DNA of 55,368 nucleotides from Polyangiaceae bacterium (GTDB taxonomy: Bacteria; Myxococcota_A; Polyangia; Polyangiales; Polyangiaceae): positions 1-55,368 of the forward strand of contig JADLAB010000365.1 in the NCBI GenBank assembly GCA_020848455.1, written 5' to 3'. Below are positions 1 to 55,368 of the stretch, in pieces. The notes under the pieces were generated by a model. The model did no database searches. It worked only from the letters and a program-made list of their open reading frames with translations, and was not told where the DNA came from. Position 1 is the first letter of the stretch; every line of letters starts with the position of its first letter. Both the position numbers and the translations under genes were made by a program.

Positions 1-295
1 CGTGGGTCTGCGACAGCATCTCGTGGAGGCACGCGGCGCGCTTCGGATCGCCCGTGCGGCGGGCTTCGCCGAGCCAGCCCTGTACGTGGTCGCTGCCGAG
101 CGTCATGACCGCGAGCTCGCTCCGCGCCCGGCCGACCGCGTCCACGACCGGCGGAGGCGGCGGGGTCGCCGGAGCCGTCGGCGCGCCGCCGACGGTGACG
201 GCGGCGGGGGCAGGCGCCTGCGGTCCGCCGGCGGCGACCTCGGCGGTGACGAGCGCCCCGGCGAGCGCGAGCGGGACGAGGGCGAGGGCTTTCAT
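1..295 (-). CDS. Secreted hypothetical protein, C-terminus cut by window edge
   Basis: The 98 visible codons begin at an ATG with a GAGGAAG ribosome binding site a few bases upstream. The N-terminus MKALALVPLALAGALVTAEV is a signal peptide, followed by a Pro/Ala-rich spacer to about residue 50 and then a helical, charged stretch with ARRTGDPKRAACLHEML. That pattern (Ala-Arg, Asp, Lys, then Cys-Leu, then Leu) resembles small exported myxobacterial proteins of unknown function that I remember only loosely, so the family link is a weak inference. The gene diverges from the SpoU methyltransferase across a 148-bp gap in which I see no clear promoter. The C-terminus lies outside the window, so length and function cannot be judged. 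Confidence 0.7.
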   Translation of the reverse strand, partial: MKALALVPLALAGALVTAEVAAGGPQAPAPAAVTVGGAPTAPATPPPPPVVDAVGRARSELAVMTLGSDHVQGWLGEARRTGDPKRAACLHEMLSQTH

Positions 296-443
296 CGGCA
301 CTTCCTCGGGGTCGGCAGCGGCAAGGGCATCTCTGGCTCCTTGTGTGGCGCGTCACCCGGTTTTCGTTCAAAGGCCCCGCCACCCGAGGCATGGTGGCCG
401 GGCGCGCCCCCGGACGACCGGTCGGGCGTGCCCCTTCCGCGCG

Positions 444-1289
444 ATGGACCCCCAGCCGCTCCCGCCGCCGACGCGCATCACGAGCGCCGACGATCCACGC
501 ACCGCAGACTACCGCGAGCTGCGCGACCGCGATCTCGCCGCGCGGCGCGACGCCTTCGTGGTCGAGGGGGCCTTCGCGCTCGGCGCGATGCTCGCCGCGG
601 ACCGCTTCGCCCTGCGCTCGGTGTTCGTCACCGACAGCCGGCTGCCGGCCCTCGCGGGCCTCCTTCGAGCGGTCACGGCGCCGATCTACACCGCGTCGCT
701 CGACCTCATGCGCGGGATCGTGGGCTTCCCGCTGCACCGCGGCGTGCTCGCGATCGGCGAGCGCGGCAGGCCCCACGACGCGGGGGCCCTGCTCGCGGGG
801 CTCGGGCCGGGACCCCGCACCGTGCTCGCCCTGTGTGGCGTCAACAACCACGACAACATCGGCGGCGCGTTCCGCAACGCCGCCGCCTTCGGCGTCGACG
901 CCGTCCTGCTCGACGACGTGGCGAGCGACCCCCTCTACCGCAAGGCGATCCGGGTCTCGGCCGGCGGGGTGCTGACCCTGCCCTACGCGCGGGCCGGACG
1001 GGCGCTCGAGCTCGTCGCGCTCTGCCGGCGCCTGGGCTTCGCGACCGTGGCGCTCACGCCCCGCGCCGGGGCCCGCGACCTCGAGGACGTCTTGCCGGAG
1101 CTCGGCGCGCGCGTGGTGGTGTGCGCCGGCTCCGAGGAGCCGGGCCTCGATGCCGCGGTCCTCGCCGCGGCGGACCACGCCGCGCGCATCGACATCGTGT
1201 CGACGTTCGACTCGCTCAACGTCGCGACCGCGAGCGGCATCGCGCTCCACGCGGTGCGCTCCCGCCGACGGCGGCTCGCGCCGGGCTAG
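444..1289 (+). CDS. TrmH/SpoU-family RNA 2'-O-methyltransferase
   Basis: This 281-residue protein looks like a SPOUT-fold enzyme that transfers a methyl group from AdoMet to a ribose 2'-OH in tRNA or rRNA. The three SpoU motifs are visible: motif 1 NNHDNIGGAFRNAAAFGVD at about residue 134, motif 2 around VSAGGVLTLPYAR, and motif 3 STFDSLNVATASGIALH near the C-terminus, which forms the trefoil-knot cofactor site. The N-terminal 100 residues look like the substrate-binding domain of TrmH/RlmB-like enzymes. I chose the ATG at 444; the frame is open further upstream but its translation is low-complexity and shadows the oppositely oriented first gene. The 3' end overlaps manC by 4 bp tail-to-tail. 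Whether the target is tRNA (Gm18-like) or 23S rRNA cannot be told from sequence. Confidence 0.85.
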   Translation: MDPQPLPPPTRITSADDPRTADYRELRDRDLAARRDAFVVEGAFALGAMLAADRFALRSVFVTDSRLPALAGLLRAVTAPIYTASLDLMRGIVGFPLHRGVLAIGERGRPHDAGALLAGLGPGPRTVLALCGVNNHDNIGGAFRNAAAFGVDAVLLDDVASDPLYRKAIRVSAGGVLTLPYARAGRALELVALCRRLGFATVALTPRAGARDLEDVLPELGARVVVCAGSEEPGLDAAVLAAADHAARIDIVSTFDSLNVATASGIALHAVRSRRRRLAPG

Positions 1290-2389
1290 AGCAGCTCCGC
1301 CGGCCCGCTTCGCTCGAGCGCGGCGACCACCTCGCGGACGTCCTGGGCGTGCGCCTTGTCGACGACGAGCAGCGCGTCCCCGGTGTCGACCACGATCAGG
1401 CCCTCGACGCCGACGAGCGCGACCGTGCGCGGCGGGCTGCCGGCCGGGCGAAGGTCGAAGACGCAGTTGTCGCGCGCCTGCGCGGCAAGGGTGCCGGCCG
1501 GGACGCTCGAGCCGGTCGCGTCGCGCGGCAGGAGCTCGCTCGCGGCGAGCCAGCTGCCGACGTCGCTCCAGCCGAAGGCACCGGGCACGACGGCGAGCCC
1601 CTCGGTCTTCTCCATGACGCCCTTGTCGATGCTGACGGAGGGCAGGGTGGGGAAGAGCTCGGTGCAGAGCGCGGCCTCGCGCGCCCCGGCTCCGGCCGCG
1701 GCGTCGGCCCGTGCGGCCTCGTCGAGGCGGTCGAGCGCGGCGGCGAGCTCGGGCAGGTGCGTGCGCACGAGGCGGCACAGATCCGCCGCGCGGTAGATGA
1801 ACATGCCGGCGTTCCACGCGTAGCGGCCGTCGGCGAGGAAGGCGGCCGCCGTCGCGGCGTCGGGCTTCTCGACGAAGCGCCTCACGGCGTAGGCGCCCGC
1901 CACCCTGGTGGGCTCGCCGAGCTCCACGTAGCCGTAGCCGGTCTCGGGGCGGGTCGGGGTGATGCCGATGGTGGTCACGGCGCCCGTCGCGGCGCTCGCG
2001 ACCGCGGTGCGCACGGCGGCGAGGTAGCCGGCGGCATCCCCGACGTGGGCGTCGCTCGGCACCGCCACGATCACCGCCTCCGGCTCGCGGCGCGCGAGGA
2101 CCCAGGCGCTCCACGCGAGGCACGGGGCCGTGTTGCGCGGACACGGCTCGACGAACAGCTGGTCTCGGCCGAGCTCGGGCATGAGCGCGAGCGTGCCCGC
2201 GACGAGGTGCTCGCCGGTCGAGATGCGCACGCCGTCCCAGCCGGTGAGCGGCACGAGCCGCTCGCAGGTCGCGCGCAGGAGCGGCAGCTCGCCGCCGAGC
2301 GGCAGGAACTGCTTCGGGCGCAGCTTGCGCGAGGCGGGCCAGAAGCGCGTGCCCGACCCGCCGGCCATCACGACTGCATAGACGCGCAT
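1286..2389 (-). CDS. manC: Mannose-1-phosphate guanylyltransferase (GDP-mannose pyrophosphorylase)
   Basis: The 367-residue enzyme makes GDP-mannose from mannose-1-phosphate and GTP, the precursor for mannosylated polysaccharide and LPS. The nucleotidyltransferase signature is at the N-terminus (MAGGSGTRFWPASRKLRPKQ, residues 8-27), and the sugar-phosphate binding FVEKPD motif lies near residue 168. It has the left-handed beta-helix tail but not the phosphomannose isomerase domain of bifunctional ManC/AlgA proteins, which are about 470 residues. The start is the ATG at 2389. A 12-bp palindrome containing TATAGC lies 5-16 nt upstream, and there is no Shine-Dalgarno, so the mRNA may be leaderless. 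It is transcribed away from the repeat element at 2418-2606 and overlaps the SpoU gene's stop. Confidence 0.93.
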   Translation of the reverse strand: MRVYAVVMAGGSGTRFWPASRKLRPKQFLPLGGELPLLRATCERLVPLTGWDGVRISTGEHLVAGTLALMPELGRDQLFVEPCPRNTAPCLAWSAWVLARREPEAVIVAVPSDAHVGDAAGYLAAVRTAVASAATGAVTTIGITPTRPETGYGYVELGEPTRVAGAYAVRRFVEKPDAATAAAFLADGRYAWNAGMFIYRAADLCRLVRTHLPELAAALDRLDEAARADAAAGAGAREAALCTELFPTLPSVSIDKGVMEKTEGLAVVPGAFGWSDVGSWLAASELLPRDATGSSVPAGTLAAQARDNCVFDLRPAGSPPRTVALVGVEGLIVVDTGDALLVVDKAHAQDVREVVAALERSGPAELL

Positions 2390-2393
2390 GCGT

Positions 2394-2405
2394 GCGCTAT
2401 AGCGC
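2394..2405 (-). promoter_or_regulatory. Palindromic -10 region of manC
   Basis: GCGCTATAGCGC is a perfect 12-bp palindrome immediately 5' of manC. Read on the minus strand it contains TATAGC ending 6 nt before the ATG. It could be a -10 element for a leaderless transcript, a small operator, or both. No convincing -35 is visible. Confidence 0.35.
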
Positions 2406-2417
2406 GGCCGGGAGGGA

Positions 2418-2606
2418 GTTTTCAGTTTTCAGTATTCAGTTTTCGGTCGTCGCCCGCCTCTGCGGCCTCCGGTGTCCCTGCCTTCTGCGTCTCGTCCGTC
2501 AGGGCCACCGCGTCGCATGAGCCGCGACGCTCTGGCGCTGGCGCTGGATCGGCCCGAAGGGCCGTGCAGGGCTGACCACTGACAACTGATAACTGATAGC
2601 TGACAG
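2418..2606. repeat. Inverted pair of xxxTCAG heptad arrays (MITE-like element)
   Basis: Left array 2419-2446 on the + strand reads as tandem 7-mers TTTTCAG, TTTTCAG, TATTCAG, TTTTCGG. Right array 2572-2606 consists of five 7-mers CTGACCA, CTGACAA, CTGATAA, CTGATAG, CTGACAG, which on the minus strand are again xxxTCAG units. The two arrays therefore face each other across about 125 bp. The spacer is a C/T-rich stretch with CTCTGCGG and TTCTGCGTC motifs. AT-richness makes the arrays stand out sharply in this GC-rich sequence. The element overlies the 3' end of the UppP-like gene and supplies its stop codon. It encodes no protein of its own that I can recognise. Confidence 0.75.
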
Positions 2607-3330
2607 CTCTCTCCGGGAGCGCGCGGTCGTAGGCGAGGGCTGCGAGCCCGAGCGGCAGGAGCCACACCCCGAGCCAGGCGCTGCGCCTGCGCCGGCAGAG
2701 CCATCGCCACGCGAGGGCGGCGGCCGCTGCGGTCGCGCCGCCCACCGCCAGGCCGACGAGGGCCGCGGTCGGACCGAGCGTCGCCAGGGACGCCGGGCTC
2801 GCACGGCGCAGCTCGAGCGCGAGCGTGCCCGCGGTCATGCCGAGCGCCATGCGGGCTCCGCGCCAGCCGCCGCCACCGACCCAGCACAGCACCATGAACG
2901 CGAGTCCGGCCGGCGACGCGCCGAGCAGGGGCGCCATCCCGTGCGCGAGCCCCGCTGCGAAGGCCCCGCCCAGCCTGGGCTCACCCGGGGCCGGCGCCGG
3001 CGCCGCGGTCGTCGACAGGAGCGCGACCGCGGTCACGACGAGACCGAGGCCGGCACCTGCCGGCACCTCGGGCCAGGGCGCGAGGACCGCGCGGAACAGC
3101 GTGCCGACGGCGGTCGCGACCACCATCGCCGCCGCGCTCCGCAGGCCCGGCAGGGCGACGAGGGCGAGGACCAGGCACGCCCCGAGGGCGGCGCTCGCGC
3201 GCAGCGCCACGAGGCTGGCGTCCGTGCCGAGCCAGACCGCGGCGAGCGTGCGGTGGGCGGACTCGCCGACGGGCAGGCCGGCGGCGAGCCCCTCCACGGC
3301 CGCGTGTGCGAGCGCCTCGAGCAGGGTCAC
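2422..3330 (-). CDS. UppP/BacA-like membrane protein with repeat-encoded C-terminal tail
   Basis: This 302-residue, very hydrophobic protein has about eight predicted membrane helices. Its N-terminus (AVEGLAAGLPVGESAH) matches the spacing of the undecaprenyl-diphosphatase motif EGLTEFLPVSSTGH, keeping Glu-Gly, Leu-Pro-Val and the His. The second UppP motif (PGxSRSG) is not recognisable, so phosphatase activity is doubtful and a divergent or non-catalytic paralogue is possible. From about residue 242 the sequence is non-membrane and coded by the heptad-repeat element, ending KLNTEN with a TGA from the repeat. The ancestral gene probably ended near residue 240, close to the usual 265-275. The start is GTG at 3330, immediately beside a CCGGGG-cgca-CCCCGG hairpin. 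Confidence 0.65.
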   Translation of the reverse strand: MTLLEALAHAAVEGLAAGLPVGESAHRTLAAVWLGTDASLVALRASAALGACLVLALVALPGLRSAAAMVVATAVGTLFRAVLAPWPEVPAGAGLGLVVTAVALLSTTAAPAPAPGEPRLGGAFAAGLAHGMAPLLGASPAGLAFMVLCWVGGGGWRGARMALGMTAGTLALELRRASPASLATLGPTAALVGLAVGGATAAAAALAWRWLCRRRRSAWLGVWLLPLGLAALAYDRALPERAVSYQLSVVSGQPCTALRADPAPAPERRGSCDAVALTDETQKAGTPEAAEAGDDRKLNTEN

Positions 3331-3621
3331 CGGGGCGCACCCCGGCGGGTCGCCAGGTCGGCCCGGCGGGGCCAGGGCTGGCCCGATCGATCTCCGTGAC
3401 GCGCGTCGATGGCCGGCATTTTACGGCAAGAAATCGCGCCCGGGGCCGAGTGAAATCGCCTGCGCAGCGCGTAGCCCCGTGGTAGTTTCGGTCGGCTCCG
3501 CAGAGCTGCGCCCTGGCTCGGACCGCTCGGACCTCGCCGCGCGCGCCCCCGACATGGGAGGCAGCATGACACACGCTCGCCCCGCCAGCCTGCGGCGGGC
3601 ATGCGCTGGAGGTAGAGGCCC
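3331..3621. other. Intergenic region between divergent uppP-like and citrate synthase genes
   Basis: This 291-bp gap holds a perfect 6-bp hairpin (CCGGGG, loop CGCA, CCCCGG; 3330-3345) at the very 5' end of the minus-strand mRNA. A TAAAAT hexamer on the minus strand lies near 3420, and a strong SD for gltA (GGAGGTAGAGG) near 3609-3619. I see no convincing -35/-10 pair for gltA and no conserved small gene. Confidence 0.4.
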
Positions 3622-4920
3622 GTGGATACCGCCAAGCTGGTCCTGAACATCGAAGGCAAAGAGCAGTCGCTCGACCTCCCGGTCGTCACTGGGTCGGAGA
3701 ACGAGAAGGCGATCGACATCGGGAGCCTGCGCGCCAAGACCGGTCTGGTGGCGCTCGATCCGGCGTTCGGCAACACCGCCTCGACGCTGAGCGCCATCAC
3801 CTTCCTCGACGGCGAGAAGGGCATCCTGCGCTACCGCGGCATCCCCATCGAGGAGCTGGGCGCGCACTCGAACTTCGTCGAGGTGGCGTACCTGCTCATC
3901 AACGGTCAGCTGCCGACGAAGAGCCAGCTCGAGAGCTACCGCTACAACCTCACGCGCCACTCGATGATCCACGAGGACATGAAGCGCTTCTTCGACGGCT
4001 ATCCGTCGACGGCGCACCCGATGGCGATCCTGAGCTCGATGGTGTGCTCGCTGTCGGCCTACTACCCCGACGCGCTCGACGCGATGAACACCGAGATGTT
4101 CGACATCACGGCGACGCGCATCCTGTCGAAGGTCCGCACGATCAGCGCCTACGCGTACAAGAAGTCGATCGGCCAGCCCTTCGTCTACCCGCAGAACCAC
4201 CTGAGCTACTGCGCGAACATCCTCAACATGATGTTCTCGGTGCCGGCCGAGCCGTACCACATCGACGAGGAGTGGGTGAAGATCCTCAACCTCCTGCTCA
4301 TCCTGCACGCCGATCACGAGCAGAACTGCTCGACCAGCACCGTGCGCACCGTGGGTAGCGCGCACACGAACCTCTTCGCGTCGATCTCGGCGGGCGTGTG
4401 CGCGCTCTGGGGGCCGCTCCACGGCGGCGCCAATCAGGAAGTGCTCGAGATGCTCGAGAAGATCCGCGCGAGCGGCGACAGCGTGCAGAAGTACGTCGAG
4501 CTCGCCAAGGACAAGAGCTCGACCTTCCGCCTCATGGGCTTCGGTCACCGCGTCTACAAGAACTTCGATCCGCGCGCGACGCTCATCAAGGGCGCGTGCG
4601 ACAGGCTCCTGTCGAAGAAGGGCGTCAAGGACCCGCTGCTCGACATCGCGCGCCGCCTCGAGGAGGCCGCGCTGAAGGACAGCTACTTCGTCGAGCGCAA
4701 GCTCTACCCGAACGTCGACTTCTACAGCGGCATCATCTACCGCGCGATGGGCATCCCGACCGACATGTTCACGGTGCTGTTCGCGCTCGGCCGGCTGCCG
4801 GGCTGGATCGCGCAGTGGAAGGAGATGAACGCCGACAAGAGCACGCGCATCGTCCGCCCGCGGCAGATCTACACGGGCGAGACCGAGCGGCACTACGTGC
4901 CGATGGACAAGCGCGGCTGA
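3622..4920 (+). CDS. gltA: Citrate synthase (type II)
   Basis: The 432-residue protein condenses oxaloacetate with acetyl-CoA in the first step of the TCA cycle, in the cytoplasm. The catalytic residues are all present: His in SAHTNLFAS, His at about 266 in GPLHGGANQE, the CoA/citrate-binding GFGHRVYKNFDPRA near 307-320, and the catalytic Asp at about 366 in NVDFYSGI. Length and the N-terminal beta-sheet domain fit the hexameric bacterial type rather than the shorter type I form. The GTG start at 3622 is supported by a strong GGAGGTAGAGG site. It stands alone, with opposite-strand DNA upstream and a hairpin-rich 311-bp gap downstream. Confidence 0.97.
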   Translation: MDTAKLVLNIEGKEQSLDLPVVTGSENEKAIDIGSLRAKTGLVALDPAFGNTASTLSAITFLDGEKGILRYRGIPIEELGAHSNFVEVAYLLINGQLPTKSQLESYRYNLTRHSMIHEDMKRFFDGYPSTAHPMAILSSMVCSLSAYYPDALDAMNTEMFDITATRILSKVRTISAYAYKKSIGQPFVYPQNHLSYCANILNMMFSVPAEPYHIDEEWVKILNLLLILHADHEQNCSTSTVRTVGSAHTNLFASISAGVCALWGPLHGGANQEVLEMLEKIRASGDSVQKYVELAKDKSSTFRLMGFGHRVYKNFDPRATLIKGACDRLLSKKGVKDPLLDIARRLEEAALKDSYFVERKLYPNVDFYSGIIYRAMGIPTDMFTVLFALGRLPGWIAQWKEMNADKSTRIVRPRQIYTGETERHYVPMDKRG

Positions 4921-5012
4921 GCCGAGCTCGCGCGCGGCGTGCACGGCGGGGTGGGGCGAGGTCCGACGTGTGCGCACTTTGTCGTCGAACGTGCGGCGAA
5001 AAGCGCATCGAA

Positions 5013-5045
5013 CCGGACGCGAGGTTGCGTCCGGCCCCCCGGACG
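5013..5045 (+). terminator. Two mutually exclusive hairpins downstream of gltA
   Basis: Three complementary segments are packed together: CCGGACGC at 5013-5020, GCGTCCGG at 5027-5034 and CCGGACG at 5039-5045. The middle segment can pair perfectly with the first (8 bp, loop GAGGTT) or with the third (7 bp, loop CCCC), but not with both. The position about 90 nt after the gltA stop suits a terminator, but there is no T-run. The competing pairing is also what an attenuator would look like. Confidence 0.45.
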
Positions 5046-5075
5046 GCCCAAACTGGAGGGCTCGAGCGGTCGGTG

Positions 5076-5089
5076 GCCCCGAAAGGGGC
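5076..5089 (+). terminator. GNRA-capped hairpin (GCCCC-GAAA-GGGGC)
   Basis: A perfect 5-bp G/C stem is closed by a GAAA tetraloop, a very stable RNA fold. It sits between gltA and the CxxxC lipoprotein gene, 3' to the alternative hairpins. It may be part of the same terminator or of a leader structure. The rest of 4921-5231 contains no credible ORF. Confidence 0.35.
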
Positions 5090-5157
5090 GGTCCCGGCCC
5101 CCGAGGAAGAAAGCGCGCCGTGCCGCGTAAAACCGCTAGTACAGGCCAACCGTTTGC

Positions 5158-5188
5158 TTGCTCGGGGACGACGCTCCCCATCTAGAAT
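5158..5188 (+). promoter_or_regulatory. Candidate promoter of the CxxxC lipoprotein gene
   Basis: TAGAAT at 5183-5188 is a good -10, with TTGCTC at 5158-5163 as a weak -35 at a long 19-nt spacing. It would give a leader of about 37 nt that ends with a clear GAGGAGG at 5218-5224. The same TAGAAT hexamer precedes the lipoprotein gene at 46889. Confidence 0.35.
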
Positions 5189-5231
5189 GGCTCCGGGAAT
5201 CGATCCCAGACGCTCCTGAGGAGGCTTGCCC

Positions 5232-6086
5232 ATGCGACGTGCGATCGTTTCGTTCCTTCTGGTTACTCCCCTCGCGTTCGGCCTGGCAGCCGTCGGCTGC
5301 AACCAAGATGGCGGCGCGAACGCCGACAACCCCGGAGCGTGCGGTAACCTCGACTTCTCGGCGTTCGCCGAGTGTCACGTCGAAGTGAGCGGCGGCTGCA
5401 CGCTCCTGTGCGAGCCCGTCAGCTTCAAGGCCGAGTGCTACGCCGACTGCAGCGGTGGCTGCAACGTCAACGTCAACGCCAGCTGCACGACGACCTGCCA
5501 GGGCGGCTGCGAGGCGGACTGCAACGTGAACCCGCCGAGCTTCGACTGCGAGGGCTCGTGCACCGCGAGCTGCAGCGGCAACTGCGGCGCCCAGTGCTCG
5601 GCCGCGGCCAACCAGGCCGAGTGCCAGGCCGCCTGTCAGGGCACCTGCGAGGGCGACTGCCACGCGTCCTGCACCGGGACGCCGGGGTCGGCCGACTGCG
5701 CGGCGAAGTGCGAGGCGTCCTGCGAGGGCGAGTGCACGGCCGAGGCGAACATGGACTGCGAGGTGAACTGCCAGGGCAACTGCATGGCAGAGCTCACCGG
5801 CGGCTGCGAGGGCGACTGTACCGCGCCGGAAGGCGCGCTCTTCTGCGACGGCCAGTACGTCGATGTCGTCGGTAGCTTCGAGGACTGCATCGCCTCGCTC
5901 GAGGCGATGTTCACCATCAACATCGACGCGAGCGGCAGCGCCTCCTGCAAGGACGGCAAGTGCTCGGCCTCGGGCGTCGCCTCCTGCGCCGTGAGCCCGG
6001 GCTCCGGCCCCGAGGGCGTCGGCTGGCTCGCGGCGGGCATCGCCGCCGTGGGGCTCGGCCTCGGAGCACGCCGCCGCCGCGGCTGA
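5232..6086 (+). CDS. Cys-rich lipoprotein with CxxxC repeats and C-terminal sorting-like tail
   Basis: This 284-residue exported protein of unknown function starts with a lipoprotein signal ending AAVGC (residues 19-23). From about residue 37 to 205 cysteines recur every fourth position in runs such as CQAACQGTCEGDCHASC, a dense CxxxC ladder presumably fully disulphide-bonded. The C-terminus has Cys-Ala-Val, a Gly/Pro spacer, a hydrophobic segment (GWLAAGIAAVGLGLG) and ARRRRG, the same three-part layout as MYXO-CTERM-type sorting tails. ATG 5232 is preferred over TTG 5226 because GAGGAGG lies 7 nt before the ATG but only 1 nt before the TTG. Proteins with both a lipobox and such a tail are odd; either signal could be incidental. 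Confidence 0.85.
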   Translation: MRRAIVSFLLVTPLAFGLAAVGCNQDGGANADNPGACGNLDFSAFAECHVEVSGGCTLLCEPVSFKAECYADCSGGCNVNVNASCTTTCQGGCEADCNVNPPSFDCEGSCTASCSGNCGAQCSAAANQAECQAACQGTCEGDCHASCTGTPGSADCAAKCEASCEGECTAEANMDCEVNCQGNCMAELTGGCEGDCTAPEGALFCDGQYVDVVGSFEDCIASLEAMFTINIDASGSASCKDGKCSASGVASCAVSPGSGPEGVGWLAAGIAAVGLGLGARRRRG

Positions 6087-6167
6087 GATCGGCTCACCGG
6101 GGCTCTTCGACGAGCGCGGGGGCGAGCGCCACCGCGCTCGTCGCCTTCCATGCGGCCCGTGACCTGC

Positions 6168-6173
6168 TACAAG
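6168..6173 (+). promoter_or_regulatory. -10-like hexamer TACAAG of ggt
   Basis: TACAAG in the context GCTACAAG ends 8 nt before the ATG of the gamma-glutamyltransferase gene, and no SD is present. The position fits a leaderless or near-leaderless start. Confidence 0.35.
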
Positions 6174-6181
6174 ACCGGCCG

Positions 6182-8008
6182 ATGAAGGGTCTCGTCCGAC
6201 GCGCGCTCGGCCCGGTCGCGCTCGCGCTCGTCTGCGCCTGCCAGACGAGCGCCGAGCCCGTGCCGCCGAGCCTGGCGCTCGCTGCCTCGAGCGCACCCGC
6301 GCCGGCCACTGCGAAGAGCGCCCCGCCGAGCGGCGCACCGAGCGCGGCACCGACCGGCTCGGCAGCGAGCGCGCCGCCCGTGCCGACCATTCGCCTCGCG
6401 GCGGGGGGCAAGCGCGCGGTCCGCGGCGAGCGCGGCATGGTGAGCTCGGTCGAAGAGAACGCGACCCGCGCCGGCGTGGCCGTCCTCGAGCGGGGCGGCA
6501 ACGCGGTCGATGCGGCGGTAGCGGTCGGCTACGCCCTCGCGGTCACGAACCCGCAGGCCGGACCGCTCGGCGGCGGGGGCTTCATGCTCGTGCGGCTCGC
6601 CTCGGGGGAGAGCTTCGCCGTCGACTACCGCGAGACCGCGCCCGTCCTCGCGACGCGCGACACGCTCGAGGCGCTGAAGAAGAAGGGCTGGCACGGCTAC
6701 CTCTCGGCGCCGGTCCCGGCGGTCGTGGCGGGGCTCAACCTGGCGCGCGAGCGCTTCGGGACGCTGCCTCTGGCCGAGCTCGTGGCGCCGGCGGTCGAGC
6801 TCGCGCGCGGTCACAAGCTCGGCTACCGGCAGGCCGAGGTGCTCGGCTGGTACTGGCAGGCCCTCGCGAAGGACCCGACGGCGCGCGCCATCTTCGGCAA
6901 GGGAAACAAGCCCCTCACGGTCGGCAGCAAGCTCGTGCAGAAGAGTCTCGCGCACACGCTCGAGCTCGTCGCGGCGCACGGCGACGACGGCTTCTACCGC
7001 GGCGAGACCGCCGACGAGATCGAGGCGGCGATGAAGAAGAGCGGGGGCCTCGTGCGCAAGGAGGATCTCGCCGCCTACCGGGCGGTCGTGCGCGAGCCGC
7101 TGCGCTTCCGCTACCGGGGCTTCGAGATCTTGACGATGCCGCCGCCCTCCATGGGCGGCGTCGCGCTCGCGTCGATCATGCTCGAGCTCGAGCAGTCCCG
7201 CGCCGGGGAGGCACCCGCCGGCTCGGCCCTGTCTCTGCACCTCTTCGCCGAGTCCGCCCGTCGCGCCTACGCCGACCGGCGCGCCGTGTCCGGCGACCCG
7301 GCCTTCGTCGATCGCGCGCTCGTCGACCCGTTGCTCGCGCGCCTGCTCGATCCCGCGTACCACGCGGCGCGCACGCCCGGCCCGAGTCGCGAGCGCGCCA
7401 CGCCCTCGAAGGACGTCGTGCCCATCGAGCCTGGCGGCGAGAACGCCGAGGAGTCGCCGGACACGACGCACTTCTCGGTCGTCGACCGCGCCGGCAACGC
7501 CGTGAGCTGCACGACCACCCTGGCGGCGGCCTTCGGCGCGCAGGTCGTCGTCCCGGGGACGGGCGTCTTCCCGTCGAACGCCATCGGGGCCTTCAGTCCG
7601 AGCGGGGTCAACGTCATCGCGCCGGGCAAGCGCATGGCGAGCTCGATGGCGCCGGCCATCGTGGTCGCGGGCGACAAGACCGTGGCGCTCATCGGCTCGC
7701 CCGGCGGCGACACCATCCCCAACACGGTGGCGCAGGTATTGCGGAACCTGATCGACTACGGCATGACCATCGACGAGGCCGTCGACGCGCCGCGCCTGCA
7801 CCACCAGTGGCGGCCCGACGAGCTGCGGGTCGAGGCGGCGCGCGCACCCGCCGCGGCGGTGCTCGCCGAGCTCGCGAAGCTCGGCCACAAGGTCGTCAAG
7901 CAGCCCCTGCAGGGCGCCGCCGACGAGATCCTCGTCGATGCCGAGACCGGCGTCGCGTGGGGCTACGCCGACGACCGGCAGGGCGGGCTCGCGGCCGGGC
8001 CGCCGTGA
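6182..8008 (+). CDS. ggt: Gamma-glutamyltransferase, lipoprotein form
   Basis: The 608-residue enzyme cleaves or transfers the gamma-glutamyl group of glutathione and related peptides outside the cytoplasm. An N-terminal signal ends in LVCAC, a lipobox, followed by a Ser/Ala/Pro linker to about residue 70. The family core starts GMVSSVEENATRAGVAVLER and includes the GGGGF region near residue 135. The autoprocessing site DTTHFSVVD places the N-terminal nucleophile at Thr428, and the small subunit carries GSPGGDTIPN, the equivalent of the GSPGG oxyanion loop. Processing should give a large chain of about 360 and a small chain of about 180 residues. It lies 61 bp upstream of purB, probably by chance, since the functions are unrelated. 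Confidence 0.95.
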   Translation: MKGLVRRALGPVALALVCACQTSAEPVPPSLALAASSAPAPATAKSAPPSGAPSAAPTGSAASAPPVPTIRLAAGGKRAVRGERGMVSSVEENATRAGVAVLERGGNAVDAAVAVGYALAVTNPQAGPLGGGGFMLVRLASGESFAVDYRETAPVLATRDTLEALKKKGWHGYLSAPVPAVVAGLNLARERFGTLPLAELVAPAVELARGHKLGYRQAEVLGWYWQALAKDPTARAIFGKGNKPLTVGSKLVQKSLAHTLELVAAHGDDGFYRGETADEIEAAMKKSGGLVRKEDLAAYRAVVREPLRFRYRGFEILTMPPPSMGGVALASIMLELEQSRAGEAPAGSALSLHLFAESARRAYADRRAVSGDPAFVDRALVDPLLARLLDPAYHAARTPGPSRERATPSKDVVPIEPGGENAEESPDTTHFSVVDRAGNAVSCTTTLAAAFGAQVVVPGTGVFPSNAIGAFSPSGVNVIAPGKRMASSMAPAIVVAGDKTVALIGSPGGDTIPNTVAQVLRNLIDYGMTIDEAVDAPRLHHQWRPDELRVEAARAPAAAVLAELAKLGHKVVKQPLQGAADEILVDAETGVAWGYADDRQGGLAAGPP

Positions 8009-8069
8009 CGCAGCCGTGGGGCAAGCCCCGCTTGACGCGTTCCGTGCGCACCCGGAAGCTCCGCGACCG

Positions 8070-9370
<1,301 letters not shown>

Positions 9371-9371
<1 letters not shown>

Positions 9372-11206
9372 TGCGCCCGCAGGTCAAGACGCACAGGGTG
9401 GGCGCGCTTTCGGTCGTCGCGGCGCTCGGGCTCGTCGTCGGCGCGTGCGAGGAGCCCCGGCCGCCGAAGCCGCGCGGTCTCGGGGCCGAGCATGCGACGG
9501 CGAGCGCATCGGCATCGGCATCGGTCTCGGCCACGGCGCGAGCCTCGAGCACTCCGAGCGCGTCGGGGGCGACCTCGAGCGCCAGCGGCGCGGCGGCCTC
9601 GAGCGACGCGGCGGCGCGCTTCGCGGCCGTGCGCGACCGGCTCGTGGGCGAGTGGCTCGACCTCGCACCGCAGTGGGGGCGCGAGATCGGCCTCCACGAG
9701 CACGACGGGCGCGTCGCCGACTACGGCAGCGCCGGCATCGCGCGCATGCGCTCGCAGGCCAAGGCGGCGCACGACGCCCTCGCCGCCTTTCGTGCCGAGG
9801 AGCTCGGGCCGGACGACGCGCTCGATCTCGCGATCATGCGCGCCTACGTGCGCCTGTCGCGCTTCCAGCTCGAGGAGCTCGGCTTTCCGACGCGGCGCCC
9901 GCAGTTCTACGAGCCCATCTTCGACGTGAGCAGCTACCTCAACTACGACTACGCGCCGCTCGAGGTGCGGGCGCGCGCGCTGCTCGCCCACGAGCAGGCG
10001 GCGCTCGTCCAGGCGCCGAGCGTGCTCGCGAACCTCGAGGCCACGCTGAGCAGGCCCGGCATCGAGACCGCCATCAAGGTCTTCGCAGGCTACGCCGAGT
10101 ACCTGCGGGGCGACGTGAAGAAGGCGGTCGGCAACCTCGGCGACGCCGCCTTCAAGCAGGACTTCGCCGCCGCCAACGAGGCGCTCGCGAAGGCGGCCGA
10201 GGACATCGCCGCCCGGCTCAAGAAGGACTGGCTCCCCAAGGGTGACGACAGCTACGTGCTCGGGCGCGAGCGCTACCTCGCCTTCGTGGCGGCGCAGGAG
10301 GGTGAGCCCGTCGAGCTCGCCGACTTCGAGCGCCGCGCCGAGGAAGATCTCGCGCGCAACAAGGCCGCCTACGAGGAGCTGCGCAAGACCGTCAAGCCGA
10401 CCCGGCCGAAGGCGAGCGAGCTGCTCGAGGAGGCGCGCGCGCTCATGGACCGCTCGCGCCAGTTCGTGGTCGACAAGGGCCTCGTGTCCCTGCCGAGCGA
10501 GGACCGCGCGGTGGTGCGCGAGAGCCCGCCCTTCATGCGCTGGAACTCGGCCTTCCTCAACATGCCGGGCCCCTTCGATTCGGCCAAGCAGAGCTACTAC
10601 TACATCTCGCTGCCGGACCCGAGCTGGCCGGCGAAGGAGCAGGAGGAGTACATCTTCCCGCGCGGCGTGCTGCTGTCCACGAGCGTCCACGAGGTGTGGC
10701 CCGGGCACTTCCTCCAGGGGCTGTTCGTGCGCAACGCGCCGACGAAGATCCAGAAGATGATGGGGAGCTACTCCTTCGTCGAGGGCTGGGCGCACTACAC
10801 CGAGCAGCTCATGATCGAGCAGGGGTTCGGGGCCGAGGACCCCGAGAGCCGCCTCGGGCAGCTCTCGGACGCGCTCCTGCGCAACTGTCGCTTCGTCGTG
10901 TCGATCGGCCTGCACGCCAAGGGCATGTCGCTCGCAGCGGCCGAGAAGCGCTTCATGGACGACTGCTTCCAGGACAAGGCCTCGGCGCGCGAGCAGGCCG
11001 TCCGCGGCACCTTCGACCCGGGCTACTTCGCGTACACGGTGGGCAAGCTCGCCATCCTCGAGCTGCGAGCCGAGGCGCAGCAGCGGCTCGGCGCGCGCTT
11101 CGACCTCAGGCGCTTCCACGACGCCCTGCTCTCGCACGGCCAGCCGCCGGTCGCGCTCATCCGCGAGCGCGTGCTCCACGAGATCGAGGCGGCGGCGGGG
11201 CCCTGA
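9371..11206 (+). CDS. DUF885 family metallopeptidase-like lipoprotein
   Basis: The 611-residue protein has a lipoprotein signal (LVVGAC, about residue 26) and a Ser/Ala-rich linker to about residue 75, then a long helical DUF885 domain. The metal-site motif is HEVWPGHFLQ (about 439-448), with a downstream Glu in EGWAHYTEQ near 470, the gluzincin-like arrangement of this family. The fold is M2/M3-peptidase-like; substrates of most members are unknown. It is translationally coupled to purB (TGATG), but the relationship looks positional, since this protein should act in the periplasm or at the outer membrane. It converges on the hydrolase gene at 11226 with a 19-bp gap. Confidence 0.88.
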
Positions 11207-11225
11207 GCGGGGCGGGCGCGGCGCG

Positions 11226-12629
11226 TCAGCCGCCGCCGAGCACGAACGCCGCGATGTCGCTCACGACCACCTCGGCCACGTGCCCCGGGCGCTCGTACTC
11301 GACGGGGCTCCCCGGCCCGGTGCCCGCGACGAAGATGTGGTTGAGCTCCGGGTAGAGCTTGAAGCGGGCGGCCGGGTCGGCGGCGAGCGCGCGCCTCCAG
11401 CCCTCGAAGTCCGGGGCGGTCACCTGGTAGTCGCGGCCTCCGTGCAGCACGAGGAACGGCCGGCGCTCGCCCCGGAGCAGCTCGTCCGGCGGCGCGGCGG
11501 CGAGGTCGAGCCAGTACGGGGCCGCGATCGAGAGCGGCAGGAGCTCGGGCGCGACCTCGGTGGCAGGTGTGAGCTGCTTCACGCGCAGGACCGCGGCGTC
11601 GAGCGCGGCGAGCGTCGCCTGCTCGGCGTCGGAGACCTTGCCGTCGAGCTCGCACAGGTAGTGGAGCTGATCGCGGACGAGGTCCTCGAACGGGCGGGTC
11701 GAGCCGGCGAGCGACACGAAGCCGGCGCTGGCCGGATCCTGGCGCGCGATGCGCGGCAGCGCGAAGCCGCCGAGCGAGTGGCCGAGCACGAAGACGCGCG
11801 TCGGATCCACCCCGGCGGTCGCGCGCAGCGTCCGGGCGGCGGCGACCGCGTCGGCCACGGTCTCCTGCTGCAAGGTGAGCCGCAGGACCTCGTCCGGCGA
11901 GAGCTTCGCGCCGTGCTCCTTCGTGCGCTTCACGTAGCGCAGGACCGCGATGCCGCGGCTCGCGAGACCCCAGGCGAGATCCTTGAACGGGCGGTTCGGG
12001 CCCAGGGTCGAGTCGCGGTCCTGCGGTCCCGAGCCGTGCACCAGCACCACGCCGGGCACCGGACCCGGGCCCTTCGGCAGGGTGAGCGTCGCGGGCAGCG
12101 TGCGGCAGGCCCCACCGCACTGGGAGAGGTCCGAGTCGATCACGAGCTCGCGCTCGTCGAAGCGCGCAGGATCGACGTAGGAGGGAGGCTCGTAGGGAGA
12201 CGCGACCGGCCGCACGGCGAGCGCCTGCACGGTGCCCGCCGGGTCGAGTCGCAGCCGCAGCTCGAGCGGGCTCCGCTCGAAGTGGAGCCGCGCCGTCACG
12301 ACGTCGCTCCCGGAGGCGTCGCGCTCGGACGCGACCGCCCCGATGCCCCCGAACGCGCCGAGCTCGGCCACGAAGCCCGGCCACAGCGCGGCCAGGGTCT
12401 CGAGCGGCAGGGCCTGCTGCACGGCCGCGTTGCAGCGGGCGAAGACGCGGGCCGGCTCGCCGCGCGCGAGCTCCGCGACGATCGCGCGCGCGACCTGCTC
12501 GGGGCCCGTCGCGGACGGCACGGCCGTGCTCGCGCTCGGCTTCGGGCTCGGCTCGGGCGTGGTGGGCTTCGGGCGTGGCCGACAGGCGGCGAGCAGGCCG
12601 GGCAGGAGCAGGATGCACGCCCACCGCAT
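11226..12629 (-). CDS. Alpha/beta-hydrolase lipoprotein with N-terminal DUF3887-like domain
   Basis: This 467-residue protein starts with a lipoprotein signal (LLAAC at about residue 16). A domain of roughly 100 residues (VARAIVAELARGEPARVFAR, ending in LDPAGTVQALAVRP) resembles DUF3887, the module that precedes many serine aminopeptidase-like hydrolases. The hydrolase core has the oxyanion strand VVLVHGSGPQDRD, the nucleophile elbow GHSLGGF and a C-terminal His in PELNHIF, so Ser-Asp-His catalysis is intact. The substrate is unknown. The start is ATG 12629, with TAGCGT ending 7 nt upstream. It follows the Ser/Thr kinase gene by 32 bp on the same strand and may be co-transcribed with it. Confidence 0.88.
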   Translation of the reverse strand: MRWACILLLPGLLAACRPRPKPTTPEPSPKPSASTAVPSATGPEQVARAIVAELARGEPARVFARCNAAVQQALPLETLAALWPGFVAELGAFGGIGAVASERDASGSDVVTARLHFERSPLELRLRLDPAGTVQALAVRPVASPYEPPSYVDPARFDERELVIDSDLSQCGGACRTLPATLTLPKGPGPVPGVVLVHGSGPQDRDSTLGPNRPFKDLAWGLASRGIAVLRYVKRTKEHGAKLSPDEVLRLTLQQETVADAVAAARTLRATAGVDPTRVFVLGHSLGGFALPRIARQDPASAGFVSLAGSTRPFEDLVRDQLHYLCELDGKVSDAEQATLAALDAAVLRVKQLTPATEVAPELLPLSIAAPYWLDLAAAPPDELLRGERRPFLVLHGGRDYQVTAPDFEGWRRALAADPAARFKLYPELNHIFVAGTGPGSPVEYERPGHVAEVVVSDIAAFVLGGG

Positions 12630-12636
12630 GCCGACG

Positions 12637-12642
12637 ACGCTA
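12637..12642 (-). promoter_or_regulatory. -10-like hexamer TAGCGT before hydrolase gene
   Basis: The minus-strand TAGCGT ends 7 nt before the ATG at 12629, with no SD. It matches the TAnnnT pattern seen at other starts in this window. It falls in the 32-bp gap after the kinase gene, so it could allow independent transcription. Confidence 0.3.
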
Positions 12643-12661
12643 CCACGCGCTCGCCACATGA

Positions 12662-14986
12662 TCAGAGGTCGAACGGGTCGGCCTTCGGCGCGGGCCGGCT
12701 GCGATCCGGCGCGTGCGCTGGCTTGGGCGCAGGTGCTGCGCGGCCCGCCGTCGGGTCGCCGGGGCGGGCGCGCGGTGGCGGCAGCTCGTGACGCGCGAGC
12801 GCGGCCTCGACGGCCTCGATGCGGCCCTTCGGCGCGCCGACGACGCCGCCCTCCCGGGCGAGCTCGAGCACGTGGGCGTAGGCCGCGAGGGCCTCGGCGC
12901 GCCGGCCGAGGAGCGCGAGCGCGTCGGCCTCGGCGAGCCGCGCGGACAGGCTCTTCGGCGCGACGGCGGTGCCGCGCGACGCCTCCTCGAGCGCGACCTT
13001 CCCGTCCCCGCGCTCGAGGGCGCGCTCGGCGCGCAGGAGGCGCACCGGGACGAGCTCGGGATCGAGGGCGAGCGCGTCGTCGGCGAAGCGATCGGCCGCC
13101 GTGTCGTTGCCCGCGGCGTGGTAGGCGAGGGCCACCTCCGCCAGGAGCACCGGGTTCTTCGGCGCGAGCGCGAGCGCGCGCCGGAACTCCTGGATGGCCT
13201 CGTCCGCGCGCCCGGCCGCGCTGTACGCGGTGGCTGCGGCGGTCACGGCGCCCCACCAGCTGGGATCGAGCTGCTGGGCGCGCTCGGCCGCGGCGAGCGC
13301 GCCGGCGAGGTCGCCCTGCTGGGCGAGCCCCGAGGCGAGGCCGGCGTGGGCGACCGCCCAGCCGCCGTCGGTCTCGACGGCCTTGCGGAACGCCGCCACC
13401 GCGTCGGCCGTCTTGCCCAGGGTGAGGGCCTGCTCGGCCTCGGCGAAGTGCTGTCCCGCACGCCAGCGCACGGGCGCGCCCGGTTGCGCCGCCGCCTCGG
13501 CGAGATCGCGGGCCGCGGCGCTCCACAGCGAGGCCGAGCGGAGGAGCGACACGGTGGAGCCCGTAGGGTCGCGGAAGTCCTCGAGGGTGCGCAGGCCGAG
13601 CGTCGGCTGGCGCAGGGGCTGGGCCGCCGTCGGCGCGCTGCCGGACGGCGCGGCCGTGGTGGCGGGGGCGCTGCCGGGGTCGTCGGCCGTGGCCGCGGTC
13701 GCGGAGGCCGTGGACGCGACGGCGCCGTGGTCCCGGGTAGCGAGCCACGTGGCCGCTCCGCCGAGGGCGACGGCGCCGAGCACCGCGAAGGACCAGCGTG
13801 CGCCGGACCGCGCCGGCGGCCGCGACCCGGAGGCAAGCGTGGCAGCCGCGCCTCCGAGCGACGCGCCCGAGCCGGTCGTGCCCGGGGTGGCGGCAGGCCC
13901 GGGCGTCGCGGACCCGACGCCCGCCGACGGCTGGGTGTCGGTGCTCCGCGCCCCGGTGGCGGCCGGGTGCCCCGGCTCGCCGGGGGCGACGCGCTCGAGG
14001 TCGATGCCGAGCGCGGCGCTCGCGACGAACTGCGCCGTGCCGAGCTCGGCGTTCGCGGCGCCGTCGCCGGTGCTCGCGGCTGGCTCGCGCGTGCCGGACG
14101 AGGTCGCCCGCACGGCCGAGGCGAGCACCTGCTCCGGAAAGCAGCGCCCGAGCTCGTCGGCGAGCGCGCGCGCGGCCGGAAAGCGGTCTCCCGGCTCGAG
14201 GGCGAAGGCCCGCTGGAACCAGGCGTCGAGCTCGGGTGGCAGGCCCGCCACCTCGGCGCTCGGCGGCGCGTAGCTCCGCGCCGCGATGGCCTTCCAGAGT
14301 GCGACCGCGCTCGGACCCGCGAACGGTGGGTGTCCCACGAGCGCTCGGTACGCGAGCACGGCGAGCGACCAGAGGTCCGACGCGGCGCCCACGCTGGCGC
14401 TGTCGTGTAGCTGCTCCGGGCTCATGTAGGCCGGTGTGCCGATGGGGCCCTCGGTGAGGTGGCTCGAGCCAGCCTCGGCGAACGAGCGCGCCACACCGAA
14501 GTCGAGCAGCTTCACGTGGAGCTCGCCGTCGCGCGCGTCCGGTAGATCGAGGAGGAACACGTTCTCGGGCTTGATGTCGCGGTGCACGACGCCGCCCCGG
14601 TGCGCCGCGCCGAGCGCGCGCGCGAGCTGCTCGACGACCTGCACGGTCTCGGCCACCGAGAGCGTGGCGCCGCCGGCGAGCCGGTCGGCGAGGCTCCGGC
14701 CCGCGAGCAGCTCCATCACGATGTAGGGCGTGCCGTCGTCGGTGACCCCGTGGTCGAAGACCTGCGTCAGGTGAGGGCTCTTGATCTGGGCGGCGAGCCG
14801 GGCCTCGCGCTGGAAGCGGTCGAGCGCGGCCGTCTCGCCACCGAGCGCGGAGAGGATGAACTTGACGGCGACCTCGGTCTCGAGCGCGAGGTTCTCGGCC
14901 ACCCACACGGCACCCATGCCCCCACGACCGAGCTCGCGGACCAGGCGCAGGCGCGGCGTCACGAGGGTGCCGGGAGCGAGGTGCAT
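12662..14986 (-). CDS. Transmembrane Ser/Thr protein kinase with TPR sensor region
   Basis: The 774-residue protein has a complete PknB-type kinase domain at the N-terminus: Gly loop GRGGMGAVW (20-28), catalytic Lys42, HRDIKPEN (135-142), DFG (162-164) and activation-segment GTPAYMSPE (183-191). A Thr/Ala/Pro-rich juxtamembrane linker leads to one membrane helix at about 397-415. The C-terminal half (about 490-740) is built of TPR-like helical pairs with Ala-rich A/B helices and a Pro/Lys tail. The topology puts the kinase in the cytoplasm and the TPRs outside. The start ATG follows TATGAA by 8 nt. It diverges from the beta-helix lipoprotein gene over 74 bp containing an inverted repeat. Confidence 0.93.
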   Translation of the reverse strand: MHLAPGTLVTPRLRLVRELGRGGMGAVWVAENLALETEVAVKFILSALGGETAALDRFQREARLAAQIKSPHLTQVFDHGVTDDGTPYIVMELLAGRSLADRLAGGATLSVAETVQVVEQLARALGAAHRGGVVHRDIKPENVFLLDLPDARDGELHVKLLDFGVARSFAEAGSSHLTEGPIGTPAYMSPEQLHDSASVGAASDLWSLAVLAYRALVGHPPFAGPSAVALWKAIAARSYAPPSAEVAGLPPELDAWFQRAFALEPGDRFPAARALADELGRCFPEQVLASAVRATSSGTREPAASTGDGAANAELGTAQFVASAALGIDLERVAPGEPGHPAATGARSTDTQPSAGVGSATPGPAATPGTTGSGASLGGAAATLASGSRPPARSGARWSFAVLGAVALGGAATWLATRDHGAVASTASATAATADDPGSAPATTAAPSGSAPTAAQPLRQPTLGLRTLEDFRDPTGSTVSLLRSASLWSAAARDLAEAAAQPGAPVRWRAGQHFAEAEQALTLGKTADAVAAFRKAVETDGGWAVAHAGLASGLAQQGDLAGALAAAERAQQLDPSWWGAVTAAATAYSAAGRADEAIQEFRRALALAPKNPVLLAEVALAYHAAGNDTAADRFADDALALDPELVPVRLLRAERALERGDGKVALEEASRGTAVAPKSLSARLAEADALALLGRRAEALAAYAHVLELAREGGVVGAPKGRIEAVEAALARHELPPPRARPGDPTAGRAAPAPKPAHAPDRSRPAPKADPFDL

Positions 14987-14994
14987 CGCCCCAG

Positions 14995-15050
14995 TTCATA
15001 TCACGCGCACGCTCGCCGGTCTGGCGGGGGCCCACGGACCGGCGTAACTT
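14995..15050. promoter_or_regulatory. Divergent promoter with central inverted repeat
   Basis: A minus-strand -10 TATGAA (14995-15000) for the kinase and a plus-strand -10 TAACTT (15045-15050) for the beta-helix gene bracket a perfect 8-bp inverted repeat, CGCCGGTC (15014-15021) and GACCGGCG (15037-15044). Lying between the two -10 boxes, it is well placed as a shared operator, though such a repeat could also be a cruciform or a chance product of high GC. Confidence 0.4.
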
Positions 15051-15060
15051 CGATCCCACG

Positions 15061-16233
<1,173 letters not shown>

Positions 16234-16252
16234 CCCGCGCGCGCTCGGGGCG

Positions 16253-17950
16253 CTACGGCGCGAGCACCCCGACGACGATGTCGCTCCCGGCGACCGCCTG
16301 GAGCGGGCCGAGGCCGAAGTCCACCGTGCCCGCGAAGGCGGCGGTGAAGTAGATGCGGCCGAGCGGGTCCACGGCCACGTCCTCGCTCGCGACCTCGCCG
16401 TCGTTGCCCGTGCCGCCGAAGCCGCGGCTCCAGACCGCGTTGCCCGCGGGGTCGAGCTTCGCGACGAAGAGATCGTCGCCCCCGGCCGTCGTGAGCGGTG
16501 GCGCGGGCGTCCACTGGAGCGACTGCGCGAAGGTGCCGATGACGACGGCGTTGCCCGCCGCGTCGAGCGCCACCTCCTGCGCGTGGTCCGTGCCGTTGCC
16601 GCCGGCGCCCCGCGCCCACAGGACTGCGCCGTCGGAGGCGAGCTTCATCACGAAGGCGTTGAGGTCGCCGGTGGGACCCGACAGGGGCGCGGGCGTGAGC
16701 GAGCCCTGGAAGCGGCCCACCACGACGATCTGGTCCGCGGGGTCGACGGCCAGGCTCCACGCCGACTGGACGTTGCCGTCGCCGAAGTCCACCGCCCAGA
16801 GGCACTGGCCCGCCGGATCGAGCTTGACCACGAAGGCGTCGGAGGTGCCCGACAGCGCGCCGCACGCGCCGCCGAGCGTGAGGGTGCCGGTGTAGTAGCC
16901 GCAGGCGACGAGGTTGCCCGCCGAGTCGAGGGCGACGCCCGTGAGCCCTCGCGCGCCGAAGGCCGACAGGGGCAGGGCGCGGCTCGCCAGATGCGTGCCG
17001 GACGCGTCGAAGCGCGCGACGAACAGATCGCCGGCGTTGCTGGTGGCGGTGAGGTTGCCACCGCCGAAGTCGACCGTCCCGGCGAAGCGGCCACCGATGA
17101 GGACGTCGCCGTTCGGGGCGATCGCGAGGGCCTGCGCCGAGGAGGCGCTGTTCGCCGGAAAGACGCGACTGAAGCGGTGCGCACCGTCGGGGGCGAGCTG
17201 CGCGAGGTAGGGCGACTCGGCCGGCGCGGAGAGGACGCCGCCGCCGAAGTCGACGTTGCCCTGGATGCTCTCGGTGAAGGTGAAGGCCCCGGTCGCGTCG
17301 GCGCCGATCGCCACCGCGTACTGCGCGCCCGCCGCGCCGAAGCGCGCCGACCACAGGTGGGCCAGCGCCGCGTCGAGCTTCGCCACGTAGATGTCGTAGC
17401 CGTCGCTCGTGAGCGGGTTGCCGCCGAAGTCGACCGCGCCCGAGAAGTCGCCGGCGAGCAGCACGTTGCCGTCCGGATCGAGCGCGATGGCCTGCCCGAG
17501 CTCGGTGCCATTGCCGCCGTACGCGTGGGCCGCGAGCGTCGCGCCGCTGCACGCGACGAGGCCGTCGCAGTCGTCGTCGGTCGGGAGCGCGCAGTCCTCG
17601 ACGGCGGGGACGACCTGCCCGAGGCAGGGTCCGAAGCCGGTGCCCGCGGCGTTGCAGGTGTGCGAGCCCGCGTGGCAGGCGCCGACGTCGAGCGTCGCGG
17701 CCGGGCCGTCGTAGCAGGACTCGACCGCGTCGGGCACGCAGCTGGTCGCGCCGCCCGTGCCGCCGTTCCCGGCCGTCGCGCCCGCGCCCCCGGCACCGCC
17801 GCTGCCGCCCGCGGGACCCGCGCCGTACCCCCCGGTGCCGGCCGGCAGGCCGAACTCGATGTCGTCGATGCCGAGAACGGCCGTGCAGCCGGCGAAGCCG
17901 ACCACGGCGAGCACGAGCTCCGCACGCGGCACGCGAGACCACCGGACCAT
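16253..17950 (-). CDS. SBBP-type beta-propeller repeat lipoprotein
   Basis: The 565-residue protein has a short lipoprotein signal (lipobox GFAGC, about residue 22) and a Gly/Ala/Thr-rich linker. A Cys-containing module follows (SCYDGPAATLDVGACHAG to DCALPTDDDCDG), which is MopE-like in its paired Cys and Asp-rich end. The rest is about eight to nine blades of the kind VDFGGNPLTSDGYDIYVAKL-D-LWSARFG, each with an acidic loop. Such proteins are abundant in Sorangium-like genomes; no activity is known. The start ATG follows TATTAG by 9 nt. Confidence 0.87.
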   Translation of the reverse strand: MVRWSRVPRAELVLAVVGFAGCTAVLGIDDIEFGLPAGTGGYGAGPAGGSGGAGGAGATAGNGGTGGATSCVPDAVESCYDGPAATLDVGACHAGSHTCNAAGTGFGPCLGQVVPAVEDCALPTDDDCDGLVACSGATLAAHAYGGNGTELGQAIALDPDGNVLLAGDFSGAVDFGGNPLTSDGYDIYVAKLDAALAHLWSARFGAAGAQYAVAIGADATGAFTFTESIQGNVDFGGGVLSAPAESPYLAQLAPDGAHRFSRVFPANSASSAQALAIAPNGDVLIGGRFAGTVDFGGGNLTATSNAGDLFVARFDASGTHLASRALPLSAFGARGLTGVALDSAGNLVACGYYTGTLTLGGACGALSGTSDAFVVKLDPAGQCLWAVDFGDGNVQSAWSLAVDPADQIVVVGRFQGSLTPAPLSGPTGDLNAFVMKLASDGAVLWARGAGGNGTDHAQEVALDAAGNAVVIGTFAQSLQWTPAPPLTTAGGDDLFVAKLDPAGNAVWSRGFGGTGNDGEVASEDVAVDPLGRIYFTAAFAGTVDFGLGPLQAVAGSDIVVGVLAP

Positions 17951-17959
17951 GACCCCAGG

Positions 17960-17965
17960 CTAATA
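17960..17965 (-). promoter_or_regulatory. -10-like hexamer TATTAG before SBBP gene
   Basis: The minus-strand TATTAG ends 9 nt before the ATG at 17950. The adjacent CCTGGGG could be a weak SD only if transcription began further upstream. A leaderless start fits the spacing. Confidence 0.3.
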
Positions 17966-18069
17966 CAGGTGCCGGAACTTCGCTCCTGTGGCGGTCCGCG
18001 CCGGTCGGGCGGCAGCGCGTGCACGCCGGTCGGAACCCTTTGGCCGCGGCGTGGCTCTCACCCGGTGCC

Positions 18070-18156
18070 ATGGGTACGGTAGGGTTCGTCGTCTTCGTCG
18101 TCGCGTGGATCGTCCTGCAGCAGTGGGTGCTGCCGCGCTTCGGCGTGTCGACCTGA
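18070..18156 (+). CDS. 28-residue single-helix membrane smORF
   Basis: ATG 18070 opens a short frame encoding a hydrophobic helix (VGFVVFVVAWIVLQ) followed by QWVLPRFGVST and a TGA. Almost every codon ends in G or C, and the middle positions are T-rich, as expected of a genuine membrane peptide. The C-terminal Leu-Pro-Arg-x-Gly-Val-x-Thr looks like a defined motif and I suspect a conserved small-protein family, but this is memory-based and uncertain. No SD or TAnnnT box is evident. Beyond the TGA the frame stays open for 23 more codons to a second TGA at 18229, discussed as a possible selenocysteine case. It is the only gene-like item in the 345-bp gap 17951-18295. Confidence 0.45.
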   Translation: MGTVGFVVFVVAWIVLQQWVLPRFGVST

Positions 18157-18170
18157 GGCGTGCCCCATCC

Positions 18171-18184
18171 GCGCCGGTCGGCGC
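18171..18184 (+). other. Hairpin with GGUC loop 14 nt after the smORF TGA
   Basis: GCGCC-GGTC-GGCGC is a perfect 5-bp stem with the four-base loop starting 19 nt after the TGA. The position and the G-initial loop resemble the bacterial SECIS consensus. In such GC-rich DNA a 5-bp hairpin is unremarkable, so this is only a pointer. Confidence 0.25.
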
Positions 18185-18295
18185 GCCAGGACGGAGAGCC
18201 CGAGGACGAGGGCGAGGAGCCGCGCTGCTGAGGCCGAGCGCGCCGCCATCGCATGCGCCGCCGCCGCCGTGCTACGCGTCGGCGAGGCACACGCG

Positions 18296-19159
18296 ATGAG
18301 CACGACTCGGCTCTGGGCACCTCTGCTCGTCGGCACGACGCTCGCCTGCGGCGCGAGCGGGCAGCCGGCCGCGAGCCCGGCGGAGCGCGTCCTCTCGGTG
18401 GCGGGCGGGGCGGGGGAGCTCCGCGTCTCGGACGGCGGCGCGGGCGAGCCTGCGGTGGTGTTCCTGCACGGGCTCGGCAGCGACCTCGAGTGCTGGCAGG
18501 AGGCGCTCGCCCACGTGCGCGCGACCCACCGCGCGGTCGCCTACGACCAGCGCGGTCACGGAGCCTCCGCGCGTGCCGCGGGCGGGGCGTACGACATCGC
18601 CGCGCTCGCCGCGGATCTCGACGCGGTCGCGACCGCGCTCGACCTCGAGCGCTTCGTGCTCGTCGGTCACAGCCTTTCGGGCGTGGTGCTCACGCACTAC
18701 GCGGGCCTGCACTCCGAGCGTGTGGCGGGGCTCGTCTACGTCGACGCCGTCGGGGACTTCCACGCGCTCGCGCGGGCGGATCTCGATGCGAGCCTGCGCG
18801 AGGACGAGGCCTTCGTGCGCGACCCGGCCGCGCGCCACCCCACCTACGAGGACATGCTCGGCGACAAGGCCCGGCCTGCGACCCGCGCGCGCGTCCTCGC
18901 GGCCGTGGACCGGCTCGACCCGCCGGCCTTTCTCGCCCTGCGGCGCAGCATGTTCGCCTTCGCGGTGGGGGACCGGCTCGCCGCCTACCGCGGGCCCGTC
19001 GTCACCATCGAGGCCGAGGGCGTCGACTTCCCGGTGATGGCGTCGCGCCTGTTCCCGGGCGCGCGGCACCTCACGCTGCCCGGCGTCTCGCACTGGCTCA
19101 TGCTCGACGATCCGGCGGGCTTCGCGCGCGCGCTCGACACGGCGCTCGCGCTCCTCTAG
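18296..19159 (+). CDS. Alpha/beta-hydrolase lipoprotein
   Basis: This 287-residue protein has an N-terminal lipoprotein signal with lipobox TLACG (Cys about residue 17) and a compact hydrolase domain. The oxyanion motif FLHGLGSDLECW, the DQRGHGAS strand, the nucleophile elbow GHSLSG and a C-terminal catalytic His in GVSHWLM are present, typical of the AB_hydrolase_1 family (esterases, lactonases, dehalogenase relatives). The acid is probably Asp or Glu in the VVTIEAEG region. The substrate is unknown. I chose ATG 18296 because it precedes a normal signal peptide; GTG 18269 would add nine residues. TACGCG lies 17 nt upstream of the ATG, too far for the leaderless pattern. Confidence 0.87.
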   Translation: MSTTRLWAPLLVGTTLACGASGQPAASPAERVLSVAGGAGELRVSDGGAGEPAVVFLHGLGSDLECWQEALAHVRATHRAVAYDQRGHGASARAAGGAYDIAALAADLDAVATALDLERFVLVGHSLSGVVLTHYAGLHSERVAGLVYVDAVGDFHALARADLDASLREDEAFVRDPAARHPTYEDMLGDKARPATRARVLAAVDRLDPPAFLALRRSMFAFAVGDRLAAYRGPVVTIEAEGVDFPVMASRLFPGARHLTLPGVSHWLMLDDPAGFARALDTALALL

Positions 19160-19239
19160 GGGAAATCGGCTCGCGCGGGCCGGTGACTCCGGGCCTCGGA
19201 CCTCGGGCCCAGAAGCCGGGGCGCCGATCGCGGGGCCCC

Positions 19240-20211
19240 TCAGGCGAGGGCCGCCGCGAGCTCGCGCCCCACCCCCCGGGCGAGCACTCCCTGCCGCGCG
19301 CGGCCGACGAGATCGCTGCGGCCGTCGCGCTCGGGGCGACCGGCGAGGCGGCGGAGCGCGCGTGCGTAGGCGGGCAGGAAGCGCACCGCGCCGGGAAGCC
19401 GGCGATAGGTCGCGCGGAGCGTGCGCAGCGTCGCCTCGAAGGCGCGGCGCTCGACCGGTCCGAAGGGGAGGCCGAAGGGGGCGCGCAGCGGCTCGGGCAT
19501 GAGCCCTGCCGTGACGAGGCGCGCGACGCGCGCGAGCCCGGGCGGGCGCAGCGCCGCGTCCGAGAAGAGGAAGCCCGCGATCGCCTGCGCCTCGGGCGTC
19601 ACGACCAGGTTCCGGATCATCCAGTCGAGGTAGCGCTCGAAGGCCGCCCAGTCGGGGGGCATGACGGCATCGGGGATGCCGAAGAGCCGCGCGAAGCGGC
19701 ACGACTCGCCGTAGTAGCGCTCGCGCTCCGCGAGCTCGAGTCGGCCGAGCACGAGCTCGTAGGCGCGGAGCGCCGAGTCGAAGAGCGTGGCGTGCACCCA
19801 GAAGAGCGCCTCGGCGTCGTTGGCGTCGTAGCGACGGAGGCCCGCGCAGCAGCCGCGCGCCGCGGCCGCGGGCAGCTCGCCCGCGATCCTCTCGTGGATG
19901 GCGTGGACGCGCCGCGCCGAGCGCTCGGCGTGCGCGCGCTCGCCGAACGCCATGGCAAAGACGTGCGCGAAGGTCCGCTGAAAGCGGCCGAAGGGGTCGG
20001 TGCGCGTGTGCGAGTGCTCGTCGACCGCGTGGGCCACGAAGGGGTGCGCCAGCTGCAGCAGCGCCGCGCGCCCGCCGCCGAGGAACACGATGCTCTCGCG
20101 CAAGACCCGCCATGCGACCGTGTCCGGCCCGAAGATGCCGGCGCGGGCGTCGGGCGCCTCGCGCGCCAGCTGTGCGAGGGAGCGCTCGAGATCCGCGCGG
20201 CCGACGTGCAT
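19240..20211 (-). CDS. DUF2236 (MpaB/Lcp-like oxygenase) family protein
   Basis: The 323-residue cytoplasmic protein matches the DUF2236 family, which includes the rubber oxygenase Lcp and MpaB, enzymes or putative enzymes binding haem b. Visible landmarks are the N-terminal ESIVFLGGGRAALLQLAHP, the His-rich HAVDEHSHTRTDPFGR, the conserved FWVHATLFDSAL and PPDWAAFERYLDWM near residue 190. His residues in the first two motifs are candidate haem or metal ligands. No signal peptide is present. The ATG at 20211 is preceded by TAGCAT 6 nt upstream. The 80-bp gap to the hydrolase stop contains GGGCC/GGCCC repeats that may serve as a terminator. Confidence 0.85.
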   Translation of the reverse strand: MHVGRADLERSLAQLAREAPDARAGIFGPDTVAWRVLRESIVFLGGGRAALLQLAHPFVAHAVDEHSHTRTDPFGRFQRTFAHVFAMAFGERAHAERSARRVHAIHERIAGELPAAAARGCCAGLRRYDANDAEALFWVHATLFDSALRAYELVLGRLELAERERYYGESCRFARLFGIPDAVMPPDWAAFERYLDWMIRNLVVTPEAQAIAGFLFSDAALRPPGLARVARLVTAGLMPEPLRAPFGLPFGPVERRAFEATLRTLRATYRRLPGAVRFLPAYARALRRLAGRPERDGRSDLVGRARQGVLARGVGRELAAALA

Positions 20212-20217
20212 GCGCCC

Positions 20218-20223
20218 ATGCTA
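20218..20223 (-). promoter_or_regulatory. -10-like hexamer TAGCAT before DUF2236 gene
   Basis: The minus-strand TAGCAT ends 6 nt before the ATG at 20211 and there is no SD between them. It is one of the strict TAnnnT examples in this window. Confidence 0.4.
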
Positions 20224-20351
20224 CAGCCGGGCACCCTCCGGAGCACGTCGGGCACGCGCACATCGGCTATGCTGCGGACTGGCCGCGGCCCGGGTCGCGC
20301 GCCGAGGCCGCGGCGGGAACAAGCTGGCGCGCGCCGACATTGTACTTGCCG

Positions 20352-21023
20352 ATGCGATCCGTCCGTTCGCGCTCGCGGCTCGTGGCCGCCCTCTGGGTCG
20401 TGGTCGGCGCCGTGACCGGTTGCGACGAGCCCGGCGCGCCGCCGAGCGCGAGCGCCGCTGCGAGCGCGCCCCGGGCTCCGGGCGCGTCGCCGGCCGCGAA
20501 GGCGCCGAGCCCGCCGCCGGCACCCCTGCCCGTCGTCCCCTCCACGCGCCCGAGCGCGCCGTCGCCGGACGAGCTCGACGAGCCGCCTGGCGCCGGCACG
20601 GCGCTCGCGAGCGGCGCGGCCGAGCCGGGCGAGGAGGAGGGCGCAGAGGGCGCCTGCGCCGCGAAGAACGCCGCGCTCAAGCCGCTGCAGTTGCTGGCGT
20701 TCACGTTCACGTCGAAGGTCGACAAGCGCATGCCGACCGACACGCTGCACGTGGCGTACCCCGGCAAGCGGGTCTGGGTGCACATGCGGCTGCGCAACCG
20801 CTCCGGCGAGGGGCGCTGCGTGCACGTCGAGTTCCGCGTGAATGGCAAGAAGCGGACGGAGGTCGAGCTCGACATCGGCGAGAGCTGGAACTGGCGCACC
20901 TACGCCTTTTTCACCCTGCGCGACAGCGACACGAGCGGGATCGTCGAGGCGCGTGTGACGGACGATCAGGGCGCGCTCGTCGTCGAGAAGAGGCTCGGCA
21001 TCCTGCCGCCGAAGCGCAACTGA
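20352..21023 (+). CDS. DUF2914-like lipoprotein
   Basis: The 223-residue exported protein has a lipoprotein signal (VTGC, about residue 24), a Pro/Ala/Ser linker of about 75 residues, and a C-terminal domain of roughly 110 residues. That domain (VWVHMRLRNRSGEGRCVHVE, then WNWRTYAFFTLRDSDTSGI and VRVTDDQG-like ends) resembles DUF2914, a beta-rich domain found in bacterial membrane and periplasmic proteins. Its function is unknown. The ATG at 20352 is preceded by TGTACTTG, which may be a -10. It diverges from the DUF2236 gene and converges on the SUMF1-fold gene, with a heptad repeat between. Confidence 0.8.
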   Translation: MRSVRSRSRLVAALWVVVGAVTGCDEPGAPPSASAAASAPRAPGASPAAKAPSPPPAPLPVVPSTRPSAPSPDELDEPPGAGTALASGAAEPGEEEGAEGACAAKNAALKPLQLLAFTFTSKVDKRMPTDTLHVAYPGKRVWVHMRLRNRSGEGRCVHVEFRVNGKKRTEVELDIGESWNWRTYAFFTLRDSDTSGIVEARVTDDQGALVVEKRLGILPPKRN

Positions 21024-21041
21024 GCGGGGTGCAGCTCTCGG

Positions 21042-21069
21042 TTTTCAGCCGTCAGCCGTCAGTCGCGAG
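21042..21069 (+). repeat. Short xxxTCAG heptad array
   Basis: Tandem 7-mers TTTTCAG, CCGTCAG, CCGTCAG and a decayed TCGCGAG lie in the 92-bp convergent gap between the DUF2914-like and SUMF1-fold genes. The unit has the same xxxTCAG pattern as the arrays at 2419-2446 and 2572-2606. Only one arm is present here. Confidence 0.55.
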
Positions 21070-21115
21070 AGCAGGGCCGCGAGCATGCAGAGCGCGACAC
21101 GGCGAGGCGCGGTCG

Positions 21116-22282
21116 TCAGGGCGCGGGCTTCGGGTTGCGCACGCAGCGGAAGCCGAGGCCGGGCACGCGGTAGTCGACGCGCGCGTTGCCGCGGTACTGT
21201 GCGCGGATGCCGAGGTGGCTGCGGTTCCAGCCGCCGCCGCGGATCATGTGCTGGGTGTGCTCGGCGCGCAGGTGGAGCGGATCGACCTCGTCCTTGCCCG
21301 AGTAGGCCTCGTAGTTGTCGAGGCACCACTCCCACACGTTGCCCGCGAGGTCGTGCAGGGCGCCGGTCGGCCACACGCGATCGCCCGCGGGGTGGGCCCC
21401 GACCGGAGAGGTGCCGCCGCCGTGGCAGCCGGCGTCGCCCGACGGCGTCGGCAGGACGTCCTGGGTGTAGTCCGCGCGCTCGCAGTCCGGCGGCTCGTCG
21501 CCCCAGGGCCACTTGCGGCCGTCGCCGCCGGTCGCTGCCCACTCCCACTGCGCCTCGGTCGGGAGTGTCTTGCCGCGCAGCTCGCAGTAGTGCTTGGCCT
21601 GGTGCCAGTCGACGTTGTTGATGGGGTGCGTCGGGCGCGCGGCGCCCTGCACGGGCTGTCCCTCGGGGGGCGGGCGCCGGGGCCCATTGGCGAACGAGCC
21701 CCACCAGTTGTTGGGTGTGCACTCGTGGGCGTCGATGCACTCGGTGTACGCGGCGGCCGTCACCTCGCCCGCGTCCATGCAGAACGGCCGCGTGAGCACG
21801 ACCTTGTGCGGCACGCCGTCGAAGTTGCGCAGGTTGGCGCCCATCACGAAGCCCTCGGGGCCGGTCGCCGGCACGTACACCTCGCCCTCGGGGCAGGCGG
21901 GCGCGCAGCGCGCCCCGGCGGCGTCGCAGCGCTCGAGGTCGTGGCACACGAGCGCGTCTCGCCCCGCGCAGCGGAGCGTGCCTCCCTCGCAGCGGCAGTC
22001 GCCGGAGCTCGTCACGGTGGCGGGGCTCGTCGTTGCGGACGGCGCCGCGGTCGCGCCCGGGACGCCGGCCGCCTCGGAGGTGGTCTCGCGCGGCGCGCCG
22101 CGCGACGGAGCGACCGACGCGCTCGCGGAGGGAGCGGTCGCTCCGCTCGCGCGCGCGGGCGCGCCGGCACCGGCCGTGGCGGTCGCGGCGGTCGCCTGCC
22201 CCGTCGCGCTCGCCGAGTTGCACGCGAGCGCGCCCGAGAGCACGAGGAGCGCGAGCGCCGTCGGACGGTCCGGACCCTGCAT
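21116..22282 (-). CDS. SUMF1/FGE-fold lipoprotein
   Basis: The 388-residue exported protein has a lipoprotein signal (ALAC, about residue 21), a long Ala/Ser/Thr linker to about residue 90, a small Cys module (DCRCEGGTLRCAGRDALVC), and a SUMF1 domain from about 140: FVMGANLRNFDGVPHKV, NNVDWHQAKHYCE, LPTEAQWEWAATGGDG, DLAGNVWEW and the closing GLGFRCVRNP. The catalytic Cys pair of true formylglycine-generating enzymes, expected just after RGGSW, is absent: the sequence there is RGGGWNRSHLGIRAQYR. It is therefore probably a binding or other non-FGE member, common in this phylum. ATG 22282 follows TAGGCA by 7 nt. It is third in a minus-strand group of exported proteins. Confidence 0.88.
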   Translation of the reverse strand: MQGPDRPTALALLVLSGALACNSASATGQATAATATAGAGAPARASGATAPSASASVAPSRGAPRETTSEAAGVPGATAAPSATTSPATVTSSGDCRCEGGTLRCAGRDALVCHDLERCDAAGARCAPACPEGEVYVPATGPEGFVMGANLRNFDGVPHKVVLTRPFCMDAGEVTAAAYTECIDAHECTPNNWWGSFANGPRRPPPEGQPVQGAARPTHPINNVDWHQAKHYCELRGKTLPTEAQWEWAATGGDGRKWPWGDEPPDCERADYTQDVLPTPSGDAGCHGGGTSPVGAHPAGDRVWPTGALHDLAGNVWEWCLDNYEAYSGKDEVDPLHLRAEHTQHMIRGGGWNRSHLGIRAQYRGNARVDYRVPGLGFRCVRNPKPAP

Positions 22283-22347
22283 CGAGGCATGCCTACCACG
22301 CTGCCGGGGGCGCGTGCGAGCCGAGCGCGCGCGGGCCGGTGCCGGCG

Positions 22348-23607
22348 TCAGCGCTCGGGCTCGGGCACGAGCGGCGCGCAGCCGCGCGCGTCGAAGGCGC
22401 CGAGCGTGAGCGCGCGCTCGTCCGAGAAGTGGCGCGCCTGGGAGAAGAGGCGCGTGAGCTCGGCGCGGGCATAGGGCTCGGTCTGCGCCCGCCGCTCGTC
22501 GGCGGCGAGCGGGATCGGCTGCAGGTAGTGGATGCGGTAGGGGCACACCGACAGGGCCGGCGGGGCGCCGCGGCGCAGCTCGATGCGCGCGACGAAGCCG
22601 AGCCCCGTCAGCATCACGCCCGTCTTCATCGACATGAGGAGGTTGCCGAGGCTGTAGAACACGGGGCGCCCCGCGAGCAGCGCCGCGCGCTGCGGGACGT
22701 GGGGGTGGTGGCCGAGCACGAGGTCGGCGCCGGCGTCGACGGCCAGCTGGAACACCGCGCGCTTGGCCGGGATGGGCGTGTCCACGTACTCGTCGAGGCC
22801 GTGGTAGCTGACGGCGACGACGTCGGCCGAGGCGCGTGCGCGCGTGATCGCGGCGACCAGAGCGTCGCGCTCCGCGGCGTCGGCCACGCGCTCCTTGCCG
22901 GGGTGGGCCGGCAGGGCCTGGTTCCAGATGGCCGTCACCGCCACGAAGGCGATGCGCAGGCCGCGCCGCTCGACGATCACGGGCTCCCAGGCGCGCGCGC
23001 GGTCGCGCCCCGCCCCGACCCAGCCGACCCCGGCGCGCTCGAGGTTGTCGAAGGTCTCGAACAGCGCCGACTCGCCGTAGTCCCAGGCGTGGTTGTTGGC
23101 GAGCGACACGAGCTCGATGCGCGCCCGCGCGAGCGCCTCGGCGCCGTTCGGCGGACCGGTGAACACGAGCCGGCTCGCGGGGTGCACCGTCTCGCCGTGC
23201 TGGTCGCTCAACACGCTCTCGAGGTTCACGAAGCGCAGATCCGCGTCGTCCCAGAGCCGCGCCACGAGCGCGAGCTCGTCGTGGCCGGGGTCGCGCAGCA
23301 GTCGCTGTCCCTCCTCGCGTCCGAGGCACACGTCGCCGCCGGCCACGAGCACGACCGGCTCGTCGGTCGCGGCCGCCGCGGCCGGTGGCTCGACCTGCCC
23401 GGTCGCGCCCGGCGCCGCCTCGCTCGTCGAGCCCGGCGCGGGCGCGCGCTCGGGCTCGTCGCTCGCGCCCGGCGCCTCGGGGGCCGTCGTCTCGGTCGCG
23501 GCAGCGGGCGCCGCGCTCGGGCGCGGGCGCTCGGCTTCGGGCTCGTCGGGCGCGCACCCGGCGCCGAGCGCACACACCACGAACAGCGGCAGGAACCGAC
23601 GGAGCAC
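22348..23607 (-). CDS. CapA/PgsA-family metallophosphatase-like lipoprotein
   Basis: This 419-residue protein has a lipoprotein signal (ALGAGC, about residue 18) and a Pro/Ala/Thr linker to about residue 85, then a PGA_cap domain. Metal-ligand motifs of this calcineurin-like family are present: GDVCLGRE, NLESV, SLANNHAWDYGE, YHGLDEYVD, LGHHPHVPQ and YSLGNLL. Members include CapA of poly-gamma-glutamate synthesis, but no capB/capC genes are nearby, so polymer synthesis is not implied. The start is GTG at 23607 with a poor SD and an ATACTT just upstream. It lies 92 bp downstream of the knottin-repeat gene and 65 bp upstream of the SUMF1-fold gene. Confidence 0.9.
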   Translation of the reverse strand: MLRRFLPLFVVCALGAGCAPDEPEAERPRPSAAPAAATETTAPEAPGASDEPERAPAPGSTSEAAPGATGQVEPPAAAAATDEPVVLVAGGDVCLGREEGQRLLRDPGHDELALVARLWDDADLRFVNLESVLSDQHGETVHPASRLVFTGPPNGAEALARARIELVSLANNHAWDYGESALFETFDNLERAGVGWVGAGRDRARAWEPVIVERRGLRIAFVAVTAIWNQALPAHPGKERVADAAERDALVAAITRARASADVVAVSYHGLDEYVDTPIPAKRAVFQLAVDAGADLVLGHHPHVPQRAALLAGRPVFYSLGNLLMSMKTGVMLTGLGFVARIELRRGAPPALSVCPYRIHYLQPIPLAADERRAQTEPYARAELTRLFSQARHFSDERALTLGAFDARGCAPLVPEPER

Positions 23608-23699
23608 CTGCGAAGTATGCGTGCCCCAGCGGCCGGCGCCAGGTGTCGGTCTCGAGGCGTACCGGCGCGAGCCACGTCACGCTCGGGCCGAGCTCCCTT

Positions 23700-25217
23700 C
23701 TAGAAGCAGAGCGCGGCGCAGTTGCCCGTCACGCAGCTCGTCCAGTTGTTGCAGCTATTGCTGGTGCAGCAGGTCTGCTGGCACTGGCCCGGCGGCGTGT
23801 TGCCGATGACGCAGTTCTGGAAGCAGGCCATCGCGCTCGAGCAGTTCGGATCGGCCAGGCACGTCTCGGTCTGCGAGCAGCAGTTGTTGACGATGCACTG
23901 GCTGCAGGGCGTGCCACCCGGGTCGAGCGAGCAGTTGCCCGCGTCGACCGGCGTGCCGCAGTGCCCGCCGCTGCACACGAGGCCGCTGCAGCACTGCGGG
24001 GTCGTGTTGCAGCTCGAGCCCGTCGGCAGGCAGCCGCCGGGGCCGCATTTGCCGCCGTTGCACTGGTTGCTGCAGCACTCGGCCGGCGTCGTGCAGTCGA
24101 AGCCGTCGAGCGTGCAGCCCGACGGGCCGCAGGTGCCGTTCGCGTTGCACTGCCCGCTGCAGCACTCCTGGTTCTGGAAGCAGAAGGCGCCGTCCGGAAC
24201 GCACTGGCCGCCGCCGCAAGTCGAGGAGTTGGGGTCGCAGAAGAAGGAGCAGCACTCCTGGTCGAAGCTGCAGAAGCCGCCGTCCGGCTGGCAGTTGCCG
24301 AAGCCGCAAGTGAAGAAGTTGGGGTCGCAGTAAAAGGAGCAGCACTCCTCGTTGAAGTTGCAGAAGGCGCCGTCGGGCTGGCAGTTGCTGAAGCCGCAGG
24401 TGAACGTGTTCGGGTTGCAGTACTGCGTGCAGCACTCGCCGTCGAAGTTGCAGAACGATCCGTCCGGCAGGCACGTGCCGCCGCCGCACACGCCGTTCGC
24501 GTTGCAGAGCTGGCTGCAGCACTCGCCGGGCGAGCCGCACGGGGTGCCGTCGGGCTGGCAGCCGCCCGGCACGCAGGTGTTGGCCTCGCAGGTGCCGGAG
24601 CAGCACTGCGAGCCCTGGGTGCAGAAGAAGCCGTTCTGCTGGCAGCTCGAGCCGCCGCAGTGGTTGTCCGTGCAGTCGAGATCGTTGCAGCACTCGCTCT
24701 TCGCGAAGCACACGGCGCCCTGCGGCTTGCACTGCGGGAACTGGCAGTAGCCGCTGGTGCACGTGAGGTTGCAGCACTCGGTCCCGAGGTCGCAGGCCGA
24801 GCCGTCGGGCTTGCACTGCGTGCCGCCGCAGAAGCCATTTTCGCATACGAAGCTGCAGCACTCGACGGCGTCGCCGCAGGGCTCGCCGTTGGGCGTGCAC
24901 TCGGAGCCGCCGCAGTAGCCGCCGAAGCAGTCGAGGTTGCAGCACTCGATGGTGGTGCTGCAGGCCTTGCCGTCGGGCTTGCAGATCGAGACCGGCTTGC
25001 AGATGCCCGTCTCGCAGGTGAGCTCGGCGCTGCAGCAGTCGCCCGACTGCTGGCAGGCGTCGCCCACCGCGGCGCAGCTCGTGGTGGTCGTCGAGCCCTC
25101 GTCGGGGTTCTCGATGCTGCGCGCCCCGCAGGACGACGCCATGACCGCCACGAGCGCCCCGAGCGCGAGCGCGCCGAGCAGGGCTCCGAGCCTCGAAGGG
25201 AAAGAGAAGGTGTGCAC
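23700..25217 (-). CDS. Exported protein with 13 tandem knottin-like Cys repeats
   Basis: The 505-residue protein starts with a hydrophobic signal ending ASSC (Cys30), a weak lipobox, then a Glu/Thr spacer. From about residue 48 to 420 there are 13 tandem repeats of 27-30 residues with cysteine spacing C-x6-C-x5-CC-x3(4,5)-C-x4(5,6)-C, for example CQPDGTPCGSPGECCSQLC. This is the six-cysteine framework of inhibitor cystine-knot peptides. Each repeat starts C-x-P-D-G-like. The last 75 residues form a different Cys-rich domain with CC and CFQNC motifs. I prefer GTG 25217, since TACGAT ends 6 nt before it; an in-frame TTG at 25235 would lie upstream of that box. CapA-like and SUMF1-fold genes follow on the same strand. 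Confidence 0.87.
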   Translation of the reverse strand: MHTFSFPSRLGALLGALALGALVAVMASSCGARSIENPDEGSTTTTSCAAVGDACQQSGDCCSAELTCETGICKPVSICKPDGKACSTTIECCNLDCFGGYCGGSECTPNGEPCGDAVECCSFVCENGFCGGTQCKPDGSACDLGTECCNLTCTSGYCQFPQCKPQGAVCFAKSECCNDLDCTDNHCGGSSCQQNGFFCTQGSQCCSGTCEANTCVPGGCQPDGTPCGSPGECCSQLCNANGVCGGGTCLPDGSFCNFDGECCTQYCNPNTFTCGFSNCQPDGAFCNFNEECCSFYCDPNFFTCGFGNCQPDGGFCSFDQECCSFFCDPNSSTCGGGQCVPDGAFCFQNQECCSGQCNANGTCGPSGCTLDGFDCTTPAECCSNQCNGGKCGPGGCLPTGSSCNTTPQCCSGLVCSGGHCGTPVDAGNCSLDPGGTPCSQCIVNNCCSQTETCLADPNCSSAMACFQNCVIGNTPPGQCQQTCCTSNSCNNWTSCVTGNCAALCF

Positions 25218-25223
25218 GGCGCC

Positions 25224-25229
25224 ATCGTA
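25224..25229 (-). promoter_or_regulatory. -10-like hexamer TACGAT of knottin-repeat gene
   Basis: The minus-strand TACGAT ends 6 nt before GTG 25217. If used, transcription starts at about the GTG itself, giving a leaderless mRNA and ruling out the upstream TTG start. Confidence 0.4.
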
Positions 25230-25292
25230 GCGCAAAAGCGGGGCGCGGCGGGCGCTCGCGGTGCGTGCCCGGCCGGGGCCGGGATGGCCGCG

Positions 25293-28200
25293 TCAGCGCT
25301 GTTTCGGCACGATGCGCCCGTCGACGAGCTCGAAGGGCAGGCGCGCGACGAGGGGCGCGAGCGCCTCGGCCGTGCGCGTGTCGACGTGCACGTCCCACAG
25401 CTTCGCCACGCCGTCGCCGAGCGTCAGCAGGCGCTCGGCCGAGGCGCCGACCCCGAGCGCCGCGAGCTCGCGGTGCGCCGGGAGCGTCGCGAGCAGGCGG
25501 CCGCTCGCCGCATCCCAGAGCCGCGCCGTGCCGTCGGTGCCGGCCGTCACGATCCGCGTGCCGCCGTCGAGCCAGTGGGCGACGACGAGCGCTCCGGTGT
25601 GACCGTCGGGCTTCGGAGCGAGCGCTTCGCCCGAGAACGCGCGGGCGAGGGCGTAGCCTTCCGTGTCGGTGTGGCTGTCGAGGGTGATGGGTGGGGCGGT
25701 CGACCCGATGGTGTGGATGCGCGCCGTGGCCGAGGTGCTCTCGATGACGAGCACGCGCTCTGCGCCGGGGGCGAGCGCGCCCTCGAGGCCCTCGACGGCG
25801 AGCAGCTCCCCGCCTGCGGGCACGCTCACGACCCGCACCGACCGCTCGGACAGCGACAACAGGAGGCGGCTACCGTCGGCGGAGAGGGCAGCGCGTGGCC
25901 GCTCGCGCGGCGCGTCCCCGGCGGCGGGCGAGGTGTACACGAGCGCGCCGGTGTCGGCGTGCCACACGCGCGCCACCTCCGCGTCGACGGTGACGATGCG
26001 GCGGCCGTCGCCGCTCAGGCCCACCATCGCGATGGGGGCCTTGTGTCCGGCGAGCACGTGGCGCCGCTCGCCCGTCGAGCTCCACACCTCGACCGCGGCG
26101 CCGTCGCCCGCGACGACCACGCCGTCGTGGCCGAAGGCGGCGTCGCGGCAGGTGCCGGTGCCGAGGCGCGCGAGGAGCCGGCCGTCGAGGTCGTAGATCG
26201 CGGCGCCGCCCTCGGCGTCGGCGACGAAGCGCTCTCCGTCGGGGCTCCACGCCGCGGCAAACGCGTGCGACACGAGGCGCCGGACGGCACGGTCGCCAGG
26301 GAAGAACGTGCCGGCGTCCGCGACGGCCTCGGTGAAGGCGTGCGGCCGCGCACCCTCGAGGCGCGCGACGCGCTCGGCGCCGCGCCACAGGGTCGCGCCC
26401 TCTTGGCTCGTCGTGACGACGTGCTCGCCGTCGGGCGCGAGCGCCGCGCGCGCCACGGCTTGCGCCTCGGAGGCTGCGTCGCCCCAGGCGGGGCGCCCGA
26501 TCGTCGCCGCGAGGCGGCTGGCGCGCGTGCTCCACACCATGACCGCGCCCGACGCGTCCGCGCTCGCGATGCGCGTGCCGTCGGGGTGGAAGGCAGCCAC
26601 GGCGACGGGCGCCGCGTGGCCGCCGAAGGCGCCGAGCGGGTGGCCCGTCGCGGCGTCCCAGAGGCGCGGGCTCGTGTCGCTCCCCACCGTCAAGAGCACG
26701 AGACCGTCGGGCGAGAAGCTCGCCGCGTGGACGTTGGCGCTCGTGATCGCCCCCTGCCACAGGAAGGTGTCGTGGCCGCCCGTCGTGGCGCGTAGCCGAC
26801 CGCTCGCCGACTCCCAGACCCGCGCGGCGTTGTCGTAGGCGACGCTCGCCACCGCCGCCGACGAGGGCGCGACGGCGAGCCAGCGCGCCGAGCTCCCCTC
26901 GGGGCCCATCGGCGTGCGCGTGCCGTCGCGCACGCCGACGAGCACGAGGCCGTGCTCCGCCTGCACGGCGAGGTGGTCGGCGTCGGCGAACGCGAGCTTC
27001 GAGACGCGCACGAGGTCGAGGGCGAGCACGCTGTCCTCGCTGCCGTCCGCGAGGCGGTGGAGCACGAGCTTGCCGCCTTCGTCGCCACTCGCCACGAGCG
27101 TGCCGTCCGGGCTCACCGCGAGATCGCGCACCGCCCGCACGCCCGCATGCTCGGCGACGGCGGCCCCGCTCGTCGCGTCGAAGAAGCGGAGCGTCCCGTC
27201 GCGCCCGCCGCTCACGAGCCGCCCGCCGCCCCAGGCCAGCGCCTCGACCGCCTTCGTGTGCCCCCCGAGTCGCAGCCGCACGACGCCGCCGTCGTCGACG
27301 ACGGCGATGCGTCCGTCCTCCGTGCCGAGCGCGAGGCGCCGCGCGTCGGGCGCCGGCACGAGCGCCGTCACCTTCGTGCCCTCGAGCGCGGTGACCCGGA
27401 AGCGCGCGGCGGTGCCGTCGAAGGCTGCCACCTCCGCGTCCTCGGTCACCGTGACGAGCGCCCCGCCCATCCAGCTCAGGTGGGCGATCGCGCGGTCGTG
27501 CGCCTGCATGCCGTAGAGCAGCGCGTCGGCCGGGCGCGTCGCGTCCGCGAGCATGGCGCGCAGGGCCGGCTCGTCGCCGCCGCGCAGGCGGGCCTCGTGC
27601 AGGAAGACGAGCGCACGCAGCGGCTTGCCGTCGACGAGCTCGCGCCGACCCTGCTCGGTGAGCAGGCGGATGGTGCGCTGGGACGCGTCGGCCTCCTGCT
27701 TCTTCGCTTCGGCCGCGTGGCCCGCGGCGACGGTCGCCATCTGCTCGGCCGCGCCGCGCTGCTGCCAGGCGAACGCGCCGAAGGTGCCGGCGAGGGCCGT
27801 GAGGAGCGCGAGCGCCCCGACCGCCCCGCGCTTGAGCCGCCGCGTGCGCCGGCCCCGGGCGCGCGACGCCTCGATGAACGCGACCTCGATGCCCACGAGC
27901 GTGTCGCGCTGGGCCTCGTAGAGCTCCTCGGCCTCGATGAGGGGCTTGCCGTCGCCGAGCAAGAGATCCGGCGCGCGCCCCTCCCTGTCCCAGCGCGCCG
28001 CCGCCGTCGCGAGCCGCGCGCGCACGCGCACGAAGACCTCGTCCTCTTCGAGCCAGCGCCGCAGGCGCTCCCAGTGCCGGAGCAGCGCCTCGTGGACGAG
28101 CTCGACGGCCTCGGGCGCGCCATCGCCCGCCTCGCGCGTCGTGACGAGGCGCGCCTCGGTCAGGCGATCGAGCACGACGACGCGGTCGTCGCGCGCGCCG

Positions 28201-30056
28201 CCGCTCTCGACCAGATCCGCCTTGGCGACGACGGCGCGGGTCCCCTCCTCGGTGACGAGGCGCAGGAGCATCGAGCGCGCCGTGGCGAGCTGCGACGGCG
28301 TCATCGCGGCGCTCACGCCCTCGGCGTGGGCTGCGAGCGCCCCTTCGACCCCGCCGACGGCGCGGTAGGCATCCCAGGTGAGGCGCTTCCAGGTGCGATC
28401 GCGGCGCTCCCACAGCTGGTCGGCGCAGAACTGCAGCATGGCGAGCGCCGCGGGCTCCCCGCGCACGGCCTCGACCATGCGCTCGACGAGCGCCTCGTCC
28501 TCGAACGAGAAGCCGAAGAGCGCCGCCGGCGCCGTGAGCACGCGCACGAGATCGCGCGCGTCGGGGGTCGCGACGACCTCGACCTGCCGGCTGTAGACGC
28601 CGCGCAGGGCCGGGATGGTCGCGAGGCGCGCGAAGAAGTCCTCGCGCAGCGACACGACGACGCGGCACGGCGCCTCGGCGTCGTGCCCGATGGACGCGAG
28701 CGCCGCGCCGAAGGCGGCGCGCGCCGGCTCGTCGTGGCACAGCGTGAACAGCTCCTCGGCCTGATCGACGGCGACGCACACGACGGTGCCGCGCTCGCGC
28801 GCGAAGCGCTCGAGGTGCAGGCCGAGCGTCTCCGGGGCGTCGGCGAGCACGGGGCCGAGATCGGTCGGAGCCGTCGAGCCCGCGAGCAGCGGCTCGAGCT
28901 TGCGCCGCAGCGCCTCGAGCGGGTCCGAGCCCGGGCGCAGCGTCACGACCGTCATGTCGAGCAGCGGAAAGACCCCCGCGTGCAGGAGCGAGCTCTTGCC
29001 GCCGCCGCTCGGCCCCGTGACGGTCACCATCGGGTGGCGGCGGATGCGGTTGCCGAGGGTCTCGGCCTGCTCCTCGCGCCCGAAGAAGAGGGCGGCGTGC
29101 TCGGCGCCGAAGCTCGCCAGCCCGCGGTACGGTCGCGACGAGCCACGGGCCGAGGCGGGCGCCTCGTCGTCGTGGCCGTCGAGCAGGCTCTTGCCGAGCG
29201 CGCTCCAGGCGTCGTTCTCGCGGTGCTCGGCCATCGAGGGAAAGGCGACGTAGAGCGCGGCGTTCTTCTTGGCGCCGTCGAGGAAGAAGAGCTCCTCGAC
29301 CGCCTCGGGGCTCGCGCGGCGGAAGAGCGCGATGGGGTGGAGCGACAGCCGTGGCCGCCCCTCGGCGTCGACGAGCACCACCTCGCCCGGCGGCAGGCGC
29401 ACCCCCGGCGCGAGGCTGCGCCGCGGCCAGCGACCGCGCCCCGGCGTGTAGCCATGGAGGCGATAGGCGAGCTGCAGCGTCTCCTGCTCGGCAGGCGCGG
29501 CGAGCGGCACGCACAGCTCGAGCGCTCCCCACACCGGCTCGAGCATGGCGAAGAGCGCCGTGAGCTGGGGCTCGCGGCGCTCGAGGACCTTGCGGATGGC
29601 GTCGGCGCTCCCCGTCGCGCCGTGGGCCACCGTCTCGGCCTTGCGCATCTCGAGCAGGCCGTCGACGACCTTGCCGACCTTGCCTTTGTCGCGCCCGCAG
29701 AGCAGGCGCGCGAGCGCGGGGAGCACGTGCGCGTCCTCGCTGCCCGACCACGACGCGCAGAGCCCGCGCAGCAGACCGACCCACTGCCCGTCGGTGAGCC
29801 CGCGCGAGCGGAGCCCGCGCATCATGTCGCGCACCTCGCGCCCCTCCTCGGCCGGCCCGCGCCCGCGCTGCACGCGCGCCGCGAGGGCGAGCGCCGCCGT
29901 GTGGCGCAGGGCGGCGCGGAAGCACTCCACCACGCGGTCTCGTCGCTCGTGCAGGCTGTCGGCCGCCGCGAGCGCGCAGAGCGCGTCGGCGACGGGCAGC
30001 GGGTAGCCGGTCGCCCCGCGCGCGACGACATCGACCGCGTCGTCCTGCTCCGTCAC
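25293..30056 (-). CDS. nSTAND NTPase with transmembrane segment and WD40 repeats
   Basis: This 1,587-residue protein has four parts. The N-terminal 300 residues form a helical region ending with RPRLSLHPIALFRRASPEAV and an acidic ELFFLDGAKKNAALYVAFPS segment, a module I have seen beside kinases and STAND proteins but cannot name. An nSTAND1 NTPase follows: Walker A GPSGGGKSS at about 344, Walker B VVCVAVDQAEEL, sensor SLREDFFARL. One membrane helix lies at about 740-762, followed by a coiled Ala/Gln stretch. From about 830 to the end are roughly a dozen or more WD40 repeats (SPDGTLVASGD, SPDGLVLLTVGSD, RLWDAATGHPL). GTG 30056 has a GGAGCAGGGG site. It diverges from the kinase operon. Signalling or a defence-like sensor role are both possible. 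Confidence 0.9.
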   Translation of the reverse strand: MTEQDDAVDVVARGATGYPLPVADALCALAAADSLHERRDRVVECFRAALRHTAALALAARVQRGRGPAEEGREVRDMMRGLRSRGLTDGQWVGLLRGLCASWSGSEDAHVLPALARLLCGRDKGKVGKVVDGLLEMRKAETVAHGATGSADAIRKVLERREPQLTALFAMLEPVWGALELCVPLAAPAEQETLQLAYRLHGYTPGRGRWPRRSLAPGVRLPPGEVVLVDAEGRPRLSLHPIALFRRASPEAVEELFFLDGAKKNAALYVAFPSMAEHRENDAWSALGKSLLDGHDDEAPASARGSSRPYRGLASFGAEHAALFFGREEQAETLGNRIRRHPMVTVTGPSGGGKSSLLHAGVFPLLDMTVVTLRPGSDPLEALRRKLEPLLAGSTAPTDLGPVLADAPETLGLHLERFARERGTVVCVAVDQAEELFTLCHDEPARAAFGAALASIGHDAEAPCRVVVSLREDFFARLATIPALRGVYSRQVEVVATPDARDLVRVLTAPAALFGFSFEDEALVERMVEAVRGEPAALAMLQFCADQLWERRDRTWKRLTWDAYRAVGGVEGALAAHAEGVSAAMTPSQLATARSMLLRLVTEEGTRAVVAKADLVESGGARDDRVVVLDRLTEARLVTTREAGDGAPEAVELVHEALLRHWERLRRWLEEDEVFVRVRARLATAAARWDREGRAPDLLLGDGKPLIEAEELYEAQRDTLVGIEVAFIEASRARGRRTRRLKRGAVGALALLTALAGTFGAFAWQQRGAAEQMATVAAGHAAEAKKQEADASQRTIRLLTEQGRRELVDGKPLRALVFLHEARLRGGDEPALRAMLADATRPADALLYGMQAHDRAIAHLSWMGGALVTVTEDAEVAAFDGTAARFRVTALEGTKVTALVPAPDARRLALGTEDGRIAVVDDGGVVRLRLGGHTKAVEALAWGGGRLVSGGRDGTLRFFDATSGAAVAEHAGVRAVRDLAVSPDGTLVASGDEGGKLVLHRLADGSEDSVLALDLVRVSKLAFADADHLAVQAEHGLVLVGVRDGTRTPMGPEGSSARWLAVAPSSAAVASVAYDNAARVWESASGRLRATTGGHDTFLWQGAITSANVHAASFSPDGLVLLTVGSDTSPRLWDAATGHPLGAFGGHAAPVAVAAFHPDGTRIASADASGAVMVWSTRASRLAATIGRPAWGDAASEAQAVARAALAPDGEHVVTTSQEGATLWRGAERVARLEGARPHAFTEAVADAGTFFPGDRAVRRLVSHAFAAAWSPDGERFVADAEGGAAIYDLDGRLLARLGTGTCRDAAFGHDGVVVAGDGAAVEVWSSTGERRHVLAGHKAPIAMVGLSGDGRRIVTVDAEVARVWHADTGALVYTSPAAGDAPRERPRAALSADGSRLLLSLSERSVRVVSVPAGGELLAVEGLEGALAPGAERVLVIESTSATARIHTIGSTAPPITLDSHTDTEGYALARAFSGEALAPKPDGHTGALVVAHWLDGGTRIVTAGTDGTARLWDAASGRLLATLPAHRELAALGVGASAERLLTLGDGVAKLWDVHVDTRTAEALAPLVARLPFELVDGRIVPKQR

Positions 30057-30242
30057 GCCCCTGCTCCTGCGAGCTCTGCCCCGAGCACGGCCGCGTACTG
30101 CCACGTAGCCCGGCGCGCCGCCACCGGCCTCGCGCTCCGGCTCGTCGTCGCCCACGGCGGTGCACCGGGCACGACCGGCTCGCCCGCGAGCGGATCGGTA
30201 TCAAGCTCGACAGCTCGTGGTCGGCGGCCTACGAAGTCAGCG

Positions 30243-30264
30243 CCGAGCCCGAGACGGGGCTCGG
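30243..30264 (+). promoter_or_regulatory. Hairpin directly upstream of the kinase operon start
   Basis: CCGAGCCC (30243-30250) and GGGCTCGG (30257-30264) form a perfect 8-bp stem with a GAGACG loop, ending 4 nt before GTG 30269. In the mRNA it would occupy the ribosome entry site. It may be an operator, a translational control hairpin, or a hint that the true start lies at TTG 30344. The rest of 30057-30268 shows no clear promoter. Confidence 0.3.
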
Positions 30265-30268
30265 GCGT

Positions 30269-31888
30269 GTGCGCAACGGCAACGGCGGCTACCGCGGCAG
30301 GTGCGCGCCGTCGTGGGTCGGATCGGACGAGTGGGCCTTGGCAGGATCGGGCAAGCAGGGCAGGACGCGCGGCGGGCAGGGGCCGGGCGGCTCGGAGCCA
30401 CCCGCCGACGGCGACGTCGGGCGGGACGCGCCGCGCGTACGGTTCCGACCCCCGCCCTCCGACCTCCGGCCCGCGGGGCCGCGCCTCGGCCTCGGGCCGA
30501 AGATCGGCGCGCGCCCCAGCCGCCTCGCCGCCCTCGCCCCCTTCGTGGTCGTCGGGCTCACCGTCGCCGGCGTCGTCGTGGTCCTGACGCGCCCCTTTGC
30601 GGACCGCCTTCCGGAGGAGACCGAGCCGGACGGCGGGGCGGGGGGCGCCCGGGCCGCACCGTTGCCGCCGCGCTGCCGCGCGCTCGAAGGGGTCGCGCCG
30701 TTCCAGGTCGGCGAGCGACGCACGCCCGCGTCCGACGCGGGTGACGAGGAGGAGGCCCTCGAGCCCTTCGCGCCCGAGATCGGGCGCGGCGCGCGCCACG
30801 CGGGCGGCTTCGTCGTGGGCGTGAAGCGCGACGCCGAGGGCGGCGCCGTGGGCGAGCTCGCGCTCCTCGGCTCGGACGGCGGCGGCGGACGGCTCGTGCG
30901 CCTCGGGCGCCTGCGGGGCGACGTGGACGCCCCGATCGTCGTCGCCGGCTCGGGCGGCTCCGTCGTCGGCATGCTGGAGCCGAACGCCGGGGGCTTCGCG
31001 CTGCGCCTCGGTCGCTTGCGGGTCGACGGCGAGGTCGCGTGGGGCGCGGAGCTACCGCAGGGGCGGGACGAGTCGCTCGCCTACGACCTCGCGGTCGCGT
31101 CGACGGCGGTCGTCGCCGTGTGGGACGACGACCACGAGGATCGCAGCGCCATCCTCCTCGCGACCGCCGATCCGGACAAGCTCGGGACCGTACATGCGCC
31201 GCGCGCCGTGTCGCCGCCCGAGGTCGACGCCGAGCTGCCACGCGTCGTCGTGCGCCCGGGCGGCTTCTGGCTGGGGTACATCGCGCGCCCGACCTCCGAG
31301 ACGCGCTTCGACGGCGGCAGCGGCGAGGACGAGCCGGCGCCGCGCTACTCCGCGCAGAGCATCGAGCACGGCTGGATCGAGCTCGTGCCGCTCGGGCAGG
31401 ACGGGTTGCCGAGTGGCGCCGCGCGCGCGGTCACGCCGCGCGGCGGACACGCGCTCGCCTTCGACCTCGCGTCGAGCACTGCGGGCGACGCTCTCGTCGT
31501 ATGGCGCGACGACGACACCCCGGTGGGGTCGGACGGCGGGCGCGTCGAGCTCGCCACCGTGGCGCTCGGGGGGGCGGGGGCCCCGGCGCTCTTGCTCGAC
31601 GAGGGGGTCGGCAGCGGCGTGCCGAGCCTCTACGGACCGCTGCTCGTCGTGCCCGAGGCCTCGGGCACGAGCCGCATCGGCCTGCTCGCGAGCGACGGCA
31701 CGCTGGTCGGTGCCTTCCGCCCGGAGCCCGCGCTCGGTCGCGGCGAGGTCCTCGCGGCCGACGGGGCGCTCCTGCTCGTCGCCCGGCCGAACGGCCAGGC
31801 GATGGACCTCGGGCTCGTCACCTGCGACCTCGCGCCGGACGCGACCCCGCCCGACGGTGGGGCCGCGCCGCCGGAGCGCGCCGACTGA
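30269..31888 (+). CDS. Membrane-anchored protein upstream of Ser/Thr kinase, unknown function
   Basis: The 539-residue product has a Gly/Arg-rich, probably cytoplasmic N-terminus of about 80 residues and one membrane helix (LAALAPFVVVGLTVAGVVVV, about 86-106). An exported domain of about 430 residues follows, with Cys135 near its beginning. This domain has repeated strands such as GFVVGVKRDAEG, AVASTAVVAVWDDD and FWLGYIARP, suggesting a beta-propeller, but no standard repeat signature. GTG 30269 is the first start; the only later one before the helix is TTG 30344, so the N-terminus is uncertain. Its TGA overlaps the ATG of the next gene (TGATG), so it is translationally coupled to the kinase. 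By position it could be the extracytoplasmic input subunit. Confidence 0.75.
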   Translation: MRNGNGGYRGRCAPSWVGSDEWALAGSGKQGRTRGGQGPGGSEPPADGDVGRDAPRVRFRPPPSDLRPAGPRLGLGPKIGARPSRLAALAPFVVVGLTVAGVVVVLTRPFADRLPEETEPDGGAGGARAAPLPPRCRALEGVAPFQVGERRTPASDAGDEEEALEPFAPEIGRGARHAGGFVVGVKRDAEGGAVGELALLGSDGGGGRLVRLGRLRGDVDAPIVVAGSGGSVVGMLEPNAGGFALRLGRLRVDGEVAWGAELPQGRDESLAYDLAVASTAVVAVWDDDHEDRSAILLATADPDKLGTVHAPRAVSPPEVDAELPRVVVRPGGFWLGYIARPTSETRFDGGSGEDEPAPRYSAQSIEHGWIELVPLGQDGLPSGAARAVTPRGGHALAFDLASSTAGDALVVWRDDDTPVGSDGGRVELATVALGGAGAPALLLDEGVGSGVPSLYGPLLVVPEASGTSRIGLLASDGTLVGAFRPEPALGRGEVLAADGALLLVARPNGQAMDLGLVTCDLAPDATPPDGGAAPPERAD

Positions 31889-34800
31889 TGGTGGCGCTCG
31901 TCACGGCGCCTGCCGTGCCGGAGCTGCCGCTGCCGCTCGGCACCATGCTCGCGGAGCGCTTCGTGCTCGAGCGGCTCGTCGGGCACGGTGGCTTCGGCAC
32001 CGTGTACGCCGCCCGCGACCGCTGGCACGGCGCCGAGGTCGCCGTGAAGGTACTGCGGCACGCCGAGCCCGCCACGCTCGGGCGCATCCGGCGCGAGTTC
32101 CGGGCGCTCGGGACGATCGTGCACCCCAACATCGTCGAGCTCTACGAGCTGGTGCGCCACGACGACCGCTACGCGCTCGTGATGGAGCTCGTGCGCGGCG
32201 TCCAGCTGCGCCGGCACCTGTGCGGCACGGAGGACGGCCGCGCCACCGCGGTGACGGGCTCGGACGTGTACGTGCTCCCTCCGGTCCTCGCGAGCGCTCG
32301 GCGGCTCGACCCCGCGAGGCTCGCGGACGCGCTCGGGCAGCTCGTCCTCGGCATCGAAGCCTTGCACGCGCAGGGCGTGCTGCACCGCGATCTCAAGCCG
32401 TCCAACGTGCTCGTCGAGGAGGGTGGTCGGGTCGTCGTCGTCGACTTCGGCCTCCTGGCGCGGCGCCACGCCGACGACGATCCGTGGAGCGCGCGGCGCG
32501 TGGGGACGCCGGGCTACATGGCGCCCGAGCAGGTCGACGGGCGCGCGTCCACGGAGGCCACCGACTGGTACGCCTTCGGCGCGCTCCTGTTCGAGCTCCA
32601 CGCGGGCCGCCTGCCCTTCGAGGGGACGCCGGCCGGGGTGCTCGAGGCGACGCGCCGGCACGAGGCGCCGCGCCTGTCGGACCTCTGTCCCGACGCCCCC
32701 CCCGAGGTGGTGGCTCTGTGCGCCGGCTTGCTCGCGCGCGAGCCGTCGGCGCGCCCCGGCGGCGTGGAGGTGCGGGCGCTGTTTCCCGGCCGGCGCCTCG
32801 GCGGCGGCGTGCGCTCGCCCGCGCCTCTGCCGAGCGCGGCGCGGCCGGCGAGCGAGCTCGAGCCCTTCGCGGGGCGCGAGGAGGAGCTCGCGGCCCTGCG
32901 CGCGGCGGGGTCGCTGGCACGGTCGGGGCGGCCGGCGGCGGTGCTCGTCGCGGGCCCGTCGGGCATCGGCAAGAGCGCGCTCGTGCGCCACTTCGCGCGC
33001 TCGCTCGAGGCGCAGGCGCTCGTCGTGCAGCACGCCTGCTACGCGCGCGAGGACCTGCCCTACAAGGCCATCGAGGGCGTGAGCGACGCGCTCGCACGCG
33101 CGCTCGCCGACGATGCGCTGCGGTCGTGCGTCGCGCCCGCGGAGCTCGCGGCGCTCGCGCGCGTGTTCCCCCCGCTCGCGGCGCTCGACGCGCGGCCACG
33201 GCCGGGCGACGACACCGATCCGGTCGCGCTCCGAGCGCTCGCCGCCGGCGCTGCGGCGCGCGTGCTCGCCGCGGTGGCCGCCGGGCGCCCGCTCGTCTTC
33301 GTGGTCGACGACGTCCACTTTTGCGACCGCGACGGGCTCGTGTTTCTCGGCCTGCTGCTCGCGGCGCTGGGGAGCGCCCTGTTCGTCGGCACCGTTCCCG
33401 ACGACGGCCTGGCCGCGCCCGGCGTCTTCGCCGAGCTCGGCGAGGACGCGGTCGAGCTCCGGCGGCTCGCGCTCGCGCCCCTGCCGCGCGCGGCGAGCGA
33501 GGAGCTCGCGACGGCGCTCGTGGGTGACCGGGTGCGGGGTCGACGGCTCGCGCTCGAGGCCGCCGGCGACCCGTTCCTCATGCGGGAGCTGGCGCGGCGC
33601 GCGGACGAGCTCGGGCCGGTCGACTCGGTGCTGCCGGACCGGTCCATCGACGCCGTGGTGGGCGAGCGTATCGAGCGCCTGGCGCCCGGGGCCCGGCGCC
33701 TGCTCGAGGTTCTGGCAGTCGCCGCGGGGCCCGTCGACGAGACGCTCGCGGCCGCCGTCGCGGGCTGCGGCGCCGAGGGGCCGTCGGCCGTGCGCCAGCT
33801 CCTCGCCCAGGGCCTCGCGCGGACGGTCGGGTCCGCGCGCCGTGAGCTCGCCCTCGCGCCCTACCACGATCACGTGGGGCGGGTGGCGGCCCGAGCCCTC
33901 GGGAGCGAGGCACGACGGGCCCTGCACGCGGCGCTCGCGCTCGCGCTCGAGGCCCGCCCGGCCGTGCCCGTCGCGCGCCTGGCGCTCGAGTGGGCGCTCG
34001 CGGGCGAGCGGGCGCGCGCTGCGCCGCACGCCGAGGCCGCGGCCGAGGCCGCCGAGCGGGCGCTCGCCTTCGATCGCGCCGCGGCGCTCCACGCGCTCGC
34101 CCTCGAGCACGCGCCGAGCCCCGCCCTGCGTGCGCGCCTGCGCGCGCGCCGCGCCGATGCCCTGGCGCACGCCGGCCGCGGTCGCCGAGCGGCCGACGAG
34201 TACCTCGTCGCGGCGCGCTCGGCGGCGCCCGAGCTCGCCCTCGAGCTGCGCCGGCGCGCGGCCGAGCAGCTCCTGCAGACCGGCCACCTCGACGAGGGCG
34301 AGCGCGTCCTCTGCAGCGTGCTCGGCGCGGTCGGCTTGCCCGAGCCGGCGCGCGGCGCCACGCGCATCCCGCGCCTCCTGGCGGCGCGGGCGCGCGTCCG
34401 GGCGGCGCTCGCGTGGCCCGCCGCGCAGCGGGCGGACGACGGCCGCACCGCGGCCCGGCAGGCCGACGTGTGCTGGGCGGTGTCGACCGGTCTCGGCTTC
34501 GTCGATCCGGTCGTGGCGTCGGAGTACTCGAGCCGCTTCACCCGGGCGGCGCTCCGAGCCGGGGACCCGGCGCGCGTGGTGCGCGCGCTCTCGTCCGAGG
34601 CGCTGGTGCGCGTGGGCGGGGGCGAGCGCGCCTGGCCGGAGGTCGCGGCGCTGCTGCGCCAGGCCGAGGATCTGGCGCGGCGCCACGGCGACCCGCTCAC
34701 GCTCGGTCGGGCCATCGGGGCGCACGGCGTGGCCGCCGGGCTGTGCCAGCGCTTCGAGCAGGCGCGGCAGAGCTGCGAGCTCGCCGAGCCGATCCTCCGC

Positions 34801-35604
34801 GACCGCGCGGGCAAGGCTCCCTGGGAGGTCGCCACCGTGCAGCACTTCGCGCTCTACGCGGCGCTCGAGCTCGGCGAGCTCGACTTCGTGTGCCGGCGCG
34901 CGCCCGAGCTCTACCGGCACTACCGCGCGCGCGACAATCGCTACGCCGCGAGCGGCGTCGCGACCCACTACGCGAACCTCGCCTGGCTCGTGACCGAGGG
35001 GCCGGCGCGTGCCCGGGCGCTCGTGCACGAGGCGGAGAGCTTCTTCCCGCAGGACCGCTTCCACCTGCCGCGCTACGACGCCTGCATCGCGCACGTGCAC
35101 CTCGACCTCCACGAGGGCCGCCCCGAGCGCGCCCTCGAGCGGGTCGAGGAGCTCTTCCGCCTGCTCCGGCCCTCCCACCTCCTGCGCGTGCAGGCGGTCC
35201 GCTTGGACGCGCTCTTCCTGCGCGCGCGGACCGAGCTAGCCACGGCCGCGACCGCGCGCCTCGGGCGCCCGTGGCTGCTGGCTCGCGCGTGGCGCTCCGC
35301 CGCCGCGCTCGCCCGCACGAGCTCGCTCCTCGCGCGCCCGCTCGCCGCGCTGCTCTCGGCGGCGGCGCTCGCGCTCGCCGGGCGCCCAGCCGCCGCGGAG
35401 GCACGCCTGCGGGCGGCCGTCGCAGGGCTCGACCGGGCGGGCGCGCTCTTGCTTGCCGCGTGCGCCCGGCTCAAGCTAGGCGCGCTCGTCGGGGGCAGCG
35501 AGGGCGCGGAGCTCCGCCGCGCGGGGCTCGCCGAGCTGTCGCCCGGTGTGCTACGCGCTCCCGACGCCTTCGCGTCGCTGTTCGCCCCGGGGCTCGATCC
35601 ATGA
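31888..35604 (+). CDS. Ser/Thr kinase fused to AAA ATPase and TPR-like region
   Basis: The 1,238-residue soluble protein has a PknB-like kinase (Gly loop VGHGGFGTVY at 31-40, Lys54, HRDLKPSN 166-173, DFG 186-188, GTPGYMAPE 206-214). An AAA_16-type NTPase follows with Walker A AGPSGIGKS at about 355 and Walker B VFVVDDVHFCD at about 470. The remaining 600 residues are Ala/Arg-rich helical repeats of TPR type. This architecture (kinase, ATPase, TPR, without a C-terminal effector) is characteristic of large myxobacterial signalling kinases. No membrane helix is visible, so membrane signals would have to come through the upstream partner. Overlaps at both ends (TGATG before, ATGA after) make a coupled three-gene unit. 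Confidence 0.94.
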   Translation: MVALVTAPAVPELPLPLGTMLAERFVLERLVGHGGFGTVYAARDRWHGAEVAVKVLRHAEPATLGRIRREFRALGTIVHPNIVELYELVRHDDRYALVMELVRGVQLRRHLCGTEDGRATAVTGSDVYVLPPVLASARRLDPARLADALGQLVLGIEALHAQGVLHRDLKPSNVLVEEGGRVVVVDFGLLARRHADDDPWSARRVGTPGYMAPEQVDGRASTEATDWYAFGALLFELHAGRLPFEGTPAGVLEATRRHEAPRLSDLCPDAPPEVVALCAGLLAREPSARPGGVEVRALFPGRRLGGGVRSPAPLPSAARPASELEPFAGREEELAALRAAGSLARSGRPAAVLVAGPSGIGKSALVRHFARSLEAQALVVQHACYAREDLPYKAIEGVSDALARALADDALRSCVAPAELAALARVFPPLAALDARPRPGDDTDPVALRALAAGAAARVLAAVAAGRPLVFVVDDVHFCDRDGLVFLGLLLAALGSALFVGTVPDDGLAAPGVFAELGEDAVELRRLALAPLPRAASEELATALVGDRVRGRRLALEAAGDPFLMRELARRADELGPVDSVLPDRSIDAVVGERIERLAPGARRLLEVLAVAAGPVDETLAAAVAGCGAEGPSAVRQLLAQGLARTVGSARRELALAPYHDHVGRVAARALGSEARRALHAALALALEARPAVPVARLALEWALAGERARAAPHAEAAAEAAERALAFDRAAALHALALEHAPSPALRARLRARRADALAHAGRGRRAADEYLVAARSAAPELALELRRRAAEQLLQTGHLDEGERVLCSVLGAVGLPEPARGATRIPRLLAARARVRAALAWPAAQRADDGRTAARQADVCWAVSTGLGFVDPVVASEYSSRFTRAALRAGDPARVVRALSSEALVRVGGGERAWPEVAALLRQAEDLARRHGDPLTLGRAIGAHGVAAGLCQRFEQARQSCELAEPILRDRAGKAPWEVATVQHFALYAALELGELDFVCRRAPELYRHYRARDNRYAASGVATHYANLAWLVTEGPARARALVHEAESFFPQDRFHLPRYDACIAHVHLDLHEGRPERALERVEELFRLLRPSHLLRVQAVRLDALFLRARTELATAATARLGRPWLLARAWRSAAALARTSSLLARPLAALLSAAALALAGRPAAAEARLRAAVAGLDRAGALLLAACARLKLGALVGGSEGAELRRAGLAELSPGVLRAPDAFASLFAPGLDP

Positions 35605-36992
35605 CGATGCGCCGCACGCGCGAGACCACGCCCGGCACGCTCGACAGCGGGGCCACCGGCCGTCCGTCCGAGGCGCCCATCCCGGGGCTCGTGCTCGTGG
35701 GCACGGTCGCGGCGGGCGAGCGGCTCGGCGTCGTGCCGGCGCTGCGACCCATCTCGGTGCTCGAGGGCTCGGTGCTCGTGGGGCGGGGCCACGGTGCCGA
35801 CGTCGCGCTCGACGACGAGCGGTTGTCGCGCGAGCACGTGCGCGTGAGCCACGAGGGCGGCGCTTTTCGCGTGACCGACCTCGACAGCCGCAACGGCACC
35901 TTCGTCGACGGAGCCCGCGTCGTCGGCAGCGTGACGCCCGACGCCCCGCGCGTGCTGCGCATCGGGCACACCTTGCTCCTGTTCGCGCGCGACATCGGAC
36001 CCCTGCTCGGCGGCTCGGTCGAGGTGCGCGACGGCCTGGTGCTCGGTCCGCGCCTGCGCCGCACGTGGTCCGACGTCGAGATCGCGGCGCGCGCGGGCGA
36101 GACGCTCGCGGTGGTGGGCGAGAGCGGCGTCGGCAAGGAGCTCGTGGCGCGCCACTTCCACGACGCCGGACCACGCCGTGGCGGGCCCTTCGTCGCCGTC
36201 AACTGTGCCGCCATCCCGGCGACCATCGCCGAGCGCCTGTTCTTCGGTGTGCGCCGCGGCGCCTACTCCGGGGCCGACGCCGACGCCGAGGGCTACGTGC
36301 AGGCGGCGCACGGCGGCACGCTGTTCCTCGACGAGCTCGGCGAGCTCGACCCGGCCGTGCAGGCCAAGCTGCTGCGCGTGGTCGAGACGCGCGAGGTGCT
36401 GCCGCTCGGCGCAACGCGCGCTCGCAGCGTGCACTTCGGCGTCGTGTGCGCGGCGGCGCAGTCGCTCCGCGAGGCGGTCGCGGAGGGCGCGTTCCGCACG
36501 GACCTCTACTACCGCATCGGGCGGCCCGAGGTGTACGTGCCATCGCTGTCCGAGCGGCTCGAGGACGTCCCGTGGCTCGCCGACGCAGCCGCGCGCGCCT
36601 GTCGCCCCGACCTCGGCCTCCACCCGCTGTTCGCCGAGGCGTGCCTCGGCCGGCCCTGGCCCGGCAACGTGCGCGAGCTCGTCGCGGAGGTGCGGCGCTC
36701 CGCGCACGCCGCCGTGGCCGCCGGTGCGGCGGTCGTCGGCGACACCTTCCTCGACGTCCACGCGGGCATGCCCGTGGCGGCCGCCGCAACGCACGCCGGG
36801 GCCGGCGCAGCGAGCGAGGCGCGCCGACCCGTCGACGCGGCCGAGGTGGAGGCGGCGCTCCGGGCCGAGCAGGGCAACGTCTCCGGGGCTGCCCGCCGCC
36901 TCGGCCTGCACCGCAACCAGCTGCGGCGCTGGCTCGCGAGCCACGCGCCGCAGCCCGAGGTCGCGCCAGCGCCGCCCGACGACGAGGGCTGA
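35601..36992 (+). CDS. FHA-domain sigma-54-dependent transcriptional activator
   Basis: The 463-residue regulator carries an N-terminal FHA domain (VLVGRGHGADVALDDE, RLSREHVRV, DLDSRNGTFVDG; about 55-125), which binds phosphothreonine. It has a sigma-54 AAA+ module with Walker A GESGVGKE (173-180), a GAYSGA loop (about 219-224, variant of GAFTGA) and Walker B GGTLFLDELGEL (238-249), and a C-terminal Fis-type helix-turn-helix ending NVSGAARRLGLHRNQLRRWL. All parts needed for activating an RpoN promoter are present. Its ATG overlaps the kinase stop (ATGA). The straightforward reading, by inference, is that the kinase phosphorylates this protein or a partner, and the FHA domain reads that mark. 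A GC hairpin terminator follows. Confidence 0.94.
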   Translation: MTMRRTRETTPGTLDSGATGRPSEAPIPGLVLVGTVAAGERLGVVPALRPISVLEGSVLVGRGHGADVALDDERLSREHVRVSHEGGAFRVTDLDSRNGTFVDGARVVGSVTPDAPRVLRIGHTLLLFARDIGPLLGGSVEVRDGLVLGPRLRRTWSDVEIAARAGETLAVVGESGVGKELVARHFHDAGPRRGGPFVAVNCAAIPATIAERLFFGVRRGAYSGADADAEGYVQAAHGGTLFLDELGELDPAVQAKLLRVVETREVLPLGATRARSVHFGVVCAAAQSLREAVAEGAFRTDLYYRIGRPEVYVPSLSERLEDVPWLADAAARACRPDLGLHPLFAEACLGRPWPGNVRELVAEVRRSAHAAVAAGAAVVGDTFLDVHAGMPVAAAATHAGAGAASEARRPVDAAEVEAALRAEQGNVSGAARRLGLHRNQLRRWLASHAPQPEVAPAPPDDEG

Positions 36993-37035
36993 GGGAGCGC
37001 GTCGGCGCCACACGCCGCCGCGCCAGCGCGCTCCC
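36993..37035. terminator. Bidirectional terminator candidate between convergent genes
   Basis: GGGAGCGCG (36993-37001) and CGCGCTCCC (37027-37035) form a perfect 9-bp inverted repeat in the 62-bp gap between the convergent FHA activator and di-haem lipoprotein genes. The 25-nt loop can itself pair (GGCG/CGCC). There is no T-tract. Confidence 0.5.
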
Positions 37036-37054
37036 GTGGCCTCTGCGCGCTACC

Positions 37055-39907
37055 TCACGGGTAGAAGCACAGGTCGCCGCCCGAGGCGCCCTTGGCCGGG
37101 ATGGCCACCGGCGTCTCGTCCTCGTCGATCGACAGCACGAAGGCGACGAGCTGCCGCACCTGGGTCGCGTTCGGCGCGAACACGGCCGCCACGGCCGAGG
37201 TGTGGTGGCCCGCGAAGAGCGCGTCGAACACCTCCTCGAGCGTGCGCGCGTTGCCGGCGTGGAAGAAGGGCCCACCCACCTGCGCGCCGAGCAGCGACGG
37301 CACGTTGAAGCCGTTGCCGTCGGTCTGGTTGCCCTGCGCGGCGGCGCCGTTCTCGCGCACCTCCGCGATGCCGACCGCGGCCGGCGCGATCCCGAAGGTG
37401 CCCACCGGGCGCAAGGTGCACTGCAGCTGCTCGAGGCCCGGCGAGCCCCCGAAGCGCATGACGCGGTTGGCCGCGGTGGCGGCGGGGAAGAGCGCGGCCG
37501 GGAAGCCGTTCAGCGCCACGTTCCAGGACTTGTTCGCGAGCGAGCCCGCCGCGGGGTCGCCCTGGCCGGCGTTGGGGCCGTCGCCGGGCGTGTAGAACAC
37601 CTTCGAGATCGTCCACTTCGCGCCGCTGTGGCAGCCCACGCAGTTGCCCTGGGCGCTCGAGGTGAAGAGCGTGCGGCCGGCGGTCACGTCCGCCGGCACG
37701 AGCCCGACGGGGCGACGCGGCGAGCGCACGGTCTTCAGGTACGCGGTGACCTCGGCCCAGTCGTCGATGACGCTGTGGGCGTGCGCGCTGACGCCGGCCG
37801 GGTCGGCGGCGTCGCCGGCCGAGCCCTGGAGGATCACCTGCGCCGGGAGCGCGGCGTTGTTCGTGAGGTTGATGCGATCGGCGTTGACCGGAGGCGCGCT
37901 CGTCGCGGACACGATCGCGCCGACGCCGCCCGAGACGCCGCGCACGTTGAGCTCGAAGTCCGCCACCTCGTCGAAGATCGCGCTCCAGTTGAGGATGCGC
38001 TGATCGGTGCCGTCGAGCGAGGCGAAGGTGCCGTCGAGCGAGGTCGACTGCCGCGGGCCGCGGGCGAAGTACCAGGTCACGTTGTCGGTGAGCCCGTCGA
38101 TGTGGCACGCCGCGCACGAGCCCCAGGCACCGCCCGCGAGCGACCAGCGCCCGAGGCCGGTGTCGAAGAAGCGCTTGCCGCGGAGCACGGTCTCCTCGGG
38201 CGAGCCCGAGGCCGGCAGCGCCGAGGCCGAGAGGATGCGAAAATCGCTCGCCTGGTCGCCGGCGATCGCCTGCGCGTTGAGCTCGAGCGCCGTGACGTCG
38301 CGCGTGCCTTCGTTCGACACGAACGCGACGGCCGAGCCGTTCGCCACCGCGATGCCGATGGGCAGGCGGATGTCGGTGTCGTTGGTCGGGCGGCGCAGGT
38401 TGATGAAGTCGTTGACCGGCGAGCCGACGGCGGTGACGAGCCCGTTGGCCACGGTGAGGCGGAAGGCCGCGTCCGCGCCCATCGAGGTCACGTAGGCGAA
38501 CCCCGGCCGGAAACCGATGTCCGTCGGCAGCAGCGGCATGCGCGCCGAGGCGACGGCCGGGGCGTCGAACAGCCGGTCGAGCGTGGTCGCCGTCGCGATC
38601 GAGTCGTCCCCGAGGTCGATGACGTGCAGCGCGGGGTGGGTCGTCGTCTTCACGTCGGTGATGACCGGCGGGCAGCGGTTGCCGTTGACGGCGTCCACGA
38701 TGCAAGCGAGGCCGCCCGGGCAGGTGTTGCCGGCCGTGCACACGTTGGCACCCGCGCAGGTGCCGTTGAAGCAGGTCTGCAGCGCGTCCGGGCAGGTGTC
38801 GACGAAGGCGCTCGGCGTGCAGGCGTTCGGCTGGAACACGCCCGTCGGCCCGCGCGGCGACGCGCAGGTGCTCGTCACGTACGCGAAGCTGCCGTCGATG
38901 GTGACGGAGCCGATCTGGTTCGGGTAGCAGCCCGTCGCCTCGCCGTTGCGGTTCGCGAAGCCCGCGTCCGCGATGGCCGGCAGGGCGATTGTCGTGATGA
39001 CCTCGGTGTCGGTCGCGATCGAGTACACGAGGCCGTCGTGGCTCACGTCCGCGTTCGACGGCGGGTTGAGCTCGGCCTCGGTGCGCTGCGCGAACCACTC
39101 GGTGACGAGCACGCGCTCGTCGGTGTCGTCGCCGTCGCCGTCGTTCGTGACGGCGAGCGCGCGCGGGTGCGCGAGCGCGGGCCGCGAGCTCGAGACGGAG
39201 GCCCCGAGCAGGCCGGTGTCGAGCAAGGCCTGGTTCAGATCCAGGCTGCTGACCACCTGCATCGTGAGCGGATCCACGACGTCGACCGTGCCCTCGACCC
39301 AGTTCGCGACGTACGCCGCCGTGTTGTTGGGCGAGAGCGCGACGCCGGTCGGCTCCGAGCCGGTCCCCACGCTCGGGCCGACGACGGGCGTCGCGGTGTC
39401 GATGTCCTCGATGCGCACGAGCAGCTGGTCCTTGCGGGCCACCACGTAGGCGCAGGTACCGCAGGCGTTCACCGCGACCTGCCACGGCTCCTCACCGACG
39501 GCGAGCTCGGCCACCTTGGTCATCGCCGGGTCGCTGCCGCTGTAGTCGACGCGGCTGATCGTGACCGTGCCGACATCGCGGTTGACGGACACGAGCGTGG
39601 CGTCGTCGGGCGTGATCGCGATGGCGGAGCCGCGCGTCGGGCCCGGCGCCGTGTCGGCGCAGGCGCACGGGTCGACCGAGCCGCCGGTGCCCCCCTGCCC
39701 ACCCGTGGCACCGCCGGTGCCGGTGCTGCCACCGGCGCCCGAGCCGCCGGTCGACGTGGTGGAGCTCGTCGTGGTGGTCGTCGTCGTGATCGGCTGCTCG
39801 CTCTCTTCGCCGGCGCAGCCCGCGGCCCAGGCGAACGCCAGGGTCAGGGTCGCGCAGATCCCGCCCACGCGGGGCCAGGCGCGCGCCCCCAGGTCGACTC
39901 GCTTCAT
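37055..39907 (-). CDS. Di-haem c-type lipoprotein with YncE-like beta-propeller
   Basis: The 950-residue lipoprotein (lipobox WAAGC, about residue 30) has a Thr/Ser/Gly linker rich in poly-Thr. A YncE-like beta-propeller with about seven blades follows (AIAITPDDATLVSVNRDVGT, GVALSPNNTAAYVANWVEGT), then a Cys-rich insert (NACTPSAFVDTCPDALQTC) and a MauG/cytochrome-c-peroxidase-like domain. That domain has haem-binding CAACH at about 598 and CVGCH at about 754, and the family's late motif GGPFFHAGNARTLEEVFDAL. It is likely anchored to the outer membrane and involved in electron transfer or peroxide chemistry. ATG 39907 has a clean GGAGGTG site. The 237-bp upstream gap (39908-40144) shows no obvious promoter. 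Confidence 0.9.
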   Translation of the reverse strand: MKRVDLGARAWPRVGGICATLTLAFAWAAGCAGEESEQPITTTTTTTSSTTSTGGSGAGGSTGTGGATGGQGGTGGSVDPCACADTAPGPTRGSAIAITPDDATLVSVNRDVGTVTISRVDYSGSDPAMTKVAELAVGEEPWQVAVNACGTCAYVVARKDQLLVRIEDIDTATPVVGPSVGTGSEPTGVALSPNNTAAYVANWVEGTVDVVDPLTMQVVSSLDLNQALLDTGLLGASVSSSRPALAHPRALAVTNDGDGDDTDERVLVTEWFAQRTEAELNPPSNADVSHDGLVYSIATDTEVITTIALPAIADAGFANRNGEATGCYPNQIGSVTIDGSFAYVTSTCASPRGPTGVFQPNACTPSAFVDTCPDALQTCFNGTCAGANVCTAGNTCPGGLACIVDAVNGNRCPPVITDVKTTTHPALHVIDLGDDSIATATTLDRLFDAPAVASARMPLLPTDIGFRPGFAYVTSMGADAAFRLTVANGLVTAVGSPVNDFINLRRPTNDTDIRLPIGIAVANGSAVAFVSNEGTRDVTALELNAQAIAGDQASDFRILSASALPASGSPEETVLRGKRFFDTGLGRWSLAGGAWGSCAACHIDGLTDNVTWYFARGPRQSTSLDGTFASLDGTDQRILNWSAIFDEVADFELNVRGVSGGVGAIVSATSAPPVNADRINLTNNAALPAQVILQGSAGDAADPAGVSAHAHSVIDDWAEVTAYLKTVRSPRRPVGLVPADVTAGRTLFTSSAQGNCVGCHSGAKWTISKVFYTPGDGPNAGQGDPAAGSLANKSWNVALNGFPAALFPAATAANRVMRFGGSPGLEQLQCTLRPVGTFGIAPAAVGIAEVRENGAAAQGNQTDGNGFNVPSLLGAQVGGPFFHAGNARTLEEVFDALFAGHHTSAVAAVFAPNATQVRQLVAFVLSIDEDETPVAIPAKGASGGDLCFYP

Positions 39908-40144
39908 AAGCACCTCCAAGCGCGGTTCCCACACCGCGCGATCCATCCGGACAGCCCGCCACCGCAGAGGACGGTCGGCGCACTGCGGGCGTCGGCGCAG
40001 CAAGCGCCATGCCGTCATGGCGCGCCGGTCGCGCGCCCGATTGACGGCTACTTGCCGGGACCGCCGAGCCGGACCGGTCGGTTCCGTGCGGCACGTGCCT
40101 GGCCTGTGCCGACCCGGCAGGCCAGCGGCCGGACGAGCGGGGCC

Positions 40145-41581
<1,437 letters not shown>

Positions 41582-41589
41582 GGCCTCGC

Positions 41590-41595
41590 ACCTTA
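41590..41595 (-). promoter_or_regulatory. -10-like hexamer TAAGGT before tldD
   Basis: The minus-strand TAAGGT ends 8 nt before the ATG at 41581. GCGAGG lies in between and could act as a weak SD, so a leaderless start is possible but not forced. Confidence 0.35.
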
Positions 41596-41712
41596 GCAGC
41601 TCGCGTGGCGGCGGGCCCGGCTGCGACGCTCCTCGCCGGGCAGCGTGGCCGCGGTTCGCGAGCGCCCTGCTGGTCGGTCGGACTGGACAAGGGCGGCGCG
41701 ACCCGCTAGCGA

Positions 41713-42129
41713 GTGGCCGTGATCGCGCTCATCTGGCTCCATGTCGTCGGTCTCGTGCTCTGGATCGGGTCGATCGTCGCGGTCGGCGTCCTGCTCGCGT
41801 CGCGGCACGGCGAGCCGAGGACTCGTGGCGCCCTCGGCTACGAGATCTACCTGTGGCTGAGCGTACCTGCCTTCGTCCTCGCCTTCGGCGCGGGGCTCGC
41901 GCGCCTGCTGTCGGACACGGCGCTCTACTTCAAGCAGACGCACTTCATGCACGGCAAGCTCGCCGTGGCGCTCGTGATCATCGCGCTCCACCACGTGCTC
42001 GGGGCTCGCGCCAAGAAGATGGCGCGCGGCGCCGTCGACGGGCCGGGGCCCGCCCTGGGGCTCGCGCTCGGCATCGCGGCCGGCGCGGTGGTCGCGGCCC
42101 TGCTCGTCGTGTTCCGCATCCCCGACTGA
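41713..42129 (+). CDS. CopD/HemJ-like four-helix membrane protein
   Basis: The 138-residue integral membrane protein has four hydrophobic helices. The first helix contains WLHVVGLVLWIGSIVAVG, with the His and Trp positions of the CopD/HemJ family. Between helices two and three, FKQTHFMHGKLAVALVIIA resembles the conserved Lys and His residues of HemJ. HemJ oxidises protoporphyrinogen, while CopD-like relatives handle copper, and I cannot separate the two here; no haem biosynthesis genes are adjacent. GTG 41713 directly follows TAGCGA (41707-41712); a second GTG at 41719 would fit the leaderless spacing better. A strong hairpin lies 67 nt after the stop. Confidence 0.75.
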   Translation: MAVIALIWLHVVGLVLWIGSIVAVGVLLASRHGEPRTRGALGYEIYLWLSVPAFVLAFGAGLARLLSDTALYFKQTHFMHGKLAVALVIIALHHVLGARAKKMARGAVDGPGPALGLALGIAAGAVVAALLVVFRIPD

Positions 42130-42196
42130 ACGCACGTACCGCTCGGCCGCGCGGTGGCTGGCCGTGACGGGAACTTCGCGAGAACGCCCGGGTTTC

Positions 42197-42217
42197 GCCC
42201 CTGCCCACGGCAGGGGC
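42197..42217 (+). terminator. Strong hairpin after CopD/HemJ-like gene
   Basis: GCCCCTGCC, loop CAC, GGCAGGGGC is a perfect 9-bp stem 67 nt after the stop at 42129. It lacks a T-tract, so it could be a Rho-aided terminator or an RNA-end stabiliser. Confidence 0.55.
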
Positions 42218-42260
42218 GTCCGGCGGGGCGGCGCGAGATCGGCGGCGGGGGGTGAGAAGC

Positions 42261-42289
42261 TTGTCTAGGGGCGGTTTCCCCGATAGATC
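42261..42289 (+). promoter_or_regulatory. Candidate sigma-70-type promoter of the TPR gene
   Basis: TTGTCT (42261-42266) and TAGATC (42284-42289) are 17 nt apart, the best spaced -35/-10 pair in the window. A GGGG/CCCC inverted pair lies in the spacer. It would give a leader of about 70 nt to the ATG at 42369. Confidence 0.4.
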
Positions 42290-42368
42290 ATAGAGTCTAC
42301 CCCCCCGAAGTCGCGGCCGCCGTGTGGCGGCGCGCGCCGAGTCGAGCCCACGAGGTCCGCCCGCGTCG

Positions 42369-44849
42369 ATGTCCCCGGACGATCGCGAAAAACTGCTCCA
42401 AGAAGCACAGAAGCACGTCGAGAAGGGTCGCAAGGACAAGGCTGCGCCGCTCCTGGCGCGCCTGGTCGCCGAGGCGGGGGACGACGTGCGCACGGTGCTG
42501 CGGGTCGGTGACCTGTACAGCAAGCTGAACAGCCACGAGGAGGCCATCGCCACCTACGAGCGCGTCGGCGACCACTACTACCGCGAGGGCTTCTCGGTGA
42601 AGGCCATCGCGGTCTACAAGAACATCCGCGGCATCATCAAGCGCCACGCGCCCTTCCTCGAGGGGCGCTACGGGCACGTCGCGCCGCGCCTGGCCGAGAT
42701 CTACACCCAGCTCGGGCTCACGAGCGACGCGCTGTCGGCCTACGACGAGGTCGCGACGCGCCTGCGCGGCGAGGGCCGCGAGCGCGACGCGCTCGACATC
42801 TTCCAGAAGATCCTCGACCTCGACCCCCAGAACCCCATCGCGCACCTGCGCGTGGCCGACTCGCGCGCGCGCCTCGGTGACATGGAGCGCGCGGTGACGC
42901 ACTTCGGCGACGCCGCGAAGATCATGTTGAAGCTCGGGCGTCACGACGACGCCCTGAAGGTGCTCGAGCGCCTGCTCGAGTACCGGCAAGATCCCGACTA
43001 CGCGCGCATGGCGGCCGAGCTCTACCTCGGCCGCGGCCAACCGAACGACGCGATGGCCGCGCTGCACAAGCTGCAGATCAGCTTCAAGGCCAACCCCAAG
43101 GACCTGACCACGCTCGCGGCGCTGGCCCGTGCCTTCGACGCCATCAACCAGCCGAAGAAGGCGATCGAGGTCCTGAAGGAGTCGGCGCGCATCGCCAAGG
43201 AGAAGGGGCGCGCCGACGACCTCAACGCCATCCTCGACACGCTGCTCGAGCGCGCACCCGACGACACCGTCGTCAAGCAGCTCGACGCGCAGCGACGCAT
43301 GCCGAGCGCGCCGCCCAAGCCGAGCGACGCCGTGCTGCTCAGCGAGGCGGACATCGAGGAGGCGGACATCGCCGTGCTCGAGGAGTCGATCAGCGACGCC
43401 TTCGAGATGAAGGACGGCGAGGTCGTCAGCTCCACGCGTCCCGGGGCGGGCGCCTTCGCCGAGGACGCGGACGAGCCGAGCGGCGCGCGCAGACTCGCCC
43501 AGCAGGCCGAGGGCCTGCGGGCCGCGGGCAAGCTGCGCCAGGCCATCGCGACCCTGCGTGACGGTCTGCGCCAGCACAAGGGCGCGCGCGCCCTGCGCCA
43601 CAAGCTGAGCGACCTCTTGCTCGAGGCCGGCGACCAGCCGGGCTCGATCCGCGAGAAGCTCCTGCTGGCGCAGCAGCTGGCCAAGGAGGGCGCGGTCGAG
43701 GGTGCGCTCGGCATGCTCGACGAGGTGCTGCTGCTGCAGCCGGGCAACGCCGACGCCGTCTCGATGCGCGCGGCGCTCGGCGCACCCCCCGACGCTCCCG
43801 GCAGCGCGCACGGTCCGCTCGTCTCCTACGACGTCGAGGCGGGTGGCGTGGCCGAGGCGCTGAGCCGCAGCGACCCGTCCACCAGCTCCATCGAGCTCGA
43901 CGACCCCTTCGCGGGCGAGGACACGGCCGCGCGCCTGCCGCAGCCCGCGCAGCACGCCGCGCCGGCCTTCGCGCGTCCCACGGGCACCCTCTTGCTCGAC
44001 CCCGAGCAGGCGGCCTCGCTGCGCTCCGTGGCGCAGCTCGACGAGGAGGCGCTCGACCAGGCCGACTACCTCGCGATCCAGGGGCGCTTCGACGAGGCGC
44101 GCGCCATCCTGCAGGATCAGCTGCGGCAGCTCCCCGACCACCCGCTCATCCTCGAGCGGCTCGCGGACGTCGACGGCATGGCCGCGGGGGCGTCGGCGCA
44201 GAGCGGGCCGCATCCGGTCGGGACCGCGCTCGGGGCCGAGACGGCGGCGGCTGCGGCCGCGCCCGCTCCGCCACCGGACAAGGCCGCCGCCGCGCCCGCC
44301 CCGCACAAGGCCCCGCACGCCAACGTCTACGAAGAGGTCGGCGAGATCATCGAGCAGTTCCGCGCCGGCGTGCGGCAGCAGGTCGCCGACACGGACGCGG
44401 CGACGCACTACGACCTCGGGGTGGCCTACAACGAGATGGGCCTGCACCAGGACGCCATCAACGAGCTGTCGCTCGCGGCGCGCGATCCGGGGCGCGAGTG
44501 CGTGGCGCTGTCGATGATCGGCATGGTCTACCTGCAGCTCGGCGACTACGACGGCGCCCTCGACTCCTTCTCGCGCGCGCTGTCGGCCGAGCAGCGTACG
44601 GCCGATCAGGAGATCGTGCTCGGCTACGAGATCGGCAACACCTACGAGCTCAAGCAGGCGAACGACCTCGCGCTGCAGTTCTTCGAGTGGGTCGCGTCCA
44701 TCGCTCCGGACTACCAGGATCCGCGCGGCACCGTCACCAACCGCATCGCGCGCCTGCGCGGCGAGAGTGGCGCGCAGCGCAAGCCCGGCCTCGACCTCGG
44801 CGAGGCCGACGACCTCGACGGCGCGTTCAACGACGCCTTCAAGCGCTGA
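42369..44849 (+). CDS. Large TPR-repeat protein
   Basis: The 826-residue soluble protein is built of TPR-type helical repeats in its N-terminal 320 and C-terminal 200 residues. An intrinsically disordered acidic/Ala/Pro middle separates them (about 330-385 and 460-660). The opening repeats (ARLVAEAGDDVRTVLRVGDL, then YYREGFSVKAIAVYKNI) follow a pattern recalling myxobacterial TPR proteins such as SgmX, which activates type IV pili at a cell pole; I regard that as a possible analogy only. No pilus genes are nearby. ATG 42369 begins MSPDDREKLLQEAQ; GTG 42324 in frame would add 15 residues. Its stop lies 3 bp from that of the GDPD gene. Confidence 0.88.
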   Translation: MSPDDREKLLQEAQKHVEKGRKDKAAPLLARLVAEAGDDVRTVLRVGDLYSKLNSHEEAIATYERVGDHYYREGFSVKAIAVYKNIRGIIKRHAPFLEGRYGHVAPRLAEIYTQLGLTSDALSAYDEVATRLRGEGRERDALDIFQKILDLDPQNPIAHLRVADSRARLGDMERAVTHFGDAAKIMLKLGRHDDALKVLERLLEYRQDPDYARMAAELYLGRGQPNDAMAALHKLQISFKANPKDLTTLAALARAFDAINQPKKAIEVLKESARIAKEKGRADDLNAILDTLLERAPDDTVVKQLDAQRRMPSAPPKPSDAVLLSEADIEEADIAVLEESISDAFEMKDGEVVSSTRPGAGAFAEDADEPSGARRLAQQAEGLRAAGKLRQAIATLRDGLRQHKGARALRHKLSDLLLEAGDQPGSIREKLLLAQQLAKEGAVEGALGMLDEVLLLQPGNADAVSMRAALGAPPDAPGSAHGPLVSYDVEAGGVAEALSRSDPSTSSIELDDPFAGEDTAARLPQPAQHAAPAFARPTGTLLLDPEQAASLRSVAQLDEEALDQADYLAIQGRFDEARAILQDQLRQLPDHPLILERLADVDGMAAGASAQSGPHPVGTALGAETAAAAAAPAPPPDKAAAAPAPHKAPHANVYEEVGEIIEQFRAGVRQQVADTDAATHYDLGVAYNEMGLHQDAINELSLAARDPGRECVALSMIGMVYLQLGDYDGALDSFSRALSAEQRTADQEIVLGYEIGNTYELKQANDLALQFFEWVASIAPDYQDPRGTVTNRIARLRGESGAQRKPGLDLGEADDLDGAFNDAFKR

Positions 44850-44852
44850 GCG

Positions 44853-45791
44853 CTACTCGAGCGAGTCCTGCCACATGCGGTAGAGCAGGGCCGGCTCGTT
44901 CGTCATCACGCCGTCGACCGAGTAGTAGAGCAGCTCGGCGAGCTGCATCTCGCGGTCGAAGGTCCACACGGTGACGGAGTCGATCGCCCCGGCCTCGCGC
45001 GCGTCCACGGTCTCCGCGACCTCGCGCTTGTAGCTGTGCCAGTCCTGGGAGGGCGTGAGACCCATGCTCACGTCGCGCAGGGCGGCGTCGAGCGTGCCCC
45101 CGAGCGCGCCCGCCTGCTCGTAGTCGAGCACGACGCGCGGCGAGTCGTAGCCGCGCAGCAGGCGCTCGGCCTCCAGGGCGCGGGCCATGTCCTCGTGCAC
45201 CGTAAGCAGGTAGAAGCGCACGTGGGCGAGGGACGGGTCCGCGAGGCCGTCGTCGCCGAGCGCGTGCAGGATGGAGAAGGCGCTGTCGAGCTGCGTGGGC
45301 AGGAGCTTCAGGTCGAGGTAGACGGTCCTCACGCTCGCGGTCTCCCTGAGCCAGGCCGTGAAGTCGGACAGCAGCGGGATGGCCGCGGTCGGATCCCGCG
45401 AGCCGTTCCAGGCGTAGCCGTACTGCTCCTGGAGCTCGGCGAGCAGGAGCTCATCGACAGGACGCCGCCACGACGAGCCCACGTCGGGCACGTACGGACG
45501 GCACAGGAGCCCCTCGGCACCGGCCTGGCGTGCCACCGCGATCGTGCTGTCCGGGTCCGCGTCGTGCCAGACGACCTGGACCCCCTCCGCCGTGACGCAG
45601 ATGTCGGTCTCGATGGCGTTGGCGCCCACCGCCGCGGCCGCCGCGAAGGAGGCCATCGTGTTCTCGCACGCCAGGTTCGGCGCGCCGCGATGGCCGATCA
45701 CGCGGAAGTCTGGGTTGGACAGCCCGAGGCCCACCGGGTCGCAGCCCACGGCGTGGAGCGAGAGAAGGACCGCGGTTGCCTTGCGCCTCAT
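44853..45791 (-). CDS. Glycerophosphodiester phosphodiesterase-like lipoprotein
   Basis: The 312-residue protein has a short lipoprotein signal with lipobox HAVGC (about residue 17), then a GDPD TIM barrel. Catalytic motifs are GHRGAPNLACENT, the metal-binding ETDICVTAEGVQVVWHDAD and a later VYLDLKL; the barrel closes with GVMTNEP. Such enzymes hydrolyse deacylated phospholipids to glycerol-3-phosphate and an alcohol, here outside the cytoplasm. The ATG overlaps the stop of the upstream beta-barrel-like gene (ATGA), so the two form a coupled pair. The insertion around WRRPVDELLLAELQEQYGY is longer than in small bacterial GDPDs. Confidence 0.9.
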   Translation of the reverse strand: MRRKATAVLLSLHAVGCDPVGLGLSNPDFRVIGHRGAPNLACENTMASFAAAAAVGANAIETDICVTAEGVQVVWHDADPDSTIAVARQAGAEGLLCRPYVPDVGSSWRRPVDELLLAELQEQYGYAWNGSRDPTAAIPLLSDFTAWLRETASVRTVYLDLKLLPTQLDSAFSILHALGDDGLADPSLAHVRFYLLTVHEDMARALEAERLLRGYDSPRVVLDYEQAGALGGTLDAALRDVSMGLTPSQDWHSYKREVAETVDAREAGAIDSVTVWTFDREMQLAELLYYSVDGVMTNEPALLYRMWQDSLE

Positions 45792-46519
45792 GTCGCCGAG
45801 CTCCAGAGCGGGAAGTGGAAGCCGCCGGTCACCGTCAGCACCGGGATGCCGCCGATGCCGCCGACGCCCTCGAACGAGAAGCGCCACACGCGCAGGCCCG
45901 CACCGGCCTCGAGGCCCGCCTCCCAGCCGCCGCATCCGCCGAGGTGCACGCGCCGGCAGAACTCCCCGAACGCGCCGACGGGCACGAAGCCCTGGAAGGA
46001 ACCGCCGACGATGGGGTAGAGGCCGAAGTCCTCGGCGAGGAACCAGAGGGTGTACTCGAAGCGCAGGCTCGCGCGCAGCGTGACGTGATTGCCCCCGAAG
46101 CCCGTGTACAGCTGCAAGGTGAGCGCGAGGTCGCGCGTGCAGCCACCCACGCAGAACCCGTCGAAGCGGCCGTAGGTACCGACCAGCCACTGGTCGCCGT
46201 TGAAGCTGATGCCGGCCCGAGGCCCGATGCCGAAGAGCTGCTCGTCGTCGTCGAGCTCGAGCTCGGGCTCTTCGGGGCCCGCCGGCTCCACGTCGCCTGC
46301 CACCGCGTCGTCGCCGGGCGCCGTCGCCGTGCTCGCGTCGCGGCTCGGCCCCGCCGTGTCGGGCTCCGCGGTCGGAGCCTCGTCGTCGGCCGCTGGCGAT
46401 GTCGCGGCGGGCGCGGCTGGGTCCGTCGAAGGCGCTGCCGCGTCCTCTGCCGCGGCGCCCGAGCCCGTCGAGAGAAGCGCGAGCAGCAACCCCGCTGCCG
46501 GCGCGAACCGACCCCCCAT
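45788..46519 (-). CDS. Secreted beta-rich (outer-membrane-like) protein
   Basis: The 243-residue protein has a signal peptide (LLLALLSTGSGAAAED), an acidic Ala/Pro/Asp linker to about residue 92, and a C-terminal part with alternating strands such as AGISFNGDQWLVGTYGRFDG, LALTLQLYTGFGG and VTLRASLRFEYTLWFLAE. This is compatible with a small outer-membrane barrel. Four Cys (in FCVGGC and the FCRRVHLGGCGGWEA region) may pair. No family is recognised. It precedes and overlaps the GDPD gene, which suggests a common role at the outer membrane, for example in lipid handling. The start is ATG 46519. Confidence 0.75.
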   Translation of the reverse strand: MGGRFAPAAGLLLALLSTGSGAAAEDAAAPSTDPAAPAATSPAADDEAPTAEPDTAGPSRDASTATAPGDDAVAGDVEPAGPEEPELELDDDEQLFGIGPRAGISFNGDQWLVGTYGRFDGFCVGGCTRDLALTLQLYTGFGGNHVTLRASLRFEYTLWFLAEDFGLYPIVGGSFQGFVPVGAFGEFCRRVHLGGCGGWEAGLEAGAGLRVWRFSFEGVGGIGGIPVLTVTGGFHFPLWSSAT

Positions 46520-46573
46520 GGCGATGCCCCCGACTTGCTGACGCGCTGCCCCCGAAGGATGGCGGACGGGCGT

Positions 46574-46695
46574 GTCTCGGTGAGACTGTGCCAGTTACCT
46601 CGCGTCCGCAAGGGCCCTCTCCTGAGGGCTGCCGTGTAGACGGTCGCGTGAGTCTCCTCACGTTGCGGAAGCGCCGCCGTTCCGTGAGGAGACTC
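46574..46695. other. Structured intergenic region with three inverted repeats
   Basis: The 369-bp divergent gap 46520-46888 holds three perfect inverted repeats: GTCTC-ggt-GAGAC (46574-46586), GCCCTC-tcct-GAGGGC (46614-46629), and a 13-bp pair GAGTCTCCTCACG (46650-46662) with CGTGAGGAGACTC (46683-46695) around a 20-nt loop. Related GTGAG/GAGAC words recur in the first and third. No ORF is credible across it. It could be a small RNA, multiple operators, or a remnant element. Confidence 0.45.
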
Positions 46696-46741
46696 CTCGT
46701 CGTGGCACCGATCCGGCCGCGCGCGCCCGACGCGCCCGTCG

Positions 46742-46776
46742 CGCGCCACGCGCCACGCGCCACGCGCCACGCGCCA
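46742..46776. repeat. Five tandem CGCGCCA heptads
   Basis: Five exact copies of the 7-mer CGCGCCA run without interruption, about 110 bp upstream of the 46889 lipoprotein gene. The unit length matches the xxxTCAG arrays but the sequence does not. Copy number is likely to vary by slippage. Confidence 0.7.
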
Positions 46777-46838
46777 CCGTCCGCGGCCCGCGCCGAGCCC
46801 GGGAGCGCCGCGATCTGGGCGCCTCGGCGCCGGCGGGG

Positions 46839-46844
46839 TAGAAT
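46839..46844 (+). promoter_or_regulatory. -10-like TAGAAT of the 46889 lipoprotein gene
   Basis: TAGAAT in GGGGTAGAAT sits 44 nt before the ATG at 46889, and a GAGGAG SD follows. The arrangement closely parallels the one upstream of the 5232 lipoprotein gene. No good -35 is seen. Confidence 0.4.
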
Positions 46845-46888
46845 TCGCGCGCGTCGGACGTAACAAGCGCTCGACGAGGAGAAACATC

Positions 46889-47443
46889 ATGAATCATGGG
46901 ACTAGCTTGGGGATGCGGCTCGGCGTGCTCGTGGCGCTCGGCCTCGGTGGGGCGACGGCGGGCTGTGGCTTCGGGCCTGGGGACTACGCGATCTTCCAGG
47001 TCGCCCTCGAGGAGCAGAGCCGGTCGTCCGGCTGCTACTACCCGGACCAGGGCCCGAGCCCGAACGAGATGTTCGACTCGAGCGATCTCGTGAGCACGGA
47101 CACGTGGATCCTGACGGCGGGCCCGAACGACCAGTTCTACCTGTCGAGCAACGTGGCCGATCTGGCCGGCGTCGAGACCGACGACGGGTACAAGTTCAGC
47201 GCCAGCAGCGTGGACGTCGACTTCGACGGCAACGTCACGACCGGCACCAAGCGCACCGAGTGGCGCACCCTCGACGTGAACGTCATCGTCGACGGCAAGG
47301 CCATCAGCGGCGACTCCGTCTCCACGACGAGCTACGAGTGCGTCGGCACGACCTGCGGCGCGCCGATCCCGAGCTGCACGGTCACGACGAGCTTCACGGG
47401 CGCGGAGATCGACGACGTCGACCTCGAGCACGATCCGGCGTAG
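46889..47443 (+). CDS. Lipoprotein of unknown function
   Basis: This 184-residue exported protein has a lipobox TAGC near residue 26. The mature part is rich in Ser, Thr, Asp and short strands (DTWILTAGPNDQFYLSS, VDVDFDGNVTTGTKRTEW), suggesting a beta-sandwich. It has Cys49, and the pairs SYECVGTTCGAPIPSC toward the C-terminus. I do not recognise the family. The ATG is preceded by GAGGAG at a good distance and by TAGAAT further upstream. Its stop faces that of NAD synthetase across a hairpin terminator. Confidence 0.82.
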   Translation: MNHGTSLGMRLGVLVALGLGGATAGCGFGPGDYAIFQVALEEQSRSSGCYYPDQGPSPNEMFDSSDLVSTDTWILTAGPNDQFYLSSNVADLAGVETDDGYKFSASSVDVDFDGNVTTGTKRTEWRTLDVNVIVDGKAISGDSVSTTSYECVGTTCGAPIPSCTVTTSFTGAEIDDVDLEHDPA

Positions 47444-47458
47444 CGGTCACGGACCTCT

Positions 47459-47496
47459 CCGACCTGCCGGTACCCGCGCGGCGCCGGCAGGGTCGG
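47459..47496. terminator. Bidirectional terminator candidate
   Basis: CCGACCTGCCGG (47459-47470) and CCGGCAGGGTCGG (47484-47496) are complementary over 12 bp with a single bulged base. They fill the 54-bp gap between the convergent lipoprotein and NAD synthetase genes. No T-tract is present on either strand. Confidence 0.55.
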
Positions 47497-47497
47497 G

Positions 47498-49510
47498 TCA
47501 CGTCCACTCGGTGCGCTGCACGACCGGCAGCTGCAGGGCGCGCTCGCGATCGAGGTCGAGCGCGCCCACGTGCAGCACGAGCGGTGCCTGCACCCACTTG
47601 AAGATGGACTGCGTGAAGAGCCGCGCGAACTTCGCGGCCCAGCGCTCGAGATCCGCCGGCGCGAGCTCGGGGAAGAGCGTGGGGAGAACGGCCGCCACCT
47701 CCTGCCGCGAGAGCTTCTCGGCGCCGTGGAGGTAGAGGCAGGCGTCGAGCACGGGGAAGGGCATGAGCTCGCGCTCACCGGATTGGTCGGCGGCGAGCTC
47801 CGGCCCGGCGGTCGTGGCGAGCACGCTCGCGATACCGGGGTGGCCGAGCCGCGTCTCGAGGTGGGCGAGGAGCGCCATGACCACGGTCTTCGGCAGGTTG
47901 CCGATGACGCTGAGCGCGCCCTCGAGGTCGCCGCCCACAGTGGTGTAGCCGACCGACTTCTCGCTCATGTTGCCGGTCTGCAGGAACAGGGCGCGACTCG
48001 AGTTCGCCCAGTTCCACATGCGCGCGCCGCGCAGGCGCGCCTGCACGTTCTGGCGCGTCACGCCGGTGAGCTCGGCCGGCGCCGCGCCGGTCGTCGCGGC
48101 ACCCTCGGTCGCGGGGGCGTTCAGCATCGCCTCGGTCGCGGCGCACTCGCGCTCGAAGGCCTCCTCGATGGGCGACACGCAGAAGCGCGCGCCCACGTCG
48201 GCCGCGAGGCGCGCGGCGGCGTCGCGCGTCGCGTCGCTCGAGAAGCGCGTGGGCATGTAGAAGGTCCACAGCCGGTCGGCGACGACCGCGGCGGGGGCGC
48301 GCCCGTCGGGCGCCGCACCGAACAGGATGTCGACCGCCCGGCGCGCGACGAGCAGGGTCAGGCAGGAGTCGCGGCCGCCCGAGAGTGCGAGCCCGATGCG
48401 CTCGAACGCGCCGGTCTTGCGGAAGTAGTCGGCGATGCCGAGGGCGAGCGCCTCGTAGAGCTCCGCGCACAGGGCGTCGCGCGCCGAGACGTCGCGGTGA
48501 CCGCGCGCCGGCAGGAAGTAGCTCGGGAAGGTGGCGCCCTCGGCGCGGCCGACCAGGCCGGGCTCGTAGCCGGTGGGCAGCGGGTAGCGGAGGCGGCTAC
48601 GGTTCGCGGTCGGGGCGTCCACGACCACCCTCGGGACGGTGCGGGCCGTGGCGCGGAAGGTCTCGCAGTCCGTGCGCCAGGTGGAGGCCTCGCGCCGGCA
48701 CCGCTCGGTCCGATCGAGATCCACCACCGCCGCGGCGTACCCCTCGCGGAAGCGCGGCGCCTCGAGGGTCGGGCGCCCGTTCTGGTTGACGATGCCCCCG
48801 CCGTCGAAGATGAGGCCGTCGTTGGCGCCGACGAGGTTGGCGTAGGCGATGGTGCACTGGTTGTCGGCGGCGCGCGTGGCGAGCATCTCGCGCCGCGTCG
48901 CGTCGATGCCGGCGCGGTAGGGCGAGGCCGAGAGGTTGCACACGAGCTCGGCGCCCGAGTAGCAGCGCCGGCGCATCGGACCATCGGGCGACCAGACGTC
49001 CTCGCACACCTCGAGCGCCACCGTGCCCCAGTCGAAGGCGACGAGGCAGTCGCGGACGCGCAGCGCACCGTCCGGCCCCTCCTGTCCGCCGTCGGCCGCG
49101 ACGTCCATGTAGGGCGTGCCGCGCGACAGCGTGCGCGCCTCGTAGAAGATGTTGTAGGTGGGGAGCTTCTCCTTGGCGACGGCGACGACGACCCGCCCGT
49201 GGTGCACGAGGGCCGCGGCGTTGTAGAGGTCGCCTCCGGCGCCGAGCGTGAGCCCGATGGCGAAGGCGGTGTCGAGCGCCCGCGTCTCGGCGGCGAAGCG
49301 CTCGAGCTCGCGCCGCTGGCTCGCGACGAAGCCGCGCCACTGCACCAGATCCTCGGCCGCGTAACCGCCGATGACCTGCTCGGGGAAGACGCCGATGGTC
49401 ACGTCGTCCGCGGCCATCGCGTGCGCCTGCGCGAGGCACCGGTCGGTGTTGTCGCGCACGGCGCCGACCGTGGCGTTCACGCTGGCGAGCCCAATCTTGA
49501 CGAGCCTCAT
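47498..49510 (-). CDS. nadE: Glutamine-dependent NAD+ synthetase
   Basis: The 670-residue cytoplasmic enzyme makes NAD+ from deamido-NAD+, ATP and glutamine. The N-terminal nitrilase-type glutaminase has its Glu-Lys-Cys triad in FPEQVIGGYAAEDL, KEKLPTYNIFYE and LEVCEDVWSP. The synthetase domain carries the ATP loop LALSGGRDSCLTLLV (about residue 380), where SGGRDS replaces the usual SGGIDS, and the conserved TGNMSEKSVGYTT. The length matches the octameric-type glutamine-dependent form. ATG 49510 is supported by a family-like MRLVKIGLASVN start and by TATACT 9 nt upstream. It may therefore be transcribed on its own, although RecQ lies only 54 bp upstream on the same strand. Confidence 0.94.
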   Translation of the reverse strand: MRLVKIGLASVNATVGAVRDNTDRCLAQAHAMAADDVTIGVFPEQVIGGYAAEDLVQWRGFVASQRRELERFAAETRALDTAFAIGLTLGAGGDLYNAAALVHHGRVVVAVAKEKLPTYNIFYEARTLSRGTPYMDVAADGGQEGPDGALRVRDCLVAFDWGTVALEVCEDVWSPDGPMRRRCYSGAELVCNLSASPYRAGIDATRREMLATRAADNQCTIAYANLVGANDGLIFDGGGIVNQNGRPTLEAPRFREGYAAAVVDLDRTERCRREASTWRTDCETFRATARTVPRVVVDAPTANRSRLRYPLPTGYEPGLVGRAEGATFPSYFLPARGHRDVSARDALCAELYEALALGIADYFRKTGAFERIGLALSGGRDSCLTLLVARRAVDILFGAAPDGRAPAAVVADRLWTFYMPTRFSSDATRDAAARLAADVGARFCVSPIEEAFERECAATEAMLNAPATEGAATTGAAPAELTGVTRQNVQARLRGARMWNWANSSRALFLQTGNMSEKSVGYTTVGGDLEGALSVIGNLPKTVVMALLAHLETRLGHPGIASVLATTAGPELAADQSGERELMPFPVLDACLYLHGAEKLSRQEVAAVLPTLFPELAPADLERWAAKFARLFTQSIFKWVQAPLVLHVGALDLDRERALQLPVVQRTEWT

Positions 49511-49519
49511 CGGGCGCGG

Positions 49520-49525
49520 AGTATA
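49520..49525 (-). promoter_or_regulatory. -10-like hexamer TATACT before nadE
   Basis: The minus-strand TATACT is a near-consensus -10 and ends 9 nt before the ATG at 49510. No SD is present in between, which fits a leaderless or near-leaderless nadE transcript. Confidence 0.45.
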
Positions 49526-49564
49526 CGCCGCGGAGCGGCCGAGCACGCGGCGTGCGCGGCTGGG

Positions 49565-51532
49565 TCAGCCGCCGGGCTCGGCGCCGGCCGCCTCGCGGCT
49601 CGCCCGCACGACGGCGAGCAGCCCCGCCCCGAAGCGCTCCGCCTTGGCCGGTCCGATGCCGTGCGCGAGCAGGAGCTCCTGCTCGGTGCGCGGGCAGAGG
49701 ACCGCGAGATCGCGCAGCGTGCGGTCGCTCGCGACCACGTACGGCGGCACGCCCTCGTCGCGCGCCACGAGGAGCCGGTGGGCGCGCAGGGCCTCGAAGA
49801 GGCGGCTGGCGGCGGCGTCGAGCGCGGCGGCGCCGAGCTCGGGGGCCGCGCCGCGCCGCCCGCGCCCCGGGGGAGCGAGCGCGCCCGCCTGCGGTCGCGG
49901 CGCGTGCGCCGGCGGCAGGAGCAGACGCGCCGGCTTCTGCCCCAGCATCACGGCGCGCCCCTCGGGCGTGAGGACGGCGAGCGGGCGTTCCTCTCCGCTC
50001 ACGGCGACCCAGCCGGCGGTCACGGTGCGGCGCAGCAGGCGCATGAGCCACGGCTCCGGCCGGTCGCGGAGGGCGCCGAAGGTGCTCACGCTCTCGAGGC
50101 CGTAGCGCGCGAGGCGCGGGTCGGACGCACCCGAAAGGAGCTTCACCGCCGCCCCGAGCCCGAGCCGGCGGTGGACGCGGGCGACGGCCGACAGAGCCTT
50201 GCGCACGACGAGCGTGACCTCCTCGGGGCTCGCGCCGGGCTCGGGCTCGTCGGCACGCGCGCACTCGTCGCAGCGCCCGCAGCCGCCGAGCACCTCCTCG
50301 GCCGCGCCGAAGTAGCGCAGGATGGCGTCGTGGCGGCAGCTGCCGCCCTCGATCCAGCGCAAGAGCTCGAGGTAGAGGCCCCACTTGTGCTCGACGACCT
50401 CGGGCTCGGGCGGCCGTCCGTCGACCGGCATCTCGAGCAGGCGCCGCCGCAGCGCGAGATCGCTCGAGCCGTGCAGGAGCAGGCCGATGGCGCGCGCGCC
50501 GTCGCGACCCGCGCGCCCGACCTCCTGGTAGTAGGCCTCGACCGAGCCGGGGGGAGCGAGGTGCACGACCGAGCGCACGTCGGGGCGGTCGATGCCCATG
50601 CCGAAGGCGTTCGTCGCGACCACGACGCTTGCGCGGCCGCTCATGAAGTCGCCCTGGACGCGCTCGCGCAGCGCGCCGTCGAGGCCCGCGTGGTAGGCGA
50701 CGGCGCGGTGCCCGCGGGTGCGCAGGCGCTCGGCCTCCGCCTCGGCGGCGGCGCGCGTCGGCGCGTAGACGATGGCGCTGCCGGCGCCCCCGGGCGGGGG
50801 TCCGAGCGCCTCCTCGAGCACGGCGTCGACCGCGTGGCGCCGCTCGCGCGCGCTCTCGGCCTCGAGCGCGCGGAGCACCAGGTTCGGCCGCGCGAAGCCG
50901 TGCACGATCTGGGGCGTGTCGGGCGGCAGCCCCAGCCGCTCGAGGATCTCGTCGCGCACGACCGGCGTCGCGGTGGCCGTGCAGGCCAGCACGCGCGCGC
51001 GCGGCAGGCGCGCGAGCAGGCGGCCGATGGCGAGGTAGTCGGGGCGGAAGTCGTGCCCCCACTCGGCGATGCAGTGAGCCTCGTCGATGGCGATGAGCGG
51101 CACCTCGAGCGCGGCGAGCGTCGCCTGCAGGCCCCCGTGGCCGAGGCGCTCGGGCGCGACGTAGACGAGGTCGTACTGCCCGGCGGCGAGCGCGGCCGTG
51201 CGGCGACCGAGCTCGCCCGGCTCGAGGGTCGAGGCGAGGTAGGTGGCTCGCACGCCCCGCGCCGCGAGCGCGGTCACCTGATCGTGCATGAGGGCGATGA
51301 GCGGCGAGACGACGAGCGTCGTGCCGCGGAGCACGACCGCGGGCAGCTGGTAGGTGAGGCTCTTGCCGCCGCCGGTGGGCGCGACCAGGAGCAGGCGGCC
51401 GCGCTCGAGCAGCGTCGCGACGGCCTCGCGCTGGCCCGGGCGGAAGCGCTCGTAGCCGAGGCGGGCGAGCGCGGCGTCGAGCGCCCCGTCGCCGGGCGTC
51501 GCGCCCGCGTGCTCCTCGGCGCGCTGCACCAT
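49565..51532 (-). CDS. RecQ-family ATP-dependent DNA helicase
   Basis: The 655-residue helicase unwinds DNA 3'-5' in recombination and fork repair. It has Walker A APTGGGKSLTYQ, DEAH in AIDEAHCIAEWGHDFRP, motif VI around YYQEVGRAGRDG, the RecQ zinc module (CRHDAILRYFG ... GCGRCDEC) and a C-terminal HRDC-like domain (LLLAHGIGPAKAERFG). The winged-helix region between zinc module and HRDC is present but Pro/Arg-rich and less conserved. The order and length fit E. coli RecQ (about 610). It lies 57 bp downstream of the PRPP synthetase gene on the same strand. Confidence 0.95.
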   Translation of the reverse strand: MVQRAEEHAGATPGDGALDAALARLGYERFRPGQREAVATLLERGRLLLVAPTGGGKSLTYQLPAVVLRGTTLVVSPLIALMHDQVTALAARGVRATYLASTLEPGELGRRTAALAAGQYDLVYVAPERLGHGGLQATLAALEVPLIAIDEAHCIAEWGHDFRPDYLAIGRLLARLPRARVLACTATATPVVRDEILERLGLPPDTPQIVHGFARPNLVLRALEAESARERRHAVDAVLEEALGPPPGGAGSAIVYAPTRAAAEAEAERLRTRGHRAVAYHAGLDGALRERVQGDFMSGRASVVVATNAFGMGIDRPDVRSVVHLAPPGSVEAYYQEVGRAGRDGARAIGLLLHGSSDLALRRRLLEMPVDGRPPEPEVVEHKWGLYLELLRWIEGGSCRHDAILRYFGAAEEVLGGCGRCDECARADEPEPGASPEEVTLVVRKALSAVARVHRRLGLGAAVKLLSGASDPRLARYGLESVSTFGALRDRPEPWLMRLLRRTVTAGWVAVSGEERPLAVLTPEGRAVMLGQKPARLLLPPAHAPRPQAGALAPPGRGRRGAAPELGAAALDAAASRLFEALRAHRLLVARDEGVPPYVVASDRTLRDLAVLCPRTEQELLLAHGIGPAKAERFGAGLLAVVRASREAAGAEPGG

Positions 51533-51589
51533 GGCGGGCGTGTGGCCGGGGGCGCGCGGGACGTCAAGCGGCGCGCGTGCCCGCGAGCG

Positions 51590-52513
51590 TCACGAGCGCG
51601 CGACGGCGTCGGCGAGGAGCGGCGCCACGGACACCACCGTGCCGCCCGCGGCGGCGAGCTTGCGGCTGCCGGGGTGCGAGTTCGTGCCCGACACCGACGC
51701 GATGAGGCCGCCCGCGAGGAGCCGGTCGAGCGCGTCCCCGGGCAGGACGAGGTGGCTCGCGACGGCGTGCACCTCGAGCGCGCCGGCACCGAGGTAGGCG
51801 CGCGCCGCCTGCACCAGCGAGGAGCCCGTGCGGATCATGTCGTCGTAGATGACGACGACCTTGCCCGAGACGTCGGCGTTGATGCCCGTGACGCCGAGCT
51901 TGCCGGTCACCGCGTCGCGTCGCTTGTAGACGAAGGCCGGCTCGGCCGCGAGGCGCCCCGCGAGGCCCTCCACCCACTTGGCACGCCCCGCGTCCGTCGC
52001 GCCGAGCACGTAGGGACGCCCCGCGGCGGCGCGCTCCACGAGCGGACCGACGAGCGGCGCGCCGTAGATGTGGTGGGTCACGTGCCAGTCCGAGAAGTAG
52101 AACTGGATGCCGTCCGTGTGGAGATCGAAGAGAAAGACGCGCGTGCCACCCTCGCACGGCGGCACCGCCGAGATGAGCCGGGCGCGCGTCTTGGCGGTCA
52201 CGACCTCACCGGCGCGGACGGCGCGCTCCATCGTCGAGTAGCCGAAGTACGGCATCACGATCGACAGCGAGCGCGCGCCGGCGCTCGAGATGGCGCACGC
52301 GATGTCGTAGAGCTCGAGCCAGTCGGTCTCGTGCGGCGTGCCACCGAGCAACACGACGTCGCGGGCGCGCGGATCGTCGACCACCCGCCGGTAGCACTCG
52401 CCGTCCGGGAAGGTGCGGTGCTCGACCGTCGCCGCCTCGTAGCCGCCCGCCGCGCGGAGCTCGGTGGCGAGGTCGGCGTAGGCCTCGATGTGGAAGAGCA
52501 GCTTGGGCGCCAT
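51590..52513 (-). CDS. Divergent ribose-phosphate pyrophosphokinase (PRPP synthetase)
   Basis: The 307-residue protein has the two phosphoribosyltransferase-like halves of PRPP synthetases, which make PRPP from ribose-5-phosphate and ATP for nucleotide, NAD, His and Trp synthesis. Recognisable are MPYFGYSTMERA (ATP site), FLFDLHTDGIQFYFSD (metal site), the flexible KRRDAVTGKLG loop and the PRPP loop VVVIYDDMIRTGSSL. These differ from the common Prs consensus (PYFGYARQDR, DLHAxQIQGFF, DDMIDTGGT), so this is a divergent member; it may be a second copy. It starts 11 bp after the RlmI-like gene, probably co-transcribed. I chose ATG 52513; GTG 52519 is possible. Confidence 0.87.
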   Translation of the reverse strand: MAPKLLFHIEAYADLATELRAAGGYEAATVEHRTFPDGECYRRVVDDPRARDVVLLGGTPHETDWLELYDIACAISSAGARSLSIVMPYFGYSTMERAVRAGEVVTAKTRARLISAVPPCEGGTRVFLFDLHTDGIQFYFSDWHVTHHIYGAPLVGPLVERAAAGRPYVLGATDAGRAKWVEGLAGRLAAEPAFVYKRRDAVTGKLGVTGINADVSGKVVVIYDDMIRTGSSLVQAARAYLGAGALEVHAVASHLVLPGDALDRLLAGGLIASVSGTNSHPGSRKLAAAGGTVVSVAPLLADAVARS

Positions 52514-52524
52514 GGCCACGGGCT

Positions 52525-53574
52525 TTACCACGGCTGGCGCCGGTCGGCCGGGAGCGTCACCAGCACGCTCTGCATGCCGCCCGGCTCCTCGTCCGACACC
52601 GGAAAATCCACGGGCGGCGGCAGCGCCTCGAGCTCCGCGCTCGGGCCGGACGCAGCGGGGGAACCGGGCGCCGCGCCCGCGGCGTCCACGAGCGCCGCAC
52701 GCAGGATGGCGAGCAGGCGTGTCCGGTCGATCCCGTGGTGGTTCAGGCACGCGAGCAGCGCGCCGCCCGGCGCGAGGCAGCCGAAGGCGTGCGCGGCGGC
52801 CGCCCGGTAGTCGTGCTCGGCGGCGAAGCGGCCACCCTTCGTCTGCGCGAAGCTCGGCGGATCGAGCACCACGAGGTCGAAGGCGGCCTCCGGATCGCGC
52901 GCCGCGCGCCGCGTCGCCCGGGCGAGCCAGCGCATCGCGTCCTCGCGCAGCAGGGCGTGGGGCTCGCCCGCGAGCCCGTTGTGCGCGAGGTTCCGACCGG
53001 CCCATGCGAGCGCTGGCGCCGAGACGTCGACCGTCACGGTGCGCCGCGCGCCGCCCACCGCCGCCGCCACCGTGAACGCGCCCGTGTAGCCGAAGAGGTT
53101 GGCCACGCGCGCCGCGCGTCCGTCGCGCGCGCGGGCTCGCACGCGGGCGCGGTTGTCGCGCTGATCGAGGAAGAGCCCGGTCTGCAGCCCGCCGCCGAGG
53201 CGCACCTCGAAGACGAGCCCCGCCTCGTGCACGAGCAGGGTCTCGGGCGCGTCCTGTCCGCGCGCGGCGCGCGGCGGCGCGAGCTCGAGCCGGTCGGCCT
53301 CCGAGAGGCGCGCCGCGTGGCGGGGCCGGCGCTTCAGGTAGGTGCCCCGCGCGCCGAGCGCGTGTGCGGCGTCGAGCCAGGGCTCGGGCAGGGCGAGCTC
53401 CGCGGGCACACCGAGCACGAGGAACTCCCCGAAGGCGTCGAGCGTCACTCCCGGGACGCCGTCGGCCGCGCCGTTCGCCAGTCGCACCGCCTCGTAGCGG
53501 ACGCGGAGCTCCCGGCGCCGCTCGGCCGCCGCCGCGAGCAAATCCCCTGCCGTCCGCCGCGGAGCGCGCGCCAT
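52525..53574 (-). CDS. RlmI-like class I methyltransferase lacking PUA domain
   Basis: The 349-residue AdoMet-dependent enzyme resembles RlmI/RlmK-type 23S rRNA cytosine-C5 methyltransferases. Markers are LQTGLFLDQRDNRARV, the AdoMet loop NLFGYTGAFTVAAAVGGA and the catalytic-loop DLVVLDPPSFAQTKGG; LNHHGI replaces the usual CSHH near the end. The N-terminal PUA RNA-binding domain of canonical 400-residue RlmI is missing: the protein starts with a short Arg-rich helix and goes into the linker beta-domain. The substrate could therefore differ. ATG 53574 has TACTAG ending 10 nt upstream. It heads a minus-strand run with the PRPP synthetase, RecQ and NAD synthetase. Confidence 0.85.
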   Translation of the reverse strand: MARAPRRTAGDLLAAAAERRRELRVRYEAVRLANGAADGVPGVTLDAFGEFLVLGVPAELALPEPWLDAAHALGARGTYLKRRPRHAARLSEADRLELAPPRAARGQDAPETLLVHEAGLVFEVRLGGGLQTGLFLDQRDNRARVRARARDGRAARVANLFGYTGAFTVAAAVGGARRTVTVDVSAPALAWAGRNLAHNGLAGEPHALLREDAMRWLARATRRAARDPEAAFDLVVLDPPSFAQTKGGRFAAEHDYRAAAAHAFGCLAPGGALLACLNHHGIDRTRLLAILRAALVDAAGAAPGSPAASGPSAELEALPPPVDFPVSDEEPGGMQSVLVTLPADRRQPW

Positions 53575-53584
53575 GGCGCCGAGC

Positions 53585-53590
53585 CTAGTA
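53585..53590 (-). promoter_or_regulatory. -10-like hexamer TACTAG before the RlmI-like gene
   Basis: The minus-strand TACTAG ends 10 nt before the ATG at 53574, in the 65-bp gap after the phosphatase gene. There is no SD. Confidence 0.3.
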
Positions 53591-53639
53591 CACCCGGCGG
53601 GGCCTTCGTTCCTGGATCGCGGCTGCGCCGGGCCCGGCA

Positions 53640-54350
53640 TCAGCGCTTGCGCCGCGCCTCCCAGGCCCGCAGCAGCTGCCACTGGGTCGGTGACATGCGC
53701 GCAAACGGGCGCTCGCGCTTCACGAGCGCGAACGCCTCCGCTGCGTCCCGCGCGCGGCCGCGCAGGACGAGCACGGCCGCCACCACGCAGGCCGAGCGCC
53801 CATGGCCGAAGGCACAGTGCACGTAGGCCGTGCCCTCGTGGGCCGCGACGCGCTCGACCAGCTCGGTGAAGGCGTCGAGGGGCGGGGCCGTCCCGTCGAG
53901 CGCGGGCACGGAGGTGTAGGCCGCGACGCGCGCGGCGAGCGGGGCCGAGAGCTCCGCCGTGAGGTCGACGAGCAGGGTCGTCTCGGGTGGCAGCTCGCGC
54001 GCGCCGGGCCGCCGGCCGAGCAAGAGGTCGGGCAAGATCGCGTGGTAGACGGGCTCGCGCGAGAAGCGCCGCACCAGGCGCAGGATGCCGAGCGTGAGCC
54101 CGAGGTAGGGCCAGTGGTGCGGACGGGCGCGCCAGCCGAGCGCGCCGTCGGGGCGCTTGCCGAACAGGTGCGCGTCCCCGCGCAGGTAGGCGAGCGCCAC
54201 CAGCGCGAGCGAGGCCGCAGGCCAGCCGAGCACGACGCCGAACGGCCAGGCGGTGACGGCCCCGAGGCCGCAGAGCGCCGCGAGCACGCTCCAGCCGACG
54301 GCGATCGGGACGGAGCGCGAGGCTCCGGGCGGCGCGGGCGCTTCGGGCAT
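53640..54350 (-). CDS. Membrane-anchored dual-specificity phosphatase-like protein
   Basis: The 236-residue protein has two N-terminal membrane helices (about residues 13-60: VGWSVLAALCGLGAVTAWPF and the next segment) and a cytoplasmic DSP/PTP domain. The P-loop is VHCAFGHGRSA, with nucleophile Cys178 and Arg184 spaced CX5R, and the general-acid region is around VDLTAELSAP, where Asp is available. Small DSPs of this layout may act on phosphotyrosine, phosphoinositides or phosphatidylglycerophosphate. With two Ser/Thr kinases in the window a phosphoprotein substrate is plausible, but a lipid phosphate is equally so. ATG 54350 lies 26 bp after the LolA-like gene's stop, so the two may be co-transcribed. 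Confidence 0.82.
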   Translation of the reverse strand: MPEAPAPPGASRSVPIAVGWSVLAALCGLGAVTAWPFGVVLGWPAASLALVALAYLRGDAHLFGKRPDGALGWRARPHHWPYLGLTLGILRLVRRFSREPVYHAILPDLLLGRRPGARELPPETTLLVDLTAELSAPLAARVAAYTSVPALDGTAPPLDAFTELVERVAAHEGTAYVHCAFGHGRSACVVAAVLVLRGRARDAAEAFALVKRERPFARMSPTQWQLLRAWEARRKR

Positions 54351-54376
54351 GGGGCAGGACGGAGCCTGCGTGCGGC

Positions 54377-55368
54377 TCAGGGCTTGATGATCTCGGTGCC
54401 GGGCGGCGGCTCGAACTTGAACTCGTCGTCCGAGACCTCGCCAGGCTCGCTCATCTCGACGAAGTCGAAGCGGTTCCGGTTGCCCTGCGCGTCGGTGACG
54501 AGCACGCGCCGGATCGCGGCCGGCTGCTTCTGCATGAGCAGCGCCTTGTCGATGTAGAAGAGGACGCTGTCGTAGGCCGGGTTGGGCTCGCGCGGCTTGC
54601 CCACGATGACCGGCCCTCCGTCCCACTTCGCCTTGTCGTTGAACGTGAACGTGAAGGACGGGCGCAGGCCCTTGCCCATGATGAACGCGAAGGCGCCCGG
54701 GTACTCCGTGGCCGCGAGCGGCTGCTGGAACATCTGCGCGTTCTCGGCCTCGTAGACGCGGATGAGGTTGCCGTCCGAGACCACGCGGTTGTTGTTCGGT
54801 GGGTCGTAGCGGAACGACAGCTTGTTCGGCCGCACCACGATGACGACCCCCGTCGAGTCCTTCGTGATGCCGGCGATCTTGGCCTTGTACTGCTGCTTGA
54901 AGGTCGCCCGGAAGCGCTTCAGCGGGGCGTAGATGTCGTCGATCTGCTGCGCCACCTCGTCCGCCGAGCCCGGCTCGGGCGGGGCCGGGACGATGTCGGG
55001 ACCGGTCGCGACGGGGGGCGAGCTCGACACGGCGGGGGCCGCGCTCGACGCGGCCGACGCGGGCGGCGGGGCGGAGGGCGGCGGGGTGGGCGGGTCGCTG
55101 GACGGCAGGCCCTTCGGCGGCGGGGTGGGCGCCTGGCCCGAGCTCGTCGCGGGTGCGGGGCTCGCCGACGCGCTCGCGGTCGGCGGGCCGTCGACCGCGG
55201 TGGAGGTGCTCGGCCCCGCGCTGGCACTCGCCGCGGTGGCTGCGCTCGGCCCGCTGGCCGCGCTGGTGGCGCTCGCCGCCGAGCGGGTGCTCCGGCTCGT
55301 GGTCGACGACGGCGCATCGTCCTTGCAGGCGGACAGGCAGAGGACCGTGGCGAGGAGCGCCGTCGCAG
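54377..55368 (-). CDS. LolA-like lipoprotein, 5' end outside window
   Basis: At least 330 codons of this gene are visible, running off the right edge. The most upstream residues, ATALLATVLCLSACKDD, are the end of a signal peptide with lipobox LSAC. A Ser/Ala/Pro/Thr linker of about 100 residues follows, then a LolA-type domain of about 200 residues: YAPLKRFRATFKQQYKAK, VVRPNKLSFRYDPP, VSDGNLIRVYEAENAQMFQQ and the later FDFVEMS. LolA carries lipoproteins through the periplasm; a lipid-anchored version may act like LolB at the outer membrane, which is inference. A shorter start, GTG 55030, would lose the signal peptide and is unlikely. Confidence 0.82.
   Translation of the reverse strand, partial: ATALLATVLCLSACKDDAPSSTTSRSTRSAASATSAASGPSAATAASASAGPSTSTAVDGPPTASASASPAPATSSGQAPTPPPKGLPSSDPPTPPPSAPPPASAASSAAPAVSSSPPVATGPDIVPAPPEPGSADEVAQQIDDIYAPLKRFRATFKQQYKAKIAGITKDSTGVVIVVRPNKLSFRYDPPNNNRVVSDGNLIRVYEAENAQMFQQPLAATEYPGAFAFIMGKGLRPSFTFTFNDKAKWDGGPVIVGKPREPNPAYDSVLFYIDKALLMQKQPAAIRRVLVTDAQGNRNRFDFVEMSEPGEVSDDEFKFEPPPGTEIIKP

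What the first reader, a model, noticed from the sequence alone, without database searches (positions are those of the whole stretch)
23700..25217. Tandem array of 13 knottin-like cysteine repeats in one exported protein
The sequence shows 13 successive repeats with the cysteine frame C-x6-C-x5-CC-x3..5-C-x4..6-C. Inhibitor cystine-knot peptides (conotoxin O-superfamily, spider toxins, other knottins) use the same six-Cys framework with the vicinal CC in the middle. Each repeat is toxin-sized (27-30 residues), they are joined with almost no linker, and the loops vary while the CxPDG start is kept. A bacterial protein with so many knots could be a rigid surface scaffold, a binder array, or a precursor processed into single knots. 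It leads a three-gene group of exported proteins (CapA-like and SUMF1-fold).
Basis: partly seen in the sequence, partly recalled or inferred. Interest (0 to 1): 0.75.

Follow-up and report, generated by a model that had tools for sequence, protein, structure and literature searches.

The report
Bacterial lipoprotein of thirteen tandem knottins
A Myxococcota bacterium makes an exported protein built of 13 small disulphide-knotted domains that look like the cores of spider and cone-snail toxins, and such arrays (up to 36 copies) turn out to be common in its relatives, a bacterial use of a fold best known from animal venoms and plant inhibitors.

Summary

The knottin (inhibitor cystine knot, ICK) reading is well supported. 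A profile of 50 bacterial repeats matches only ICK-type peptides in the PDB (33 hits, best E 1.2e-4); a control with the same cysteines but shuffled loops gives one hit at E 0.12. A confident AlphaFold2 model superposes on omega-atracotoxin at 1.0 Å. Across about 1,100 repeats, cysteine 4 is lost only together with cysteine 1 (8 of 8), as a C1-C4 bond predicts. C2-C5 and C3-C6 rest on the model alone.

It is not unique: 80 of 97 close relatives and 92 of 284 genomes across the phylum have such repeats. Linkers almost never carry dibasic sites, so a processed precursor is unlikely. In six Polyangium orthologues loops 2-3 evolve near or above the neutral rate while cysteines are fixed. I favour a lipid-anchored, protease-resistant array with diversifying, probably binding, loops. 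Function is unproven. The CapA/SUMF1 neighbourhood is not conserved.

The parts
23700..25217 (-). gene of the 13-knottin array protein (GTG start, 505 aa)
   Evidence: GC at codon position 3 0.97
25128..25217 (-). signal peptide and putative lipobox ...VMASSC-GARS
   Evidence: sequence; same arrangement in relatives
25077..25127 (-). short Ser/Thr-rich spacer
   Evidence: sequence
24999..25076 (-). ICK repeat 1
24912..24983 (-). ICK repeat 2 (keeps its position in four of five relatives' best matches, and is also the best match in the fifth)
24828..24899 (-). ICK repeat 3
24744..24815 (-). ICK repeat 4
24657..24731 (-). ICK repeat 5
24573..24644 (-). ICK repeat 6
24486..24560 (-). ICK repeat 7
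24396..24473 (-). ICK repeat 8 (8-10 closest to each other: local duplication)
24306..24383 (-). ICK repeat 9
24216..24293 (-). ICK repeat 10
24129..24203 (-). ICK repeat 11
24045..24116 (-). ICK repeat 12
23958..24032 (-). ICK repeat 13 (best match is the last repeat in all five relatives)
23703..23933 (-). C-terminal domain, 14 invariant Cys among 18 aligned relatives, predicted all-helical

Best explanation
The gene encodes an exported lipoprotein that carries 13 tandem ICK (knottin) domains and ends in a conserved helical, disulphide-rich C-terminal domain. Each 24-26-residue repeat folds by itself with bonds C1-C4, C2-C5, C3-C6. Short Gly-rich linkers string the knots into a compact, protease-resistant chain at the cell envelope, probably on the outer face of the outer membrane. 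The frame is fixed while loops 2 and 3 change freely, so the array most likely works as a multivalent recognition or adhesive surface (towards matrix, prey, phage or neighbouring cells), with the C-terminal domain as an invariant tip or attachment piece. Shown by computation: the repeat frame, its ICK-like character, C1-C4 co-loss, loop divergence in relatives, the spread and the C-terminal domain. Inferred: lipidation, surface exposure, C2-C5 and C3-C6 pairing, and the binding role.
For: 13 regular repeats. Profile hits are ICK-type peptides, best omega-atracotoxin E 1.2e-4 and omega-conotoxin Bu8 4.4e-4; loop-shuffled control 1 hit at 0.12. AF2 triple repeat pLDDT 86; Foldseek best 1hvw, rmsd 1.0 Å over 25 columns, TMt 0.77, with 25 of 27 listed matches ICK-type by name. 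C4 lost only with C1, 8 of 8 among ~1,119 repeats. Relatives pass Pfam's whole-protein cut-off for PF17557 Conotoxin_I2, up to 84 bits against 27. Lipobox-like N-termini in at least 55 of 82 arrays, +2 residue mostly Gly. Repeat number varies up to 36 while the last repeat and the second keep their place. Loops 2+3 pN/pS 1.27 (0.95-1.84) against 0.25 for the C-terminal domain and 0.19-0.31 for three neighbour genes.
Against: Foldseek E-values are not significant for so short a domain (best 0.36) and VIA-align Z is below 3. The window protein's own lipobox is weak. pN/pS near 1 also fits unconstrained loops in a pure spacer; the fast-loop result comes from Polyangium orthologues, not the window gene, and the own-genus pair of 7-repeat arrays is too short to decide. 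Most arrays (65 of 84 with at least 5 repeats) lack the C-terminal domain motif, in part because some are cut short. No experiment exists.
Confidence: 0.5

Rival explanations
1. Inert rigid stalk or coat: the knots are only a stable spacer, as proposed for the Cys-rich repeats of TraA, that holds the C-terminal domain (or nothing) away from the membrane; loops drift because only the cysteines matter.
For: Repeat number varies freely; Cys pN is 0 and loop pN/pS is near 1; the C-terminal domain is constrained (0.25) and conserved; TraA repeats are individually dispensable and viewed as a stalk (PMC6372800).
Against: Loop 3 reaches pN/pS 1.88 (1.10-3.84), although its pS is low; most arrays have no recognisable head domain; pTM does not predict a rigid rod.
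Confidence: 0.3
2. Precursor: the chain is cut into single knottin peptides that act as secreted toxins, protease inhibitors or antimicrobials against prey or competitors.
For: Repeats are toxin-sized and toxin-like; the organisms are in a phylum rich in predators (general knowledge).
Against: 5 of 861 linkers dibasic, linkers 0-8 residues and Gly-rich; no propeptide spacers; lipoprotein-type N-termini.
Confidence: 0.08
3. Not a true ICK: a six-cysteine repeat of other connectivity that happens to share the spacing (for example colipase/Dickkopf-like).
For: Only C1-C4 has independent support; colipase is the top VIA-align row, Z 2.9 at 4.1 Å.
Against: Profile finds ICK peptides only, and not by spacing alone; model superposes on ICK at 1.0 Å.
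Confidence: 0.1

Closest known systems
ICK/knottin peptides: omega-atracotoxin-Hv1a (1hvw), omega-conotoxins, plant knottin inhibitors
   Same: Six-cysteine frame with vicinal CC, Gly before C2, CCS, Gly near C6; predicted fold superposes at 1.0 Å.
   Different: Those are single (sometimes double) secreted peptides of eukaryotes; here 13, elsewhere up to 36, copies sit in one bacterial exported protein. Common descent cannot be told from convergence in 24 residues.
SCREPs, secreted cysteine-rich repeat proteins such as DkTx and Hi1a (PMC6262176)
   Same: Tandem disulphide-rich domains in one secreted chain; bacteria are listed among SCREP-bearing taxa; two-domain toxins gain avidity.
   Different: The passages read do not describe bacterial ICK arrays; ICK was not among the 20 commonest SCREP folds and the ICK examples there have two knots.
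TraA Cys-rich stalk of myxobacteria (TIGR04201; PMC3325183, PMC6372800)
   Same: Myxobacterial envelope protein with tandem Cys-rich repeats of varying number, thought to form a stalk.
   Different: TraA repeats are ~20 aa with three invariant cysteines, a PA14 head and a MYXO-CTERM tag; no NCBIfam model hits our protein or eight relatives.
DDH (disulphide-directed beta-hairpin) peptides (PMC11891777)
   Same: Repeats that have lost C1 and C4 keep four cysteines in the order of the DDH motif (bonds 1-3 and 2-4).
   Different: Here four- and six-cysteine repeats sit side by side in one bacterial array; the DDH fold of the four-cysteine ones was not tested.

Membership tests
ICK / knottin fold | six cysteines in the order C..C..CC..C..C | tested here: met
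   13 of 13 repeats
ICK / knottin fold | similarity to solved ICK domains beyond cysteine spacing | tested here: met
   (33 hits, ICK-type by name, best 1.2e-4) against loop-shuffled control (1 hit, 0.12)
ICK / knottin fold | knottin fold in a predicted model | tested here: met
   pLDDT 86; 1hvw rmsd 1.0 Å over 25 columns, TMt 0.77; but Foldseek E only 0.36
ICK / knottin fold | C1-C4, C2-C5, C3-C6 connectivity, third bond threading the ring | tested here: inconclusive
   C1-C4 supported by co-loss; the other two only through the model; coordinates not available
Pfam Conotoxin_I2 PF17557, Toxin_19, Toxin_12 | Pfam gathering score for this protein | tested here: not met
   15.1, 18.8, 16.6 bits against 27, 23.2, 21; relatives do pass PF17557, which I read as shared fold, not venom function
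Toxin-type precursor | processing sites that release single domains | tested here: not met
   5 of 861 linkers dibasic; other proteases not excluded
TraA-type Cys-rich repeat TIGR04201 | match to the NCBIfam model | tested here: not met
   no NCBIfam match at E <= 1 for the protein and eight relatives
Bacterial lipoprotein | signal peptide with lipobox Cys | tested here: inconclusive
   weak lipobox MASSC here; lipobox-like N-terminus in 55 of 82 arrays by a home-made rule
SCREP | secreted chain with tandem cysteine-rich domains | tested here: met
   loose definition from PMC6262176
Surface-exposed outer-membrane protein | accessibility on intact cells | not testable with these tools
   needs surface proteolysis or labelling

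The most novel reading that the evidence does not exclude
Myxococcota have turned the knottin into a bacterial repeat-protein scaffold: envelope-anchored arrays of up to 36 ICK domains whose frame is fixed and whose loops diversify under selection for recognition (of kin, prey or phage), with DDH-like two-bond repeats arising inside the same arrays by joint loss of C1 and C4, so that the debated DDH-ICK transition can be followed in bacteria.
Probability: 0.3. Interest if true: 0.8.

Novelty: new variant of a known kind. Interest (0 to 1): 0.6.

Why it matters
ICK domains are known chiefly as eukaryotic venom peptides and plant inhibitors; their origin and their relation to the DDH fold are debated. 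Hundreds of bacterial repeats with the same frame, in tandem, widen the known range of the fold, give a large natural library of loop sequences on a very stable scaffold, and show mixed six- and four-cysteine repeats in one chain, which bears on how the third disulphide is gained or lost. For myxobacterial biology they mark a large uncharacterised class of fast-evolving envelope proteins.

Tried and rejected
Single-protein scans of genome contigs and viral contigs with the whole protein found nothing, because the patterns were too specific; the first alignment was too divergent to search with; a closer C-terminal alignment found named Polyangium, Minicystis and MAG relatives. No match in phages or plasmids at E 1e-3. 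PDB fold searches of the C-terminal domain gave nothing convincing: best Foldseek E 3.9; GFR-alpha domains at Z about 3 are too weak to use. The operon idea was dropped: neighbours differ in relatives. Promoter and terminator scans were uninformative. Apparent single losses of C5 or C6 were long loops, not losses, and most apparent C1-only losses are shifted or first repeats. Literature searches for bacterial ICK arrays found none in the open library; subscription papers and database annotation were not searched.

Full report
What is there. On the minus strand, 25217-23700, a 505-aa open reading frame (GTG start, third-position GC 0.97) begins with a hydrophobic stretch ending MASSC-GARS, continues with a short Ser/Thr-rich spacer, and then has 13 repeats of C-x6-C-x5-CC-x3..5-C-x4..6-C joined by 4-5 residues. 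The pattern almost never arises when the same residues are shuffled (mean 0.002). The alignment of these 13 repeats with seven from a second array of the same genome has the consensus CxPDGxxCxxxxECCSxxCxxGxC, in which only the six cysteines and one glycine are invariant. After repeat 13 comes a different domain of about 77 residues with 14 cysteines, invariant among 18 aligned relatives.

Is it a knottin? The protein alone gives sub-threshold Pfam matches, all to conotoxin or spider-toxin families, and several relatives pass Pfam's whole-protein cut-off for Conotoxin_I2, the best at 84 bits against 27. A profile of 50 repeats from many loci finds 33 distinct PDB sequences at E <= 1. By their names these are venom ICK peptides, knottin-type trypsin inhibitors and one engineered peptide, with omega-atracotoxin-Hv1a first at 1.2e-4. 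To see whether this is only cysteine spacing, I shuffled the non-cysteine residues within each repeat and repeated the search: one hit at 0.12. So loop residues (the Gly before C2, D/E/Q before CC, CCS, the Gly before C6) contribute most of the signal above background. AlphaFold2 on three repeats with 52 sequences gives pLDDT 86. Foldseek ranks 1hvw first (1.0 Å over 25 columns, TMt 0.77), and 25 of 27 listed matches are ICK-type by name; the E-values are weak, as expected for 25 residues. VIA-align gives Z below 3, which neither helps nor hurts.

Connectivity. I collected 107 distinct repeat-bearing frames with 1,106 repeats. If C1 and C4 are bonded, they should be lost together. No repeat lacks C4 alone; all eight that lack C4 also lack C1, and keep C2, C3, C5 and C6. 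They lie in six proteins (L009, L031 three times, L075, L079, L116, L120). Five frames lack C1 in its usual place but keep C4; most are first repeats or have a displaced cysteine upstream. A naive hypergeometric probability is 2e-17; the eight are not independent, so I use it only as a sign that the association is strong. C2-C5 and C3-C6 losses were not seen, so those two bonds rest on the model. The four-cysteine repeats have the cysteine order of the DDH motif, whose bonds are 1-3 and 2-4 (PMC11891777).

Spread. The window's genome has a second array of seven repeats (L002), three propeller-like proteins on contig 252 with one or two repeats at the C-terminus (L003, L004, L092) and a weaker set on contig 466. 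Matches occur in 80 of 97 searched relatives including the own genome and 92 of 284 genomes drawn across the phylum, in several classes. Named carriers of the same array-plus-C-terminal-domain protein are Polyangium species, Minicystis rosea and two MAGs. Arrays hold up to 36 repeats. No match was found in phage or plasmid records.

Architecture and turnover. Repeat 13 is closest to the last repeat of all five compared relatives, and repeat 2 to their second, whereas repeats 8-10 are closest to each other: the ends are old, the middle expands by local duplication. Linkers are Gly-rich and short; 118 of 861 hold any Lys or Arg and 5 a dibasic pair. At least 55 of 82 arrays with an N-terminus have a lipobox-like site with Gly mostly at +2; several misses are evident lipoproteins by eye. 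The C-terminal domain is predicted as six helices (pLDDT 88, pTM 0.74), has no convincing PDB relative, and also occurs in short proteins without knots: 84 of 108 family genomes hold a match, and the strong ones that I translated all lie in ICK-array proteins.

Evolution of loops. For six Polyangium orthologues with 18 (one 17) repeats, counted by Nei-Gojobori, cysteine codons show no amino-acid change, the C-terminal domain pN/pS 0.25 (0.10-0.52), loops 1+4 0.76 (0.55-1.05), loops 2+3 1.27 (0.95-1.84), loop 3 alone 1.88 (1.10-3.84). Three neighbouring genes in four of these species give 0.19-0.31. Loop 3's ratio is raised by a low pS; with the gene-wide pS of about 0.15 (my arithmetic) loops 2 and 3 are both near 1.2-1.35. 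So loops are at least free of constraint and perhaps under diversifying selection. The own-genus pair of seven-repeat arrays is too small to tell.

How it most likely works. Steps shown: export signal, ICK-like repeats, fixed frame with fast loops, conserved separate end domain, free change of copy number. Steps inferred: lipid anchoring, oxidative folding in the periplasm, display at the cell surface, multivalent binding by loops. A passive stalk, as suggested for TraA's Cys-rich repeats (PMC3325183, PMC6372800), is the main rival, and the data do not settle it. Release of single knots is unlikely. The neighbours CapA-like (22348-23607), SUMF1-fold (21116-22282) and nSTAND1-WD40 (25293-30155) share the strand but not the company of the gene in relatives, where a GPAT-like protein, a murein endopeptidase or an acetate kinase lies near, so they say little about function.

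Novelty. The fold and the idea of tandem disulphide-rich domains are known; SCREP surveys even count bacteria. I found no description of bacterial ICK arrays in the searchable open literature, and no NCBIfam model covers them. I therefore call it a new variant of a known kind.

Noticed in passing
window 5226-6086 (+): Cys-rich (12.6%) exported protein with many C-x3-C-x2..3-C units and a C-terminal hydrophobic helix plus RRRR, like MYXO-CTERM; no Pfam match.
   Followed up: no
L002 / G000:C331: The second (7-repeat) array of the genome lies directly before a WD40-repeat membrane protein; in the window the 13-repeat array follows an nSTAND1-WD40 gene. May be chance.
   Followed up: no
L092 / G000:C252:3000-11000 (L003, L004): Paralogous propeller-like proteins in a row, each ending in one or two ICK-like repeats, so the module is also used as a C-terminal appendix.
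   Followed up: partly
L011, L012, L013, L017, L025: A third module recurs inside arrays: CxHDxCxxGxxLxxxCxxCxxxxCxxDxFCCxxxWDxxCVxxVxxxC (about 50 aa), breaking the knottin run.
   Followed up: no
L116 and L083: Arrays of 36 and 35 repeats in single frames, the longest found.
   Followed up: no
L166-L171 and other short proteins: The 14-Cys helical C-terminal domain appears to occur without knots in short proteins throughout the family; only L171 was read.
   Followed up: partly
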